NCBI GenBank assembly: GCA_025517425.1
Contig: JAOPJY010000001.1
Coordinates: 186,001 to 250,000 of the forward strand
Length of the DNA: 64,000 nucleotides
Source of the DNA: Halobacteria archaeon AArc-dxtr1
GTDB lineage: Archaea; Halobacteriota; Halobacteria; Halobacteriales; Natrialbaceae
Reading direction: 5' to 3'
Shown: one piece after another, positions 1 to 64,000 of the stretch
Numbering within the stretch: position 1 is the first letter of the stretch
Layout: every line of letters begins with the position of its first letter
Translations under genes and position numbers: made by a program
The notes under the pieces: generated by a model
The model's database searches: none
The model's input: the letters and a program-made list of their open reading frames with translations, nothing else
What the model was told of the DNA's origin: nothing

Positions 1-55
1 GGCAGCCACTCGAGATGCTCCGTCCGCGACTGCTGGGGCGTCCGATCAACAGACG

Positions 56-562
56 ATGGACGCCTCGTCGCCAGAGCTTTCGTCGGACGACGTCTTTCAC
101 CTGTTACAGACCAGCCGCCGGCGCGACGTACTCACACAGCTGCGTGAGGCAGATAACCCTCTAGATATTCGAACGCTCTCCGAACGGATCGCCGCCCGCG
201 AACACGACACGACCGTCGAAACGCTCGATTCGACCCAGCGCCAGCGTGTCTACATCTCGCTGTATCAGACGCACCTCCCAAAGTTAGCCGAACACGGTGT
301 GATCGATTACGAGAAAGATCGGGGCATCGTCTCCCGCCGTCCTGAGGCGGACGAACTCGATCCGTATCTCGAACTGTCGGCCGATGCTGCCCAGCGGTTG
401 AACCCGTGGCCACGGCGGTACGCCGCTGTGACGGCTCTCGGACTCGTGGCGCTGGCTGCCACCCAACTCGTCTCGACGCCACTCTCGAGTACCGGAATCG
501 CGACAGCAGTTCTCGGCGTACTCGGCCTCACGGCGCTTGCTCACCTCCGGACGGCCGAGTGA
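56..562 (+). CDS. Membrane-tethered winged-helix protein (DUF7344-like)
   Basis: 168 residues. Residues about 12-105 look like the haloarchaeal winged-helix domain seen in DUF7344-type proteins: LLQTSRRRDVL is the typical opening, followed by YQTHLPKLAEHGVIDYE as recognition helix and wing. Two hydrophobic segments at about 120-139 and 147-164 anchor it in the membrane with the DNA-binding part in the cytoplasm. Family members are presumed transcriptional regulators; target unknown. Its 3' end overlaps the convergent next gene by 35 bp. Assignment to the wHTH class is good, the DUF number is from memory. Confidence 0.8.
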   Translation: MDASSPELSSDDVFHLLQTSRRRDVLTQLREADNPLDIRTLSERIAAREHDTTVETLDSTQRQRVYISLYQTHLPKLAEHGVIDYEKDRGIVSRRPEADELDPYLELSADAAQRLNPWPRRYAAVTALGLVALAATQLVSTPLSSTGIATAVLGVLGLTALAHLRTAE

Positions 563-992
563 GCTCCGTCGGCACCGTCTCCGCGTGCTCATCGATCAGC
601 CGATGGGCGTAGAACACCACCGAGAAATCCTGCGGGCTGGGCAACGCACAGGCGACCCAGCCGACGACCGCCGCGGTGTACACTGGATGGTCGGCCCTAA
701 AGCCCCCGACTCCGATAGCGAGAGCGACCGGGAGCAGGAGGGTAAGCGGTGCGAGTGCCGCACACCGGAGGATCCACGGCGCCTCGCGACCCGTCAGTCG
801 CGGTTCGACGACGGCCCAGGGACAGCTCATGACGAGTGACAGTACTCCGTCATCGCGGCCTGGGAGAATCCGAACCGCGTACTCGATGCGCGCCAGTCGG
901 AGGACCAGCGCGTGACTCCACTCGTGGACGAGCAACCCGCCACAGATACCGACGAGGAGGGTGAAACCGGCGAACAGTAGTGAGGGATCCAT
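528..992 (-). CDS. HEXXH membrane protein, possible M50-like metalloprotease
   Basis: 154 residues from the ATG at 992 (an in-frame ATG 42 bases further upstream would add a hydrophilic Arg/Thr-rich stretch and is less likely). The first transmembrane helix ends in HEWSH (H23, E24, H27), a zinc-binding HEXXH inside or near the membrane; three further hydrophobic stretches follow, and SPQDF near residue 120 could give a third ligand. This arrangement resembles small site-2-protease-like or DUF3267-like proteins. It is convergent with, and overlaps, a membrane-tethered wHTH gene. Protease activity is inferred from the motif only. Confidence 0.65.
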   Translation of the reverse strand: MDPSLLFAGFTLLVGICGGLLVHEWSHALVLRLARIEYAVRILPGRDDGVLSLVMSCPWAVVEPRLTGREAPWILRCAALAPLTLLLPVALAIGVGGFRADHPVYTAAVVGWVACALPSPQDFSVVFYAHRLIDEHAETVPTELTRPSGGEQAP

Positions 993-1097
993 CGATCTCC
1001 GAGTTGCTCTCGTTCTCGAGGATGTCGTTATCAATCCGTTGGTAGCCGGTTCGAGGAGGGGTGAGGATTAAAGTAGTGAGGAGTGGTATGATACAAC

Positions 1098-1829
1098 ATG
1101 GCATTCGGCGAGACACTCGAGTTCGGGCACAACGATCGCAGGCGGATCTACGAGTACGTCGAGCGCAACGGCGCTGTCGATCCAGACAGCGCCCGCGAGG
1201 CACTCGGAATCGAGCCGGCTGGCTTTCGACACCACGCCGCGATCTTAAAACGGGACGGGCAGTTGCAGCTTAAACACGGAATGCTCCGGGTCACCATCGA
1301 CGCCGGGACGACCGAGGAGTACGTCTCCGAGGAGCTATCCTTTCATATCCGGCCGGCGAAACAGGAGGATCTGACGGGGATCGTCGGTGCGATTCGACAG
1401 GTAGCCGAGGAGCGCACCTACATCGTCGCTGAAAGTGTCGCCGACGAGATCGACCATGAGAGCGCGCTCCTACGGTACAACGAGATCGAGTCGCGGATGT
1501 TCTTCGTCGCGACCGTCGAGAACGAGGTCGTCGGCTGGGTTCACCTGAACGCGCCCGAGTTGGACAAACTGAGCCACACTGCGGAGGTTACCGTCGGCGT
1601 CTTAGAGGAGTACCGTGGCCACGGAATCGGTTCACACCTCCTCTCGCGCGGACTCGAGTGGGCCGGCACGAACGGCTACGAGAAAGTCTATCAGAGCATC
1701 CCATCGACGAACAAAGAGGCCATCGGATTCCTCGAGACCCACGGCTGGGAGACCGAAGCAGTGCGCGAGGATCACTACAAGCTCGACGGACGCTACGTCG
1801 ACGAAGTCATGATGGCGATCGAACTGTAA
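1098..1829 (+). CDS. GNAT acetyltransferase with N-terminal wHTH-like domain
   Basis: 243 residues. Residues 1-75 form a small helix-turn-helix-like domain (RRRIYEYVERNGAVDP; SAREALGIEPAGFRHHAAIL). Residues 82-243 are a GNAT N-acetyltransferase domain with acetyl-CoA motif A RGHGIG at 173-178 and the usual Asn-containing motif B (STNKEAIGFLETHGW) at about 203-216. The substrate cannot be told. The ATG is chosen because an AT-rich ATTAAA lies about 26-31 nt upstream, fitting a leaderless transcript. The fusion of a DNA-binding-like domain to GNAT suggests acetylation of a protein or metabolite coupled to regulation, but this is inference. Confidence 0.85.
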   Translation: MAFGETLEFGHNDRRRIYEYVERNGAVDPDSAREALGIEPAGFRHHAAILKRDGQLQLKHGMLRVTIDAGTTEEYVSEELSFHIRPAKQEDLTGIVGAIRQVAEERTYIVAESVADEIDHESALLRYNEIESRMFFVATVENEVVGWVHLNAPELDKLSHTAEVTVGVLEEYRGHGIGSHLLSRGLEWAGTNGYEKVYQSIPSTNKEAIGFLETHGWETEAVREDHYKLDGRYVDEVMMAIEL

Positions 1830-1918
1830 GCGGTCAGGGCCGTCAGGTGGGCAACAGCGCTCCTGTCGCCTCGATCACCCGGATCTCGCGTTCGAACTCG
1901 CGTCTCGGCAGTCGTCGG

Positions 1919-3265
1919 TCAGGAGGAATCAGGACTGTGGGTGACATAAACGTCGAGTTCGTTCACGTCGTCGCTTCGTTCTTCGGCGTGACTGAAACGG
2001 ACCTCAACGGCGACCGCCTCGTCCGTGTCGGTTGTGATCCCTTCGTGGAGACGATCCGTCAGCTCCGGTAGCTGGTCGGGATCGTCGCCTGAGACGGTGA
2101 CGACGACTCGATCGATCGATCGGATCGGATACTCGTCGTCGAGTATCACCTCGGTGGATTCGGCCTCGAGATCGGCATACTCGGGCTCTTCGAGTGCCGC
2201 CTCGATCTCTTCGTTCGCACTCGAGGTTAACTGCGTCGCGTGGAAATCCAGCAGAGTGACGCTGACCAGCGGTGCGGCGAGTACGAGAAGCCCGACACCG
2301 AAAATCCCCGCGTACGTGTAGGTCGGTCGGCGGGTCGGCGAGACGTCGAACAGCCCCTGGGGACGGTAGCCGGCGATCCACAGCGTAGCCAGCGCGGCGA
2401 GGTTTATCGAGAGGACGTTCACCACTACGAGGACGGCCGCCCCGACCGCCGCCCCATACATCCCCCAGGCGACCGTAATTCCGACTGCGGCAGCGGGTGG
2501 AATGAGCGCCGCGGCGATCATCACGCCGACGATGGCCTCCGAGAAGCCCCGCGTCAGACTCAAAATTCCGGCGACGCCGGCACCGAGTGCGACTGCCAGA
2601 GAGAACAGGTTCGGTGAGACTCGCTCTTGTAGTTCGGCGGCGACGACGATGTCGACTCCGGCCGGTTCGAGACCCGCCAGGCGGGCGAGGGTGGCGAGGC
2701 CGATCGAGGCGACGATTACGAACGCGAGCCCGACGAGCTGGTAGGTAAACCCCGTCGACTTGAGACCGTCGTCGCCGGTTACGATCCCGACGTTCGCGGC
2801 AAGTGCCGGGCCGATCAACGGAGCGATTACCATCGACCCGACCACCACCGCCGGCGAGTCGGCCAGCAGCCCGGACGTGGCCACGACGGCACTGATGAAC
2901 AACATCGTCACGTAAATCGAAAACGGCGGCGTGAGTTCCTCCGATCTGGTCCTGAGTACCTGTCTCGACGTCCGCTCGCCCCCCTGCACACTCGAACGCT
3001 GTCGTTCTAACAGGTCGTCGAACCGGTGTGAGATCACCGTTTCGGCGTCGACGACGATAACGCGCGCCTCTTCACCGACCCCGACTCGCTTCAGACGATC
3101 GAGGACGGGTTCGACGGCTCTGGTCGGAAGCGGGAACCGCACTACTGCCGCGTACCCTCGTCCGCTCGTCTCGTCGCTTACGACGTAGTCGATTTGTTCG
3201 TCCTCGAGAACGTCGAGCACGGTCTGCCGATCCTCCTCCGGGACCGTGATCTCAAGGTATCGCAT
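1919..3265 (-). CDS. TIGR00341/DUF389 family membrane protein
   Basis: 448 residues. Residues 1-95 are a soluble ferredoxin-like alpha/beta domain that starts at the initiator (RYLEITVPEED). Residues about 112-335 contain the DUF389 membrane core, with the family signature SPAVVVGSMVIAPLIGP at about 137-153 and several more helices. The last 110 residues are hydrophilic and acidic, probably extracytoplasmic. DUF389 proteins are widespread presumed transporters of unknown substrate. Full length for the archaeal TIGR00341 subgroup. Confidence 0.92.
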   Translation of the reverse strand: MRYLEITVPEEDRQTVLDVLEDEQIDYVVSDETSGRGYAAVVRFPLPTRAVEPVLDRLKRVGVGEEARVIVVDAETVISHRFDDLLERQRSSVQGGERTSRQVLRTRSEELTPPFSIYVTMLFISAVVATSGLLADSPAVVVGSMVIAPLIGPALAANVGIVTGDDGLKSTGFTYQLVGLAFVIVASIGLATLARLAGLEPAGVDIVVAAELQERVSPNLFSLAVALGAGVAGILSLTRGFSEAIVGVMIAAALIPPAAAVGITVAWGMYGAAVGAAVLVVVNVLSINLAALATLWIAGYRPQGLFDVSPTRRPTYTYAGIFGVGLLVLAAPLVSVTLLDFHATQLTSSANEEIEAALEEPEYADLEAESTEVILDDEYPIRSIDRVVVTVSGDDPDQLPELTDRLHEGITTDTDEAVAVEVRFSHAEERSDDVNELDVYVTHSPDSS

Positions 3266-3352
3266 GGGTTTGGGACCACCCCGAGAAATATATGGGTTGG
3301 TCCCAGCGGCAGGGAGACCGGAGCGTGAGTCACAGACGAGTCGTTTGCAGCG

Positions 3353-3771
3353 TCACTCCTCCGGGTTGGGGCCGGCAGTCGCCTCCGCCTCCTGTAGTTC
3401 GAACAGACCGTCGTACTCGGCGGGCAGCTGCCTCTTGAGTTCGTGCATGACGCTGTCGTCGACCGCCTCGTCGACGACCTCTATCACGACCATCGCGCGA
3501 TAGGCCGCGTCCTCGTGGCCCTCGCTGCCGAGTTCTTCGGCCGTGGTGACGTGGTCGACGAACTCCTGCCAGTCGAAGCGCTCGACGTGGTCGACCTTGG
3601 TTAAGTGGCGGCCGATCTCGTCTGGAAGTTGCGCACCAATGTTCTCGGCCTCACCGGGCTGGAGACGCCGGCTGAGCGTCTCGAGGGTCCCCGCGTCGAG
3701 CTCAGCGCTGCCTCCCGGGAGTCGAGCTGTGCGCGGTGTTGGACCTCGCCGATGAATTCGTCGTACTGCAT
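3353..3771 (-). pseudogene. DUF2267 family protein, frameshifted in a G tract
   Basis: The family opening MQYDEFIGEVQHRAQLDSRE is encoded from the ATG at 3771, but that frame continues as TRGPSRRSAG. The expected continuation TLETLSRRLQPGEAENIGAQ is in the next frame and runs to the stop at 3353. The switch maps to the four-base C run at 3689-3692 (GGGG on the coding strand); one extra G would give TRGTLETL and a normal protein of about 139 residues. DUF2267 proteins are small helical proteins often found in stress-gene contexts. Either a sequencing error, a real pseudogene or a slippage site; the rest of the frame is intact. Confidence 0.8.
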
Positions 3772-3946
3772 GTGCGGGCGTTGGCCGGCTCATCGTGAGG
3801 GGCTGCTACCTTCAGGTGAAGGGGCCAACAGTAGATGAGCGACCGGTGTCGCCGACAGCTCTCCTCGCGAGCGGCATCGACCAGTCCCGTCGTCGAGAAC
3901 TGTGAGAATCGAAAGACAGTTTTCCGAACGGCGGCTACGCCGCGGT

Positions 3947-5125
3947 ATGCTCTCGATCGCGCTTGCCGGAAAGCCAAACGCCGGCAAGTCGACCTTCTAT
4001 ACGGCGGCGACCATGGCCGAGGTTGACGTCGCCAACTACCCATTCACGACGATCGACGCCAACCGCGGTGTCAGCTACGTCCGGACCGACTGCCCCTGTC
4101 TGGACCGCGCGCAGCGTTGCAACGCCGACAACTGCGAGGACGGTAAGCGCTTCGTCCCGATCGAGCTGTTGGACGTCGCGGGCCTCGTCCCCGGCGCCCA
4201 CGAGGGGAAGGGACTGGGCAACCAGTTCTTAGACGAACTCACGAACGCGGACGTCATCGTCAACGTGATCGATGCCTCCGGAGGGACCAACGCGAAGGGC
4301 GAACCCGTCGATATCGGCGCACACGACCCGATCGAGGACGTCGACTTCGTCGAGGAGGAGATGGACCTCTGGCTCGCGGGCATCGTCGACCGAAACTGGG
4401 AGTCCGTTGAGCGAAAGTCGCGCTCGCCCGATTTCGACATCGACGACGTCCTGGCGGACATGCTCTCGGGTTTTGGTGCGTCTCCCACCCAGATCGCGAC
4501 CGTCCTGCGCGAGCTCGACTACCCCGAGGATCCGATCCAGTGGGAAGACGAGCATCGCGAGGAGCTCGCGCGACTGGTTCGGGAACGAACGAAACCGATC
4601 GTCGTCGCCGCGAACAAGATCGACGTCGCTCCCGAGGAGAACGTCGAGAAACTGCTCGAACTCGACAAACCCGTCATCCCCACGACGGCGGAGGGCGAAC
4701 TCGCGCTCCGGCGGGCCGCCGAGGGCGGCCTCGTCGACTACGACCCCGGCGACGAGCACCTCGAGATCGGCGACGACGTCAGCGACGCCCAGCGCGAGGC
4801 CTTAGAGGGGCTCCAGGAGACGATGGCCGAGTGGGACGGCACGGGCGTTCAGGGCGCGCTCGACTACGCAGTCTACGAGCTGCTCGATCACCTCACGGCT
4901 TACCCGGTTGAGGACGCCGCGAAGTGGTCCGACGGCAGCGGTAACGTGCTCCCCGACGCTCTCCTGTTACCCCGTGGCTCTACGCCTGTCGACCTGGCTT
5001 ACGCGGTCCACTCCGACATCGGCGACGGCTATCTCCACGCCGTCGACGCCCGCTCGAGCCGTGAGATCAGTGATTCTCACGAACTCGACGAGGGTGACGT
5101 GATCAAGATCGTGAGTACGAACTGA
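3947..5125 (+). CDS. ychF: YchF-type GTP/ATP-binding protein (Obg/TGS family)
   Basis: 392 residues from the ATG at 3947, which places the P-loop GKPNAGKST at 8-16 as in all family members; an ATG 45 bases upstream adds only an Arg-rich tail. DVAGLVPGAHEGKG (about 76-89) is switch II and NKID the base-specificity motif. A Cys-rich insertion (C49, C51, C58, C63) is typical of archaeal members and could bind metal. The C-terminal 80 residues form the TGS domain (STPVDLAYAVHSDIGDGYLHAV). YchF associates with ribosomes and hydrolyses ATP or GTP in translation-related stress control. Cytoplasmic. Confidence 0.96.
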   Translation: MLSIALAGKPNAGKSTFYTAATMAEVDVANYPFTTIDANRGVSYVRTDCPCLDRAQRCNADNCEDGKRFVPIELLDVAGLVPGAHEGKGLGNQFLDELTNADVIVNVIDASGGTNAKGEPVDIGAHDPIEDVDFVEEEMDLWLAGIVDRNWESVERKSRSPDFDIDDVLADMLSGFGASPTQIATVLRELDYPEDPIQWEDEHREELARLVRERTKPIVVAANKIDVAPEENVEKLLELDKPVIPTTAEGELALRRAAEGGLVDYDPGDEHLEIGDDVSDAQREALEGLQETMAEWDGTGVQGALDYAVYELLDHLTAYPVEDAAKWSDGSGNVLPDALLLPRGSTPVDLAYAVHSDIGDGYLHAVDARSSREISDSHELDEGDVIKIVSTN

Positions 5126-5161
5126 CGGCGCGGCTCGTAGCTTCTCAGCGCGTTTCCGGGC

Positions 5162-5656
5162 TCAGACGTACCCCTCGATATCGACCGATATCGATTCGGG
5201 CTGGCCCGCTACCTCGTCGGTGATCCTCACCAGTAGCGAGTGGGTGAGCAGGTCGTCCTCGACGCCCCGCCACCACGGGTGCTCGACGGCGACGTCTATG
5301 TGCAGGCCATCGTCCGTGCGAGAGATCGCCTCTAACGCGAGGTCGGGCTCTGACTGCATCCCGGTCAGGACGGCGACGAGTGCGGACGCGTCGAAGTCGG
5401 TTTCCTCGGCGAAAGCGACCGCAGTCTCGTCGCGTTCGATTTCGGCCGCGGTACGGACCAGTTCGTGATACTGTTCACGGGGTCCGGGCTCGCGGCCCTC
5501 GGGTGCCGGCTCGCCGAAGGTGTTCCCCTCGAGGTACAGCGTGTCGACCTCGATTCCATCGGGGAGGGTAGGCGACCGATGGCGGTTCCAGGCGAGATAG
5601 CCGCCGGGGACGCCGACGCCCACGCCGAGCAGACCGAGTGCGGCTCGTCGGTTCAT
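5162..5656 (-). CDS. Haloarchaeal membrane-anchored hypothetical protein
   Basis: 164 residues. MNRRAALGLLGVGVGVPGGYLAW is an N-terminal export signal or anchor with twin arginines but no lipobox cysteine. The remainder is acidic and looks extracellular, with short strands such as VDTLYLEGNTFG and LHIDVAVEHPWWRGVEDDLL. No known enzyme motif was found. It is convergent with ychF (36 bp apart) and divergent from nothing obvious. Function unknown. Confidence 0.8.
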   Translation of the reverse strand: MNRRAALGLLGVGVGVPGGYLAWNRHRSPTLPDGIEVDTLYLEGNTFGEPAPEGREPGPREQYHELVRTAAEIERDETAVAFAEETDFDASALVAVLTGMQSEPDLALEAISRTDDGLHIDVAVEHPWWRGVEDDLLTHSLLVRITDEVAGQPESISVDIEGYV

Positions 5657-5783
5657 CGGTGCTTCGATTGTGACACGGATTCATGAGTATTCGGTATCTC
5701 TTCAAAACGCGGATGTCGTCACGACTCGCCGGTGTCGGCTCGAAGAGGGGATGATCTGGTGTCATTGCACCCGTTTCAGACGG

Positions 5784-6644
5784 TCAGGCGAGCCCCGCAA
5801 GCGGCTCGAACCAGACCGCCGCGATGAGCACGGCGAGAAAGACGTACGAGCCCCTGATCAGCAACATTGTCGCGATCGTCGGCGTCGCGCGCCGAGCCGC
5901 GAGTCCGACGGCGCCGAACGCCAGGGCGGCGAGCACCGCGGTCGGCGGGAAGACGTTCGCGACGGTAAACGCCACGACCGCGAGCAGCGCGAACGCCATC
6001 AGCCCGAAGGCGATGTCGGCCGCGCGATTCGGTCCCAGCGAGACCGCTACCGTCTGCTTTCGAATCGACCGGTCGTACTCGTAGTCCTGGGCGTCGTCGA
6101 CGATTTTGATCCCCGACAGGAGAATGAGGAAGACGAGTGCAAACGCCCAGACGACGGGCGTGATCGCCGCCGCCTGTGCGTAGAACCCACCGACGATGGC
6201 AAGCGCAATTCCGAGCGGGTAGCCCGCCGTCGCGCCGACCGGGTGCATGTCCAGCTGTGGCGCGTGGAAGTACGCGATGACCCACGTCGGCGCGGCGAGC
6301 GCCACGGCGACGCCGTCGACGAGCACCCAGAGACCGAGACAGCAGAGCACGAACACCGTCGTCGAGGCGACGAGGCCGATCCGACAGCCCCGCTCGGTTA
6401 GCGGGTGGTCGTCGTCCTCATCCCTGACGTGGAAGTCGACGTAGCCGTCTTTGATGTGGGCGGTGTAGACCGCCGCGAACATCGCTAGCACGTGGAGTCC
6501 GGCGACTGTCGGATCGCCGGCGCCTGCGAGGATCGCGCCGAACAGCGAGGCGGCAAGCGGCGGCAACATAAACACCGGATGGACCTGCGACCAGTACGCC
6601 CGACCCGTCGCATGCGGACTCGACCCGTGTCTCGCGAGCCCCAT
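5784..6644 (-). CDS. UbiA-family prenyltransferase
   Basis: 286 residues from the ATG at 6644 (a possible start 54 bases upstream is not needed). Polytopic membrane protein with about eight or nine helices. The two Asp-rich motifs that bind Mg-diphosphate are visible: D66/D70/D75 in KDGYVDFHVRDEDDDH and a D-x3-D-x3-D in DDAQDYEYDRS. The family transfers isoprenyl chains to aromatic or lipid acceptors (menaquinone, archaeal lipid, others); acceptor unknown here. It is followed upstream on the same strand by an aminotransferase, with no obvious pathway link. Confidence 0.88.
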   Translation of the reverse strand: MGLARHGSSPHATGRAYWSQVHPVFMLPPLAASLFGAILAGAGDPTVAGLHVLAMFAAVYTAHIKDGYVDFHVRDEDDDHPLTERGCRIGLVASTTVFVLCCLGLWVLVDGVAVALAAPTWVIAYFHAPQLDMHPVGATAGYPLGIALAIVGGFYAQAAAITPVVWAFALVFLILLSGIKIVDDAQDYEYDRSIRKQTVAVSLGPNRAADIAFGLMAFALLAVVAFTVANVFPPTAVLAALAFGAVGLAARRATPTIATMLLIRGSYVFLAVLIAAVWFEPLAGLA

Positions 6645-6730
6645 GGGTCGTGTGACGGCGCGCTGACGGATAATACCGCAGGTGGCGGGTGACGGCAACG
6701 GGCGGACGGTCGGTGACTATTCGAGCCGAC

Positions 6731-7858
6731 TTACCGCCCGCGAACCGCCCGCGTCGCGTCGCCGATGATCTCGAGTGCGTCTTTCAGCTCCTCGACGCCG
6801 GTCGCGTACGAGAGGCGGGCGTAGCCCGCGCCGTTCTCGCCGAAGGCGTCTCCGGGGACGACGATCACGTCCCGCGCGAGTACCTCTTCGCACCATCCTT
6901 CAGGGACCTTTGGCATGACGTAGAACGCACCCTGGGGCGTCGGCACGTCGAGGCCGGCGTCTGCGAGCCCGTCGAGGACGACGTCACGGCGCTGCTCGAA
7001 GGCATCGACCATCTCGTCGACGGGTTCCTGGGGCCCCGTCAGCGCTGCCTCGGCGGCGTACTGAGCGGGTGCGGAGGCGCAGGCCTGGGTGTACTGGTGG
7101 ACCCGGAGCATTCGCTCGATTCGCCGGTTCGAACCGACGACCCAGCCCAGCCGCCACCCCGTCATCGAGTACGTCTTCGAGCAGGCGCTGACGACGACGA
7201 CGTTGTCGGTTTCTGCGAACTCGAGTGGCGATCGGTGAGCCCCCTCGAAGACGATGTGTTCGTACACCTCGTCGGAGAGACAGAGCACGTCGTGCTCGTC
7301 CGCGATCCGGGCGAACTCTCGCATGTCTTCTTCTGTCTGGACCGCACCCGTTGGGTTCGCGGGGCTGTTGACGACGAAGACGGCGGTGTCGTCGGTGATC
7401 GCGTCCTCGACCGTCTCGGGGTCGAGTGTCAGGTCGTCGCGCAGGGGAACCGGTTTTGGGGTACCGTCGGCCAGGTGAGTCAACGCGTCGTAGGAGACGA
7501 AGCCCGGATCCGGGAAGATGACCTCCTGGTCCGGATCGACGTGGGCCTCGAGCACGAGGTGTAGCGCCTCGCTCCCGCCCGACGTTGCGATGACGTCTGC
7601 GGGATCGAGATCGATCCCGTAGTCGCGGTCGTACTTCGCCGCGACCGCTTCACGGAGGCTGCGCGTGCCCTTGTTCGACGTGTAAGCGTCCGTCAGCCCG
7701 TTCTCGATCGCCTCGATCGCCCCGCGCCGGGCGTGGGCGGGCGTCGGAAAGTCCGGCTGACCGATTCCGAGGTTAATGGCGTCCTCGCCGGCAGCTTCGA
7801 ACACTTCGCGAATGCCGCTTATCGACACCTGTTCGACCCGACGTGCGAACTCAGTCAT
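6731..7858 (-). CDS. Class I/II PLP-dependent aminotransferase
   Basis: 375 residues. Fold-type I motifs are all present: N168 in NSPANPTG, D196 and Y199 in SDEVYEH, the PLP-binding lysine K228 in SACSKTYSMTGWRLGW, and the substrate carboxylate arginine in the C-terminal third (GYARLSY). Most similar in pattern to archaeal aspartate/aromatic aminotransferases of the AAT-I subgroup. Catalyses amino-group exchange between an amino acid and a 2-oxoacid; exact substrate not readable. Cytoplasmic, single gene. Confidence 0.95.
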   Translation of the reverse strand: MTEFARRVEQVSISGIREVFEAAGEDAINLGIGQPDFPTPAHARRGAIEAIENGLTDAYTSNKGTRSLREAVAAKYDRDYGIDLDPADVIATSGGSEALHLVLEAHVDPDQEVIFPDPGFVSYDALTHLADGTPKPVPLRDDLTLDPETVEDAITDDTAVFVVNSPANPTGAVQTEEDMREFARIADEHDVLCLSDEVYEHIVFEGAHRSPLEFAETDNVVVVSACSKTYSMTGWRLGWVVGSNRRIERMLRVHQYTQACASAPAQYAAEAALTGPQEPVDEMVDAFEQRRDVVLDGLADAGLDVPTPQGAFYVMPKVPEGWCEEVLARDVIVVPGDAFGENGAGYARLSYATGVEELKDALEIIGDATRAVRGR

Positions 7859-7983
7859 GCCTCAACGGGCGGGGGCGATCCCGATAACTCTTGATGTCGA
7901 CAGTCCGCCGTTCGTGATGGTCTTCTGTTACAATTGGTCGTGGCCGAAAGGAATATCTGCTGTGACTACTCATACAGTACATC

Positions 7984-8727
7984 ATGGATATATCACGGCG
8001 TACATACCTCGCCGCCGGCGGTGTGGGTGCACTCGGTCTGACGGCCGGGTGTCTCGACTTCGTCCTCGGCGACGGACCGCTCTCCTTCGAAGCCGAACAG
8101 GCAGTTCCGGGTGAGGCTGCGCTCTCGGAAACCGACTTTGCAGAGTTCGAGATCACCGAAGAGACGATGGAAGATTCGGTCAGCGCCGCCGGAATCGAAC
8201 GAGATGTCGAAGCGAGTTACTGGATTTCCGCGTACATCAAGGAGGTCGAAATCGAGGGTGAGGCCGAGGATATAAGTGCCTTCGCGGCCGTCTCGACGCC
8301 GGACGTCAGCGTGGCCGGACAGTCGTTCAATCCCGTCGCGGAAATGGACACCGACGAGCTACTCGATGAGTACGGCGGCGAAATTAACTCCGACCGGGAT
8401 CTGTCGGATGCCGAATATGATCGAACCGAGACGTTCTCGGTTCTTGGCGAGGACAGGGACGTCGACGTCTACGTCGGCGAACAGGAGTACGAGGGCGAAA
8501 CCGTCACGATCGATATCTACGTCACCAACTTCGGACACGACGACGATTACCTCGCGATCATCGGCGTCCATCCACACGCCGACTCGCTCCGAGAGGCCGC
8601 CGAAGCGATTCACCTGCCAGACGGTATCGAGGGTGACGAGGCAGACGAGCACCTCGACTCGGAAATCCCCGACGGTCTCGACGAGGACATCCAGACGCTG
8701 TTCGAATCCGTTGAACACCCCGCCTAA
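7984..8727 (+). CDS. Tat-exported lipoprotein (DUF6517-like)
   Basis: 247 residues. ISRRTYL is a twin-arginine motif and GLTAGC (C23) a lipobox, so the protein should be exported folded and lipid-anchored. The mature part is strongly acidic; it contains a long domain with TETFSVLGEDRDVDVYVGEQ and a C-terminal segment HADSLREAAEAIHLPDGIE. This resembles the haloarchaeal DUF6517 lipoproteins; the number is from memory. Function unknown. Standalone gene. Confidence 0.88.
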   Translation: MDISRRTYLAAGGVGALGLTAGCLDFVLGDGPLSFEAEQAVPGEAALSETDFAEFEITEETMEDSVSAAGIERDVEASYWISAYIKEVEIEGEAEDISAFAAVSTPDVSVAGQSFNPVAEMDTDELLDEYGGEINSDRDLSDAEYDRTETFSVLGEDRDVDVYVGEQEYEGETVTIDIYVTNFGHDDDYLAIIGVHPHADSLREAAEAIHLPDGIEGDEADEHLDSEIPDGLDEDIQTLFESVEHPA

Positions 8728-8844
8728 TCGCTGCCCTTCGTTCTGAAATCGATCGAATTCGAAGCGGTACTCAGAATCCGTGAGACGACTGAGAAGTGCG
8801 CGTTTTCATCCGGACGACCGAGGCCGATCCAGACCGGGAAAGCG

Positions 8845-9708
8845 TCAGTAGAACTCGCGAACGAGATCCATCGCGTCCTCGGGCGCGCCATCGGGAATCT
8901 CGGACATGTCCTCGGTGACGCCGTGTTGCTCGTGGTACGGCACGGAGTTTTCGTCCTGGTACATGATGCCCTGATACTCCTTCTCGCCGTCCAAGATGAC
9001 CTCCTTTGCGGTCTCGTAATCGTTCGGGTCGTGGCCCTCCTCTTTCAGATCGACGAGCGTGTCGCGGAAGTAGTCGTAGGTGTCGACGTCGTTGAATGTT
9101 ACGCAGGGGCTGAAGACGTTGACGAAGCCGAAGCCGTCGTGCTCGACCGCCGCCTGGACGATTTCCTGGTGGCGAAGCGCGTCGGAGGCAAACGACTGGG
9201 CGATGAACGTCGCACCCGAGGCGAGCGCGAGCGCGAGGGGGTTGACCGGCGGCTGCTGTGGCCCCTCGGGGGTCGTCGAGGTCTCGAAGTCCGACCGCGA
9301 GGTCGGCGAGGCCTGCCCCTTGGTCAGTCCGTAGATGCGGTTGTCCATGACGATGTAGGACATGTCCACGTTCCGGCGGACGGCGTGGACGAAGTGACCG
9401 GCGCCGATCGAGTAGCCGTCGCCGTCCCCACCGGCGACCATCACTTCGATGTCGGGACGGGCCATCTTGACGCCCGTGCCGACGGGCAGGGCGCGACCGT
9501 GGACCCCGTGTAGGGCGTAGCTGTGCATGTAGGTCCCGATCTTGCCCGAACAGCCGATACCGGCGACCACGAACGTGTTGTCGGGGTCGTTACCGGTTTC
9601 GGCCAGGGCTTTCATCATGCCGTTCATCGTCCCGAAGTCGCCACAGCCGGGACACCACGTTGGCTGCTTGTCGGATTTGAAGTCGGTGAATCGTACGTCG
9701 GAGCTCAT
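8845..9708 (-). CDS. korB: 2-oxoacid:ferredoxin oxidoreductase, beta subunit
   Basis: 287 residues. WCPGCGDFG (C19, C22), GIGCSGK (C53) and SPC near residue 200 are the [4Fe-4S] ligands; GDGDGYSIG with NRIYGLTKGQ is the thiamine diphosphate/Mg site. With KorA it decarboxylates a 2-oxoacid (2-oxoglutarate or pyruvate) to the acyl-CoA and reduces ferredoxin. The start codon overlaps the korA stop by 4 bp (ATGA), so the two subunits are translationally coupled. Which oxoacid is used cannot be decided from sequence alone. Confidence 0.96.
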   Translation of the reverse strand: MSSDVRFTDFKSDKQPTWCPGCGDFGTMNGMMKALAETGNDPDNTFVVAGIGCSGKIGTYMHSYALHGVHGRALPVGTGVKMARPDIEVMVAGGDGDGYSIGAGHFVHAVRRNVDMSYIVMDNRIYGLTKGQASPTSRSDFETSTTPEGPQQPPVNPLALALASGATFIAQSFASDALRHQEIVQAAVEHDGFGFVNVFSPCVTFNDVDTYDYFRDTLVDLKEEGHDPNDYETAKEVILDGEKEYQGIMYQDENSVPYHEQHGVTEDMSEIPDGAPEDAMDLVREFY

Positions 9709-11462
9709 CGTGCTGGTACCTCCGTTGCGAGTTGGTCGGTGATCTCTTCGGCTAGTTCGTCCGCCTTGAAGCGGACGCCAGTGTACTTGTTGATGCGCTT
9801 GACGCGGGTCAAGGTGTCGTGTTCGATGAGATCGGCGAACTGCCCGGTCGCGTTACACTCGACGACGATCGTCTCCTCGGCGGCCTCGACCTCCTCGGTG
9901 AGGTCCGGACGCGGGGAGATGTACGGAACCGAGATGACACGGACGTCGATACCGTCCTCGGCGAGGTAGTCGAGCGCCTCGACGAGCGCCCCTTCGTTCG
10001 ATCCCCACGAGAGGATGAGCGTGTCGGCGTCGGGATCGCCGAACTCCCGGTACTCCCACGCCTCTTGCTCGCGGGCGGTCTCGACCTTTCGGTATCGTTT
10101 GTCGACTTGCTGGACGCGCTCGCCTTCTTCCTCGGTCCGGCGACCGAGTTCGTCGTGCTCCAGCCCGGTCGACATGTGAGCGCCGTCGACCGTCCCGGGG
10201 ATCGCGCGCGGGCTGACACCGTCGTCGGTGACGGCGTGGGCGCGGAACCGACCCTGCTCATCGAGCCACTCGTCGACCTCCTCGTCGTCGACGAGCTTGC
10301 CGCGGTCGATCTCGACTGCGTCCATGTCGAACGCCTCCGGCGGGAACGTCTGTTCGGTGACGGACATCGCGAGGTCCGAAATCAGGAACACTGGCGTCTG
10401 GTACTTCTCAGCCAGGTTGAACGCCTCGATCGTCTTCCAGAAGCACTCGGTGATCGACGTTGGCGTGATGACGAACCGCGGGACCTCGCCGTGGCCGCCG
10501 TACAGCGCCATGTTCAGATCGCCCTGCTCCTGTTTCGTCGGCATCCCGGTCGAGGGACCCGAGCGCTGGACGTCGGTGATGACCAGCGGGGTCTCGCTGG
10601 TCGCGATCAGTCCGAACGTCTCGGTCATCAGGTCGACGCCGGCCCCGGAGGTCGCGGTCATCGACCGAGCGCCAGCGCGCGCCGCGCCCAGCGCCATGTT
10701 GATCGCCGAGAGCTCGTCTTCGGCCTGCACGACGTGGCCGCCGTAGTCTTCGATCCGGCCGGTCAGGTACTCCATGATCGTCGTCGCGGGCGTGATCGGG
10801 TAGCCGGCGTAGAACCGGCAGCCGGCGGCGATCGCGCCCATGCCGATGGCTTCGTTCCCGTTCAGGAGGACATAGTCCTCATCGGTCGTCTCGAGATTGT
10901 AGCCGAGATGATCCAGATCGAAGTTCTCGCGGACGTGATCACGACCGAGACGGGCGGCTTCCTTGTTGTTCTCGACGATTTTCGACCCCTTTCCGCCGAA
11001 GCGCTTCTCGAGTGCCTCGTCTAAGTACTCGACGTCGAAGCCGGTGATCTCACAGGCCGCACCGAGCGCGACCACGTTGCGCATGATCGCGCCGCCGGCA
11101 TCCTCGGCGAGGGATTTCAACGGGACGTCGACAGCCGTCATCTCGTCGGGGATCTCGGCCTCCCAGGACCGTTCGCCGTCGTAGACGATGGCGCTGCCCT
11201 CGTGGAGTTCGTCGAGATTCTCGTCGATGGTTCGCTGGGTGAGCGCCACCAGAATGTCGAGTCTGTCGACGACGCTTTGCACTTGGTCGACCGACGTGCG
11301 GATCTTGTACGCCGTGTACCCACCGCGGATGCGCGATGCGAAGTCCTTGGAGGTGAACACGTGACGGCCGGCTCTGGACAGAGCCTGTGCGAAGATTTTG
11401 CCGGTGGAATCGATTCCGTCACCGGCCTCGCCTCCCACCGCCCAGTTGAGGTCCCTAGCCAT
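9705..11462 (-). CDS. korA: 2-oxoacid:ferredoxin oxidoreductase, alpha subunit (gamma-alpha fusion)
   Basis: 585 residues from the ATG at 11462, where MARDLNWAVGGEAGDGIDST starts the gamma domain. The gamma part (about 1-190) carries the characteristic GGEAGDGI and KDFASRIRGG; the alpha part follows with GNEAIGMGAIAAGCRFYAGYPITPATTIMEYL and AEDELSAINMALGAARAGAR. This fused gamma-alpha architecture is standard for haloarchaeal KorA. The frame stays open far upstream, but that part overlaps the divergent flavoprotein gene and shows no homology-like sequence. First gene of korA-korB. Confidence 0.95.
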   Translation of the reverse strand: MARDLNWAVGGEAGDGIDSTGKIFAQALSRAGRHVFTSKDFASRIRGGYTAYKIRTSVDQVQSVVDRLDILVALTQRTIDENLDELHEGSAIVYDGERSWEAEIPDEMTAVDVPLKSLAEDAGGAIMRNVVALGAACEITGFDVEYLDEALEKRFGGKGSKIVENNKEAARLGRDHVRENFDLDHLGYNLETTDEDYVLLNGNEAIGMGAIAAGCRFYAGYPITPATTIMEYLTGRIEDYGGHVVQAEDELSAINMALGAARAGARSMTATSGAGVDLMTETFGLIATSETPLVITDVQRSGPSTGMPTKQEQGDLNMALYGGHGEVPRFVITPTSITECFWKTIEAFNLAEKYQTPVFLISDLAMSVTEQTFPPEAFDMDAVEIDRGKLVDDEEVDEWLDEQGRFRAHAVTDDGVSPRAIPGTVDGAHMSTGLEHDELGRRTEEEGERVQQVDKRYRKVETAREQEAWEYREFGDPDADTLILSWGSNEGALVEALDYLAEDGIDVRVISVPYISPRPDLTEEVEAAEETIVVECNATGQFADLIEHDTLTRVKRINKYTGVRFKADELAEEITDQLATEVPAR

Positions 11463-11615
11463 GTTGTGGCGAAGTTTGCCCCAACAAAAGAAAAGGCTTC
11501 TGAAAGCCCCCTTTGTCGTGTGTTCTTTCGCTACAGTCACGCTGCCGTGCCGGAGTCCGTACCCAGTAGGGTCGATAACGGAACGCCTTTTCGATTCGGT
11601 GATCAAGGTTCTCAC

Positions 11616-12260
11616 ATGGAAGGAACGCCAGTCGCCGTTGCCGACGTTCGCGGGGTCGGTCTTGGGACGATCGCGCTCGAACTCGAGACACCACCCGACT
11701 TCGACCCCCTCCCTGGGCAGTTCGTCTTGCTCCGGGCGGTTCCGGACGGCGTCGACGAGGAGGTCGCCCGCCACTACACGCTCTCCTCGCCCGCGGCCGA
11801 CGAGACGTTCGAACTCACCGTCGGGATCGATCCCGACGGCGACCTCTCGCCGTGGCTCGCCGACCTCGACGGCGGCGAGACGGTCCACGTCGACGGTCCC
11901 TTCGGCACGATCACCTACGAGGGCGAGGACGACATCGTCGCGATTGCAGGCGGCCCAGGCGTCGGCCCCGCGGTTGCCATCGCCGAAGCGGCCCATGAGG
12001 CGGGCCACGAGGCCACCGTCGTCTATCAGGACGACGAACCCGCCCATCGCGAGCGCCTCGACGCGCTCGCCGCGGATGGGGCGGCGATCACCATCGTTGG
12101 TGCGGACGAAGACGACGAACTCACAGACGCGATCGAGACCCACGTCGACGACGGGCAGATCTATGCCTTCGGCTTCAGCGAGTTCGTGACGACCGTCGCC
12201 GACGCGATAGACGCGGCCGGCGGCGATTCGGACGAGGCGCTGATCGAGAACTTCGGTTGA
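11616..12260 (+). CDS. FNR-like FAD/NAD(P)-binding oxidoreductase
   Basis: 214 residues from the ATG at 11616. RHYTLSS (52-58) is the FAD-binding RxY(T/S)xxS motif of ferredoxin-NADP reductase-type proteins; AGGPGVGPAVAIAEAA is the nucleotide-binding glycine motif, and the C terminus (FGFSEFVTTV, ENFG) replaces the usual aromatic C terminus. No iron-sulfur domain, so electrons must come from a partner. It diverges from korA (153 bp between starts), making ferredoxin a plausible partner; this is inference. Confidence 0.88.
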   Translation: MEGTPVAVADVRGVGLGTIALELETPPDFDPLPGQFVLLRAVPDGVDEEVARHYTLSSPAADETFELTVGIDPDGDLSPWLADLDGGETVHVDGPFGTITYEGEDDIVAIAGGPGVGPAVAIAEAAHEAGHEATVVYQDDEPAHRERLDALAADGAAITIVGADEDDELTDAIETHVDDGQIYAFGFSEFVTTVADAIDAAGGDSDEALIENFG

Positions 12261-12380
12261 GGGACGCCCGTTTCCCGCCGACATCGGCCGAAGAGACCCC
12301 GCCGTGACCGTTCGGTCACGGGAACCACCGCGCGCATCGCAAGCACAGCCCATACCACCGCTCGCCCGCAACCGTCACTC

Positions 12381-12764
12381 ATGGTTGACGAGGACCTCGA
12401 ACTCGAGCGCGATCTGGGCCAGGCGACGATCGTCTACGAGGAACCGGACGAGGGAACGGTCAGGAAGACGGTCCCGAACGAACACATCGCGTACTTCCAG
12501 GACCACTGGATCGTAAAGACCGACGAGGACGACGAGGGCAACGACATCGTCCGCCGGATCCCCTCGAAACGCGTCCACTACGTCGAGCGCTCCGTCGAGC
12601 AGTTCGAGGAGGAAGTCGAGACGCTAGTCGATCGGGTGCAGTCGTTCGCCAGCTCGATCCAGACGAAGATCCCCGTCGGCGGCGGCGACGACGAACCCGA
12701 ACACGTCGAGCCCCATCGCATCGACGTCACGCAAGGCGAGCCTGAAGAGCGCCAGTCCGACTGA
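12381..12764 (+). CDS. Small acidic haloarchaeal protein, function unknown
   Basis: 127 residues, very acidic, no membrane segment or signal. The first 75 residues form a compact beta-like domain (ATIVYEEPDEGTVRKTVPNE; AYFQDHWIVKT; RRIPSKRVHYVERS), followed by a helix (SVEQFEEEVETLVDRVQSFA) and a disordered tail. The ATG at 12381 follows a short AT-poor leader. Not recognised. Confidence 0.8.
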   Translation: MVDEDLELERDLGQATIVYEEPDEGTVRKTVPNEHIAYFQDHWIVKTDEDDEGNDIVRRIPSKRVHYVERSVEQFEEEVETLVDRVQSFASSIQTKIPVGGGDDEPEHVEPHRIDVTQGEPEERQSD

Positions 12765-12774
12765 GTCGCCGGCG

Positions 12775-13038
12775 TCAACGTCCGGACGCGCCGGCCTCGG
12801 CCTCTCTTTCGGCCTCCCAGTGCTGCGCGTACGCCGTCCGCGCCGCGTCCCACGTCGGCGCCCGCGCGAGGATTCGCCAGCGCTGTGCTTCGGGGTCGAA
12901 GTCGTACCCCACGTACTCGCCGTCGACCTCGAGAAACAGATGCGTCACATCGGCTGTTTGACATGAGCAGCCGTCGAAGACGTAGGGGATGGCGCTATCG
13001 ACCCCGTCACGCTCCTCGAAGGCGTTCGCCTCTGACAT
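12775..13038 (-). CDS. Small haloarchaeal hypothetical protein with CxC motif
   Basis: 87 residues from the ATG at 13038; a further ATG 39 bases upstream would give 100 residues. Contains VFDGCSCQTADVTHLFLEVDGE, a CxC pair and a repeated beta-strand pattern, then RWRILARAPTWDAARTAYAQHWEAE. Resembles small stand-alone haloarchaeal domains of unknown role. Ends 10 bp from the convergent neighbour. Confidence 0.7.
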   Translation of the reverse strand: MSEANAFEERDGVDSAIPYVFDGCSCQTADVTHLFLEVDGEYVGYDFDPEAQRWRILARAPTWDAARTAYAQHWEAEREAEAGASGR

Positions 13039-13138
13039 ATCGAGCGATCGAGAGGGAAACGCGTCGAGCGAGACCATAGCTCCGTTTTCGAACCGCGATT
13101 CATAAGCATTCGGGCCGTTCGACCTCGATGCGACCTAC

Positions 13139-13522
13139 TCAGTGCTCGACGAACTCGAACAGGATCCCGCCGGTGTCTTTGGGGTGGAGGAACGCGACGT
13201 CGTGACCCCAGGCGCCAGGTCGTGGCTCCTCGTCGACGAGTCCGACGTCGTGTTCGCGAGCGGTTTCGAGTGCGGCCTCGATATCGTCGGTCTCGAACGC
13301 GAGGTGGTGGATTCCCGGGCCATTTCGATCGAGGTAGCGCGAGATCGTCCCGTCCTCGACCGGTTCGAGTAGCTCCACGTAGCCGTTTCCGCAGTCGAGA
13401 AAGACGACTCGAAGCCCGTCGAACGTTTCCTCGTGAACCGCCTCGATACCGAACAGTGCGCCGTACAGGTCCGCGAGTGCGCTCGCATCCTCGGTCGCAA
13501 CGCCGGCGTGATCGAACTGCAT
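13139..13522 (-). CDS. mce: Methylmalonyl-CoA epimerase
   Basis: 127 residues, the full length for this vicinal-oxygen-chelate enzyme. Two beta-alpha-beta-beta-beta modules; the metal ligands are recognisable as H5 (FDHAGVAT), E50 (YVELLEP), H73 (GIHHLAFET) and E123 (ILFEFVE). It interconverts R- and S-methylmalonyl-CoA in propionyl-CoA / succinyl-CoA metabolism. The mutase large subunit lies 1.7 kb upstream on the same strand, with two unrelated genes between. Confidence 0.95.
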   Translation of the reverse strand: MQFDHAGVATEDASALADLYGALFGIEAVHEETFDGLRVVFLDCGNGYVELLEPVEDGTISRYLDRNGPGIHHLAFETDDIEAALETAREHDVGLVDEEPRPGAWGHDVAFLHPKDTGGILFEFVEH

Positions 13523-13598
13523 AGCTCGACAGTGGGGCGGGCGGTGCCTTACTGTTGTGCTCTGTCCGTGGCCAGGCTGGTCCGACGTCGAACCGCCC

Positions 13599-14438
13599 TC
13601 ACCGCAGCCCGATCTTCGCCGCGAGCCGCTCCCAGCGCCCGTCGCCGATCTCGCCGACCGCCGCCATCTCGTCGTTCGAGAGTTCGAAATCGAACACGTC
13701 GGCGTTCGTCTCGATGTGCTCGCGGCTCGCGGCCTTCGGAATCGCCGCGACCGCGGGTTGTTGAAGCAGCCACCGGAGCGCGACCTGTGCCGCCGACTTC
13801 CCGTGGGATTCGCCGATCGCCGCGAGGCGGTCGTCGCCCGGAACGGCGCCCTCCGCGAGGGGGCTGTAGGCCGTCAGACAGATTCCGTTCTCGGCGCAGT
13901 ACTCGAGCAGGTCGTCCTGGTGGTGGTACGGGTGGTACTTCACCTGGTTCGTGACGATCGGCGTCTCGGAGTGCTCTCGCGCGCGGTCGAGTTGGTCCCG
14001 CGAGAAGTTGCTGACTCCGATGTGTGCGACTGCACCGTCCGCCTGGAGCTCGTTCATCGCCCCGATCGTCTCCGAAACGGGCGTGTGGGGCCGTGGTGCG
14101 TGGATCAACAGGAGGTCGGCCGTCGAGAGCCCCAGCCGATCGAGGCTCCGCCGGGTCGACTCGCGGACGGCCTCCGCCGCGAGGTTTCCCGTGTTGACCT
14201 TGGTCGTCACCCAGACGTCCTCGCGGTCGACGTCGCTCGCGGCGATCGCATCGCCGACGGCAGCCTCGTTGTCGTACATCTGGGCGGTGTCGATGTGGCG
14301 ATAGCCGACCTCGAGGGCGGCCTCGACCGCCCGCCGGCACTCCTCTCCCGTCATCCGCGCGGTGCCGAAGCCGAGGACAGGGATTGCCGCCCCCTGCGCG
14401 TCGACCGTCGCGGTCTCGATCGTCTCGCCGGTGTCCAT
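13599..14438 (-). CDS. Aldo/keto reductase
   Basis: 279 residues, a TIM barrel of the AKR superfamily. The catalytic tetrad is D50, Y55, K80 and H113 (YRHIDTAQMYDNE; VTTKV; LIHAPRP); GVSNFSRDQL and NQVKYHPYHHQDDL follow in the usual order, and IPKAASREHIETN binds the NADP phosphate end. Reduces an aldehyde or ketone with NADPH; substrate unknown. Placed between mutase and epimerase genes. A second AKR lies at 46763-47605. Confidence 0.94.
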   Translation of the reverse strand: MDTGETIETATVDAQGAAIPVLGFGTARMTGEECRRAVEAALEVGYRHIDTAQMYDNEAAVGDAIAASDVDREDVWVTTKVNTGNLAAEAVRESTRRSLDRLGLSTADLLLIHAPRPHTPVSETIGAMNELQADGAVAHIGVSNFSRDQLDRAREHSETPIVTNQVKYHPYHHQDDLLEYCAENGICLTAYSPLAEGAVPGDDRLAAIGESHGKSAAQVALRWLLQQPAVAAIPKAASREHIETNADVFDFELSNDEMAAVGEIGDGRWERLAAKIGLR

Positions 14439-14510
14439 ACGCTTCGTTCTCCCGAAACCGTATTCAAGGCCCGGCAGGCATTCAACGTCCGGGACGTCCG
14501 GAAGCCGTGA

Positions 14511-15173
14511 GCGGTCGCGGCGCTCGGTCGCCTCGACGGCGAGGGCGTCGAGGTGATCGAGCGCTTCGACAGCGACGTCCCCGGCAAATCAAGTGCCGAG
14601 GGGCAGTCCGCCGAGCGGTTCGAGCGCGACCGCGAGCGGCGCAAGCGGGAGTTCTTCGACACCGTCGCCGAGCGCGCCGCGCAGTCGTTTCTCGGGAACG
14701 AGCCCGTCGACGGCGTCCTGCTCGGGGGCACCACCGGCACGGTCGAGCGCTTTCGTGAGGAAGCCGAGCTCGACCACCACCTCGAGGAGCGCCTCGTCGA
14801 CGCCGAGTTCGCCGTCGAGTACGCGACCGAGCAGGGGCTGCGCCAGCTCGCCGAGAAGGGGCGCGAACACCTAGACGAACGCGAGCGCGAGGGGCCCCGC
14901 CAGCGGCTGGCGGACTTTTTCGACGCGATACGAGACGACGAGGAGGCTGTCGCCTACGGGCGTGAGGAGGTCGACGACGCCCTCTCGTACGACGCCGTCG
15001 AGACGCTGCTGCTTTCGACGGCTGCAGATGGCCGGGTCGGGCGCGAGTTCGGCGACCGGGCCACAGAACAGGGCAGCGAGACGGTGCTGATCCCGGACGA
15101 TTTCGCAGACGGAGAGCGCTTCGCCAGCGCCTTCGACGGCGTCGGCACGCTGTTGCGGTTTCCGATCGAGTGA
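14511..15173 (+). CDS. aRF1/eRF1-family protein lacking domain 1 (possible remnant)
   Basis: The frame is open from just after a TGA at 14508-14510; the only usual start is GTG 14553 (206 residues), but homologous-looking sequence (GRLDGEGVEVIE) already begins at 14526. The text matches release-factor domains 2 and 3: VPGKSSAEGQSAERFERDRE is the tip loop with EGQ where active factors have GGQ; VDGVLLGG, LDHHLEERLVDAEFAVEYAT, then SYDAVETLLLS and a C-terminal VGTLLRF. Domain 1 (stop-codon recognition) is absent. Either a 5'-truncated pseudogene or a stand-alone peptidyl-tRNA-acting protein with a degenerate loop. Confidence 0.7.
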   Translation, partial: AVAALGRLDGEGVEVIERFDSDVPGKSSAEGQSAERFERDRERRKREFFDTVAERAAQSFLGNEPVDGVLLGGTTGTVERFREEAELDHHLEERLVDAEFAVEYATEQGLRQLAEKGREHLDEREREGPRQRLADFFDAIRDDEEAVAYGREEVDDALSYDAVETLLLSTAADGRVGREFGDRATEQGSETVLIPDDFADGERFASAFDGVGTLLRFPIE

Positions 15174-15215
15174 GAGTGCATCCGCCGACGCTTAGACCGC
15201 GGCCCCTGCTGGCGA

Positions 15216-16898
15216 TTAGACCGCAGTACCTGCCTGGTACTCGCCGAACTCATCGCGGAAGACGTCACAGATTTCGCCGACGGTCGCGTACGCTTTCACC
15301 GCCTCGATGATGTACGGCATGAGGTTTGCCTCGCCGCGCGCGGCGTCGCGAAGTGCTTCGAGCGCCGCCTCGACCGCCTCGTCGTCACGCTCTGTCCGGA
15401 CCGATCCGAGACTGTCGAGTTGGCGCTGCTGGTCTTCCTCGGTGACCTCCTGGACGTCGACTTCGGGCTCTTCGTCGACCTCGAACTCGTTGACGCCGAC
15501 GATGATGCGTTCACCTTCCTCGATCTCCTTCTGGCGATCGAAGGCGGTGTCCTGGATCTGGCGCTGGACCCACTGTTGCTCGATCGCCTCGAGCATGCCG
15601 CCCCGGTTCTCGATCTCGTCGAGGAGTTCGTAGGCCTCGGCTTCAACCTCGTCGGTCAGGCTCTCGACGTAGTAACTTCCCGCGAGGGGGTCGACGGTGT
15701 CTGCGGCACCGGACTCGTGGGCCAGGATCTGCTGGGTCCGCAGGGCGGTTCGAACCGACTCCTCGGTCGGTAAGGCAAGCGCCTCGTCTTTTCCGTTCGT
15801 GTGGAGGCTCTGCGTACCGCCGAGCACGGCCGCAAGCGCCTGGTAAGCCACCCGAACCACGTTGTTCTCGATCTGCTGGGCGGTGAGCATCGAGCCTGCA
15901 GTCTGGGTGTGGAACTTGAGCTGCTTCGATTTGGGGTCCTCGGCGTCGAAGCGCTCGTCGACGATGTCGTGCCACATCCGGCGGGCCGCCCGGAATTTGG
16001 CGACCTCCTCGAAGATGTTGTTGTGGCCGTTGAAGAAAAAGGAGAGCTGCGGGGCAAACTCGTCGACGTCGAGGCCAGCCTCGATCGCACGCTCGACGTA
16101 CTCGATGCCGTTGCCCAGCGTGAAGGCGAGCTCCTGGGCGGCAGTCGAGCCGGCCTCGCGAATGTGATAACCCGAGATCGAGATCGTGTTGAACTTCGGC
16201 GTCTCGGAGGCACAGAACTCGAAGATGTCCGTGATGATCCGCATCGAGGGCTCGGGCGGGTAGATGTAGGTGTTGCGCGCGATGTACTCTTTCAAGAGAT
16301 CGTTCTGGATCGTTCCTCGCAACTGCTCGCGGTCGACGCCCTGCTGGTCGCCGACCGCGATGTACATCGCGAGCAGTACCGACGCGGGTGCGTTGATCGT
16401 CATCGACGTCGAGACCTCGTCTAACGGAATCCCCTCGAAGACGGTCTCCATGTCCGCAAGCGAGTCGATCGCGACGCCGGCCTTGCCGACCTCGCCGGCG
16501 GCCATCGAATCGTCCGAGTCGTAGCCCATCTGGGTCGGCAGGTCGAAGGCCATCGAGAGGCCGGTCTGTCCCTGATCGAGCAGGTAGTGATACCGCTCGT
16601 TGGTATCTTCGGGCGTCGAGAAGCCAGCGTACTGGCGCATCGTCCAGAGCCGTCCCCGGTACCCCGTCGAGTAAACGCCGCGGGTGTACGGCGGCTCGCC
16701 CGGAAAGCCAAGCTCCTCTCGATACTCGAGGTCGTCGACGTCTGCGGGCGTGTAGAGTCGGTCAACCTCCTGTCCCCCCGTGTCGGTCGTAAACGTCTCT
16801 CGGCGCTCGCCGAAGCGCTCGACGACGGGCTCGACCGATCGCCCGTGCCAGTCTTCCCTGTCGGCGCGGATCTCCGCGAGGTCTTCGGCATCGAACAT
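15216..16898 (-). CDS. mcmA: Methylmalonyl-CoA mutase, large (catalytic) subunit
   Basis: 560 residues, the standard length of the archaeal catalytic subunit without the cobalamin domain. [38 protein letters not shown] and [12 protein letters not shown] are hallmark barrel motifs; [20 protein letters not shown] follows. Rearranges methylmalonyl-CoA to succinyl-CoA; the separate B12-binding small subunit is not in this window. The epimerase mce lies further downstream. Confidence 0.96.
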
Positions 16899-16946
16899 AC
16901 TCAGTATCGATGGCGCCCCGGGGCTTGAAGCTTGACCTCCGCACCC

Positions 16947-17267
16947 TCAGATCGCGTCGTCCGGTTCGTGGTCGGCTGCGATCCGAGTGGCTTCGGTCTC
17001 GTAGCGCTCTCGAGTCTCGGCGTCGTCGACGGTTCCGAGCGCACCGTCCGGGACCACGAGCCCGGCTTTCGTCTCGCGTGCGGGGCCGGAAAAGCTGGTC
17101 AGCGCCCGCTCTCGACGGTGGTACTGGCGGCCGTCCTCGGTCGCGTAGACGAGAATGATGAGATTCAACTCGTCGTCGGAGTAGGTTCGCTCGACGAGCC
17201 ACACCCGAGTCTCGTTCGGGTCGCCGGCCGTCGGACGCTCACCCTCGGGGCGGTCTTCCGGCGCCAT
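16947..17267 (-). CDS. Small haloarchaeal hypothetical protein
   Basis: 106 residues, acidic, no signal or membrane segment. Core: VWLVERTYSDDELNLIILVY followed by DGRQYHRRERALTSF, a beta-rich pattern, then a helical acidic tail. The start lies 3 bp after the stop of the upstream GNAT gene, so the two are co-transcribed. Not recognised. Confidence 0.78.
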   Translation of the reverse strand: MAPEDRPEGERPTAGDPNETRVWLVERTYSDDELNLIILVYATEDGRQYHRRERALTSFSGPARETKAGLVVPDGALGTVDDAETRERYETEATRIAADHEPDDAI

Positions 17268-17270
17268 CGG

Positions 17271-17882
17271 TCACCGTCCGGTGTCGTACTTGTACGTCGC
17301 CGTCTCCGGATCGATACCGAAGTCTTCGGCAGCTTCGGCGTCGTCGGGCTCGTCTTCCTCTCGCGCGCTCGCTTGCTTGAACGCCTCCCGGAAGCGGTCG
17401 GGCATCTCGAACTCGTCGACGGCGATCGAGAGTGGAACCGCGTCAGGATCGGTCCGCTCGCGCTTGTCCGCAAGTCGCTCCTGCAGAACCGCCGGCAGCG
17501 CCGACTCTTCGATGCGCCGGAAGCCAAACTGTGCGAGGTAGTCTGCTTCGCCGGTCAGCGAGTAGACGGTCTCGAACCCGTCGTCTGCGGCGTACTCGAC
17601 CAGTCGCTCGATGACGTGTGCGCCGATCCCCTGGCCTCGCCAGGACTCGACGACGCCGATACTCGTCAGCTCACAGATGCCTGTCGCGCGCTCGGCGTCA
17701 GCCGATTCAGCGCCGTCGACCTTGTGGACGCGGATGCGGCCGAAGCCGGCCTTCTCGTTCGACCGCTCGTCGATCGCGATCACGTAGTCGCGGGAGCGAA
17801 ACGCGGTGTCGTCGAGTCCCATCGACTCGATCTCCTCGAGAAGCCAGACCTCCTCTCTGTTTTTCGCGTCCCGAACGTACAT
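17271..17882 (-). CDS. GNAT family N-acetyltransferase
   Basis: 203 residues from the ATG at 17882. GNAT motif A is at WRGQGIGAHVIERLVEYA; the N-terminal strand begins MYVRDAKNREEVWLLEEIE and the motif-B part is LTGEADYLAQFGFRRI. It resembles ArgA-like or generic amino-acid/amine acetyltransferases, but substrate cannot be assigned. Followed by a small co-transcribed protein. Confidence 0.88.
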   Translation of the reverse strand: MYVRDAKNREEVWLLEEIESMGLDDTAFRSRDYVIAIDERSNEKAGFGRIRVHKVDGAESADAERATGICELTSIGVVESWRGQGIGAHVIERLVEYAADDGFETVYSLTGEADYLAQFGFRRIEESALPAVLQERLADKRERTDPDAVPLSIAVDEFEMPDRFREAFKQASAREEDEPDDAEAAEDFGIDPETATYKYDTGR

Positions 17883-18021
17883 GGTCTGAGGTAGGATCCC
17901 TGCGTGCAAAAGCGTTTGTGACGCACGAGCGCGCTCTCTCGACCCGATCAACCGATTTCGTGCGACCGATTCCGACGGACGCCACCGTCACTAACTGGGA
18001 ACGGAACGGCCCGTCGTGACG

Positions 18022-18531
18022 TTACGACGGCGTGATCCGGTCCCAGAACGCCTTCATATCTGACGCCGTCGCCATCGCGTCGAGTTCGCGGTAGGTCGAC
18101 TGTTCCTCGTCGTGGTTCGCCTCGAGTAGATCGGTCACCGCACTGTCGTGGCCCAGCTTTTTCGACAGCATCAGCAGGTTCTCGTACCCCGTCATCTCGA
18201 TGCGCTCGGTGTGCATTCCTGCGCCGATGTATGCCATATTCAACAGCTCGTCGTCCTCGATCTGCTCTTCTAACGTCTGGCGCTCGGTCTCGAGTCCGTC
18301 GAAGACGGCGTCCTCGGTCGGGGCCGGTGTGGCGCCGATCTCGTCGAAGACGTCCTCGAGCCGAGAGACGTGTTCGCGGGTCTCTTCGCGGTGTTCGGCG
18401 AACCCCTCGCTGATCCGGTCGTTGGTCGCGTTGATCGCCATCTCGTCTAGAGCCTCGACGAGCTGGGTCTCGACGTAGTACATCTGGCGGAGCGCGTGTT
18501 CGAACATGTCCTCGAGCGTGTTCAGCGTCAT
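18022..18531 (-). CDS. DUF892 (YciE/YciF-type) ferritin-like protein
   Basis: 169 residues. Opens with LNTLEDMFEHALRQMYYVET, the standard DUF892 start, and has the long antiparallel helices of the ferritin-like fold with conserved E, H and E residues (HREETREHVSRLEDVF; ANHDEEQSTYRELD). DUF892 proteins are small stress-induced putative di-metal proteins. Cytoplasmic. Monocistronic. Confidence 0.92.
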   Translation of the reverse strand: MTLNTLEDMFEHALRQMYYVETQLVEALDEMAINATNDRISEGFAEHREETREHVSRLEDVFDEIGATPAPTEDAVFDGLETERQTLEEQIEDDELLNMAYIGAGMHTERIEMTGYENLLMLSKKLGHDSAVTDLLEANHDEEQSTYRELDAMATASDMKAFWDRITPS

Positions 18532-18640
18532 CGTAGGGACGGGCGCGAGCCGCGGACAAAGATCTGGGGCCCGCGGTTGCAGGCAGGCGCTGCCGGCGTT
18601 CGAATGGACTCACTGTCGAGGCGCTTCGATCCCGAACGAA

Positions 18641-19369
18641 CTACGCGATCTCGACCGATGCGGGATCGATCCGCCGTGGCTCGGGAACGGACGCCTCCCC
18701 AGAGACGGCGACGTCGGCGGACTCGGTCTCCGAGCCCGGAAGCACGATCACCGCGTCGGCGAGCAGCGGGGCCAGCACGCCCGCGACGACAGCGGCCGGG
18801 CTCCACGGCGCCCGGAGCGCGACGCGATCGCCAGCCGCCAATCCACTCTCGTCGACGACAGTTCTGGCGGCGTCGAGACACCGGCCGCGTCCGAACTCTC
18901 GATCTCCGTCCGACAGCAGCCCCGTCTCGGGATCGACCTCGACGGGCGGGAACGAGGGGTTCTCGCTCCAGAGGCCGCCCTCGAAGTGACGGATGGACGG
19001 GTCCGAGGGGGCGTCTCCGTAGCCGACGCGCTGGCCCCCCGGCGCCAGCTCGTACTCCTCGATCGTCTCCGTCGGGGCGACGACCGTCCGGACGTCCGTC
19101 TCCGCGGCCAGCTCCGTCGGCGGCTCGAATCGGGTCGTCCCGCCAAGCAGTGCCGTCCCGAAGAACGCGAGCAGCGCGAGCTGGCTGCTACCGGAAACAC
19201 CGACGGTCACGCCGCGTCGGACGCCGGTGTGACGCAGAAAGTTGCCGGCTTTCCACGCGCTCGTCCGGAGCCAGTGGGCGTCGTACACCCGGCCTGTGGG
19301 GTCTTCGAGTGCCGGCTGCTCGGAGCGTCGGTCCCGGGCGAAGAGCTCACCGAGTGTCGGCTCGCCCAT
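18641..19369 (-). CDS. AMP-synthetase-like protein, non-catalytic, in dnaJ operon
   Basis: 242 residues. The N-terminal half reads like the start of an acyl-CoA synthetase (TLGELFARDRRSEQPALEDP; WLRTSAWKAGNFLRHTGVRRG), and SGLAAGDRVALRAPWSPAAVVAGVLAP repeats that theme, but the AMP-binding signature (TSGTTGxPK) and the adenylation C-terminal lysine are missing. It starts 1 bp after the dnaJ stop, so it is co-translated with the chaperone. Probably a conserved non-enzymatic derivative; role unknown. Confidence 0.72.
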   Translation of the reverse strand: MGEPTLGELFARDRRSEQPALEDPTGRVYDAHWLRTSAWKAGNFLRHTGVRRGVTVGVSGSSQLALLAFFGTALLGGTTRFEPPTELAAETDVRTVVAPTETIEEYELAPGGQRVGYGDAPSDPSIRHFEGGLWSENPSFPPVEVDPETGLLSDGDREFGRGRCLDAARTVVDESGLAAGDRVALRAPWSPAAVVAGVLAPLLADAVIVLPGSETESADVAVSGEASVPEPRRIDPASVEIA

Positions 19370-19370
19370 C

Positions 19371-20522
19371 TCAGAACGCCCGCTTTATTCGCTCGAAGAA
19401 TCCCTCGTTGACGTCGATCTCGTCGCCGCCGGCTTCGGCGAACGCCTCGAGCGCCTCTCGTTGCTCTGCGTTTAAGCTGTCGGGGGTGACGACCTGCACC
19501 TTCACGAAGAGGTCTCCGTGGCCTCGCCCCCGGAGTCGTGGCATTCCTTTGCCGCCGAGACGGAACGTCTCGCCGCTCTGGGTCCCCGTCGGGATGTCGA
19601 ACTGTGCCGCGCCCTCGATTGTCGGCACCTCGACCGTGTCGCCGAACGTCGCTTGCGGGAACGAGATCGGCATTCGATAGCGGAGGTCGTCGCCGTCGCG
19701 CTCGAAGTCCGGGTGGTCGGCCACCGCGACGTCGATCAGGAGGTCGCCGTTGAGGCCACCCTCCGGACTCGGAGCGCCCTCTCGTTCCATCCGGAGGGTC
19801 TGGCCGTCCCGAATTCCCGCTGGCACGTCGACGGTCAGCGTTGCCTCGGCTCGGACGTAGCCTCGGCCACGACAGTCACTACACTCCTCGGAGTAGAGGG
19901 TGCCGTCCCCATCGCAGCGCCGACAGGACGTCGTCTGCTGGACGCGTCCCAGCGGTGTCTGCTGAACCTGGGTGACCTGCCCGCGACCCTGACACTCCGG
20001 ACACGTTCGGGCGTCGGCATCTGGGGGGTGACCCTCGCCGTCACAGGTGTCACAGCCCTCGGGTCGTTCGATGGTGAACTGCTTTTCGACGCCGTTGTAG
20101 GCGTCTTCGAGTTCGATCTCAAGTTCCGTCCGCAGATCCTGTCCCTTCTGGGGCCGGCGCCGGCCGCGTCCGCGTCCGCCGCCGCCGAAGACCTGCTCGA
20201 AGATGTCGCCGAGACCGCCACCGCCGCCCATGCCACCGAACGGATCGCCGCCCATGCCGCCGGCACCGCCCTGGCTGGCGTCGTAGCCGTGCTTTTCGGC
20301 CTGTTCGTAGCGGTCGTGGCCCATCTGGTCGTAGGCCTCGCGTTTGTCCTCGTCGGTGAGAACTTGCTTTGCCTTCTGGATCTTCTTGAACTTCTCTTCG
20401 GCGTCCGGATCGTCGCTGACGTCTGGGTGGTACTCCGTGGCCTTCTGGCGATAGGCCTGTTTGATCTCCTCGGGGGAGGCGTCCCGACTCACGCCCAGAA
20501 TATCGTAGAAGTCCTCGCTCAT
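19371..20522 (-). CDS. dnaJ: DnaJ co-chaperone (Hsp40, type I)
   Basis: 383 residues. J domain 1-70 with HPD at 32-34, a Gly/Phe-rich linker (about 75-110), four CxxCxGxG zinc motifs (CDTCDGEG, CPECQGRG, CRRCDGDG, CSDCRGRG), then the substrate-binding beta domains. Stimulates the ATPase of DnaK and delivers unfolded clients. dnaK lies 121 bp upstream on the same strand and an AMP-synthetase-like gene follows after 1 bp. Confidence 0.97.
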   Translation of the reverse strand: MSEDFYDILGVSRDASPEEIKQAYRQKATEYHPDVSDDPDAEEKFKKIQKAKQVLTDEDKREAYDQMGHDRYEQAEKHGYDASQGGAGGMGGDPFGGMGGGGGLGDIFEQVFGGGGRGRGRRRPQKGQDLRTELEIELEDAYNGVEKQFTIERPEGCDTCDGEGHPPDADARTCPECQGRGQVTQVQQTPLGRVQQTTSCRRCDGDGTLYSEECSDCRGRGYVRAEATLTVDVPAGIRDGQTLRMEREGAPSPEGGLNGDLLIDVAVADHPDFERDGDDLRYRMPISFPQATFGDTVEVPTIEGAAQFDIPTGTQSGETFRLGGKGMPRLRGRGHGDLFVKVQVVTPDSLNAEQREALEAFAEAGGDEIDVNEGFFERIKRAF

Positions 20523-20643
20523 TCGTTGTCACCCGCTAATCCGTTGGGACACTTCAAACGACCGTTCTCGCGTTCCCGTTCCCGACGTCACTCGTTTCCG
20601 TTCCGAACGTTGCTCCTCGAAGAGACGTCCGCAGTCGACGACG

Positions 20644-22575
<1,932 letters not shown>

Positions 22576-22606
22576 TGTCGTTGTGGGAGCTATTGTTCGC
22601 ACTTTG

Positions 22607-22613
22607 TTTTAAA
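22607..22613 (-). promoter_or_regulatory. TATA box of dnaK
   Basis: TTTAAAA on the coding strand, 32-38 nt upstream of the dnaK ATG, within an AT-rich patch. Position fits an archaeal TATA box with a very short leader. Confidence 0.6.
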
Positions 22614-22737
22614 GCTTACTAGCTCGTCCCGAGAGCCGAATAAAACGCCGACGCGGCCGATATCGGCGTCGCTGATGCACTTGGATCGACGATAAAATTC
22701 GCTTGGGGCTCCACTCAGTGGAATCTCTTTTCGGACC

Positions 22738-23112
22738 CTATGGAGACTCCAGAACGATCAGCTCACCATCTCCCGGTTCAGCGAGGAAGTAGACGTGACT
22801 GAACGACGATGTCGTCTCCGCTTTGTTCCCATGCCAGTGCTCTTCACCGGGAGGGAACACGATTAAATCACCGTTTGACACCGTACGCTCTTCGTCGCGC
22901 GTCGCCACGATGCCCTCTCCCTCGGTGACATACAGCACTTGTACGCCGGAGTGAGTGTGGAACTTGGTCCGCTCACCCGGCCGAAACGTTACTTCTGCCG
23001 ATCGAACGGTATTCCCGTCGAACTCGCCCTCAACGCTTTCGGAGAGCAGTGCCAACGTCTCCTGTACTGGATGGTCCCACTCGTTCTTTTTTGCGGCGTT
23101 CGTTACGTTCAT
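22738..23112 (-). CDS. Cupin-domain protein
   Basis: 124 residues, a single cupin barrel. Motif 1 is TKFHTHSGVQVLYVTEGEG (two His and, later, Glu as metal ligands) and motif 2 PPGEEHWHGNK. No signal peptide. Single cupins bind small molecules or oxidise them; substrate unknown. First gene inside the lower-GC block between dnaK and grpE; monocistronic. Confidence 0.88.
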   Translation of the reverse strand: MNVTNAAKKNEWDHPVQETLALLSESVEGEFDGNTVRSAEVTFRPGERTKFHTHSGVQVLYVTEGEGIVATRDEERTVSNGDLIVFPPGEEHWHGNKAETTSSFSHVYFLAEPGDGELIVLESP

Positions 23113-23250
23113 CGTTCGTACCCAACCTCATTGCCCATTCCCAGCAGGGTAAACTGCTATTCGACCTGTAACTGACAGTCATTCTCTGTGAAGAACGAAT
23201 TCTGCCGTTCGTCGCGGGTGGGGAGCACCAGTTTTCACAGCCCGACCGAT

Positions 23251-24579
23251 TCACCGCTTGTCCCAGGCCGGCGCCGGGTAGAGAGGGTCGGCTTCGCTGA
23301 CCTGCTCTGGCCACACGAGTTGCTTGCCTGTGTCCGGCTGCCACTGGTAGACGACCATCCCTCTCGGTATGGTGCCGTCTTCGTTGAACTGCACGGACCC
23401 GTAGAGGCTCTCGAACTGGATCTCGCGAATGGCGTCGCGCACGGTCTCCGGACTCAGTTCGGCGACAGCGATGAACGCGCGCTGGAAGGTCTGAACGACG
23501 GCGCTGGCGGCCGCACTGTGGTAGCTGGGTTCGTACCCGTACTCATTTTCGATGGCCGAAAGAAACTCGCTCGTCGATCCGAAGACATCGTCCGCGGAGT
23601 CGACGGTGGTCGCCCACGGCGACGGACCGTACCAGTAGTCGCCGTTCTCCCCGGTCTGTGCCCTGAACGAGTCGGTAAGGCTACCCCCCGGCGCCCACAC
23701 CATGTCGACGTCGACGGTCTCGCTCGCCAGTTGCTCGGCCGCGATCACCGCGTCGTCCTGATAGCCACACAGGAAGAGCACGTCCGCGTTGGTATCTTCG
23801 ACGAGCGCGAGATACGCCGAGACATCGGTCGCCTCATCCGGGATCGTCTCGTCGACGACGATGTCGACTCCCGCTGACTGCAGGTTTCCGCGTGCGCCCT
23901 CCGCAACGTCTTGGTTGAACGGATCCCCTTTGACCAGGATCGCCGCCGATGACGGTTGATCCGGCTGCGCCACCGCCATCTCGATATTCGTGGTGGCGTC
24001 GGTGTCGGCGGTCGGTACCAGGCTGAAAATCCACTCGTTGTCGCGCTCGAATATCTGGCTGCTGGCGCCGCCACCGGCAACCATCGGCCGCTCGGCGCTC
24101 GCCGCCACGTCACTGGCCGGCAGCGTAATCCCGCTCGAGTACGGTCCCACCAGGTAGTCGATCCCCTCTTGCTCGACGAGGCTCTGGTAGATGGCTTCGC
24201 TCCTCGAGGAGTCGCTCTGGTCGTCTCGCAGGACCAGCTCGAGCTCGTAGGTAGTACCGTCGCCGGCTTCGACGCCGCCGGCGTTGTTGATGCGCTCTAT
24301 GGTCAGTTCGTATGCGTCCGCATACAGCCGTCCGAGGTCGGAGAGGTCGCCGGAGAGACTCATCGATCCGCCGAGCGTGATCGTGTCCGTCGGCGTCTCG
24401 TCACCCCCGTCGTCTTCGTCGCTCCTATCGTCAGCCTCGGAAGTGGTGGCGGTTGCCGTCGACTTGCCACTCAGACAGCCTGCAAGGCCGGCGACACCTG
24501 CTCCCACGGCCGCTTTCAAAACCCGTCGGCGATTCGTACTCCGCCGCCCCTGTCCACTGGCGTTAGATCTTCGCGACAT
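23251..24579 (-). CDS. ABC-type branched-chain amino-acid binding lipoprotein
   Basis: 442 residues from the ATG at 24579. RRRVLKAAVGAGVAG is a Tat signal and GLAGC (C35) a lipobox, followed by a Ser/Thr/Asp linker and a type-1 periplasmic-binding fold (Leu/Ile/Val family): ITLGGSMSLSGDLSDLG opens it and YQWQPDTGKQLVWPEQ closes it. It would capture an amino acid or similar solute. No permease or ATPase genes are adjacent, so it is an orphan component. In the lower-GC block. Confidence 0.92.
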   Translation of the reverse strand: MSRRSNASGQGRRSTNRRRVLKAAVGAGVAGLAGCLSGKSTATATTSEADDRSDEDDGGDETPTDTITLGGSMSLSGDLSDLGRLYADAYELTIERINNAGGVEAGDGTTYELELVLRDDQSDSSRSEAIYQSLVEQEGIDYLVGPYSSGITLPASDVAASAERPMVAGGGASSQIFERDNEWIFSLVPTADTDATTNIEMAVAQPDQPSSAAILVKGDPFNQDVAEGARGNLQSAGVDIVVDETIPDEATDVSAYLALVEDTNADVLFLCGYQDDAVIAAEQLASETVDVDMVWAPGGSLTDSFRAQTGENGDYWYGPSPWATTVDSADDVFGSTSEFLSAIENEYGYEPSYHSAAASAVVQTFQRAFIAVAELSPETVRDAIREIQFESLYGSVQFNEDGTIPRGMVVYQWQPDTGKQLVWPEQVSEADPLYPAPAWDKR

Positions 24580-24724
24580 CTTCCACTCCAACTCCCCACA
24601 AAGTTTGCAAAGTAGCTTTCCAGCGGTTAGCGTGAGTTTCCCTGCCCTGTACCTGTACTCGAGGAACGTCGACAGTACCGTCTCAGTGCCGACCGCGACG
24701 GTCGCTATTGCCTGCGATAGAGAG

Positions 24725-25339
24725 TCACCCGACGATGTTGTTGATCGTGATAACGACAAAGATCAGGATCACGATTTCGCTCACGATCCACGAATGTGTG
24801 TTTATCCACGTGCGAACCTTCGGAAGGATCGTCTCCGCACGGTCGCCGATCATAACCAGGGATAGCGATGGAACGGCCAGAAGCAGTAGCGTCAGTAAGA
24901 CAAACCCGGTTGCGTGCCACAGCGGATCGCCGTGACTCGCGAGGTAGGTCCCGACGGTGATCGACGTGAGAATGTCGGTCGGAAAGAACCCCATCAGCAG
25001 GAACCCCAGTTGGAACGAGAACTTCGGGGTCGCGGTCTCGAGTTTCCCCATCCACGTTGGGGGTTCGGATTGCTCGCGTTTCAGGTAGACGTTCACCATC
25101 GCGGCGAGGAGAACGACGAGCACGAGCAGTTGCAGCATGCGGTTCGACCCGCCCTGACGAACGCCACTGCCGAGATAATACGCGAGCGTGACGACGAGAC
25201 TGATCGAGAGGGAGGCCCCGAAGACGAACGCGGCCGAATTCCGCCGCCAGTCCTCGCTCGTGGCCAGAAAGATGGCGCTGAGAATTTGCGGCCCACCGAT
25301 CATAACGAATACCAGCGGGAGAATCACCAGGAAGTTCAT
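24725..25339 (-). CDS. GAP-family membrane protein (LysE-like)
   Basis: 204 residues, six predicted helices. MNFLVILPLVFVMIGGPQ opens a GAP (Sap) domain, seen in mycobacterial peptidoglycolipid-addressing proteins and in haloarchaea; FGASLSISLVVTLAYYLG, KFSFQLGFLLMGFFPTDILT and the final helix continue the pattern. It belongs to the LysE-like exporter superfamily; substrate unknown. In the lower-GC block, 145 bp from the binding-protein gene upstream in sequence order. Confidence 0.86.
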   Translation of the reverse strand: MNFLVILPLVFVMIGGPQILSAIFLATSEDWRRNSAAFVFGASLSISLVVTLAYYLGSGVRQGGSNRMLQLLVLVVLLAAMVNVYLKREQSEPPTWMGKLETATPKFSFQLGFLLMGFFPTDILTSITVGTYLASHGDPLWHATGFVLLTLLLLAVPSLSLVMIGDRAETILPKVRTWINTHSWIVSEIVILIFVVITINNIVG

Positions 25340-25844
25340 CGTTCGAGGAGTACACGCGTAATTGCGGCCTGTCCGTCGACACTCGAGATTTTTGGCTCAC
25401 GGTTGTGTCTGACGCCGATTGGAACGCCACGGTTCGAGTGTTGTTGGATATCAACCGTGCTCATGCAGCCTTCGACCGAATACACGTTCTACCGACATTA
25501 TACCCCGTTGTTGAGAAGGTGATTGTTACTATTGCTAGCCAGCGCTGTCGCTGAAGGTCGAAATGAAGAGTACACCGTTCACGCGGTGGTAATCACGACG
25601 AGTCGAATAGAAGGCGCGAGTGAAGCACGAACTACGGTCCGTGGTCGGTCACTACAGAATCAGGTAGTCGATCGAGAAGTCAGAGACAGTCATCCATCGA
25701 TCACTATCATCGTGCCATGAAATCCTTCTCGAGTAGCGGCACCGAATTATATGGAATGTTGGAGTGGAGGCGTGTGAGTCGGTCGTACCTGCTGCGATGG
25801 GCCCTGCTGCGATGGGCCACTCAGAGAGGCATGAGCCATGAGCC
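25340..25844. other. 505-bp AT-richer gene-free stretch
   Basis: No convincing coding frame on either strand. It is visibly AT-richer than the core (30 of 60 bases are G or C at 25681-25740). It carries the upstream region of the GAP gene and, at its right end, a perfect 15-bp tandem duplication (25788-25817) and a 7-bp ATGAGCC repeat that runs into the next start codon. Confidence 0.7.
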
Positions 25845-25850
25845 ATGAGC
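25788..25850. repeat. Tandem duplications before the DUF1254 gene
   Basis: CCTGCTGCGATGGGC occurs twice in tandem (25788-25802 and 25803-25817). After 13 bases ATGAGCC occurs at 25831 and 25838 and partially at 25845, giving three ATGs in three frames. Confidence 0.85.
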
Positions 25851-27302
25851 AACGAAACAAACCGCACGACGTCAGAAGGTAGTCAGGACAGCGATACGGC
25901 TAGCAGTATAGCATCGATCGCAGAAGACGCGTACCGCTACGGACTCCAACAGGTCATCTACTACGTGACGCGCTTCAACTACACGCAGAACGAGGACAGC
26001 GACTTCTTCGTGGGCGTCGATCGATTGTACTACCCCAACGAGGGGCGACCGATAACGGCTGACTTCACGGCTGTCGTCACTCCGAACGCCACCACCCTCT
26101 ATGGAATGGGCTTTCTCGACCTGCAGGACGAACCCATCGTCATCGAGATGCCCGAAGTCACCGACCGCTACTTCTCGCTACAGTTGATGAATCAGTACGG
26201 AATCTTTCCCCTCTACGCCGGGAATCAGTTCAACGGCACTGACGCGCGATCATACCTGATCCTGCCGTACGACTACGAAGGCGAGATTCCAGGCGACTTC
26301 GCCGCGACAGACGTTGTTCACGCAGGGACGAATACCCTGGCAACCGAACTCCGGTACGCGCTTCGCGACCCCACGGACGAATCCGAAATTGCGTACATCA
26401 ACGACCTGCAGGAGCAGACGACCATCACCCCGCTCAGCGAGTGGCTCGAAAACGACCGCTCGGGCGTGCCGCGGGTGGAACAGTCAGTCGTCCCCGGCGA
26501 CTACGAGACGATCCCGCGAATGGCGGAGCTCACAGCACAGCAGGTCGAAAATCAGACGGCAGCGGACTTCTTCACCCTCCTCAACCTCGTCCTGAACGAC
26601 CCGAGCATGCCGCTCATCGACGACTCCCGAAAGGAGGCTGCGATGCTCGAGCGGCTGGAGCAGGTCGGAATCGGCCCGGGTCTGGAGTTCGACTGGTCCG
26701 CCCTCGAGACTGACGTACAGGAGGCGCTGACTAATGGATTCGAGAACGGGTTCGAGCGCGTCAGAGCCGCCGTCGTGGAAGGTAACAGCGACATCATGGT
26801 TGACATGAACGGCTGGAACGTTCTTCAGAACACGGGGGACTTCAGAACCGACTGGTTGACCCGGGCTGCCATGGCCGACTTCGGCTTCGCGGGCCCCGAC
26901 TCGCCCGCGTCTCACGTCGGTGGGATCATATTTACTGACGCGAACGGCGACCCACTGGATGGGTCGAACCGGTACACCATCACGTTCGACCTCGATGACT
27001 TGCCACCAGTCACCGAGTTCTGGGAGGTCCCGATCTACGATGCGCAGGGCTACTTCGTCGAAAACGACCTCGACCGGTACAGCATCAACAGCTACATGCT
27101 CGAAGAAGGGCTGTTGCACACCGACGGTGACGAACTCGTCATTTACGTGCAACACGAGGAACCGGACGATCCCGAGCAGGCGACGAACTGGCTGCCAGCT
27201 CCTGAAGGGGGCATGCGCTACACAGCGCGATTCTACGGCCCACACTGGTCGCTGGTCGACGGGTCCTACGACATGCCCGAAGTCGTCCCTGCGGAGGAGT
27301 GA
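25845..27302 (+). CDS. DUF1254/DUF1214 family protein
   Basis: 485 residues. N-terminal DUF1254 (about 30-180) with TPNATTLYGMGFLDLQDEP and EMPEVTDRYFSLQLMNQYG, and C-terminal DUF1214 (about 360-475) with NRYTITFDLDDLPPVTEFWE and LDRYSINSYM. Many relatives are exported; this one has no signal peptide, starting with MSNETNRTTSEGSQD. Function of the family is not established. The third ATG of a 7-bp repeat is the only one in frame. A MITE sits 7 bp behind the stop codon. Confidence 0.9.
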   Translation: MSNETNRTTSEGSQDSDTASSIASIAEDAYRYGLQQVIYYVTRFNYTQNEDSDFFVGVDRLYYPNEGRPITADFTAVVTPNATTLYGMGFLDLQDEPIVIEMPEVTDRYFSLQLMNQYGIFPLYAGNQFNGTDARSYLILPYDYEGEIPGDFAATDVVHAGTNTLATELRYALRDPTDESEIAYINDLQEQTTITPLSEWLENDRSGVPRVEQSVVPGDYETIPRMAELTAQQVENQTAADFFTLLNLVLNDPSMPLIDDSRKEAAMLERLEQVGIGPGLEFDWSALETDVQEALTNGFENGFERVRAAVVEGNSDIMVDMNGWNVLQNTGDFRTDWLTRAAMADFGFAGPDSPASHVGGIIFTDANGDPLDGSNRYTITFDLDDLPPVTEFWEVPIYDAQGYFVENDLDRYSINSYMLEEGLLHTDGDELVIYVQHEEPDDPEQATNWLPAPEGGMRYTARFYGPHWSLVDGSYDMPEVVPAEE

Positions 27303-27309
27303 GGCCTTC

Positions 27310-27393
27310 TATAGTAACAACTGAAACAATTCACACACTGATCGCCGATCAGTCTGGCGGTCGAGTGTGCAATGACTTTCAGTGGCTACTATA
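27310..27393. mobile_element. 84-bp MITE with 5-bp target duplication
   Basis: The ends are imperfect inverted repeats: left TATAGTAACAACTGAAA, right (complement) TATAGTAGCCACTGAAA, 15 of 17 matching; the similarity continues inward to a perfect ACTGATC-GCC-GATCAGT hairpin at 27337-27353. The element is flanked by CCTTC on both sides (27305-27309 and 27394-27398), a target-site duplication. No coding capacity, so it must move with a transposase encoded elsewhere. It lies between two convergent stop codons. Confidence 0.8.
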
Positions 27394-27405
27394 CCTTCAT
27401 CCTAA

Positions 27406-28293
27406 CTAAAACGTAGCCTTCTTCTCTTTCTCGTCCTTCTCGCAGTCTTTCTCGTCTTTCTCCGGTTCGTCTTCTTTCGGCTCCTCTTCATGCTCTTTCT
27501 CCGGTTCGTCTTCTTCAGGCGTCTCTTCCTCCGGCTCAACGTCCTCGTCGTCCGGAAGAGCATCCTCCGTGAGGAGGATCTCGAACGGTTCATCGGCGGG
27601 TGCTGCCTCCGGCTCGAGGTAGCCAATCGCGAACGCGGAGTAGACGGTCCCTCCGGCGAGGGAAACGTCGATGTCGAAGACGCTGGTCTCTCGGTCGCCC
27701 GCAGGATAGATGGCGATCGGATACTCGCCTTCCGGGACTTCGATGTAGCCGGATTCGCCGAACGCGACGTTCTCGAACAGCGCGTCCCCGTTGTCACCGG
27801 CAACGACGTCCACCGCAGGCGCGTCGGGTGCGGCGTGGACGACGCGAACGCGGGCAGTATCCGCATCGACCGGGCTGTTGTCGTCCTCGAGTATCAGCGC
27901 TTCGAGGGGCTGATTCTCGGCGGCCACTTCGCCGATTGCCGCGAGGGTGGAGTCCACCTCGCCGAGTTCGACGGTCTCTTCGAGCACTGCTTCGGCCGGG
28001 TCTTCGCCGACGGGAACGACCTGGATCGTGTACGTGTCGGGCTCCAGGTCGCGGTAGTCGGTGACCGTCCCGTACGCAATGTCCTCGCGGACCAACTCTC
28101 CATCGACGTAGACGTCGATGTTGGGTGCATCGGGTGAGAGGTGTGCACTTCGAGTTTGGACCGCGGTATCGGTCGGCTGGTCGTTCGCTTCGTGATCACT
28201 CGCGGCAGCCGTGGCACTTCCGAGACCACTCGCCACTACGAGGCCGCCACCGATCTGAATAATTCGCCGCCGGCTCATGTCTTCTCCAGTCAT
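27406..28293 (-). CDS. Tat-exported DUF4397 protein with charged tail
   Basis: 295 residues from the ATG at 28293 (28278 is an alternative). MSRRRIIQIGGGLVVAS is a Tat signal without a lipobox. Two DUF4397 repeats follow: TRSAHLSPDAPNIDVYVDGE at about 48 and ARVRVVHAAPDAPAVDVVAG at about 140. The last 55 residues are a Glu/Lys-rich tail with one Cys (EPEEETPEEDEPEKEHEEEP and onward). DUF4397 domains are extracellular beta-sandwich-like modules of unknown role. In the lower-GC block beside the MITE. Confidence 0.9.
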   Translation of the reverse strand: MTGEDMSRRRIIQIGGGLVVASGLGSATAAASDHEANDQPTDTAVQTRSAHLSPDAPNIDVYVDGELVREDIAYGTVTDYRDLEPDTYTIQVVPVGEDPAEAVLEETVELGEVDSTLAAIGEVAAENQPLEALILEDDNSPVDADTARVRVVHAAPDAPAVDVVAGDNGDALFENVAFGESGYIEVPEGEYPIAIYPAGDRETSVFDIDVSLAGGTVYSAFAIGYLEPEAAPADEPFEILLTEDALPDDEDVEPEEETPEEDEPEKEHEEEPKEDEPEKDEKDCEKDEKEKKATF

Positions 28294-28513
28294 GCACCTG
28301 TCATGAACGACGATATCGATAATAGTGCTACCACTTGCAGGTGCCGGTTGATGAATGCTCGAAGCCCGGTACCCAACGATTTGAGCCGTCTGAGCGACCT
28401 GACCAGTATCGAAGAAGGCGGTCGCTTCGGATCTGGAACCAACACTGGGAACCGAGCCAACGGTTACCGGACTTTCCCGAACCGTCGTTGTTGAGTACAG
28501 AGAGATCCAGCCG

Positions 28514-29272
28514 TTACTCCTCGTCAGCGTCACTCGTTGCCTCGGCCTCTCCCGCTGCGGACTCGGCATCAGCAGCCGTCTCGTCGCTGGGCTCCGCATC
28601 GGCGAGTTCGCCGTTCGAAACGGTCACCTGGGCGTTCTGGACGACCTTCTCGCCCATCCGGTACCCCGGCGTGAACACGCTGGCGATCGTCCCCTCCGGC
28701 TCGTCGCTGTCGACGCGGGCCATCACCTCGTGGCGCTGGGGGTCGACCTCCGAGCCGGGTTCGGGGCTGATCTCCGCGACGTCCTCGTCGGCCAGCACGC
28801 GGTCGAACTCTCGAAGCGTCATCTCGACGCCCTCGCGCAAGTCCTCGACGCTCCCGTGTTCCTCTTCTAACGCCCGAGTGAGATTGTCGCGAACGCCGAG
28901 CAGCCGGGAGACAAGGTCCTCCGTCGCTCGATCCTTGATCTGCTGCTGGCGCTTTTTTGCGCGCTTCTTGTAGTTCTGGAAGTCGGCCTGCTTGCGTGCG
29001 AGCTTCCCCTCTAGCTCCTCGATACGCTCTTGATACTCGGCGATCTGGTCGTCGCGCTCCTCGATCGCCGCGTTGAGTTCCGCAACTGACTCGTCGCCCG
29101 CGACGGCGTCGCCCTCGTCGCCAACTTCTTCGCCGTCCTGCTCGACGTTCTCCGCCGCCGGAGCCGCCTCCTCCGGGGCGTCAGAGTCGGTTATGCGGTC
29201 GGACTCGTTCTCGGGTGCTTCCACGGACGAACCATCCGCCGCGTCCGGGTTCGTGGCCTCGTCTTCGCTCAT
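28514..29272 (-). CDS. grpE: GrpE nucleotide exchange factor
   Basis: 252 residues from the ATG at 29272. A disordered acidic N-terminus (about 1-75), a long coiled coil (ERDDQIAEYQERIEELEGKL; ARKQADFQNYKKRAKKRQQQ) and the C-terminal beta domain (VDPQRHEVMARVDSDEPEGT; VFTPGYRMGEKVVQNAQVTV). Releases ADP from DnaK. Unlike the usual close grpE-dnaK spacing, it lies about 5.9 kb from dnaK. Confidence 0.95.
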   Translation of the reverse strand: MSEDEATNPDAADGSSVEAPENESDRITDSDAPEEAAPAAENVEQDGEEVGDEGDAVAGDESVAELNAAIEERDDQIAEYQERIEELEGKLARKQADFQNYKKRAKKRQQQIKDRATEDLVSRLLGVRDNLTRALEEEHGSVEDLREGVEMTLREFDRVLADEDVAEISPEPGSEVDPQRHEVMARVDSDEPEGTIASVFTPGYRMGEKVVQNAQVTVSNGELADAEPSDETAADAESAAGEAEATSDADEE

Positions 29273-29295
29273 GTTCCAGCCAAGGCACAGGGCTG

Positions 29296-29301
29296 ATAAA
29301 A
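29296..29301 (-). promoter_or_regulatory. TATA box of grpE
   Basis: TTTTAT on the coding strand, 24-29 nt upstream of the grpE ATG, in the position expected for a leaderless archaeal transcript. Confidence 0.55.
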
Positions 29302-29359
29302 GGGTTGAGATACGCGCCCTCCGGACAGTATATGTGGCTCCCGGCGCGACCTGGGAACG

Positions 29360-30817
29360 ATGACGTCTCAGTCCGGTTCCGTCGCGCTCGCCTACGAGGA
29401 CGGGACCGTCCGGATCACGGCCGGGGACGGCACCGATGCAGAGACTACGACGGAGCCGCCGTTCGACGCGACTACGTTCGGAGTCGCCGATCTCACCTAC
29501 GATCCGCGCACCGACACCCACCGCGTCCCCGCGTTCCGGTACGCCGAGGTACGGGCCGCTCTCCAGCGTGCAGGGGCTGGAGTCGACGACCGCACGCTCG
29601 ATCTCGAATCCTTGCCCACCCTCGAGTCAGCCTACGAGCTGCGCGACTACCAACAAACGGCGATAGACGCCTGGCTCGAGACCGATCGGTGGGTCCCCTT
29701 TGCGGATTCCCCCTCCCCGGTTCCCGCAGCTCCCGCCGGCGTCCTCGAACTGCCGACGGGCAGCGGAAAGACGGTGATCGCACTGAAGGCGATCGAACGT
29801 CTCTCGGTGCCGACGCTCGTCGTGGTCCCGACGATCGACCTTCTGGAACAGTGGCAACGCGAACTTGAGCGCGAGTTCGATGTGCCGATCGGCCGCTTCG
29901 GCGGCGGCGAGCAGCGCTTCGAGCCGATCACGGTCTCGACGTACGACTCGGCGTACCTCAAGGCCGACGCGGTCGGCGACCGGTTCGGCCTCGTCGTCTT
30001 CGACGAGGCGCATCACGTAGGTGGCGAAGGCTATCGCGAGATCGCCCGTCTACTGGCCGCACCGGCCCGACTCGGACTGACGGCGACGTTCGAGCGCCCC
30101 GACGGCGCCCACGAGACAATCACGAAACTGGTCGGGCCGCTCGTCCACCGCGTCGACGCCGACGAACTGGCGGGCGAGCATCTCGCCCCCTACGACGTCA
30201 AGCGCCTCGAGGTGTCGTTGACGCCCGACGAACGCGAGGTCTACGACCGAAACCAGGAGGTGTTCGCAGACTACCTGGCGACGTCGAACATCAGCATGCG
30301 AAGCGGTTCGGACTATCAGGAACTCGTCAAGCGCTCCGGGAGCGACCCGCGGGCCCGCGAGGCGCTCCTGGCGCGCCAGCGCGCCCGGTCGATCGTCCAC
30401 GGGAGCGAAGCCAAGGTCGACGCGCTCGGCGAGATCCTCGCGGACCACCCCGACGACCGGACGATCGTCTTCACCGCCCACAACGACCTCGCCTACGACG
30501 TCAGCGAGCGCTTTCTGATCCCAACGATCACCCACCAGACGGGCGCCGCCGAGCGCCGGGAGATCCTACAGCGGTTTCGTGAGGGGACCTATAGCCGCGT
30601 TGCGACCTCGAACGTGTTGGACGAGGGCGTCGACGTCCCCGACGCTTCGATCGCGGTCGTCCTCTCGGGCAGCGGTAGCGAGCGCGAGTTCACCCAGCGC
30701 CTCGGACGGATTCTCCGCCCGAAGGCCGACGGAGGCCGGGCGCTGCTCTACGAGGTCGTCAGCCGGGAGACGAGCGAGGAACGAACTGCAGACCGGCGCC
30801 GGAACGGGTCGGCGTAG
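29360..30817 (+). CDS. XPB-type DEAD/DEAH helicase
   Basis: 485 residues. N-terminal damage-recognition-like segment, then helicase domain 1 with Walker A LPTGSGKT (131-138) and Walker B DEAH (215-218), STYDSAYL motif III-like, and domain 2 with NVLDEGVDVPDASIAVVLSG and the arginine-rich motif VI QRLGRILRPK. This is the archaeal XPB family, a 3'-5' DNA helicase that acts with the nuclease Bax1 in DNA repair. Bax1 (38177-39703) is usually adjacent but here lies about 7.4 kb away on the same strand. Confidence 0.93.
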   Translation: MTSQSGSVALAYEDGTVRITAGDGTDAETTTEPPFDATTFGVADLTYDPRTDTHRVPAFRYAEVRAALQRAGAGVDDRTLDLESLPTLESAYELRDYQQTAIDAWLETDRWVPFADSPSPVPAAPAGVLELPTGSGKTVIALKAIERLSVPTLVVVPTIDLLEQWQRELEREFDVPIGRFGGGEQRFEPITVSTYDSAYLKADAVGDRFGLVVFDEAHHVGGEGYREIARLLAAPARLGLTATFERPDGAHETITKLVGPLVHRVDADELAGEHLAPYDVKRLEVSLTPDEREVYDRNQEVFADYLATSNISMRSGSDYQELVKRSGSDPRAREALLARQRARSIVHGSEAKVDALGEILADHPDDRTIVFTAHNDLAYDVSERFLIPTITHQTGAAERREILQRFREGTYSRVATSNVLDEGVDVPDASIAVVLSGSGSEREFTQRLGRILRPKADGGRALLYEVVSRETSEERTADRRRNGSA

Positions 30818-30823
30818 CGCGGA

Positions 30824-30871
30824 GCGAGCGGAGTCGCGGTCACGCGGCGCGAGTGGATTCGCGGTCACGCG
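30824..30871. repeat. Short tandem duplication behind the helicase gene
   Basis: GCGAG-CGGAGT-CGCGGTCACGCG (30824-30846) and a near copy at 30849-30871 differ at two positions. Right behind the XPB stop codon. Confidence 0.6.
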
Positions 30872-30989
30872 GCGGGCCGATTGGCCGCGTCGTCTCGCAG
30901 CGGGCTCGATTCGGTCAAATCGCCCGATGGGACCCACGCCGTCATAGCCAGCCCGGTGGTACAACCGTTCGCGGCGAGTCGGGTTCGGT

Positions 30990-31916
30990 ATGGATCTCGG
31001 GCTCGACGTCGGCGTTCTCCTCAGGCTGCTGGTGCTGCTCGTCGTGCTTCTCCTCGGGACGGGACTTCGCGTGTCAGGAATCCTCGATGCGCGGCGCACC
31101 GACCGGCTGAACGCCGTCGCCTACTACGTCGCGCTGCCGGCGCTGATCTTCGTCTCCACCTACGACCAGGCGATCGGCGAGCTGCTGTCGGTGGCGCTGG
31201 TTGCGGGGCTGCTGATCGTGCTGTTCGCCACAGCCGCACTCGCGTGGGTCCTCAACCGCGACCGAGAGGGGGCCGATCGCCGGAGCGTCGCGATCGTCCA
31301 GTCGTACCACTCGAACCTCGGCTACCTCGGGCTGCCGCTTGTCGCCGCGACGTTCGGCGCCGAGGTGACCGCGATCGCGAGCGTCATCCTGGGCGTCGTG
31401 ACGCTTGTCCAGGTCCCGATGACGATCCTCGTCCTCTCGACGGCCAACGGCGCCAACGCAGAGCTCGCCGAGGAGCTTCGCGGGCTGGCGGCGAACCCAA
31501 TCTTGCTCTCGCTGGTCGCCGGCCTCGGGATTGGCTCGATCGGCCTCGCCGTTCCGGGCACCGTCGCGGTCGGGCTCGATGCCGTCGGTTCGCTGGCGCT
31601 GCCGCTGGCCCTGCTCTGTGTCGGCGCCTCCCTCGACGTCGACCTGCCGGGAATCGACTACGCTGCAACCGGCTCCGTCGTCGCACTGAAGATCGTCGCC
31701 ATGCCCGCACTCGCGTGGATCGTCTTCTCTGCACTCTCGGTCGACGCCGCGACGTTCACCGCGAGCGTCGTCATGTTCGCGACGCCCACCGCCGTCTCGA
31801 CGTACGTCTTCGCGGCCGAACTCGAGGGCGACGAGGCGTTCGCGTCGCTCAACGTCTTCACCACGACGCTCGTCTCGGTCGCGACGCTGCTCGTTCTGAT
31901 CACGCTGCTCACGTGA
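30990..31916 (+). CDS. AEC family (auxin efflux carrier) transporter
   Basis: 308 residues, ten hydrophobic segments in two five-helix halves. Typical opening LLVLLVVLLLGTGLRVSGIL and LNAVAYYVALPALIFVSTYD with the conserved Pro in the first half, and PTAVSTYVFAAELEGDEAFA in the second. Family members export organic acids or auxin-like anions by proton coupling. Upstream of a convergent operon carrying a sugar-lactone oxidase; an acid exporter would fit, but this is inference. Confidence 0.9.
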   Translation: MDLGLDVGVLLRLLVLLVVLLLGTGLRVSGILDARRTDRLNAVAYYVALPALIFVSTYDQAIGELLSVALVAGLLIVLFATAALAWVLNRDREGADRRSVAIVQSYHSNLGYLGLPLVAATFGAEVTAIASVILGVVTLVQVPMTILVLSTANGANAELAEELRGLAANPILLSLVAGLGIGSIGLAVPGTVAVGLDAVGSLALPLALLCVGASLDVDLPGIDYAATGSVVALKIVAMPALAWIVFSALSVDAATFTASVVMFATPTAVSTYVFAAELEGDEAFASLNVFTTTLVSVATLLVLITLLT

Positions 31917-31942
31917 GCTGGGCGTCACCGATTTCTGGACCG

Positions 31943-32338
31943 TTACTCCCCGTACGCGATCGTCGAGAGCGTCGCGTTCTCCGTCTGGCGCGTGTCCTGT
32001 CGGCCCCACTGGACGACGATCGGCACGTTCGACTCGACGACGGCGCCGCAGTCTCGGCCCAGCGGCGGCGCGTACGGATCGATCAGGTCGTTGACCCGGA
32101 CGCGACGGACTCGCTCCGAGGCGACGGTGAGGGGATACGGTCCCGCCTCACGGCCGTCTGCGTAGTGGAGGGTTACCTCGACGGTGGCCATCTCCGGGCC
32201 GGCATTGAGGAGGCAGAGTGCCTCGTGGCTGATCATCTCCGGTTCAGGTCCGGTGCTGTCGACGGGGACGTGTCCGCCCGGAATCTCCCAGCGGGTCTGG
32301 CCGATCGGCTCGTCGGCGTCCGCGCCGGAGTCGGTCAC
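31943..32338 (-). CDS. ASRT-family (sensory rhodopsin transducer-like) protein 2
   Basis: 131 residues, GTG start overlapping the stop of the upstream lactone oxidase by 4 bp. The family signature WEIPGGHVP, GPEPEMISHEALCLLN and QDTRQTENATLSTIAYGE is complete. The ASRT superfamily has been proposed to be small-molecule, probably sugar, binding domains. No rhodopsin gene is present, so a photosensory role is unlikely. Third gene of the operon and paralogue of the first. Confidence 0.9.
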   Translation of the reverse strand: MTDSGADADEPIGQTRWEIPGGHVPVDSTGPEPEMISHEALCLLNAGPEMATVEVTLHYADGREAGPYPLTVASERVRRVRVNDLIDPYAPPLGRDCGAVVESNVPIVVQWGRQDTRQTENATLSTIAYGE

Positions 32339-33618
32339 ACCCCCTCACCCCTGGCCCGTTCGTCCACTGTTGACTCGTCGGCGTCCCCCTCGAACAGCTC
32401 CTCGAGATACTCGGTCATGAACACCCCGTCGGGATCGAGTTCGCGGCGGATCTCCTGAAACCGGTCCCACTCGGGGTACAGCTCCCGGAGTTCGGCCGCG
32501 CGGAGGGTGTGATTTTTGCCCCAGTGCGGGCGGCCGTCGTACTCCCGGAAGAGCGGCTCGAGATCCTCGAAGTAGGGCCAGTGTTCGAGTTCGGCGTTCT
32601 GGATGCACGAGATGGTCATCACGTCGCGGTCGTACTCCGTCGACAGCATGGCGCCGTCCGCGGCGACGGTGCGCACGAGCATGCGCCAGCCGACGTCGCC
32701 GCGCCACTCCTGGCGGACGCGATCTTTCACCTCCGCGAAGCAGTCGAGGCCGTCCTCGCGGGGGACGGCGTACTCCATCTCGTCGAACTCGCGGCCGATG
32801 TCGTCGTGTTCGGGGATCGTCTCCTGCCACCAGCCGGTCTGGTCTTCGACCATCGTGGCGTACGAGATGTCCTCGTGGTCGGTGCCGCCGCCGGGACCGT
32901 TCAGCAGGCGAAGTTTCACCTCGTTCGAGCGGGGGTACCAGTAGAAGTCGAAGTTGCGGTTCTCCGCGATCAGGTCCGGGATGTGCGCTTTGCACTCTCG
33001 CCAGGTCGTACAGTACTCCCGGCGCTGGATCTTGTAGGTCGGAACCAGATCGAGCGTGATCTCGGTGAAGATCCCGAGCGCGCCCAGCGAGACCTGTGCG
33101 GCCCGCAGGAGGTCGGGATCCTCCTCGGCGCTAAACTCGCGGATCTCCCCAGTGCCAGTGACCATCCGCCCGCCGATCAGGGAGCCGGCGAGATTCTCGA
33201 ACTTGGCACCAGTGCCGTGCGTTCCCGTGCCGAACGCGCCCGCGACGGTCTGCATCGAGACGTCGCCCAGGTTCGGGAAGGCGAGGTTTCGGTCGTGTAA
33301 CTCGGTGCCGGCTTCCTCCAGCGTGGTTCCGGCCAGAAGCGTCGCCGTCCCCGCCTCGGGATCGTGGTCGACGACGCCGGTCATGTTCGTCAGCGAGACG
33401 ATCACGTCCTCGGTCTCGACGACCGGCGTCCAGGAGTGGCCCGCGCCCGCGACGCGGACGGTCTCACCGGCGTCAGCGCACTGACGGACGATTTCCTGGA
33501 GTTCGGCTTCGGTCTCCGGTTCGAGGAGCCGATCGGGCTCGGCGGAGACGCTGCCGGACCAGTTCGTCCACTCCGCTGTGTCGGGCTTTTCAGTGCCCGG
33601 TTCGTGTTCCTGGGCCAC
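32335..33618 (-). CDS. D-arabinono-1,4-lactone oxidase family FAD enzyme
   Basis: 427 residues from a GTG at 33618, 2 bp behind the stop of the first ASRT gene. FAD-binding PCMH domain: VRVAGAGHSWTPVV (R-x-x-G-x-G-H-S) and GAFGTGTHGTG; the C-terminal half is the ALO domain, ending LYPEWDRFQEIRRELDPDGVF with the PHWGKNH motif (KxH). Oxidises sugar-1,4-lactones or related polyols at C-2 with O2 or another acceptor. Sits between two ASRT genes. Confidence 0.93.
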   Translation of the reverse strand: MAQEHEPGTEKPDTAEWTNWSGSVSAEPDRLLEPETEAELQEIVRQCADAGETVRVAGAGHSWTPVVETEDVIVSLTNMTGVVDHDPEAGTATLLAGTTLEEAGTELHDRNLAFPNLGDVSMQTVAGAFGTGTHGTGAKFENLAGSLIGGRMVTGTGEIREFSAEEDPDLLRAAQVSLGALGIFTEITLDLVPTYKIQRREYCTTWRECKAHIPDLIAENRNFDFYWYPRSNEVKLRLLNGPGGGTDHEDISYATMVEDQTGWWQETIPEHDDIGREFDEMEYAVPREDGLDCFAEVKDRVRQEWRGDVGWRMLVRTVAADGAMLSTEYDRDVMTISCIQNAELEHWPYFEDLEPLFREYDGRPHWGKNHTLRAAELRELYPEWDRFQEIRRELDPDGVFMTEYLEELFEGDADESTVDERARGEGV

Positions 33619-33620
33619 GA

Positions 33621-33992
33621 CTATTCACCTGCGTACGCCATCGTCGAGAGGAGCGCGTTCTCGGCCTGGCGCGAGTCCAGTCGCGTGTGCTGGCAGACGA
33701 CTGGCGTGTCCGACTCGAGGACGCTCGCGAAGGGTTCGCCTCTCGGGATCTCCTCGGGGTCTTCGAACTCGTTGAACCGGAAGTGTCTGGTCCGCTGTGC
33801 CGGCACCGTCTTCTCGTAGGGGCCGACTGGATCGCGGTCCGTAAAGTACACCGTGATCTCGACGGTCGCCGCCTCGTCTGTCGTATTGAGGATGCAGACG
33901 CTCTCGTGGCTGACCATCTCCGGCTCGGGTCCGTTGCTCTCTGCGGGGATGTAGCCCTCTGGAATCGCCCACGTACGTTTGCCGGTCATCAT
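33621..33992 (-). CDS. ASRT-family (sensory rhodopsin transducer-like) protein 1
   Basis: 123 residues from ATG 33992 (a second ATG follows immediately and an in-frame GTG lies at 34022). Same signature as its paralogue: WAIPEGYIP, GPEPEMVSHESVCILN and LDSRQAENALLSTMAYAGE. First gene of the operon ASRT-1 / lactone oxidase / ASRT-2. An inverted repeat covers the start region. Role as sugar-related binding protein is inferred from the superfamily. Confidence 0.9.
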   Translation of the reverse strand: MMTGKRTWAIPEGYIPAESNGPEPEMVSHESVCILNTTDEAATVEITVYFTDRDPVGPYEKTVPAQRTRHFRFNEFEDPEEIPRGEPFASVLESDTPVVCQHTRLDSRQAENALLSTMAYAGE

Positions 33993-34011
33993 CTCTGTTA
34001 ACGACAGAGAT
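33991..34011 (-). promoter_or_regulatory. Inverted repeat at the ASRT operon start
   Basis: ATCTCTGT-TAACG-ACAGAGAT: two perfect 8-bp arms with 5 bases between, overlapping the first start codon. A weak T-rich box lies about 24-27 nt upstream of the ATG. The repeat would cover the transcript start, the place for a repressor operator. Confidence 0.55.
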
Positions 34012-34143
34012 GCGGAAAACACGGCGGCCTGTACCCGCAGGCGGGTCGGGGCGTCCTCGGGAGGACACGATACCGTTTTGGAGACGATCGTCCTTCAGAC
34101 GGAGCGGTGAACGCAGCTGCCCCAGCTCGAACCGTTCAACCGG

Positions 34144-34596
34144 CTAGTTCCCATCGGAGTGCTCTCCATCTGGTCGGACAACGGTGACAGGGACAGCCGA
34201 CCGCCGGACGACCGTCTCTGCAACGCTGCCGAACAAGAACCGTGCCACCCCCTGTCTCCCGTGACTCCCGACCACGATCTGACTCACGGGATTCGCATCA
34301 GCGTACCCGATGATGGTTTCGGCGGGACTGCCAGCCTCGATCTCGGTATCAACCGACAGATTCTCTGGAAGCGTCTCGAGAGCTGATTCGAGCACATGTT
34401 CGGCCTTTTCACGCTCGTTCTTGAATTCACCTTCCCCCGTGTAGCCAGGCGACGCTCGGCGGCGACTGTAGTCGACCATCGGATCCATCACGTACAGGAG
34501 TGTCAGCGTCGCCTCCGGAAACTGCTCAGAGGCGTACACAATTGCCTGTCGGGAGGCTGGTGATCCATCAACCGGAACGAGAACGTGGTTGCTCAT
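34144..34596 (-). CDS. UspA-family universal stress protein
   Basis: 150 residues. Starts with VLVPVDGSPASRQAIVYASE and carries the ATP-binding G-2x-G-9x-G-S pattern in GSHGRQGVARFLFGSVAETV. A single Usp domain, cytoplasmic; such proteins modulate survival under stress. Monocistronic, between the ASRT operon and the LLM gene. Confidence 0.94.
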   Translation of the reverse strand: MSNHVLVPVDGSPASRQAIVYASEQFPEATLTLLYVMDPMVDYSRRRASPGYTGEGEFKNEREKAEHVLESALETLPENLSVDTEIEAGSPAETIIGYADANPVSQIVVGSHGRQGVARFLFGSVAETVVRRSAVPVTVVRPDGEHSDGN

Positions 34597-34763
34597 GTGT
34601 TACTGTTTGTTCTCGAACGTAAAAATCAAAGCTCACAGCATATCCAGTGGATTGGTACCACTCGACAGCGGTTCAGTCGGTAGAACAGACACACGAGTGA
34701 CTGGAACGGGCCTCCCTCTTCCAAAGAGAATCTCCCCTATTCTGACCCCTCGAAACAGGGGCA

Positions 34764-35723
34764 CTACTGGAACTGCGGCAGCACTTCCTTGCCGAACGTC
34801 TCGATGAACGCCTCTTGATTCGTGTTGACGTTGTGGACGAAGACCCGATCCACGTCGAGCTCGACGTCGTTCTCGAGCCATTCGACGTGATCGTCAATAT
34901 CGCCGGAGACGCGGACGTTCGCCTCGATCTGTTCCTCGTCGACTGTCTCCGATAGCTCGTCGTACTGTTCGGGCGTCCGGAGCTCCTGGGTTACGGTTCC
35001 CGGCACGCAGTTCGTGTGCCACTGGTCGTAGGCACCGTCGAGGGCGGCGTCGTCGCTCTCGTCGTAGGAGTGCTGGGCCTTCAGATAGACTGGCTTATCG
35101 GGCGCCTTCTCCCGGAAGGCGTCGACGCGGGCGGCGTCGTCTTCGTGATCTGGCGTCGCGATCGTGATCATACCGTCGGCCCAGTCGGCGAGCCACGACG
35201 CCGTCTCTTCGGAGAGGGCGGCCCCGATCAGCGGCGGCGGCGTCTCGGGCCGCGAGTAGAGTTGCGCCTGCTCGACGTCGACCCGGCCGTGATGGGTCAC
35301 CTGCTCGCCGTCCCAGAGCCGCCGCATGACGTCGGCACACTCCTCGAGCCGGGCGTTTCGTTCGCGCTTGACGGGCCAGTCGGTACCCGTGATCCCCTCG
35401 TTTAAGAGCTGGCCGCTGCCGACGGCCAGCCAGAACCGTTCGGGGTACATCTCGCGCAGCGTCGCGGCCCCCTGGGCGATGATCGCCGGATGGTACCGGT
35501 AGCCCGGCGCGTTGACCGTCCCGAATCTGAGGTCGGTCGCCTCGAGCGCCGAGCCGAGCCACGACCAGACGAGCCCCGACTCGCCCTGACGCTCGCTCCA
35601 GGGGTGGAAGTGATCCGAGGCGAGCGCGTGATCGAAGCCTGCCTCGTCCGCGAGCTGGACGTACTCGAGGGCCGCACTCGGAGCGAACTGTTCGTGAGAG
35701 ACGTGGTAGCCGAGTTCAGTCAT
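34764..35723 (-). CDS. LLM-class flavin oxidoreductase
   Basis: 319 residues, a luciferase-like TIM barrel. Typical features: GYHVSHEQFAPSAALEYVQL, HALASDHFHPWSE, FGTVNAPGYRYHPAIIAQ, then PPPLIGAALSEETASWLADW. Similar in pattern to TIGR03557 (F420) or TIGR03885 (flavin) members; which cofactor is used cannot be decided. Adjacent to a GH15 gene, as several such genes are. Confidence 0.85.
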   Translation of the reverse strand: MTELGYHVSHEQFAPSAALEYVQLADEAGFDHALASDHFHPWSERQGESGLVWSWLGSALEATDLRFGTVNAPGYRYHPAIIAQGAATLREMYPERFWLAVGSGQLLNEGITGTDWPVKRERNARLEECADVMRRLWDGEQVTHHGRVDVEQAQLYSRPETPPPLIGAALSEETASWLADWADGMITIATPDHEDDAARVDAFREKAPDKPVYLKAQHSYDESDDAALDGAYDQWHTNCVPGTVTQELRTPEQYDELSETVDEEQIEANVRVSGDIDDHVEWLENDVELDVDRVFVHNVNTNQEAFIETFGKEVLPQFQ

Positions 35724-35857
35724 CGAGACCCTCCGTCGGAGTCGACCGTTGTCCGCTGCGAGCGGTTCGCGATCCGTTTGCGTGGCTCATCACGGTCGGA
35801 TCTGCGACGGATCAGCACTTAGTTTTCCGCCGTGGTTGTGCCAGACGCCGAGTCGAA

Positions 35858-37915
35858 TCACTCGGAGCCGTGCCGCTTGAACAGCGGCGCAGCGGCCCCG
35901 CCTTCGAGCGCTTCGGGCGGGAACTCGTCTACATCACTCGCGCTCGCGAGATATATCGCGCTGTTTATCAGCCCGATATGGCTGAATGCTTGCGGAAAGT
36001 TCCCGAGGAAGGTACCGTCGTCGGCGTGGATCATCTCCGAGAGCAGGCCGAGATCGGAGGTGTGCTCAAGCAGGGACTCGAAGATTTCGTTGGCCTCTTC
36101 GAGGCGTCCCGAGAGCACCAGCGCGTCGACCAGCCAGAACGAACAGAGGACGAACCCACCGGGCTCTCGCGGGCGGGCGGGACTGTTCCCGAACCGGAAG
36201 ACGAGCCCGTCGTCGGTCGTCAACTCCTCCATGATCGTATCGATCGTGTTCTGGACGCGCTCGTCGTCGGCCGGCAGGAAGTCGTAGAGCGGAATCAACA
36301 GCGCGGTCGCGTCGAGCGCGTCCTCGGCGCCGAAGAACTGGACGAAGCTCCCCTTCTCTTCGTTGTAGCCGCGCTCCTCGATCGTGTCCCGAATCGTCGA
36401 GCGCGTGGTCTCCCACCGATCGATCGGCGCGTCGCGCTCGTACTGGCCGGCGAGTCGAATCGCGCGGTCGAGCGCGACCCAGCAGAGTAGCTTGGCGTGG
36501 ACGAAGTGCTCGTGTAAGTCGCGAAACTCCCAGAGGCTCTTGTCCTGTTCGTCCCAGTGCTCGCAGACGTAATTCGCGAGCGCGCGGATCGACTCCCAGT
36601 CCCGATCGGTGAGGCCGTTTTCGTATCGAATGGTCTCGTAGATTCCCTGAATGATCGTACCATAGATGTCCAGTTGCTCCTGTTCGGCCGCGGCGTTGCC
36701 GATTCGGACGGGCGTCGAGTCGCGGTACCCCGAGAGGTGGTCGAGGAACTCCTCTCCGATCTCCGCCTCGCCGTGGAGACCGTACAGCGGCTGGATCTCC
36801 GCAGGCGTCTCGTGACCGATCTCCCGGAACCACTCGAAGTAGCTGTGGGCTTCCGCCGACTGGCCGACGCTGTGTAGCGCCTGGATGGTGAACTTCGCGT
36901 CTCGGATCCAGTTGTACCGGTAGTCCCAGTTGAGTTCTCCGCCGATCTCCTCGGGGAGGGAGGTCGTCGCGGCGGCCGGGATCGAGCCGGTCTCGTCGTG
37001 GATCAACAGCTTGAGCACGAGCGCAGAGCGCACTAAGACGTCGCTCCAGTCCTCCTCGTACTCGAAGAGATCCGCCGCCGACTCCTCGCAGCTGTCGAGC
37101 CACGCCCGCCAGTAGTCGACGGTATCCGCGAGTAGCTCCTCGTACTCGTCCGGACTTCCTGGCGCACCCTCGTACGCGCCGGCGGACGCTCCCCCAATTT
37201 CGTCGGCTCCCCGCTCGTCTGCCGTCCCGTACTGCAGTCGGAACCAGTAGGTCTCTCCCTCGTCGACGGTCACCGTCCCCGTCGCGACTTCGCCGTCGTC
37301 GATTTCGAGATCGGTCTCGAGATGAAGGGCGAGCGCGCTCCGGCCGTCGTCGTGGCCCAGTTCCGCTTCGCCGACCGTTTCTGATCCTCCTTCGTCGTCG
37401 GCGTCCGATCCATCTCGATCTGCCTCCGTCGCGACGATCACGCCCTCGTCCGGCTTGTCGAGGGTGGTCTCCGAGCGAGCGTAATCGAACCGTGGCTCGA
37501 AGACGACGTCCAGTTCGACGGCTCCCGAGACGCCCTCGACTTTGCGGTAGATCGCCTGCTGGAGGCGCTCGTTCGTCGATTCGCCGTTGTCGCCGTCGCG
37601 CTCTGAGATCTCGCGCTCTTCGTCGGCGCGGGTCGGCATGAAGTCCGTCACGACCACTGTCCCGTCGTCCGTCTCGAACGTCGTCTCTAAGACGTTCGTC
37701 CGGTCGACGTACTCGTGGCTCGACTCGAAGGGACCGCTGGGATGGATCGCGAACCGCCCCCCGTTCTCCGGATCGAGCATCGCCGCGAACACGCTTGGTG
37801 ACTCGAGGTGCGGAACGCACCACCAGTCGACCGAGCCGTTCTGCCCGACGAGCGCACAGCGGTTGTCGTTCCCGATAACACCGTAGCCGTCGATTGGAAG
37901 GAAGTCGTCGTCCAT
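35858..37915 (-). CDS. GH15 glucoamylase/trehalase-type glycoside hydrolase
   Basis: 685 residues from the ATG at 37915. N-terminal beta-sandwich with PIDGYGVIGNDNRCALVGQN and SVDWWCVPHLESPSVFAAML, then an (alpha/alpha)6 barrel: NWDYRYNWIRDAKFTIQAL, YGLHGEAEI (likely acid Glu) and RGYNEEKGSFVQFFG (second catalytic Glu), ending LGNFPQAFSHIGLINSAIYL. Cytoplasmic, no signal. Hydrolyses glucosidic bonds (starch, dextrin or trehalose). Long acidic insertions at about 190-260. Confidence 0.92.
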   Translation of the reverse strand: MDDDFLPIDGYGVIGNDNRCALVGQNGSVDWWCVPHLESPSVFAAMLDPENGGRFAIHPSGPFESSHEYVDRTNVLETTFETDDGTVVVTDFMPTRADEEREISERDGDNGESTNERLQQAIYRKVEGVSGAVELDVVFEPRFDYARSETTLDKPDEGVIVATEADRDGSDADDEGGSETVGEAELGHDDGRSALALHLETDLEIDDGEVATGTVTVDEGETYWFRLQYGTADERGADEIGGASAGAYEGAPGSPDEYEELLADTVDYWRAWLDSCEESAADLFEYEEDWSDVLVRSALVLKLLIHDETGSIPAAATTSLPEEIGGELNWDYRYNWIRDAKFTIQALHSVGQSAEAHSYFEWFREIGHETPAEIQPLYGLHGEAEIGEEFLDHLSGYRDSTPVRIGNAAAEQEQLDIYGTIIQGIYETIRYENGLTDRDWESIRALANYVCEHWDEQDKSLWEFRDLHEHFVHAKLLCWVALDRAIRLAGQYERDAPIDRWETTRSTIRDTIEERGYNEEKGSFVQFFGAEDALDATALLIPLYDFLPADDERVQNTIDTIMEELTTDDGLVFRFGNSPARPREPGGFVLCSFWLVDALVLSGRLEEANEIFESLLEHTSDLGLLSEMIHADDGTFLGNFPQAFSHIGLINSAIYLASASDVDEFPPEALEGGAAAPLFKRHGSE

Positions 37916-38176
37916 GAATTGAGTCGTCGAGGGGATCGCCGTCCGTGTAATCGAGGCACGTCGCGTGGTTCGCGTGCAGTGTCGGGAACTGCACCACGAG
38001 CCTCCGTTGACGGTCGGTTCGTTCCACGCGAATCGGCAAAAGCGTGGGTTATTGGGAGCCAAGACTGTCTGTTCTCGAAGACGATCTGTCTTCCTCTCTG
38101 ATGGGGACGAGCAACTCGCCTCGCCGATTCCCACGCTCCGGACGATTTTTGCCCCCGTCGCCCCCAGTTCGAGCCG

Positions 38177-39703
38177 ATGCTGACCAAGGACCTCCTGTGC
38201 GTCTCTCGGGCGGGTGGGAGCTATGCCCCCCAATTCGCTGGCCGGGAGCACCGACCGCTGGCAGCGCGGGCGATCGGGGTCTTTCAGGGTCACGTGGACG
38301 AGACGCGGGCCGCGCTCGAGGAGGCCAGGACCGACCTCGAACGCGGAGACGCCGATTTCAAGCTCGTTCGCGGTCTCGCCGCCCTGCTCGAGCGCGAGGC
38401 GACCTTCGAGACCGACGCGCCGGTCGACCCGGTCCGGGCTCGCCGGGCCGCCTTCGAAGCTGCCGAGGCCGTCGGCGTCGTCACCGCGGACGACCGGGCG
38501 ATGGCGCTCGTCCGCGCCGGCGAGTCCCTTGGGCTCTCGGCAGACGCCCTCGAGGAGGCGCTGTACGCCGACTTAGCGGAGCGTCAGGTGCTGACCGCGT
38601 TCGACTCGCGCTGGGATCCGGACGAGCTCGTCGCCCAGTACAACCTCTCGCTGGCCCAGACGGCACTGTTCGACGCGACGGAGGTGCGGGTGCGATCGAC
38701 CGATCCGAAGGCGCTCGTCTCGGCGGTCAAGCGCCTCCGGCTGATGTACGAGATTCGGAAGACGGGGGGAAGGGATGACGCCGAACTCCCCAGCGAGCGC
38801 GAGGTGATCGTCACCGGGCCGACGCGGCTCTTCCGATCGACCAGACGCTACGGCACCCGGTTCGCGCGGCTCCTCCGGACGGTCGCGGCCGCCGACCGAT
38901 GGCGCCTCGAGGCGACGATCGACGACCGCGGAACCGAGCGGACGATGACCCTCTCGGACGCGGATCCGGTGGCGGTTCCCGACACCGACCCCGTCGCCGA
39001 CGTCTCCTACGACAGCGGCGTCGAGGCCGACTTCGCCGGCCGGTTCGAGGCCCTCGACTTAGACTGGGAGCTAGTGCGCGAGCCCGAACCGCTCGCGACC
39101 GGAACGCGGGTGATGATCCCCGACTTCGCTTTCGAGTACCAGTACAGCGACTTTCGACTCTTCTTCGAAATTATGGGCTTCTGGACCCCACAGTACGTCA
39201 AGAAGAAACTCGAACAGCTCGACAAGCTCGAAGACGTCGACATGCTCGTCGCGGTCGACGAGAGCCTTGGCGTCGGCGAGGAGATCGCTGCCCGCGACCA
39301 CCGAGCGATCCCCTACTCGGGGTCAGTCCGGCTGAAGGACGTCGCCGCCGTCCTCCGGGAGTACGAGGCCGACCTCGTCGCCGAGAGCGCGGCGGCGCTG
39401 CCCGACGAACTCGTCCCCGAGGCTGACGCGATCGATCTCGCGACGCTCGCAGCCGAGCGCGGCGTCTCCGAGACGGCTCTCGAGGCGGTGGCGTTCCCCG
39501 CGCACGAGCGCGTCGGGCGCACCCTCGTCCGCCCTGCACTCCTCGACGAGCTGGCCGCCGAGATCGACGACGGGATGACGCTCGCCGAGGCCGAGCGCGT
39601 CCTCGACGACAGCGGAATCGACGACGCGAGCGCCGTCCTCTCTCGGCTGGGCTACCGCGTCGAGTGGGAGGGCCTTTCCGGGGGAACCGTCCGATCGCAG
39701 TAG
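38177..39703 (+). CDS. Bax1-type nuclease (DUF790), XPB partner
   Basis: 508 residues. Opens MLTKDLLCVSRAGGSYAPQF as in DUF790; the nuclease core is IPDFAFEYQYSDFRLFFEIM (D about 315) with GFWTPQYVKKKLEQLDKLED, a PD-(D/E)xK-like site. Bax1 binds XPB helicase and cleaves DNA in archaeal repair. Same strand as the XPB gene but separated by seven genes. Confidence 0.92.
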   Translation: MLTKDLLCVSRAGGSYAPQFAGREHRPLAARAIGVFQGHVDETRAALEEARTDLERGDADFKLVRGLAALLEREATFETDAPVDPVRARRAAFEAAEAVGVVTADDRAMALVRAGESLGLSADALEEALYADLAERQVLTAFDSRWDPDELVAQYNLSLAQTALFDATEVRVRSTDPKALVSAVKRLRLMYEIRKTGGRDDAELPSEREVIVTGPTRLFRSTRRYGTRFARLLRTVAAADRWRLEATIDDRGTERTMTLSDADPVAVPDTDPVADVSYDSGVEADFAGRFEALDLDWELVREPEPLATGTRVMIPDFAFEYQYSDFRLFFEIMGFWTPQYVKKKLEQLDKLEDVDMLVAVDESLGVGEEIAARDHRAIPYSGSVRLKDVAAVLREYEADLVAESAAALPDELVPEADAIDLATLAAERGVSETALEAVAFPAHERVGRTLVRPALLDELAAEIDDGMTLAEAERVLDDSGIDDASAVLSRLGYRVEWEGLSGGTVRSQ

Positions 39704-39771
39704 CGGGAAACGCAGAGTCGACGGGAGACGGCGGAAACGAAGGCCGAGATGTCGGGGGTGGATCGTCGGTC

Positions 39772-40110
39772 CTAGCCGCCCTCGAAATAGTGGTCGTAGT
39801 GTGCGACACAGCCCGGATTGAACGCGACGCCACAGGACGGACACGCGTGGTCGCAGGCGAGGTACGCCGTCGACGTAAGCGTCGTGCCACAGCTGCCACA
39901 GAGTACGGCGGGTTCGTCGAACCGGTCGCGGGGCCACGGTTCGGCTTCGTGGTCGGCAACAGCCTCGTGGCACGCGTGACAGGGGAAAAACGCCTCACAG
40001 CAGCCAAACCGAAGGGCGATCACGTCGCGCTCGCCGTCGTAGTGCGCACACCGGGTTTCGGGGCCAACCTGGACCCCGCGGACCTCGTAGCCGCCGACGA
40101 GACGATCCAT
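39772..40110 (-). CDS. CHY-type zinc finger protein
   Basis: 112 residues from ATG 40110 (40167 also possible). Cysteine/histidine rich: TRCAHYDGERDVIALRFGCC, FFPCHACHEAVADHEAEPW, AVLCGSCGTTLTSTAYL and CPSCGVAFNPGC. These are the spaced C/H pairs of the CHY zinc finger, which holds three metals and mediates protein contacts. Next gene on this strand ends 58 bp upstream. Confidence 0.9.
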   Translation of the reverse strand: MDRLVGGYEVRGVQVGPETRCAHYDGERDVIALRFGCCEAFFPCHACHEAVADHEAEPWPRDRFDEPAVLCGSCGTTLTSTAYLACDHACPSCGVAFNPGCVAHYDHYFEGG

Positions 40111-40168
40111 ACTGGGGTGTGTGAGCCGGATTGCTTCAGTAGCTCGGATCGTTCCAGTCCCCCGCATC

Positions 40169-40885
40169 TCAGTAGCCCGGTAGCACCGGGAGCACGCCCG
40201 CCAGGAGCAACGCCCCACTCACGACGAGCGGGATCGCATCGATTCGCCGAAACTGCAGGGCTGGCAACGTCGGATTCCACGAGAGACAGCGCGTCTGTAG
40301 TGCCAGGGCGAGTCGGTCCCCACGCTGGAAGGCGCGTGTGAGCCCCGTCGTGGCAACCGGACGCATCCGTTCACGGATCGGCTGCTGGTCGCCCAGGCGC
40401 GCCGTCATCGCGTCGCGGATGGCAAACAGGTCACGACGCAATACGGGCAGAAACCGACAGACGAGCCCGACGCCCAGGCTGAGTACGCGACCGACGCGGC
40501 CGGGAACGAGCCGTGCGACTGCCGCCTGAGACTCGCGAACGGCGGTCGTCCTGAGGTACACACCGCTGACGACCAACACGAGGAGGACGCGATAGCTCGA
40601 GAGCAGCGGATCCACTGCATCCGACAGGCGTATCCAGGGCGAGCCGAACGTGAACGCGCCGATCAACGGCGCTGCGAGGAGAAACGGGAACACGAACCGG
40701 TTGGACCGAAGCACCCCCCTCGGCGAGACCCGTGCAGCGAAAACGACGAGGCCGGTAATCACTGTGAGGACGGCGAGTGCGCGCGGATTCGTGTGTGCAA
40801 ACGCTGCCGCAGCGAAGCCAATCTGGCCCAGCAGCTTCGTCCGCGGATCGAGTTGGTGCAGTATCGTCCGGCCAGGCCTGTACAT
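40169..40885 (-). CDS. bioN: ECF transporter T component (EcfT/BioN)
   Basis: 238 residues, five or six membrane helices. RTILHQLDPRTKLLGQIGF is the conserved opening; coupling motifs in the helices that dock onto the ATPases are TARLGD and LQTRCLSW rather than the usual A-R-G. In ECF transporters this protein couples the S component BioY to ATPases. It follows bioY after 70 bp, but no ATPase gene is between or beside them. Confidence 0.85.
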   Translation of the reverse strand: MYRPGRTILHQLDPRTKLLGQIGFAAAAFAHTNPRALAVLTVITGLVVFAARVSPRGVLRSNRFVFPFLLAAPLIGAFTFGSPWIRLSDAVDPLLSSYRVLLVLVVSGVYLRTTAVRESQAAVARLVPGRVGRVLSLGVGLVCRFLPVLRRDLFAIRDAMTARLGDQQPIRERMRPVATTGLTRAFQRGDRLALALQTRCLSWNPTLPALQFRRIDAIPLVVSGALLLAGVLPVLPGY

Positions 40886-40955
40886 GCCGCTCAGGAGTCA
40901 TCGTCTACGTGGCCGGATCGGCTCTGGCTGCTGATCGATCGACGATCTACCCCTG
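40886..40955 (-). other. Site of the missing ECF ATPase gene
   Basis: Between the bioY stop and the ecfT start a frame runs on as DRRSISSQSRSGHVDDDS and stops (TGA at 40891-40893) just 5 bases before the ecfT ATG. This looks like the tail of a coding sequence placed as an ECF ATPase gene would be. Confidence 0.3.
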
Positions 40956-41540
40956 TCATGCGGGGATGGCCAGATCGTCGCTGCGAATGATGCCGATGGC
41001 AGCAAGGATTTTGACCGCCTCGGCGGGGATGAACACGATTCCACCGGTTACGAACGCTTCCGCCGGTCCGAGTCCGAGAACGATCATCATTCCGGCGATG
41101 CCGCCGGCGTAGATGACGACGGTCCCAGCGATCATGGCGCCGACGAGCACCGGAAGGTTTGCCCTGCGATACTCGCGAACCTCGAGACCTCTGTGGACGA
41201 GCACTCCGATGACGAACGCAGCGAAGGGGTACGAGAGCAGGTAGCCGCCGGTCGGCCCGAGTAGCGCGCCGAACCCGGCTGTCCTGCCGGCAAACACCGG
41301 GACACCGACCGCGCCCGCGAGCAGATAGAGGACCATCGCACCGGCACCCCACACCGGGCCGAGCAATATTCCAGCGAGGAAGACACCGAGCACCTGCAGC
41401 GTGACCGGCGCTGGCGACAGCGGATACGGGAACGAGACGAACGCGAACGCACCCATGAGCGCGGCAAACAGCGCCATTCGCGTGATGTTTACGATGCGAT
41501 CCGGCTGGATTACGTCGACCGATTCGGTCCGCGTTTCCAT
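40956..41540 (-). CDS. bioY: Biotin transporter S component BioY
   Basis: 194 residues, six helices. Family hallmark PLSPAPVTLQVLGVFLAG, LLGPVWGAGAMVLYLLAGAV, GVPVFAGRTAGFGALLGPTG and YLLSYPFAAFVIG. BioY binds biotin and, with EcfT and two ATPases, imports it. The ATG at 41540 lies 13 bases from a BirA-type operator and has an AT-rich box about 25-32 nt upstream, so it is probably leaderless. Divergent from a nitrilase gene. Confidence 0.95.
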   Translation of the reverse strand: METRTESVDVIQPDRIVNITRMALFAALMGAFAFVSFPYPLSPAPVTLQVLGVFLAGILLGPVWGAGAMVLYLLAGAVGVPVFAGRTAGFGALLGPTGGYLLSYPFAAFVIGVLVHRGLEVREYRRANLPVLVGAMIAGTVVIYAGGIAGMMIVLGLGPAEAFVTGGIVFIPAEAVKILAAIGIIRSDDLAIPA

Positions 41541-41553
41541 ACTGGGACGATTC

Positions 41554-41583
41554 CGTAAACCCGTAAAATCTATTCGGTTTACG
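41554..41583. promoter_or_regulatory. BirA-type biotin operator in a bidirectional promoter
   Basis: CGTAAACC (41554-41561), 14 bases, GGTTTACG (41576-41583): a perfect 8-bp inverted repeat. The known bacterial and archaeal BirA box is TTGTAAACC-N14/15-GGTTTACAA; the core GTAAACC-N14-GGTTTAC matches exactly. The spacer holds an AT-rich TAAAATCTAT (41564-41573), 25-34 nt from the nitrilase ATG and about the same from the bioY ATG, so both start sites would be covered. Confidence 0.85.
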
Positions 41584-41597
41584 AAACTCTCTCACGT

Positions 41598-42365
41598 ATG
41601 GAACCGACTGTGGCGGTGTGCCAGCTGGAACTCACCGATCTGGCGACCGAGGCCAATCTCACACGCGTCCGGAAGTGCGTCGACTCCCTCGAGGACGACG
41701 TCGACCTCGCGGTGTTTCCCGAGTACACGCTCACTGGCTTCGTCGCCGACGAACCGCTCGAAACCACCGCACTCGCCCGAGAGAGTGCACCCATCAACAG
41801 CCTCCGATCGATCGCCGACCACCGGAATCTGGCGCTCGTCGTCGGCTTCGTTGAGGCCGCTGGCGACGAGTTCTACAACGCGACTGCGTACATCGGCCCG
41901 GATGGCGAACTGACTGTCTACAGAAAACGTCATCTCTGGGGAACTGAACGGAGCGTGCTTACTCCCGGCAGCGACCTGGTCACCGTCGAGACGCCGATCG
42001 GAACGGCCGGGTTGTTGACGTGCTACGATCTCAACTTCGTCGCCGACAGCGCGTCGCTCGCGTGCGAGGACGTTACGGCGCTGGTGGTCGTCGGGGCGTG
42101 GCCTGCTGCCTACAGCGAAAACTGGCGTCTCCTGCTTCGCGCTCGCGCACTCGATGGCGTTCGGTGGGCGATCGGGGCGAACCGAACGGGAACGAGCGAG
42201 ACGGGTGACTCTCGCTCGAAGCGATACGGTGGCCGGTCGCTGATCGCCCGCCCCGACGGCGGAATCCACCACGCGCTCGATCGACAGGAACGGACGTTCA
42301 TCACCGATCTCGATCCCACGATTCTCACCGCACAGCGCGAACTCACCGGCGTGTTTGACGAGTGA
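41598..42365 (+). CDS. Nitrilase-superfamily amidase, candidate biotin-amide hydrolase
   Basis: 255 residues. Catalytic triad E42 (FPEYTL), K110 (VYRKRHLWG) and C142 (LLTCYDLNF). Single domain, cytoplasmic, no signal. The family hydrolyses C-N bonds of amides or nitriles; biotinidase belongs to it. It is divergent from bioY and shares the BirA-type operator, so release of biotin from biotinylated peptides or amides is a reasonable hypothesis. Ordinary omega-amidase or C-N hydrolase activity is the alternative. Confidence 0.88.
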   Translation: MEPTVAVCQLELTDLATEANLTRVRKCVDSLEDDVDLAVFPEYTLTGFVADEPLETTALARESAPINSLRSIADHRNLALVVGFVEAAGDEFYNATAYIGPDGELTVYRKRHLWGTERSVLTPGSDLVTVETPIGTAGLLTCYDLNFVADSASLACEDVTALVVVGAWPAAYSENWRLLLRARALDGVRWAIGANRTGTSETGDSRSKRYGGRSLIARPDGGIHHALDRQERTFITDLDPTILTAQRELTGVFDE

Positions 42366-42468
42366 CCTGGTTGTGGGTCAGATAGCTGCTTGCGGCCAGC
42401 GCCGTCTAGCCCAAAAACGGTTGCAGATGAGCGTACGAACTTTATCCTCGGCCGTTGATCGTTCACCG

Positions 42469-43077
42469 ATGGTTGACGAACACGAGTTCGACGTTCGGGT
42501 GCCCCGCGAGGACGTGGCGGCCGCGCTCCGCCAGCTGGCAGCGGGCGTCGTCGACGGGCGAGTCCGACTGACAGCCGACGAGGGCGACGTGGAGGTAGCG
42601 ATCCCCGAGGAGATCGGGTTGGAAGTCGAGTTCGAGGGCGACGACGACGAGCAGGAACTCGAGATCGAGTTGGAGTGGCCGACCGCGATCGTCGAGGAGC
42701 AAGACGCTGCCGACTCCGACGAGGCGCTCGCGGTGGACGACTCGGTAGAGGGGGCTGTCGAGGACGCTGCACCCCCAACGGACGACGAACACGCACAGTC
42801 GGCGGATGCCGACGACGCGACGGGGAACGCCGCCCTCGGCGATCCGGATGAGCCGGCGGTCGTCGCCCCACCGGAGAAGGCGCCGGCGCCCGCCGCCCGG
42901 TTCGAGGTGTTCCGGGACCGTGCCGGCGAGTGGCGCTGGCGCCTGGTCCACCGAAACGGGAACATCATCGCCACCAGCGGCGAGGGGTACACCCGCGAGC
43001 GCGGTGCCCGAAACGGACTCCGGAGCGTGATGCGCAACGCGCCGCTGGCGGAGATCGTCGACGCGCCGGACACCTGA
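42469..43077 (+). CDS. amphi-Trp domain / DUF1508-like fusion protein
   Basis: 202 residues from the ATG at 42469. Residues about 1-75 form an amphi-Trp domain (EFDVRVPREDVAAALRQLAA; LEVEFEGDDDEQELEIELEW); an acidic linker of about 65 residues with many Asp/Ala follows; residues about 148-198 resemble DUF1508/YegP (RFEVFRDRAGEWRWRLVHRN; NIIATSGEGYTRERGARNG). Both modules are small and of unknown role; this pairing is uncommon in bacteria. Confidence 0.88.
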   Translation: MVDEHEFDVRVPREDVAAALRQLAAGVVDGRVRLTADEGDVEVAIPEEIGLEVEFEGDDDEQELEIELEWPTAIVEEQDAADSDEALAVDDSVEGAVEDAAPPTDDEHAQSADADDATGNAALGDPDEPAVVAPPEKAPAPAARFEVFRDRAGEWRWRLVHRNGNIIATSGEGYTRERGARNGLRSVMRNAPLAEIVDAPDT

Positions 43078-43143
43078 GGGAGTCCCGCCGTTCGACCTGC
43101 AGTCGCCCGCAGCTTTTCAGGCTCGCCGCCGTACCCAACACCC

Positions 43144-43779
43144 ATGCGCGTACTCGTCGCGGGAGCGCACGGCGGAGTCGGACAGCACGTCACACGGATC
43201 GCCGCCGAGGGCGGTCACGCAGTCGACGGGATGATCCGCGACGACTCGCAGGCGTCCCGGATCGAGGAGCTCGGCGGAGAGCCGGTGGTCGCGGATCTGA
43301 CTGAGGAGGTCGACCACGCAGTTCGCGGCCAGGATGCGATCGTCTTCGCCGCCGGCTCCGGCGGGGAGGACGTCTGGGGCGTCGACCGCGACGGCGCGAT
43401 CCGGTTGATGGAACAGGCCGAAGAGCACGGCGTCGACCGGTTCGTCATGCTGAGTTCGATCAACGCAGACACGCCGGAGGAAAGCCCCGAGGCGCTCCAG
43501 GAGTACCTGCAGGCGAAAGCCGAGGCCGACGAACACCTCCGAAAGACCGACCTGACGTACACGATCGTCCGGCCGACCACCCTCTCCGACGAGCCCGGGA
43601 CAGGACAGATCGCGACCGCTGCCGACCTCGATCGAGGCGACGAGGTGCCGCGGGAGGACGTTGCCGCGGCGCTGGTCACCGCCCTCGAGATCGAGGCGAC
43701 CCACGGGACGTCGTTCGACCTGACTGCTGGAAACGAGCCGATCGAGGAGGCGCTCGAGGATCCGTTGACCGGGGGCTGA
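43144..43779 (+). CDS. NAD(P)-binding SDR-like oxidoreductase
   Basis: 211 residues, a Rossmann fold of the atypical SDR type. RVLVAGAHGGVGQHVTRIAA is the dinucleotide-binding start (GxxGxxG), DAIVFAAGSGG a strand end, and VMLSSINADTPEE with YLQAKAEADEHLRKTDLTY replaces the YxxxK site of the classical family. Similar to ycf39/NmrA-type proteins; substrate unknown. Monocistronic. Confidence 0.93.
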   Translation: MRVLVAGAHGGVGQHVTRIAAEGGHAVDGMIRDDSQASRIEELGGEPVVADLTEEVDHAVRGQDAIVFAAGSGGEDVWGVDRDGAIRLMEQAEEHGVDRFVMLSSINADTPEESPEALQEYLQAKAEADEHLRKTDLTYTIVRPTTLSDEPGTGQIATAADLDRGDEVPREDVAAALVTALEIEATHGTSFDLTAGNEPIEEALEDPLTGG

Positions 43780-43861
43780 CGGCCGTGATCTCGTGAACTG
43801 CCGCTCACTACAGTTGCGAACTGACCAATAGGTATAATCAGAATTTGCACTTGGAGTAGAG

Positions 43862-43867
43862 TTTTAA
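43862..43867 (+). promoter_or_regulatory. TATA box of lipoprotein gene
   Basis: TTTTAA, 26-31 nt upstream of the ATG at 43893 and so in the position of a leaderless archaeal promoter. The surrounding DNA is AT-rich. Confidence 0.6.
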
Positions 43868-43892
43868 CCAACTTCAGGAATGTTCCTAGCCT

Positions 43893-44573
43893 ATGGATCG
43901 AAGAGACCTCCTCACGATAGGGTGCGCTGGCGCGGCTTTTAGCATCAGTGGGTGTATTGATCAGATAGAAGACGAGCTACGTGAGGACGAGTTCGCGAAC
44001 GAAGTCGAAGCGACGCAAGTTGACTACGAGTCGGACGCCGAGCAACTCGAGTTCGAAGAGCGATCATTTGGCTACTGCACCCCTGGTCAGATGGTCGTTC
44101 CGGGCGGGATCTGCTCGGACGATCCGGTCCCCCTCACTCGAACGGAATCAAGCGATGACTTCGCCCGCCCCTCCATTCGAGTGTACGGGATTGTGTTTAA
44201 TTCTCAGGAAGATGTCGAGCAACTTATTGATGGGCAGCGGTTCGATGAGGGCCGGGCTGAGGAGGATGACATAGACGGCGACGACATTGAGTTCGTGGAC
44301 GAGACTGACTTCACCGACGAATCGCTTCTGGTGATCCAAGCCGAGTTCCCGACTACGGCCTCTCTCTCGATTGACTTCGTCGGAGTGAGTGACGATACTA
44401 CAACATATGTCACGACTCACTCAACGATGGCGTACGGAGAGGAAGTGACCTACGAGCGGCGGCTGCTTCGGATCACGCGGCCGTCACTTCCCGAGACCAT
44501 TGTTGTCGGCCAAAGCCTCAGGCCCGAAGATGAAGACCAACCGGGCCACACAATCTATACGAACGAGGAATAA
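43893..44573 (+). CDS. Tat-type lipoprotein, function unknown
   Basis: 226 residues. DRRDLLTIGCAGAAFSISGC is a signal with twin arginines and a lipobox (C21). The mature part is acidic; CTPGQMVVPGGICSDDPVPL suggests a disulfide pair, and beta-like segments follow. The DNA and codon use are AT-richer than the neighbours (for example GTATTGATCAG and TTTAATTC), a sign of recent transfer. Not recognised. Confidence 0.85.
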   Translation: MDRRDLLTIGCAGAAFSISGCIDQIEDELREDEFANEVEATQVDYESDAEQLEFEERSFGYCTPGQMVVPGGICSDDPVPLTRTESSDDFARPSIRVYGIVFNSQEDVEQLIDGQRFDEGRAEEDDIDGDDIEFVDETDFTDESLLVIQAEFPTTASLSIDFVGVSDDTTTYVTTHSTMAYGEEVTYERRLLRITRPSLPETIVVGQSLRPEDEDQPGHTIYTNEE

Positions 44574-44658
44574 TATCTCAAATCGCGGTTACTGTTCCAC
44601 CTGTATTGACCGCCGCGAGACTCCCTCTTTCCAGAAGTTTCGACAACGCAGCAGTCGA

Positions 44659-45225
44659 TCACAACGTCCGCTGGCGCCCCTTCGGCACCATCGAGCGCAG
44701 TTCGCCGTGGACGTAGAGGCCGATGCCGAGCGGTTCGATGTCTTCGGCAATGTCGTGGGCGGCGATCAGATAGCCCCAGTCGCCGTCCCACTTTAGCTCC
44801 TGGTCCTCGCCGGCGGCGAACCGCTGGGCCTGCTCGCGGGTGAGCTCGATCACACACGAGTCAGCTGCCCGACCGAACCGCTGGGCGAAGTCGGTCGTGG
44901 GCTTCCAGTGTTCCTGGCGGGTCCGCAGGCAGGTCATTCCTATCGCTTCGATCTCGATTGGCGTGGGGAGTTCGGCGGCGCAGATCCAGATCTTGCCAGC
45001 GCCTTTCTCCCAGAAGGTGTGCTCTGCGAACGTCTCGGGCCCGATGGCGAACCGGTCCTCGAAGTACTCGAGGACCTCCTGGCGGCTAACCCGACCCTCG
45101 ACGGTCCGGTCTGTGGGCGTCTCGGGGAGGCGGGCGAAGCGCTGACCGTCATTTTGTTCGAGGGGGAGGGATTCGTCGCCGGTCCCCGTTCCGTCGGTTG
45201 CGTTCGGCTCCCGTCCGTCCGCCAT
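44659..45225 (-). CDS. PUA-like domain partner of RsmF-type methyltransferase
   Basis: 188 residues from the ATG at 45225, which overlaps the methyltransferase stop by one base (TGATG). The C-terminal part QAQRFAAGEDQELKWDGDWG, LGIGLYVHGELRSMVPKGRQ resembles the PUA-like C-terminal domain fused to RsmF-type rRNA methyltransferases in other organisms. The N-terminal half includes LEYFEDRFAIGPETFAEHTF. Likely the separately encoded RNA-binding part. Named by structural analogy only. Confidence 0.7.
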   Translation of the reverse strand: MADGREPNATDGTGTGDESLPLEQNDGQRFARLPETPTDRTVEGRVSRQEVLEYFEDRFAIGPETFAEHTFWEKGAGKIWICAAELPTPIEIEAIGMTCLRTRQEHWKPTTDFAQRFGRAADSCVIELTREQAQRFAAGEDQELKWDGDWGYLIAAHDIAEDIEPLGIGLYVHGELRSMVPKGRQRTL

Positions 45226-46184
45226 CAGGCGGTCACCTCCAGCTTCGCGACGAAGAAGCCGCCGGTATCGTTGTGGTGGGGGTAGATCCGGGCCGCCTTC
45301 TCGAGGCTCGGATCGAACGTTTCGCCGCCCCACTCCGCGAGCCCGGGTGCGTGCTCGAGCCCGAGATCGAAGTCGACGACGCGGCAGTCTTCCTCGTCCA
45401 GTGCGTGCTGGACCACGGCTTCGTTCTCTTCCGGGGCGAACGTACACGTCGAGTAGACGACGGTGCCGCCCTCGCGGGTGGCCTGGATCGCCCGCCGCAG
45501 AATGCCTTTCTGGATGCCGGCGACCGAAGAGATGTGGCCCTCGGACCAGTTGTCGAGCGCGTCGGGGTTCTTCCGGATCGTCCCCTCGCAGGAGCAGGGG
45601 GCGTCGACGAGTGTGCGGTCGAAGGCATCAAAGTCGAACGGATTGAGCGAGAACGTCCGCGCGTCGCGGTTCGTCACCGCGAGGCTCGTCGCCCCCAGGC
45701 GCTCGGCGTTGAAGCGCAGTGCCGAGAGCCGGCCCAGATTGTTGTCGTTGGCGACGACGAGGCCGCGGTCGTCCATCAGCGCCGCGAGCTGGGTCGCCTT
45801 CCCGCCGGGGGCGGCACAGCAGTCCCAGACGCGCTCGCCCGGCTGCGGGTCGAGGACCACGGGCGGCACGGCAGAGACCTCCTCCTGGCCGTGGGTAAAG
45901 CCGTGAAACGAGGCCCACGTCGAGCCGGGAGAGTCAGTATCGAGTGTCAGCACGCGGGGGTTCCAGTCGGCCTGTTCGTAGCCGACGCCGCCCTCCTCGA
46001 GCGTTGCCATCGCGCGCTCGGCGGTCGCCTTGATCGTGTTCACGCGGACGGCCGACCCGAGCGGGCGCTCGCAGGCCGCGAGAAACGCCTCGAAGTCGTC
46101 GACGATCGGCCGATACCGCTCGAGTGGCTCCATTGCCCGCCAGTTCGGCCGGTCGCGGTTTGTGCGTTTCGAAGCGCTACCCAT
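45225..46184 (-). CDS. NOL1/NOP2/Sun family RNA m5C methyltransferase
   Basis: 319 residues from ATG 46184 (ATG 46133 is an alternative). SAM-binding CCAAPGGKATQLAALMDD, catalytic cysteines in VDAPCSCEGTIRKN and VYSTCTFAPEENEAVVQ, as in RsmB/RsmF. Methylates cytosine C5 in rRNA or tRNA. The next gene carries a PUA-like domain and overlaps it by one base. Divergent from a regulator gene. Confidence 0.94.
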   Translation of the reverse strand: MGSASKRTNRDRPNWRAMEPLERYRPIVDDFEAFLAACERPLGSAVRVNTIKATAERAMATLEEGGVGYEQADWNPRVLTLDTDSPGSTWASFHGFTHGQEEVSAVPPVVLDPQPGERVWDCCAAPGGKATQLAALMDDRGLVVANDNNLGRLSALRFNAERLGATSLAVTNRDARTFSLNPFDFDAFDRTLVDAPCSCEGTIRKNPDALDNWSEGHISSVAGIQKGILRRAIQATREGGTVVYSTCTFAPEENEAVVQHALDEEDCRVVDFDLGLEHAPGLAEWGGETFDPSLEKAARIYPHHNDTGGFFVAKLEVTA

Positions 46185-46252
46185 CCGCTGTAGGTTGTCA
46201 ACGGATTGATTGGTTGATGAATATTTTTGTTCTTGCCCGTGTAGTGGCATGT

Positions 46253-46702
46253 ATGACCATGGCACGGTTCGAGAACGGACAGCGTGTCATCGACCGATGG
46301 GACGAGGTCTTCAGAGCCCTCTCCGCAGAGCCTCGTCGACAGCTCGTTGTCTCCCTGCTGGATCGTCCCGACGGTGATCCGGCACCGCTGCCAGAATGCG
46401 CGGTCAATCCGAACGTACCCATCGACGCAGAACAGCTCCGACAGGAGCTATACCACCGTCACCTTCCGTTGCTCGCCGAGATGAAGTTCGTCGAGTGGCG
46501 CGACGACCCCTTCGAGGCCGTCCGTGGCTCCCGATTCGACGAGGTAGCAGTCGTCTTTCGTTCCCTCTACGCAGACGCAGTGGAGCTCCCCGACTCGCTG
46601 GTCGTCGGCTGCCAGCGACTCGAACGTGAACGCCAGCACGACGATCGCAAGCATGGCCACCGCCAGCAGGGCGATCACGAGGTCACCGCTGAGGAGGACT
46701 GA
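46253..46702 (+). CDS. Winged-helix-type regulator, haloarchaeal
   Basis: 149 residues from ATG 46253 (46259 also in frame). VFRALSAEPRRQLVVSLLDR is the ArsR/DUF7344-type helix-turn-helix opening, and YHRHLPLLAEMKFVEWRDDP the recognition helix and wing. The last 45 residues contain an Arg/His/Gln-rich tail and no membrane segment. Divergent from the RNA methyltransferase. Target unknown. Confidence 0.75.
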   Translation: MTMARFENGQRVIDRWDEVFRALSAEPRRQLVVSLLDRPDGDPAPLPECAVNPNVPIDAEQLRQELYHRHLPLLAEMKFVEWRDDPFEAVRGSRFDEVAVVFRSLYADAVELPDSLVVGCQRLERERQHDDRKHGHRQQGDHEVTAEED

Positions 46703-46762
46703 TGTGACTCAGGAGTCGAGTCGACCAAAACGCCTATTCGACGGCTGGCCGTCGGTCGCCCC

Positions 46763-47605
46763 ATGGAACGCGACACTGCGACGGCGATTGACGCAGCGGC
46801 CTGTCCGCTGGCGAACGGGATGCCGATGCTCGGGCTCGGAACGTGGAAGAACACGGACCCCGAGCAGTGTGCCGAAAGCGTCCGTTTCGCCCTCGAGTCG
46901 GGCTATCGCCACATCGACACCGCCCAGATCTACGAGAACGAGGCCGCTGTCGGCGACGGGATCGCCGCCGCCGACGTCGACCGGGAGGACATCTTCTTGG
47001 CGACGAAGATCTGGACCTCAAATCTCGCACCCGAGGACGTCCTCGAGACGGCCCGTGAGAGCCTGAACCGACTCGGCGTCGAGTACGTCGACCTTCTGTA
47101 CGTCCACTGGCCGACCGGCGCCTACGATCCCCAGGAGACGCTCGCGGCGTTCGACCAGCTCTACGACGAGGGACTGATCGAGGCAGTCGGCGTCAGCAAC
47201 TTCGAACCCGAACAGCTCGACGTCGCTGTGGAGACGTGCGACGCGCCGATCCTCGCGAACCAGGTCGAGTTGCATCCGCTACTTCCCCAGGAAGAGCTTC
47301 GCGAGGCGTGTGCCGCCCACGACGTCGAGGTCGTCGCCTACTCGCCGCTTGCCCACGGTGAGCTCTTCGGCGAACCGACGATCGGTGAGATCGCAGACAA
47401 ACACGGTGTCTCGGAAGCGCAGGTCGCTCTGGCCTGGCTCCGCGAGAAGGGGATCACCGCGATTCCGAAAGCCACCAGTTCCGAGCACATTGCGGACAAC
47501 TGGGCCTCGCTCTCGCTCGACCTCGAGTCCGAGGACGTTGCCGCCATCGACGCTATCGACGAGATCGACCGATTCAACGATCCGGCGATGGCTCCCTGGA
47601 ACTGA
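46763..47605 (+). CDS. Aldo/keto reductase (2)
   Basis: 280 residues. Tetrad D52, Y57, K82, H115 (YRHIDTAQIYENE; LATKIWT; LYVHWPTG); GVSNFEPEQLDVAV, NQVELHPLLPQEEL and IPKATSSEHIADNW complete the AKR pattern. NADPH-dependent reduction of carbonyls; substrate unknown. Paralogue of the AKR at 13599-14438. Confidence 0.94.
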   Translation: MERDTATAIDAAACPLANGMPMLGLGTWKNTDPEQCAESVRFALESGYRHIDTAQIYENEAAVGDGIAAADVDREDIFLATKIWTSNLAPEDVLETARESLNRLGVEYVDLLYVHWPTGAYDPQETLAAFDQLYDEGLIEAVGVSNFEPEQLDVAVETCDAPILANQVELHPLLPQEELREACAAHDVEVVAYSPLAHGELFGEPTIGEIADKHGVSEAQVALAWLREKGITAIPKATSSEHIADNWASLSLDLESEDVAAIDAIDEIDRFNDPAMAPWN

Positions 47606-47707
47606 CCTCCCGATATCGGCTGCGGGGTAACTCGACGCGAGATCGGTCCCGAATCGGGACCGTCACGAGAGGGAAAGCTTACGGTTTCCGAGCAGATTGG
47701 AATCGAT

Positions 47708-48454
47708 ATGTCTACCCGCGCACGCAACCGCGACGGTGATGGTCTCGTCGGCGCGGTGAAAGTCGACTTACAGCGCTTACACGGGGCGTGGATGGAACTC
47801 GTCTTCCCCCGCCAGCGCGGCCGCGGTCACTCTGTCATGGGCAAGTGGAAGCCGGAGTCCCTCCCCCAGCGTATCGCGTTTCTGGCGTGGAGTCTCCTGG
47901 GAGCTGTCGGACTGCTCGCAGTCTACCCACTCGCCGTCTTCGGGCTCGCAACGCGATTCTACGCGGCGAAACTCGACTCCACCCGAACCCGTCTGGGCGT
48001 CGTCGGCGTCACCGGTATCGCCATCCTCGTCTGGGGATCGCTGACCGTCCTCGCACACGTACAACTGTCCTTCGACGGGTTCCTCGCCGTCGCCGCAGCA
48101 AGCCTCGTCGCCGTCGTCGCGACCGCCCTCGCTGCCGTCTTCTCGAAGGTCGGGGGGAGAGTCGTCTCCGTCCTGCTCGCGTACCCCTTCGCGATGACTG
48201 CGCTCTTTCTCCCGCCGGTCGTCGCGGCGCTCGTGACGCCGTCGCTCGAGGGTGTCGTCCTCGATCCGAGCTACTCGCTCGCGATCTGGATCTTAGACAA
48301 CGTGTTGTTCGTCGCGGGCGCAAACGAGTTCCTCCGGACGAACTTCGAGCTCGCCGGACCCGCCTACGCGGCGATGTGGGTCGGCATCTCGTTCCCGCTT
48401 GGCTGGTTCCTCGGCGTCCTCATCGCGCTGGCCAACGTCGTCCGCCCGCAGTAA
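47708..48454 (+). CDS. Haloarchaeal polytopic membrane protein
   Basis: 248 residues. A cytoplasmic N-terminus (1-55) with MELVFPRQRGRGHSVMGKWKP, then five or six hydrophobic segments (for example LAWSLLGAVGLLAVYPLAVF; VGVTGIAILVWGSLTVLAHV; GISFPLGWFLGVLIALANVV). No known transporter motif. Upstream of the M48 operon by 100 bp. Function unknown. Confidence 0.82.
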   Translation: MSTRARNRDGDGLVGAVKVDLQRLHGAWMELVFPRQRGRGHSVMGKWKPESLPQRIAFLAWSLLGAVGLLAVYPLAVFGLATRFYAAKLDSTRTRLGVVGVTGIAILVWGSLTVLAHVQLSFDGFLAVAAASLVAVVATALAAVFSKVGGRVVSVLLAYPFAMTALFLPPVVAALVTPSLEGVVLDPSYSLAIWILDNVLFVAGANEFLRTNFELAGPAYAAMWVGISFPLGWFLGVLIALANVVRPQ

Positions 48455-48554
48455 GCCGGGCGGATCGCACGACACTGTTACCACCGTCCAACCCCCTCCT
48501 CCCAGATTACAAAATCTTTTGACAGTAGCTGCGAAAGACGGACTAACGCACTCT

Positions 48555-49637
48555 ATGGCCCTCCCGCTCCGCATCGGTGCCGTCCTCGCGGTCATCCTCG
48601 CTGTGAACGCCCTGTTCGTGCTCGTCCTGCTGTGGGCGTACGGCGTCTTCCTGCCGGCCGTCGTCGCCGGGAGCGTCGTCTTCGTCCAGCACGGCGAGTT
48701 CGGGGCAGACGTCCTCCGCCTGCCGGTCTCCCTGTCGACGGCGCTCGCCCTCGTCGCGGCCTTCCTCCTCGCGCAGGTGTACTACGGCTACCGGCGCGTG
48801 CTCTCGGGAACGCGCGGGGGCGGCGACCGGGATCACGACGTCTCCCGCGTCGTTCGCCGGCTGGCCGCGACCGTCGACGTCCCCGAGCCCGACGTTCGCG
48901 TCGTCGACTCGGACGTACCGAGCTGTTACACCGTCGGCCGGGTCACTGACGCGACGATCGTCCTGACGACCGGATTGATCGAGCGCCTCGACGCCGGCGA
49001 GCTCGAGGCCGTTCTCGCCCACGAGCTCGCCCACATCGCAAACCGCGACGTGACGCTGATGACCATCACGACGCTGTTCGTCGAGATCGCAGACCGCGCC
49101 TACCGCGGTGCGCGTCTCGCCCGTCGGGCCGTGTTCGACCGCGACACGGTGTCGACCGAGGGGCGCCTCGCGGTCCGCTGGTTTCTCCCGCTGGTCGCGC
49201 TGACGTACGTCTTCGTCGCACCGCTGCTCTGGGCGTTTCCGACGATCGCGAACTGGGCGACCCGAACCCTCTCTCACGCCCGCGAGTTCGCCGCTGACGA
49301 CGCGGCCGCACGGATCACCGGCGATCCCCTCGCGCTCGCGACGGCGCTGCTGGCGCTCGAGGCGGAGTCACCGACGCCCGAGACGGACCTCCGGGCGGCC
49401 ACGATCCGCGCCCTCTGTGTCGCCCCGGTCGAGCCGGTCAGCGGCGACGAGGCGGTGTCGGTACCCGACCCGAGAGCGGCGCCCGCGGAGTCGGATCGAC
49501 GCGAGCGAGTCGCGGCCTGGCTCGCGGGCGAGACGCCGGCGACCACTCCCGATAGCGGCTCCGACACGCACCCGCCCGTCGACGCCCGGATCCGCCGGCT
49601 GCAGGCGATCGCCGCCGAACTGGAGGGGCGGCCGTGA
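48555..49637 (+). CDS. HtpX-like M48 family membrane metalloprotease
   Basis: 360 residues from ATG 48555. Two N-terminal helices, then the M48 core: zinc-binding HELAH (156-160) and E244 in SHAREFAADDAAARI as third ligand, followed by two membrane segments between. A Ser/Pro/Asp-rich C-terminus. Cleaves misfolded membrane proteins in bacterial HtpX. Its stop overlaps the next start (GTG) by 4 bp. Confidence 0.93.
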   Translation: MALPLRIGAVLAVILAVNALFVLVLLWAYGVFLPAVVAGSVVFVQHGEFGADVLRLPVSLSTALALVAAFLLAQVYYGYRRVLSGTRGGGDRDHDVSRVVRRLAATVDVPEPDVRVVDSDVPSCYTVGRVTDATIVLTTGLIERLDAGELEAVLAHELAHIANRDVTLMTITTLFVEIADRAYRGARLARRAVFDRDTVSTEGRLAVRWFLPLVALTYVFVAPLLWAFPTIANWATRTLSHAREFAADDAAARITGDPLALATALLALEAESPTPETDLRAATIRALCVAPVEPVSGDEAVSVPDPRAAPAESDRRERVAAWLAGETPATTPDSGSDTHPPVDARIRRLQAIAAELEGRP

Positions 49638-51259
49638 CCGACGGCCGACGGATCGCGGTCGCTCTCGGCTGCGTCGTCTGTCTCCTGCTCGTCGCGACCG
49701 CGCTCCCCGCGGCCGATCCGCGGATCCCCTCGCCGGGCAGTTCCGAGGGCGACCCCGCGGCCGGCGAGTGGGACGCCATCGACGCGACGCCGGCGTGGGA
49801 CCTCGAACCGACCGACGACGAGCGCGAGGCGGAGAGTGACGACGATCGGATGATCTCCGTCGACGGTCCCGTCGAGGCGGGCGGCGAGGTGCTGGTCACC
49901 GTCGACTCCGCTAGCAGCTTCTTCGAGAGCCTGGCTGTCGAGGTGAACGACGAACCCGCCGGAGAGACCGACCAGGGGAACCTCCAGGTCGACGTTCCCT
50001 ACGCCGAGGAGATGACCGTCCGCGTTCCCGAAGAGAACCTCTCGCGGACGTTCGACGTCGAGACTGACGCGACGATCGAGACCGGCGACGGCGCCGCCCC
50101 GAACGCCGAGTTCGACCTCTCCGCGACGGTCGGCTCGACGCCGCTGTCGGGCGCGGCGGTCTCGCTCGATGGCGAGCCGGTCACGAGGACCGACGACGAG
50201 GGCGACGCGACGGTGACGCTTCCGGAGAGAACCGGACCAGCCGACCTCCGCGTCGAGCGGGGACCGGTCGAGGAGACGCACACCGTCGAGATTGCCGAGC
50301 CGACCGTCGCGTTCGTCTCGCCGCTACTGTTCCCGGGCTCGCCGGCTCCGGTCCAGGTGTCGGCCGACGGGGCCGGCGTTGCGGACGCGACGGTTTCGGT
50401 CGAGGGCGGCGGCTCCGCGACGACCGACGATGACGGGCGGGCGTACGTGTGGCTCCCGATCGACGACGAGGCGACGGTCACGGCGACGGTCGGCGAGGAA
50501 CCCGCGACGGCCACCGCCGGCAACCTCTACCTCAGGCTCGCGGCGCTGGTCGTGTTCGTTCCGGGGATCGGCTACGGGCTGGCTGTAACGTACGTCCGAC
50601 TCGCCGCCCGTCGCGAGGGGCGTCGGGGTGTGTTCGACGGTCGGACGCTCGCGCTTGCGGGGCTCCTCGCCGGGCTGTCGGACGCCGTCAGGGGGACGCT
50701 CCGGAGGCCGACGCTCCCTGCCTCGCCGTCCGAACTGCTCGGGCGCTTTTGGATCTCCTCTCTGCCACGGCTTGCGGTTCCCCGCCCCACATTCCGGCCG
50801 CCGCGCATCGGATCGCTCCTCCCGTCGATCGGGGCCGCGATGGGATCGCTGTCCGTGCTCGCCTCGCTCCGCGGGACGACCGAGCGCTCCGACGATCTGC
50901 CCGGCCGGAGCTGGTCCGCGGCCGACGACGAGGACGACGAACCGGTCGACGGCGACGGATCCGCGGCGCCGTCGACCGAGCCGCTGACCCCGCACGGCCC
51001 CCGCGCCGAGATCCGCGCGGCCTGGCACGCGTTTCTCGACCGCCTCGGAGTCACAGACCGCGAGACGATGACGCCGGGGCAGGCGGCCAGGCGGGCGACC
51101 GCCGACGGCTTCCCGGGCGACCGCGTCGAACGGCTGGTCGCGATCTTCCGGGACGTCGAGTACGGCGGCCGGGATCCCTCCGTCGAGCAGGCCGCACAGG
51201 CCCACGAGACGGCGTCCGAACTGGCTGACGCGGATGAGGACGAGGAGGGATCGCCGTGA
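49634..51259 (+). CDS. DUF4129 domain membrane protein
   Basis: 541 residues, GTG start in a 4-bp overlap with the protease. N-terminal signal-like helix, long extracellular Asp/Glu-rich beta region (Ig-like: VAFVSPLLFPGSPAPVQVSA), one or two helices near 300 (LRLAALVVFVPGIGYGLAV), and a C-terminal DUF4129 (RAAWHAFLDRLGVTDRETMT; EYGGRDPSVEQAA). In haloarchaea this accompanies DUF58 and MoxR. Substrate unknown. Confidence 0.9.
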   Translation: MTDGRRIAVALGCVVCLLLVATALPAADPRIPSPGSSEGDPAAGEWDAIDATPAWDLEPTDDEREAESDDDRMISVDGPVEAGGEVLVTVDSASSFFESLAVEVNDEPAGETDQGNLQVDVPYAEEMTVRVPEENLSRTFDVETDATIETGDGAAPNAEFDLSATVGSTPLSGAAVSLDGEPVTRTDDEGDATVTLPERTGPADLRVERGPVEETHTVEIAEPTVAFVSPLLFPGSPAPVQVSADGAGVADATVSVEGGGSATTDDDGRAYVWLPIDDEATVTATVGEEPATATAGNLYLRLAALVVFVPGIGYGLAVTYVRLAARREGRRGVFDGRTLALAGLLAGLSDAVRGTLRRPTLPASPSELLGRFWISSLPRLAVPRPTFRPPRIGSLLPSIGAAMGSLSVLASLRGTTERSDDLPGRSWSAADDEDDEPVDGDGSAAPSTEPLTPHGPRAEIRAAWHAFLDRLGVTDRETMTPGQAARRATADGFPGDRVERLVAIFRDVEYGGRDPSVEQAAQAHETASELADADEDEEGSP

Positions 51260-51996
51260 GCTACCCCGGCGCGGGCGCGTGGCGTCGACTGGTCGGCCGA
51301 CTCGACCGGATCGACCGCGAACGGTTCGCTACCGCGGTGATCGTCGCAGGCGTCACCGTCGCGGCCGTCACCGCGCTGCTGGCAGGCTTCCTTCCCGCCG
51401 GCAACGCGTTCGCCGGTCTGCTGTATCCACTCGCGGTGCTCTTGCCGCTGTTCGGGGTCGCTCTCGCCGCCCTCGCGATCTGGTCGGTGTGGGGCGGCGC
51501 TCGATCGGCCGATCCGCCGCTGTTCGAGGGCGAACCCCCCGAAATCGGACACACTCGAACGGAGTCTCGGATCGGCCACGACGCCGAGCGCCTGCTCGGC
51601 AGTGGCGCCGCCGAGTGGTACCGCTGCTCGGCCGACGACGCGACCGAGGCGCTCTCCGAGCGACTCGTCGAGGCCGCTATCAGAACGCTCTCGGTCCGAC
51701 GCGGGCTCGACCGAGCCGCGGCCCGCGAGGCGGTTCGGTCCGGAACCTGGACCGACGACCCCGTCGCCGCGGCGTTTCTCGCGGCCGACCGCCGACAGCC
51801 GTCTGGAGAGCGCCTGCGCGCCGCGATCGATCCCGGTGCGGCTTACGGCCGACGCCTACGCCGAACGCTCGACGCGATCGCCGCGATCGACGGTCGATCG
51901 TCTCCCGCCGCGACGGACAATGCGGGCGCGATCCGGAACGAGGGCGAAGACCCCGACCAATCCGCCGCGGACGCCGAGCCGGAGGTGCGCGCATGA
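51256..51996 (+). CDS. DUF7269-like membrane protein
   Basis: 246 residues, GTG start in a 4-bp overlap. Two adjacent hydrophobic stretches at about 25-80 (FATAVIVAGVTVAAVTALLA; LLYPLAVLLPLFGVALAALA), a cytoplasmic-looking domain with RLGRG-like Arg/Glu and Ala-rich tail. Recognised only by position between DUF4129 and DUF58; the DUF number is from memory. Confidence 0.82.
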   Translation: MSYPGAGAWRRLVGRLDRIDRERFATAVIVAGVTVAAVTALLAGFLPAGNAFAGLLYPLAVLLPLFGVALAALAIWSVWGGARSADPPLFEGEPPEIGHTRTESRIGHDAERLLGSGAAEWYRCSADDATEALSERLVEAAIRTLSVRRGLDRAAAREAVRSGTWTDDPVAAAFLAADRRQPSGERLRAAIDPGAAYGRRLRRTLDAIAAIDGRSSPAATDNAGAIRNEGEDPDQSAADAEPEVRA

Positions 51997-53375
51997 GCGG
52001 GCACGACGCCGACGACGGCGGTGAGCGCGGCCAGGATCCCGTCACCGAGCGCACCGCCGGTGCCGAGTGGACGGACAGCACTGCCGAGTGGTCGGTCGCC
52101 GCCGCGGTGGGGCTCGCGGGCGTCGGACTCGCGGCGGGAAGCCAGCTGCTCGTCATCGCGGCGACGATCCCGCTGTGGTACGCCGTCGCCGCCGCCCTCG
52201 GCGACCGCGAGCCGGCGGCGGTCCGCATCGAGCGCGAGGTTGCCGTGGGAGACCCGGCGAACTCGGCCGATCGGTGGACCGCGGACGAACTCGCGACCGA
52301 CCCCGGCGACACCGTGGCGGTCCGGACGACCGTCACGAACGCCGGCTCGGAGCCGATCGTCGATCTCCGCGTCGTCGACGGCGTCCCCGACGAGCTGCCC
52401 GTGGTCTCGGGGACGCCCCGAGCGTGCGTCGCGCTCGAGCCTCTCGAGACGGCGACGATCGAGTACGAGCTGGCGCTTCGTCGCGGTGAGCACGCCTTCG
52501 ACGAGGCACGGGTTCGGGCACGCGATACGACCGGGACGGTGGCGGAGACGGTGTCGGTTCCCGCCGACGGCGCGGATACGATCAGCTGCGCACCGCCCGT
52601 TGGGACGGTGGGGCTCGCGGGCGCCACGAACGACTACGCGGGCGAGGTTCCGACCGACGAGGGCGGCAGCGGCGTCGAGTTCTACGCCGTCCGCGACTAC
52701 GATCCGGGTGATCCGGTGAGCGCGATCGACTGGCGCCGATACGGTCGCACGCGCGACCTCGCAACCGTCGAGTACCGCGCCGAGCGCTCGACTCGGATCG
52801 TCTGTCTCGTCGACGCGCGTCCGAGCCAGTTCGGCGCCGCGACGACCGCCGATCCCCCGGCAGCCGAGCTCTCGGCCGGCGCCGCCGAGCGAACGATCGA
52901 CTCGCTCGTCGACTCGGGCCATCCGACCGGCTTCGTCGGCATCTATGACGGGGATCTCGAGGTCGTCCCGCCGGGAACCGACCCGGCGACGCGAGAGCGG
53001 GTGGCCAGGGCGCTCGAGACGACGCTCGAACCGGGCCGGCGCATCCAACTGTACACCCGCTCGTGGCCCAACGGGCTCGCGCCGGAGGTCGCCGAGACGC
53101 TGCCCGGCGAGGCCCAGGTGTTCCTCTTCTCCGCGTTCGTCGACGACGAGCCGGTCTCTCTCGTGGCTGGGCTTCGGGCACGAGGGTACGCCGTCCGCGT
53201 CGTCTCGCCGGACGTCACCGTCGGCGAGGATCCCGCGACGCGGCTCGAGGCGCTCGACCGAGATGCGCGCCTGGCCCGCGCCCGGGCAGCCGGCGCCCGC
53301 GTCGTCGACTGGGATCTGGCGCGCCCGCTCGGAATCGTCCTGCGCGACGCGGTTGGAGAGGTGAGGAGCCGATGA
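51993..53375 (+). CDS. DUF58 family protein
   Basis: 460 residues, ATG overlapping the previous stop by 4 bp. Two N-terminal hydrophobic segments, a beta-sandwich domain (about 70-200), then the DUF58 signature VEFYAVRDYDPGDPVSAIDW with WRRYGRTRDLATVEYRAERS, and a VWA-like fold. DUF58 proteins work with MoxR ATPases. The MoxR gene is convergent 1.4 kb downstream. Confidence 0.92.
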   Translation: MSGHDADDGGERGQDPVTERTAGAEWTDSTAEWSVAAAVGLAGVGLAAGSQLLVIAATIPLWYAVAAALGDREPAAVRIEREVAVGDPANSADRWTADELATDPGDTVAVRTTVTNAGSEPIVDLRVVDGVPDELPVVSGTPRACVALEPLETATIEYELALRRGEHAFDEARVRARDTTGTVAETVSVPADGADTISCAPPVGTVGLAGATNDYAGEVPTDEGGSGVEFYAVRDYDPGDPVSAIDWRRYGRTRDLATVEYRAERSTRIVCLVDARPSQFGAATTADPPAAELSAGAAERTIDSLVDSGHPTGFVGIYDGDLEVVPPGTDPATRERVARALETTLEPGRRIQLYTRSWPNGLAPEVAETLPGEAQVFLFSAFVDDEPVSLVAGLRARGYAVRVVSPDVTVGEDPATRLEALDRDARLARARAAGARVVDWDLARPLGIVLRDAVGEVRSR

Positions 53376-54751
53376 GCGCTGCCCGGGTCCGGCTCCCACC
53401 GACGACGGGGTGGGCGCTCGCACTCGCCGCTGTCGTCGGCGTCCCCGCGATCAGCGCGGTCTCGCCACTCGCTTCCGTCGGCGCTGGCTGTGGCGTCGTG
53501 CTTGCGCTCGCGCTCACCGGGTTCGGCGGCTCTACCCGACGTATCGCGGCATCCGCGGCGCTGCTGGCGTTTTCCGCCACCGTCGCAGTTGCAGTCGTCG
53601 GAGCGGGCGGGCTCACCCTCGCCAGCGCCCTCGCGGCGGTCGGCGTCGCTCTTGGGATCGCGGCCGGCCTCGCCCCCGCCACTCGGCGAAAGCCGAGCTC
53701 GATCCGTCGGTCGGGAACGGCCGCCCTGTTCGCGGCCGCTGGCGCCGCCGCTCTCGCCGTCATCGCGTTCGGATCTGCGGAGCCCGAAGGGGTCGTGCGT
53801 GCGATCGGTGCCGGCCTGTGGTTCACCAGTGGTCTGACTGGATTCGCGCTCGCGATCGGCGCCGCCGCCCTCGCCGCGGGGGTCGCAATCGCCGTCCTCC
53901 CGCCGGCTGCGTTCGCGACACCGACTGAATACGGCGCCTACGTCCGTACCCGGCGCGCGTTGCTCTCGTGGCTCGCCGTCGCCGCCGTCGTCGCGATCCT
54001 CGCCGCCGGGATGCTCGCGGCCGGCGCTCGCGTCCTCACTCCGGTGGATCCCCTCGTGGCCGCGCTCGTCGATGGGCCCGTGCCGCGCGCTGCGAGCGCG
54101 ATCGTGACGGTCGCGGGCGCGTTCGTCGCGGCGCTTGCGCTACCTGTTCGCCACTCGTGGGCCACTACGCGCTCCCGTGAGAACGCCGTGGTTCCGATCG
54201 TCGCCGGCGCGGTCTGTGGCGTGTTACTCGCGTTTCCGGCCACGCTCGCCGCCACCGGCGGCCGGATCGCCCTCGTCGGCTCGCTGTTCGGCGTGACGGC
54301 CGCCGCGCTCGCCGCCGCCGGGCTGCTCGCCGTGGCGTGGTCGGCGCCGCTTGCCTCGCGTGCCGATGCCGCAGTCGCGCTCTCGATCGTGGTCGCGCTC
54401 GGGAGCGGGGGCGTCATCATCGGGGCGAGCGTCGACGGCCCCCTCAGCGCTGAGACGGCTCGGCTCTCGGTGGCCGCGCTCGTCTCCCTCGGAGCCGCGC
54501 TCTTCGCGTACGACGTCGGCCGGTACGGGCGGGTGCTCTCCCGGGAGGTCGGTGCCGAGGGGGCCGCCCGCGAGCCCCAGTACGCGCGGATCGTCTGGAG
54601 CGGTCTGATCGCGGCGGTCGGCGTCCTCGTCGCAGTCGTCGGCCTCGTCGCAGCGGCGCTGCTCGCGCCCGCGCTGTCGGTGCCGGCGACGGCAGCCGTC
54701 TTTGCGGGGCTCAGCGCGACCGTCGCCGCGGCCTGGCTCTTCCGTCGCTGA
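53372..54751 (+). CDS. DUF7519-like polytopic membrane protein
   Basis: 459 residues, 4-bp overlap with DUF58. At least ten hydrophobic segments; Ala/Val-rich; no catalytic motif. A C-terminal RRR motif. It is the last gene of the operon; its end lies 51 bp from the convergent MoxR gene. Recognised by context. Confidence 0.85.
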   Translation: MSAARVRLPPTTGWALALAAVVGVPAISAVSPLASVGAGCGVVLALALTGFGGSTRRIAASAALLAFSATVAVAVVGAGGLTLASALAAVGVALGIAAGLAPATRRKPSSIRRSGTAALFAAAGAAALAVIAFGSAEPEGVVRAIGAGLWFTSGLTGFALAIGAAALAAGVAIAVLPPAAFATPTEYGAYVRTRRALLSWLAVAAVVAILAAGMLAAGARVLTPVDPLVAALVDGPVPRAASAIVTVAGAFVAALALPVRHSWATTRSRENAVVPIVAGAVCGVLLAFPATLAATGGRIALVGSLFGVTAAALAAAGLLAVAWSAPLASRADAAVALSIVVALGSGGVIIGASVDGPLSAETARLSVAALVSLGAALFAYDVGRYGRVLSREVGAEGAAREPQYARIVWSGLIAAVGVLVAVVGLVAAALLAPALSVPATAAVFAGLSATVAAAWLFRR

Positions 54752-54802
54752 GAGGACGCTCTCGCATCGCCCACGGGTGCTCGCTCGCGTTTCACACAGT
54801 CG

Positions 54803-55771
54803 TTACTGCGTGACGGTCTCGGGGTCCATCGCCGGGACCTCGACGTTGGAGAGCACCGACTCGATCACGGCCCGCCTGGAGACGCCGTCGACGCTCGCCT
54901 CGGGCGTCAGGACGAGCCTGTGTGCGAGTGCGGGCGGTGCGATCGCCGCGACGTCGTCGGGGACCACGTAGGTCCGCCCCTCGAGCACCGCGCGGGCGCG
55001 GCTGGCCTCGAACAGTCGCTGGACGCCCCGCGGCGAGACGCCGACGTCGACGCGGCCGTCCGTCCGGGTGGCGCGACAGAGCTCGCCGATGTAGTCGCGG
55101 ACTGGCCCCTCGACGGTGACGTCTTCCGGGGCTCGCTGGAGGGCGAGGACGGTCTCGCGGTCGACGACCGGTTCCACCGTCGGGTCCGGCCGATCGCGGT
55201 CGGCTCGGCGATCGATCAGCTCGCGCGTCCCCTCGGGGTCGGGGTAGCCGAGCGAGGTCTTCACCATGAAGCGGTCGCGCTGGGCCTCGGGGAGCTCGAA
55301 CGTCCCCTCCTGCTCGACGGGGTTTTGCGTCGCGATGACGAGGAACGGGTCCGGAAGCTCGTGGGTCTCGCCGTCGACGGTCACCTGCCCCTCCTCCATC
55401 GCCTCGAGCAGGGCGGACTGGGTCTTCGGCGGGGCGCGGTTGATCTCGTCTGCGAGCACGACGTTCGCGAACACCGGGCCGGGCGTGAAGTGGAACTCGC
55501 TGGTCTCCTCCTCGAAGACGTACGAGCCGGTGACGTCCGCGGGCATGAGATCGGGCGTAAACTGGATGCGCGAGAAGCCGAGTCCGAGGGTGGTCGCGAT
55601 CGAGCGGGCGGTGAGGGTCTTTCCGGTGCCGGGGACGTCCTCGAGCAGCACGTGTCCACGGGCGAGTACGCCGACGGCAATCTCCTCCAAGACGGTCCGA
55701 TCCGCGACGACGGCCGAACGGATTTCGTCGATAACGGCCGCGACCGTCTCCGCGGTGTCGGTAACTGACAT
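54803..55771 (-). CDS. MoxR-family AAA+ ATPase
   Basis: 322 residues. Walker A VPGTGKT (46-52), Walker B VVLADEINRAPPKTQSALLE, sensor 1 FLVIATQNPVEQEGTFELPE, and the MoxR signature PEAQRDRFMVKTSLGYPDPE. ATP-driven chaperone for metal-containing or VWA/DUF58 proteins. Convergent with the DUF58 operon rather than in it; TATA box at 55796-55801. Confidence 0.95.
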   Translation of the reverse strand: MSVTDTAETVAAVIDEIRSAVVADRTVLEEIAVGVLARGHVLLEDVPGTGKTLTARSIATTLGLGFSRIQFTPDLMPADVTGSYVFEEETSEFHFTPGPVFANVVLADEINRAPPKTQSALLEAMEEGQVTVDGETHELPDPFLVIATQNPVEQEGTFELPEAQRDRFMVKTSLGYPDPEGTRELIDRRADRDRPDPTVEPVVDRETVLALQRAPEDVTVEGPVRDYIGELCRATRTDGRVDVGVSPRGVQRLFEASRARAVLEGRTYVVPDDVAAIAPPALAHRLVLTPEASVDGVSRRAVIESVLSNVEVPAMDPETVTQ

Positions 55772-55795
55772 GTACTGTAGCTGTCTTAGTGTTGA

Positions 55796-55801
55796 CTTAT
55801 A
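55796..55801 (-). promoter_or_regulatory. TATA box of moxR
   Basis: TATAAG on the coding strand, 25-30 nt upstream of the MoxR ATG. Fits a leaderless archaeal promoter. Confidence 0.65.
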
Positions 55802-55868
55802 GGTGGCGCATAAGCCGCGAAAAATGGTCGAACGAGCCGACGATCCGGTGGTAGTGGTCAGCCGAGTG

Positions 55869-56840
55869 TTACATGTAGCCGAGGTCGCGCAGGCGCTCCA
55901 TCAGGTCCTCTTTGTCCTGGGCGCGGCCCGCGCGCTCGGTCGTTCCCTCTAAGTCCTGCAGCCAGGCGGGGTTGTCCTCGGTCTTCTCGGTGCTGATCTC
56001 GCTACCCAGCGATCGGAAGCCCTCCCAGTACTTCGGCGAGACGGGGGTCTCGAACGGCTCCAGATCGCCCGGCAGGTCGTCGGCGCTTTCTGGGACGTAG
56101 CCGTCGTCGGGGAACTCGTCGACGGTGTCTGGCACCACGAAGTGCCAGAACGCCTCCCAGACTGCGGCCTCGTCGAACTGCAGGATGGGTTGAACACGGT
56201 CGTGGGGCGGGAAGAGGTCGGGGTCGTGCCGGGGCGAGAAGAACGTCTCGTCGGCTCGGGCCTCCTGTTCGTCCCAGCGGACGCCGGAGATCACGCCGTC
56301 GACGTCGTGTTGCTCTAGGGCGTCGTTTAGCGCCACCGTTTTCAGCAGGTGATTGCCCGCGTAGGTGTCGAGCAGGAAGGGGAAGGTGTCATCCTCGTAC
56401 TCCAAGATGTTCTCGACGTGGTGTTGGTTGTGCTCGGAGAGATCCTCGACGGGGATGTCGTCGCCGGGTTCGAGACCCTTCTGCTCGACGTACTCGCCGA
56501 TGTCCTCGTTTCGCGCGTAGATGACCTCGAGATCCCACTCGTCGGCCCAGTGGTCGACGAAGTCGTGGATCTGGTCGAAGTGCTGGTAGTGATCGATGAA
56601 GATTGCCGGAGGAACCTCCAGATCGTACCGGTCTGCGACCTCCTTGACGAAGTACAGCACGAGCGTCGAGTCCTTGCCACCGGTCCACATCACGGCGGGA
56701 TTCTCGTACTGCTCGAGCCCCTGGCGGGTGACCTCGATGGCCTTCTCGATTTTGTCCTGAATGTGTGGATACTCCTCGGGTGTCTGACCATCGCCGTCGT
56801 CGTAGTCGACGCCGATGTACTCGGGGAATGTCTGGCTCAT
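55869..56840 (-). CDS. PAPS reductase family (PP-loop) protein
   Basis: 323 residues. PP-loop WTGGKDST (52-59), FIDHYQHFDQIHDFVDHWAD, and SGVRWDEQEARADETFFSPR with HDRVQPILQFDEAAVWEAFW, as in CysH/CysD. No Cys in the usual C-terminal ECGLH position. Either a sulfate-activation enzyme or a thiolation protein. Standalone gene. Confidence 0.88.
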   Translation of the reverse strand: MSQTFPEYIGVDYDDGDGQTPEEYPHIQDKIEKAIEVTRQGLEQYENPAVMWTGGKDSTLVLYFVKEVADRYDLEVPPAIFIDHYQHFDQIHDFVDHWADEWDLEVIYARNEDIGEYVEQKGLEPGDDIPVEDLSEHNQHHVENILEYEDDTFPFLLDTYAGNHLLKTVALNDALEQHDVDGVISGVRWDEQEARADETFFSPRHDPDLFPPHDRVQPILQFDEAAVWEAFWHFVVPDTVDEFPDDGYVPESADDLPGDLEPFETPVSPKYWEGFRSLGSEISTEKTEDNPAWLQDLEGTTERAGRAQDKEDLMERLRDLGYM

Positions 56841-56846
56841 CGTCTG

Positions 56847-56862
56847 TAATTAGATATAATTA
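56847..56862. promoter_or_regulatory. TAATTA-GATA-TAATTA motif
   Basis: Two TAATTA palindromes with four bases between, 7 nt upstream of the PAPS-reductase-family ATG and downstream of a TTTAA box (56869-56873). Possible operator. Confidence 0.4.
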
Positions 56863-57024
56863 CCACGGTTAAACGCTTTCCGGGACCGGAAACCTCTGAC
56901 GGGATGTCGGATCGGCGGCAGCACTGCTGTGTCTTGCGTTTTCATGGGAGTTGGTGACGCACGCTTCGACCGACTCGGGCATCTGTGAACTGCTTGCGTC
57001 CGCCGGATGGCTGCTCCGCCAGCG

Positions 57025-58131
57025 TCATCGTTGCACCGCCACCGTCTCCCGTTGCGCTTCCTCCTCGGGACTGGCGTCGTGCTCCCCGGCCGATGGCTCG
57101 TCGGCGAAGGTGAGCGCGACGTGGTGGAGCAGATCTGCCAGGTTCACCATGTCCGCGACGTACTCGTCCCGGCGGCGCTCCCAGCGTTCGTCCGTCGCGT
57201 CGTCAGCGAGCAACTCTCGCGAGCGCTCTAACACCGCGTCGAACTCACTCAGGTTACAGATCAGGTCTGCGTCCTCGAGTTCGAGGAAGTTGCCCATATC
57301 GTCCTCGCCGACAAACGAGTTCGACCGCACTGCAGGGGTCCCGAGCAGCGCGGCCTCCGTCACCATCGTCTGGGTGTCTGCGACCAGCAGCGACGCCTCC
57401 GCGAGCGCGTCGTGCAGCCGCGCGGGGTGGAGATCGAACGACCGTACCGGCAGCTCGTCCATCTCGAGTTCGCCGCCTTCGTCGGAGACGAAGACGGTCG
57501 CGTGGTCGGCGAGTTCGGTGAGCAGCTGTCGGCGCTGGGCGACGGAAAATCCCTTCCGGCCGACGTCGTGGTGGCCGTTGAACGCATTTAACCGGACGAT
57601 CGCGTACTCCTCGTCCGGGCCGACGCCCAAGGCTTCCCGGATGTCGGGGTCTGGCGAGAACACGTCGGGGTGGAGGTATGCAGACTCTTTGAACCCGTTG
57701 AAGCGGTACTGCTTTGGACCCAGGTCCGTCCGGAACGCCTCTGGCGTGAAAAACGCCTGTACGAACGGTCGGGAAACGACGTGGTCGAGCGACGTTTCCG
57801 AGTCGAGTACGGCGATCGACGGCGCGCCGGTTGCGACGCCCGTCGCCGCCGCGTACGGACCGATCCCGAATATCACGTCCGGGTCGAACCGGCGGGCGCT
57901 GCGGCCGATCCGCGCGAGATGCCGGGGGAGTTCCCAGGCCAGCGAGGCCCAGTCACCGCCGCGATGGCCGTAGATCTCGTAGGGTAACTCGTGGTACTCG
58001 AGCAGCGCCTCGGTACACTCGTCTTGGCGTGCGAGGACGAGTACGTCGTGGCCCTCCGCTTGAAGCCGCGTTACCGTGTGTTTGAACAGGTGTACGTGCG
58101 CCGGCGTGTTCGTAAAGAAGAGACACTTCAT
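57025..58131 (-). CDS. DUF354 glycosyltransferase-like protein
   Basis: 368 residues. GT-B like: LFFTNTPAHVHLFKHTVTRL, DVIFGIGPYAAATGVATGAP, and a second Rossmann domain with VFVSDEGGELEMDELPVRSF, LVADTQTMVTEAALLGTPAV. DUF354 proteins resemble UDP-GlcNAc epimerases or glycosyltransferases. Divergent from the MFS gene by 223 bp. Role probably in surface glycans, not shown. Confidence 0.9.
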   Translation of the reverse strand: MKCLFFTNTPAHVHLFKHTVTRLQAEGHDVLVLARQDECTEALLEYHELPYEIYGHRGGDWASLAWELPRHLARIGRSARRFDPDVIFGIGPYAAATGVATGAPSIAVLDSETSLDHVVSRPFVQAFFTPEAFRTDLGPKQYRFNGFKESAYLHPDVFSPDPDIREALGVGPDEEYAIVRLNAFNGHHDVGRKGFSVAQRRQLLTELADHATVFVSDEGGELEMDELPVRSFDLHPARLHDALAEASLLVADTQTMVTEAALLGTPAVRSNSFVGEDDMGNFLELEDADLICNLSEFDAVLERSRELLADDATDERWERRRDEYVADMVNLADLLHHVALTFADEPSAGEHDASPEEEAQRETVAVQR

Positions 58132-58354
58132 CTGGACGCACCTCGTGGGGTCATTTCATCTTGGCACTCGAAGCGAACCCATTTTGTTATGGGAACGGTA
58201 TCGCCGATCTGCACCGACTCACCCGCCATAGCGGCCGCCTGAGGCGGTCGAGTCGCGAAGAAACGGTTCCCTATCGACCCTCACAGATTGCGGAGAATCT
58301 CCCCGGAATACGTAGCTGTATGCTACTCTCCTGTCGACGGTCACTACCGTCTGG

Positions 58355-59566
58355 ATGAACGACAACGATCGCTCTATCCTCTCGATTACGATGGTCGGCC
58401 ACGGGATGGTCCACGCCTACGAGCTGTCGATCCCGATCTTCGTTACGATCTGGATGTCGGAACTCGGGCTGGATCCGGCGGTCATCGGTGTCGTCGTCGC
58501 CGCGGGCTATGCCTGCTACGGCATCGGCGCGCTCCCTGGCGGCATCGCAACCGACGCCTACGGTTCTCGCGGGCCGATGGTCGGCTGCCTGCTCGGGATG
58601 GGGATCGCCTTCTTGCTGCTCGGACTCTCGAGTGGGCTCCTGGGAATCACGCTCGCACTGTTGTTGTGGGGAGTTGCAGCGAGCGTCTACCACCCTGCCG
58701 GGCTGCGCCTGATCAGCACCGGCGTCACCGAGCGCGGCGCCGGCTTCGCCTGGCACGGCATCGCTGGCAACGCGGGTATCGCGCTCGGACCCCTACTCAC
58801 TGCGCTGCTGTTGCTCGCGTTCGACTGGCGCCTCGTCGCGGCGCTGATGGCCATCCCCGCGCTCGCGGCCGCGGTCTACACCGCCGCTGTCTCCGTCGAC
58901 GAGACGGCCGTCGTCGACGAGGCACCCTCGACCGACGGCTCCTCCACGGCCTTCGATTTCCTCCGGGACTCCCGGATCCTCTTCGCCGGCGGCTTTCTCG
59001 TCGTCTTCCCGATTGTCGTCCTGGAAGGCTTCTTCTACCGCGGCGTGCTGACCTTCTTGCCGGACGTGCTCGCCGACTACCCCGCCCTCAGCTCGATGAC
59101 GATCGCCGAGTTGGCCGTCGAACCCGCTCAGTACGTCTACGCCGGCTTTCTCGGCGTCGGGATGGCGGGCCAGTACGTCGGCGGTCAGGTAAGCGATCGC
59201 TACGAGCCGGCTCGGGCCCTCGTCGTCGCCTTCCTCGCGCTGGCCCTGCTCAGCGTGTTGTTCGTTCCCGTCGCCTCGGTCGGCCTGCTGGCCTTACTCG
59301 CGATCAGCGCGGCGCTCAGCTTCGTCCTCTTCGGGGAACAGCCGCTTTTGCAGGCCGTCGTCGCCAACCACTCCCGATCCGACGTCCGCGGACTCTCCTA
59401 TGGCTACATGTTCCTCGGTGCGTTCGGCGTCGGGGCGCTGGGTGCCGCGGCCAGCGGCGCCATCTTGGCCTACGCGACCCAGCAGGTGCTGTTTCTCCTG
59501 CTGGCGCTCGTGCCGACCGCCGCGGCCGTCGTCTCGGCCTTGCTGGCGGCGCGGAAGAATCGGTAG
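58355..59566 (+). CDS. MFS transporter
   Basis: 403 residues, twelve predicted helices. Loop 2-3 motif ATDAYGSRGPMVG, and AASVYHPAGLRLISTGVTER; second half with VSDRYEPARALVVAFLALAL. Drug or metabolite exporter-like; substrate unknown. Next to a DUF354 gene (divergent) and a methyltransferase (convergent). Confidence 0.92.
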   Translation: MNDNDRSILSITMVGHGMVHAYELSIPIFVTIWMSELGLDPAVIGVVVAAGYACYGIGALPGGIATDAYGSRGPMVGCLLGMGIAFLLLGLSSGLLGITLALLLWGVAASVYHPAGLRLISTGVTERGAGFAWHGIAGNAGIALGPLLTALLLLAFDWRLVAALMAIPALAAAVYTAAVSVDETAVVDEAPSTDGSSTAFDFLRDSRILFAGGFLVVFPIVVLEGFFYRGVLTFLPDVLADYPALSSMTIAELAVEPAQYVYAGFLGVGMAGQYVGGQVSDRYEPARALVVAFLALALLSVLFVPVASVGLLALLAISAALSFVLFGEQPLLQAVVANHSRSDVRGLSYGYMFLGAFGVGALGAAASGAILAYATQQVLFLLLALVPTAAAVVSALLAARKNR

Positions 59567-59634
59567 TTGGTCGAATCGGCACGCCGGAACCGTCGGTCGA
59601 CGCCGCAACCGGGCCGGGGCGGCCGCGCCCGCCT

Positions 59635-60405
59635 TCAGTCCTTGCGGGCGCGTACCGAGATGCTCCGCACGCCGTACTTTACGCACGCGTTCTGGGCTCG
59701 TTCCGAGATAAACTCGTACTCCGTGTTCTCTTTCATCTCGACGGCGGCGAGGCCGGGCGTCTCGATCACGTCGGCGTAGTCGTCTATCTGCATAGCACCG
59801 CCGATGCAGGCCGCCCAGAGATCCGTGTTCTCTTTGATACGGTCGGGAAGTTGCTCGTCGCTGACGATGTCCGAGATCGCCACCCGCCCGCCGGGAACGA
59901 GCACCCGCCGCACCTCCTCGAAGACCCGCCCTTTCGCCGCCGAGAGGTTGATCACGCCGTTCGAGATCACGACGTCGAACGACTCGTCTTCGAACGGAAG
60001 CTCCTCGACGTACCCCTTCTCGAAGCTAACGGCGTCAATCCCCGCCTCGTCCCGGAGCTGGCGTGCCTTCTCGAGTTGCTCGTCGGTCATGTCGAGGCCC
60101 GTTACGCTCCCGCTATCGCCGACGTGGAGCGCAGCGACGAACGCGTCGGTTCCCGAGCCGCTGCCCAGGTCCAGCACACGCTCGCCCGGCTGTAGATCGG
60201 CGAGATCGAAGTGATATCCCACGCCGGCAAACGAGTCGAGCGCCGCCTGTGGAACCTGATCGAGGTCCGCCGACGGGTAGCCGAGTCGCTCCGCCAGCGG
60301 GCGTCCCATCTCGAAGTGGTACTCCTCGTCAGGTGCCGCGGCGACGTCCCGGTAGACGCGCTTTACCTTCCGTTCGAGTTCGCGCTCGTCGAGTTTCGTA
60401 GCCAC
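59635..60405 (-). CDS. ArsM-like SAM methyltransferase
   Basis: 256 residues from a GTG at 60405, 10 bases after the stop of the upstream gene. LQPGERVLDLGSGSGTDAFV is SAM motif I; FDVVISNGVINLSAAKGRVF and VPGGRVAISDIVSDEQLPD continue the arsenite methyltransferase-type pattern. Cysteines C200 (WAACIGGAM) and C241 (NACVKYG) match the positions of two As(III)-binding cysteines; the N-terminal one is absent. Third gene of a regulator/AhpD-like/methyltransferase operon. Confidence 0.85.
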   Translation of the reverse strand: MATKLDERELERKVKRVYRDVAAAPDEEYHFEMGRPLAERLGYPSADLDQVPQAALDSFAGVGYHFDLADLQPGERVLDLGSGSGTDAFVAALHVGDSGSVTGLDMTDEQLEKARQLRDEAGIDAVSFEKGYVEELPFEDESFDVVISNGVINLSAAKGRVFEEVRRVLVPGGRVAISDIVSDEQLPDRIKENTDLWAACIGGAMQIDDYADVIETPGLAAVEMKENTEYEFISERAQNACVKYGVRSISVRARKD

Positions 60406-60415
60406 GATTGATCCC

Positions 60416-60826
60416 TCAGTCCCCCGCGGCCGCCCCTTTCTGGATGTGGGCGGCGATCTGCTCGACTTCGTCTTTGAAGACGTCGATATCGTAGTCCTGG
60501 GCCTGAATGAGGGCGCTGTATCGCGGCGTGTAGCTCGCGAGGAAAGACAGCTCCGAGAGCTCCTCCTCGGTCGCGCCGTGGAGCTGTGCGGCGCCCTTGT
60601 GGAAGTGTCTGCAGAACTCACAGCCGATCGCGGCCGCGACCGCGAGACCGACGAGTTCGCGAGTCTTTGGGTCGATCGCGCTCTCTCCGAATAGGAAGCG
60701 CTTGAGATTCGGCCACTCGTTGACCAGCGCCTCCTCGGGAAGCGCCTCCATGTAGCCCGGAACCATTCCGAACGTTTCTTCGATGTCTGTCACCGTCTCG
60801 CCGTACGAATCGTGGTGGATTGCCAT
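60416..60826 (-). CDS. AhpD-like carboxymuconolactone decarboxylase-family protein
   Basis: 136 residues from ATG 60826. IGCEFCRHFHKGAAQLHG carries the C69-x2-C72-x3-H76 active site of AhpD-type disulfide reductases, preceded by conserved E57 (TRELVGLAV). Such proteins are peroxidase or thiol-dependent reductases. Middle gene of the operon. Confidence 0.92.
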   Translation of the reverse strand: MAIHHDSYGETVTDIEETFGMVPGYMEALPEEALVNEWPNLKRFLFGESAIDPKTRELVGLAVAAAIGCEFCRHFHKGAAQLHGATEEELSELSFLASYTPRYSALIQAQDYDIDVFKDEVEQIAAHIQKGAAAGD

Positions 60827-60984
60827 GGTTCTCTCAGCCGGTGACGCGGTCGCCTCCGGTACCGGACGGTACGTGCGTCCGGTGCATGTAGTCATCCAGT
60901 GATATTCGGTCGCCCGGTGACGCGCTTGCAGGGGGTGACTGACGGTCGTCGACTGCACGGCTTACCGGAAGGAACCCGGAGCGG

Positions 60985-61791
60985 TCACTCGACGAGGTCG
61001 CCGGAGAGCGGTCGCGACTCGATCCGCCGGGCTCGGTACACCGCCACCGCCCACTCGCGCGCCGCCGGCGCGTCCGTGTCGACGAACACTTTCACCGTTC
61101 CGGTGTCGCGGTCGTGCCCGCTGATTCCGATCCGGTCGTCGAAGATGCTGATCCCGTACGATGGCAGGTCGTCGTGGACGCGAACGGAGAGGTTTCCGCT
61201 CTCGAGGGCGACGGCGCAGTGATCGGGGTACGTCGAGAGGATGTAGGCGGCGTCGTTGGGCGGATCGATGATCTCGGTGTCCATCCCGTCTAGAATGTGC
61301 CGCCGGAGCTCGTCTTTGCACGGCTCGAGCAGTGCCAGATCCGAGCCGACGAACCGGAGGCGCTTGGTTTCCTCGAGCAGCGCCACGAACCGGTTGACCG
61401 GCCGGTAGGGTTCCTCGGCCGCCGCGGCCGTCACCGTCGCCTCGGCCACCATCTCGACGGTGAACCCGTCGGCGACCGGCGGGAGCCACCGCCAGATTTC
61501 GCGCAGCCGCTGCTCGGTTTCGAAGCGGTCGAGCAACTCCTGCATCCCTGCGGCGACGAACGCACCGAGCGGCGTCGCCTCGTACCGGTCGCCTCGCCGT
61601 CGAATCCAGCGGCGCCGCTCGAACTCGCGCAGCGTACGCCCAATCGTCGACGCCGACGCACCGGTCAGCGATCGCAACTCGGCCCGAGTCCGCGGCTGGT
61701 CGGCCAGCGCTCCGAGCCCGACGACGCGGTGGTCTGACCGCGCGAGATAGTCGATGTCGCCCAGCGGCGACTCGCTGGTGCTCGATAGCAT
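60985..61791 (-). CDS. HTH regulator with FilR1-type domain
   Basis: 268 residues from ATG 61791. wHTH 12-85 (TRAELRSLTGASASTIGRTL; RRWIRRRGDRYEATPLGAF), then a ligand-like domain with PCKDELRRHILDGMDTEIID and LPSYGISIFDDRIGISGHD, similar to archaeal FilR1-type regulators. First gene of the cluster; probable autoregulator through GGTATACC at 61792-61799. Confidence 0.85.
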   Translation of the reverse strand: MLSSTSESPLGDIDYLARSDHRVVGLGALADQPRTRAELRSLTGASASTIGRTLREFERRRWIRRRGDRYEATPLGAFVAAGMQELLDRFETEQRLREIWRWLPPVADGFTVEMVAEATVTAAAAEEPYRPVNRFVALLEETKRLRFVGSDLALLEPCKDELRRHILDGMDTEIIDPPNDAAYILSTYPDHCAVALESGNLSVRVHDDLPSYGISIFDDRIGISGHDRDTGTVKVFVDTDAPAAREWAVAVYRARRIESRPLSGDLVE

Positions 61792-61820
61792 GGTATACCT
61801 ACACACACGACCGGTATATT
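61792..61820 (-). promoter_or_regulatory. GGTATACC palindrome and TATA box
   Basis: GGTATACC (61792-61799) is directly before the ATG at 61791; AATATA (61815-61820) is 24-29 nt upstream. A repressor bound to the palindrome would sit on the transcript start. Confidence 0.5.
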
Positions 61821-61920
61821 TCTAGCGTGTCCTCACAGCGCCCCGACATCCGACACTAACGACCGACGGGGAATCGTCACTCGGAACGTGCTGCTTTCGA
61901 CAACCGTCGCTCCGGTCGAC

Positions 61921-62505
61921 TCAGTCGCTGATGAACTTGTTGTCTCGCCAGTTGACGCCGTTCTGGGCTGCCTTCCGGTCACCCGGCCCTTCGACGACCT
62001 CGACGTCGGCGGGACGGACCTCTCCGTCGACGATCCGGGTCGCCTCTAACTCCCCGTCGTGCTCGGAGATCGCCGTCAGTGTTCCCTTCTCGGCCACCTG
62101 TGCGATGTCTCCGAGGACACGAAACATCTCGTACTGCAACAGCGAGTTCTGGAGGACCGTCTCGCGATCGCCTTTGAACGCGGCGAACTCGACGAGCTCG
62201 GATTCGATCTCTTCTTCGTCCTCTTCGTCCCAACTGAATGACTTCTGTCGGCGCTCGTCGGGATCTTCCTCGTACACTCGATTTTCGACCACGCTCGCTT
62301 TGAGCTGTGCCGCCGGCGTGTACTTGCTCACCGACTGATCCTCGGCGACGGCTTTGAGGATGAGCGTGTTGTTCCGACGTGTGAGTTCGACGTCGGTCAC
62401 GCCGTCGGGGTAGCTGGCGGTGTCTAAGTGGTCGCGAAGGTCTTCGAGTGGCAGTTCGAGCGTCGAATGAAGTCGATAAACGCGTCTGGAATCCTCTGTT
62501 GACAT
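61921..62505 (-). CDS. Haloarchaeal protein, DUF7110-like
   Basis: 194 residues, acidic, no membrane segment. Opens VYRLHSTLELPLEDLRDHLD, includes TPAAQLKASVVENRVYEEDP, and a C-terminal LLQYEMFRVLGDIAQVAEKG, EHDGELEATRIVDGEVRP. Two-domain soluble protein of unknown function; the DUF number is from memory. Confidence 0.8.
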   Translation of the reverse strand: MSTEDSRRVYRLHSTLELPLEDLRDHLDTASYPDGVTDVELTRRNNTLILKAVAEDQSVSKYTPAAQLKASVVENRVYEEDPDERRQKSFSWDEEDEEEIESELVEFAAFKGDRETVLQNSLLQYEMFRVLGDIAQVAEKGTLTAISEHDGELEATRIVDGEVRPADVEVVEGPGDRKAAQNGVNWRDNKFISD

Positions 62506-62661
62506 AGTGGGGGAAGGTGCACCGGAGCGGTGTTAGGTCCATATACGGGTGCGGCCCATATATGACCTGCTGTTGTCTGCGATCGATACGTGGCTGTAGG
62601 AATCCCGAATCGGTCGTCCGGTAGCTTTCGACCGCCGGACTGTGACGTGGCTCGCCACTGC

Positions 62662-63006
62662 TTAGGCCGTTTCGAGCGTCTCGCCGAGTTCGCCGCGCTC
62701 GTCGAGTTCCGCGAGCACGTCCGAGCCGCCGACGAACTCGCCGTCGACGAACGTCTGTGGGATCGTCTCCCAGCCGCTGTGTTCCGACAGCGCCGCGCGG
62801 TACTCGTCGAGCGACTCGAGGACGTCGACGGTTTCGAACTCGTCGCGGTGCTCGGCGATGAGACCGAGTGCGCGTCGGGAGTACCCACACTGGGGCATGA
62901 GTTCGGTTCCCTTCATGAAGAGGACGACCTCGTTGTCCGCAATCGTCTCGGCGACGAACTCGTCGACCTCGTCCTGATCGAGGCCCTGATTCGGTGGGAA
63001 GTCCAT
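62662..63006 (-). CDS. Monothiol-type (CGYS) glutaredoxin
   Basis: 114 residues. VVLFMKGTELMPQCGYSRRA with CGYS (40-43) in place of CGFS, and TIPQTFVDGEFVGGSDVLAE as the thiol-binding cis-Pro and Gly-Gly region. Class II glutaredoxins bind [2Fe-2S] or transfer Fe-S; haloarchaea use gamma-glutamylcysteine. Next to YeeE/YedE genes. Confidence 0.92.
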   Translation of the reverse strand: MDFPPNQGLDQDEVDEFVAETIADNEVVLFMKGTELMPQCGYSRRALGLIAEHRDEFETVDVLESLDEYRAALSEHSGWETIPQTFVDGEFVGGSDVLAELDERGELGETLETA

Positions 63007-63087
63007 ACCTACCGGTACGAGCGTGTTCGGGATAGGCCTTGCGTCATCGCGACGCGCTCGTCTCTCTTGGCAGGCGCGCTGATCGCC

Positions 63088-63555
63088 TCAGTCGGCAGCC
63101 GCTGTTGCGGTGTCACTACCGGCGCGCTGGCTGCGCCAGAACCCCTGGGCGTAGGCGCCGACGAACATGCCAGCGATGCCATAGAGGATGAAGACGTTGC
63201 CGACGCCTAGGCTGGCGTAGGCCGCACCCGGGCAGATTCCCGACAGGCCCCAGCCGACGCCGAAGATGCCGCCGCCGAGGACGACGTTCCGGTCGAGTGC
63301 CTTCAGCCGTCGACCGTACGCGGTTCCCGTCAGCGGCGCGTCCGAGCGCAACAGCCCGACGCCGAAAAAGGTGATCCCAGTCACGACTGCCGCGCCGAAC
63401 ATCACGAACATGAGCCCGAAGTCCTCGAGCTGGAGGAAGTTCAGGACGATCTCGGGCTGGGCCATGTGGCTAAAGCCGAGCCCGAACCCGAAGATTAGCC
63501 CGCCGGCAAACACCAGCGGGAGGAACAGCGGGTGTTGCTCGTGTTCGGCGCTCAT
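63088..63555 (-). CDS. YeeE/YedE family half-protein (DUF6691-like)
   Basis: 155 residues from ATG 63555. Helices in VFAGGLIFGFGLGFSHMAQP, DFGLMFVMFGAAVVTGITFF, and the Cys motif GWGLSGICPGAAYASLGVGN. YeeE/YedE proteins import thiosulfate or related sulfur compounds; haloarchaea encode it as two halves. The other half follows upstream. Confidence 0.92.
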   Translation of the reverse strand: MSAEHEQHPLFLPLVFAGGLIFGFGLGFSHMAQPEIVLNFLQLEDFGLMFVMFGAAVVTGITFFGVGLLRSDAPLTGTAYGRRLKALDRNVVLGGGIFGVGWGLSGICPGAAYASLGVGNVFILYGIAGMFVGAYAQGFWRSQRAGSDTATAAAD

Positions 63556-63643
63556 CGCTTCCACCTCCGTCGGTGTTCGCGGCTCGCGGGACACAACGTG
63601 CTCCGCTCGCAGTCCCGAGATTCTCGCCCGAGAATCTCGCTCA

Positions 63644-64000
63644 TTACGGACTCACCCCCAGTGCCTGTACGATCTGGGCGACGCCGATCGCGACGAACAG
63701 GAAGGTCGCGACGCCAACGAACGACGCACTCGAGGCAGAGCCGACGCCGCAGACGCCGTGACCCGAGGTACAACCCTTGCCGACTCGAGTCCCGATGCCG
63801 ATCAGGATGCCCCCGAGGAAGAGCCGCCAGGGCTGGACCTCGGTCAACCAGAGCGTGACGCCGCCGACCTCCCGTAGCTCGCCGGTCGTCGCGGGCTGGT
63901 GGAGGCCACTCGAAAGCAGCCCGGACTGGAAGGTCAGCGCGTAGACGGCCGCACCGGCGACGATTCCGAGCGTGAACACGACCCGCCAGTCGCGGGAGGC
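63644..64000 (-). CDS. YeeE/YedE family protein, 5' end cut by window
   Basis: Partial, at least 119 residues, C-terminal end included; the start lies beyond the right edge. LFLGGILIGIGTRVGKGCTS then GHGVCGVGSAS is the conserved Cys/Gly pattern of YeeE; FVGVATFLFVAIGVAQIVQA is the last helix. Partner of the smaller YeeE/YedE half downstream; probable sulfur-compound uptake. Confidence 0.9.
   Translation of the reverse strand, partial: ASRDWRVVFTLGIVAGAAVYALTFQSGLLSSGLHQPATTGELREVGGVTLWLTEVQPWRLFLGGILIGIGTRVGKGCTSGHGVCGVGSASSASFVGVATFLFVAIGVAQIVQALGVSP

Follow-up and report, generated by a model that had tools for sequence, protein, structure and literature searches.

When a single palindrome resembling the operator of the biotin repressor BirA lies between two divergent genes, here bioY and a nitrilase gene, does it act on one of them or on both, and how could a bacterial-type repressor be fitted to an archaeal promoter? 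The original prediction took the palindrome for the core of a BirA box, placed its spacer at TATA distance from both start codons and considered the two genes a biotin-responsive pair. The locus belongs to a haloarchaeal genome of 2.8 Mb in 5 contigs, and the window is the whole 64-kb stretch that was analysed (C1:186001-250000). The genome was searched with the pattern GTAAACC-N12..17-GGTTTAC and with protein families, the chance expectation was derived from an order-3 Markov model built on the window, and the comparison covered a class sample of 292 haloarchaeal genomes, one per species, in which the reversed pattern served as negative control for the site search. The literature searches made found no experimental work on BirA in haloarchaea. 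The features discussed below are collected in Table 1.

Table 1. Features around the predicted operator, in window coordinates.
Feature	Position	Strand	Remarks
CHY zinc-finger gene	39772-40218	-	adjoins ecfT
ecfT/bioN-like gene, CbiQ family T component	40169-40885	-	PF02361; 74 nt after bioY
bioY, ECF biotin transporter S component	40956-41540	-	PF02632, 3e-38; second genomic copy, Haloferacaceae-type
Predicted BirA operator, C-GTAAACC-N14-GGTTTAC-G	41554-41583	.	arms 41555-41561 and 41576-41582, CGTAAACC-N14-GGTTTACG; full letters C-GTAAACC-CGTAAAATCTATTC-GGTTTAC-G
N14 spacer, CGTAAAATCTATTC	41562-41575	.	holds weak TATA-like matches in both directions
TTTTA in the spacer	41564-41568	-	centre 26 nt before the bioY ATG
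TCTATT in the spacer	41569-41574	+	centre 26.5 nt before the nitrilase ATG
Carbon-nitrogen hydrolase (nitrilase superfamily)	41598-42365	+	PF00795, 3e-36; divergent from bioY
Aldo/keto-reductase-like gene	46763-47605	+	
Aldo/keto-reductase-like gene	~13647-14384	-	

The Pfam matches confirm the identities first given to the two flanking genes, bioY and a carbon-nitrogen hydrolase. A gap of 57 bp separates their ATGs; the operator arms end 14 nt from that of bioY and 15 nt from that of the nitrilase. Elsewhere in the window, the two aldo/keto-reductase-like genes are 48% identical to each other.

The palindrome is a perfect copy of the BirA-box core GTAAACC-N14/15-GGTTTAC with N14 spacing, situated upstream of a biotin transport gene, and the genome-wide search left it as the only perfect match to the pattern, at any of the spacings, in the 2.8 Mb. 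Tolerating one mismatch adds exactly one N14 site (C1:1344603, L103), 14 nt ahead of the start codon of the other bioY operon, a complete bioY-bioM-bioN; at the two-mismatch site of the genome (L104), no biotin gene was evident among the listed ORFs. Could the window palindrome be just a chance inverted repeat? With three mismatches permitted, about 0.6 matches per 64-kb window are expected, and the whole genome stands at background (29 matches vs 25 in the control). Nonetheless, the expectation for perfect N14 sites is only ~7e-4 per genome, and both the position of the site and the gene adjoining it are conserved across haloarchaea. A chance origin is thus vanishingly improbable, and this reading was dropped as refuted by the conservation.

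BirA signals in archaea are said to have been described by Rodionov, Mironov and Gelfand in 2002 (Genome Res), judging by the accessible part of that work. The BirA consensus is published as TTGTAAACC-N14/15-GGTTTACAA (PMC545781), and the window site shares with the known box and regulon the core half-sites, the N14 spacing, a BirA with a winged helix-turn-helix (wHTH) in the genome and, as targets, bioY and bioB. It departs from the full outer consensus TTGTAAACC...GGTTTACAA, since the outer bases toward bioY are TC...GG. This deviation counts as a variant of the whole haloarchaeal group rather than as an exclusion from the BirA boxes, given that the core is satisfied: in 58 bioY operators the box toward the gene reads yC-GTAAACC-N14-GGTTTAC-GA, without the outer TT/AA. 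Two further departures from the known box are the TATA-like element that bioY operators carry inside the spacer and, in the host genome, the nitrilase on the far side of the operator. Some bioY loci (L188, L205, L208) carry GTCAACC-N14-GGTTGAC, a variant listed for delta-proteobacteria (PMC545781).

The original prediction depended on the genome encoding a BirA with a DNA-binding domain, and such a protein is present. It is encoded at C1:1281535, has 329 aa with an N-terminal HTH_11 followed by BPL and BPL_C, and is the one match of the genome to the BPL family; by its domain composition it is a group II BirA. The group II BirA of Bacillus subtilis binds the operators bioO, yhfU and yuiG (= bioY) only in the presence of biotin and ATP (PMC4016012). 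The two systems are alike in the type of BirA and in having operators at biotin-related genes, the binding in the host being predicted, and they differ in that the B. subtilis operators belong to bacterial promoters, whereas that of the host surrounds an archaeal core promoter. The co-occurrence of BirA and bioY was tested in 28 genomes: a wHTH-BirA was found in 12/12 of the bioY-bearing ones and in 0/13 of those without bioY and BirA, where the family match was absent or too distant to align. In two more (G130, which has a bioB site, and G107) no bioY was detected, yet a wHTH-BirA is present.

A perfect site was found in 82/292 genomes, the reversed control being marked in the rows of 3 genomes, and bioY was found in 277/292. 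The surroundings were read for 68 distinct perfect sites, 64 with N14 and 4 with N12 or N15. All 64 of the N14 sites are at biotin genes (57 at bioY and 7 at bioB). The N12/N15 sites (L003, L006, L076, L099) were treated as chance occurrences, none of them being at bioY or bioB. Furthermore, in 30 additional bioY loci, picked via a family search and hence independently of the site, an N14 site with 0-3 mismatches was found without exception in the same place. Together with the perfect N14 match and the wHTH-BirA, this conservation at bioY and bioB bears out the claim that the palindrome is the core of a BirA box. The comparison strongly supports a genuine predicted BirA operator belonging to the known BirA regulon, and the control of the window bioY by BirA is very likely. 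In haloarchaea that synthesise biotin (L007, L008, L009, L019, L066, L068, L071), the perfect N14 site overlaps the GTG start of bioB, so that the geometry of these sites differs from that of the bioY sites.

How would the repressor act on these promoters? The 58 bioY operators have a position-locked TTnAA in the spacer (T in 52/58, A in 52/58) with GAA upstream, and the ATG follows mostly 14-15 nt past the site. Most mRNAs of H. volcanii have been reported to be leaderless (PMC5892119), and if the mRNA begins at or near the ATG, the register of TTnAA would be the place where a haloarchaeal TATA box with its BRE is expected. At the bioB sites, the box overlaps the start codon and a TTTA-like element stands just upstream. 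Judging by these positions, BirA would mask the core promoter at bioY and the start site at bioB. The window copy fits this scheme less well. Scored against a matrix built from 51 unique bioY operators, its spacer reaches 1.1 bits in the bioY direction and 1.6 in the nitrilase direction, compared with a family median of 10.2, and in spite of being AT-rich it scores no higher than shuffles of its own letters. The earlier statement of a TATA distance to both ATGs is therefore right only loosely, as to the spacing of ~26 and ~26.5 nt, and, given the poor scores both ways, is a weak argument for the window copy. Occlusion of the TATA box appears better supported for the family of bioY operators than for this member.

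Nmag_0886-0888 of Natrialba magadii form a haloarchaeal BioYMN ECF biotin transporter (PMC3403918). The window resembles it in having BioY and the T component (CbiQ/EcfT) clustered, and the other copy of the host is a full bioYMN, but in the window the BioM ATPase is missing between bioY and ecfT. No BioM-like gene was found in the window, nor any remnant in the gap between the two genes, which spans 74 nt here vs 711-906 nt at the other loci measured; bioM is present in the other operon. The host genome is alone among the 292 in having two bioY genes. In the BioY tree, the other host copy groups with its own genus (support 100/99), and the window copy groups with Haloferacaceae (support 94/90) on a long branch of 0.59. 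The simplest reading of the window copy is a transferred cassette minus bioM: most likely, a horizontally acquired bioY-ecfT that brought its own operator and settled upstream of the nitrilase. Its products may use the BioM of the other operon. The CHY zinc-finger gene, for which the four other genomes of the genus gave no match, may be part of the same acquired stretch; the downstream gene, queried in the genus to delimit the insertion, gave a partial match only. A BioB query (L009) gave no match in the host genome, in a search without positive control, which fits a reliance on biotin uptake.

What, then, is the nitrilase doing at this operator? Read directly, the protein has the Glu-Lys-Cys motifs of its superfamily (FPEYTLTGF, YRKRHLWG and TCYDLNF), while no specific NCBIfam model was reached at cut-off. 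Biotinidase is a carbon-nitrogen hydrolase of this superfamily too, which, along with the divergent arrangement over 57 bp and the operator at 14 and 15 nt from the start codons, speaks for a true role of the nitrilase in the biotin regulon: it might, for instance, be an amidase that releases biotin from biocytin or from amides of biotin and is co-induced with the importer in biotin shortage. The comparative evidence goes in the opposite direction. Models and structures put the protein closest to aliphatic amidases, N-carbamoylputrescine amidase and Nit2-like enzymes, the nearest solved structures being Nit2-like and ureidopropionase-like enzymes at ~1e-13. Relatives occur in 80/292 genomes of the class (E up to 1e-30), and the gene is missing from the three same-genus genomes of the sample. 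Among ~88 distinct relatives outside the host genome, examined with 1.5-5 kb of flank each, none is near bioY or a perfect N14/15 site, so that the link to a bio gene or BirA site that would mark a member of the regulon is not conserved in orthologues. In addition, the two genes differ in phylogenetic origin: the nitrilase tree places the protein in a clade of the host's own family, with closest relatives 65-71% identical and none from Haloferacaceae. Either side of the operator therefore has a history of its own, BioY going with Haloferacaceae and the nitrilase with the host family. A co-induced biotin-salvage enzyme is very improbable. We hold slightly less still of the more specific proposal that the nitrilase was newly recruited to the BirA regulon, with one operator switching both uptake and salvage of biotin from amides or biocytin, and give as little credence to its control being a physiologically selected biotin function. 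Of the proposed biotin-responsive pair, what stands is the BirA operator at bioY; the link to the nitrilase is not supported by the comparison, the adjacency being exclusive to the host genome and the gene origins different.

Control of both genes by one operator is, nevertheless, physically plausible from the 57-bp gap. Alternatively, the operator might act on bioY alone, the promoter elements of the nitrilase not being effectively blocked by BirA or the gene being barely expressed. The poor TATA match toward the nitrilase agrees with this, as does the finding that the nitrilases of the relatives have their own, unrelated upstream sequence, with a T-rich box near -30 and no perfect BirA site; however, 57 bp are too short for another promoter unless it lies inside bioY, and homologues whose alignment begins at residue 1 back the start codon of the nitrilase. 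On balance, we regard action on bioY alone as possible though rather unlikely, and an effect of BirA on the nitrilase through physical crowding as somewhat probable. As to whether other genes may share a bioY operator in this way, a noisy search around other bioY operators for ORFs running in the opposite direction found the start of a similar, non-nitrilase protein at a few Haloferacaceae loci, where other genes may share the operator. At three of the loci in that family (L024, L027, L088), the far side of the BirA site holds the start of a protein, divergent from bioY, that begins with MDEKTAELRD... or a like sequence.

Taken as a whole, a BirA operator on an acquired bioY-ecfT, with the nitrilase probably a bystander affected by its position, is the explanation that we favour with considerable confidence, and it would work as follows. 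With ample biotin, BirA carrying biotinyl-AMP would dimerise and bind both arms; the bound protein would cover the core promoter of bioY, presumably occluding TBP/TFB, and shut off synthesis of the second biotin importer. Under biotin shortage, the operator would be free and bioY-ecfT would be expressed. The same switch would govern the canonical bioYMN operon and, in the haloarchaea that make biotin, bioB. The acquired bioY-ecfT would have kept its operator, lost bioM and come to lie head-to-head with an unrelated nitrilase, which, since the start codons are just 57 bp apart, BirA binding probably represses too, as a by-product of position.

These results support a BirA regulon that takes in bioY and bioB throughout the haloarchaea and uses a highly specific site, and the TATA-like element in the bioY spacer and the overlap with the bioB start codon suggest how a repressor of bacterial type is accommodated in an archaeal promoter. 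Nitrilases should not be annotated as biotin genes from the window locus, which illustrates from nature how an operator, once transferred, may capture the gene beside it.
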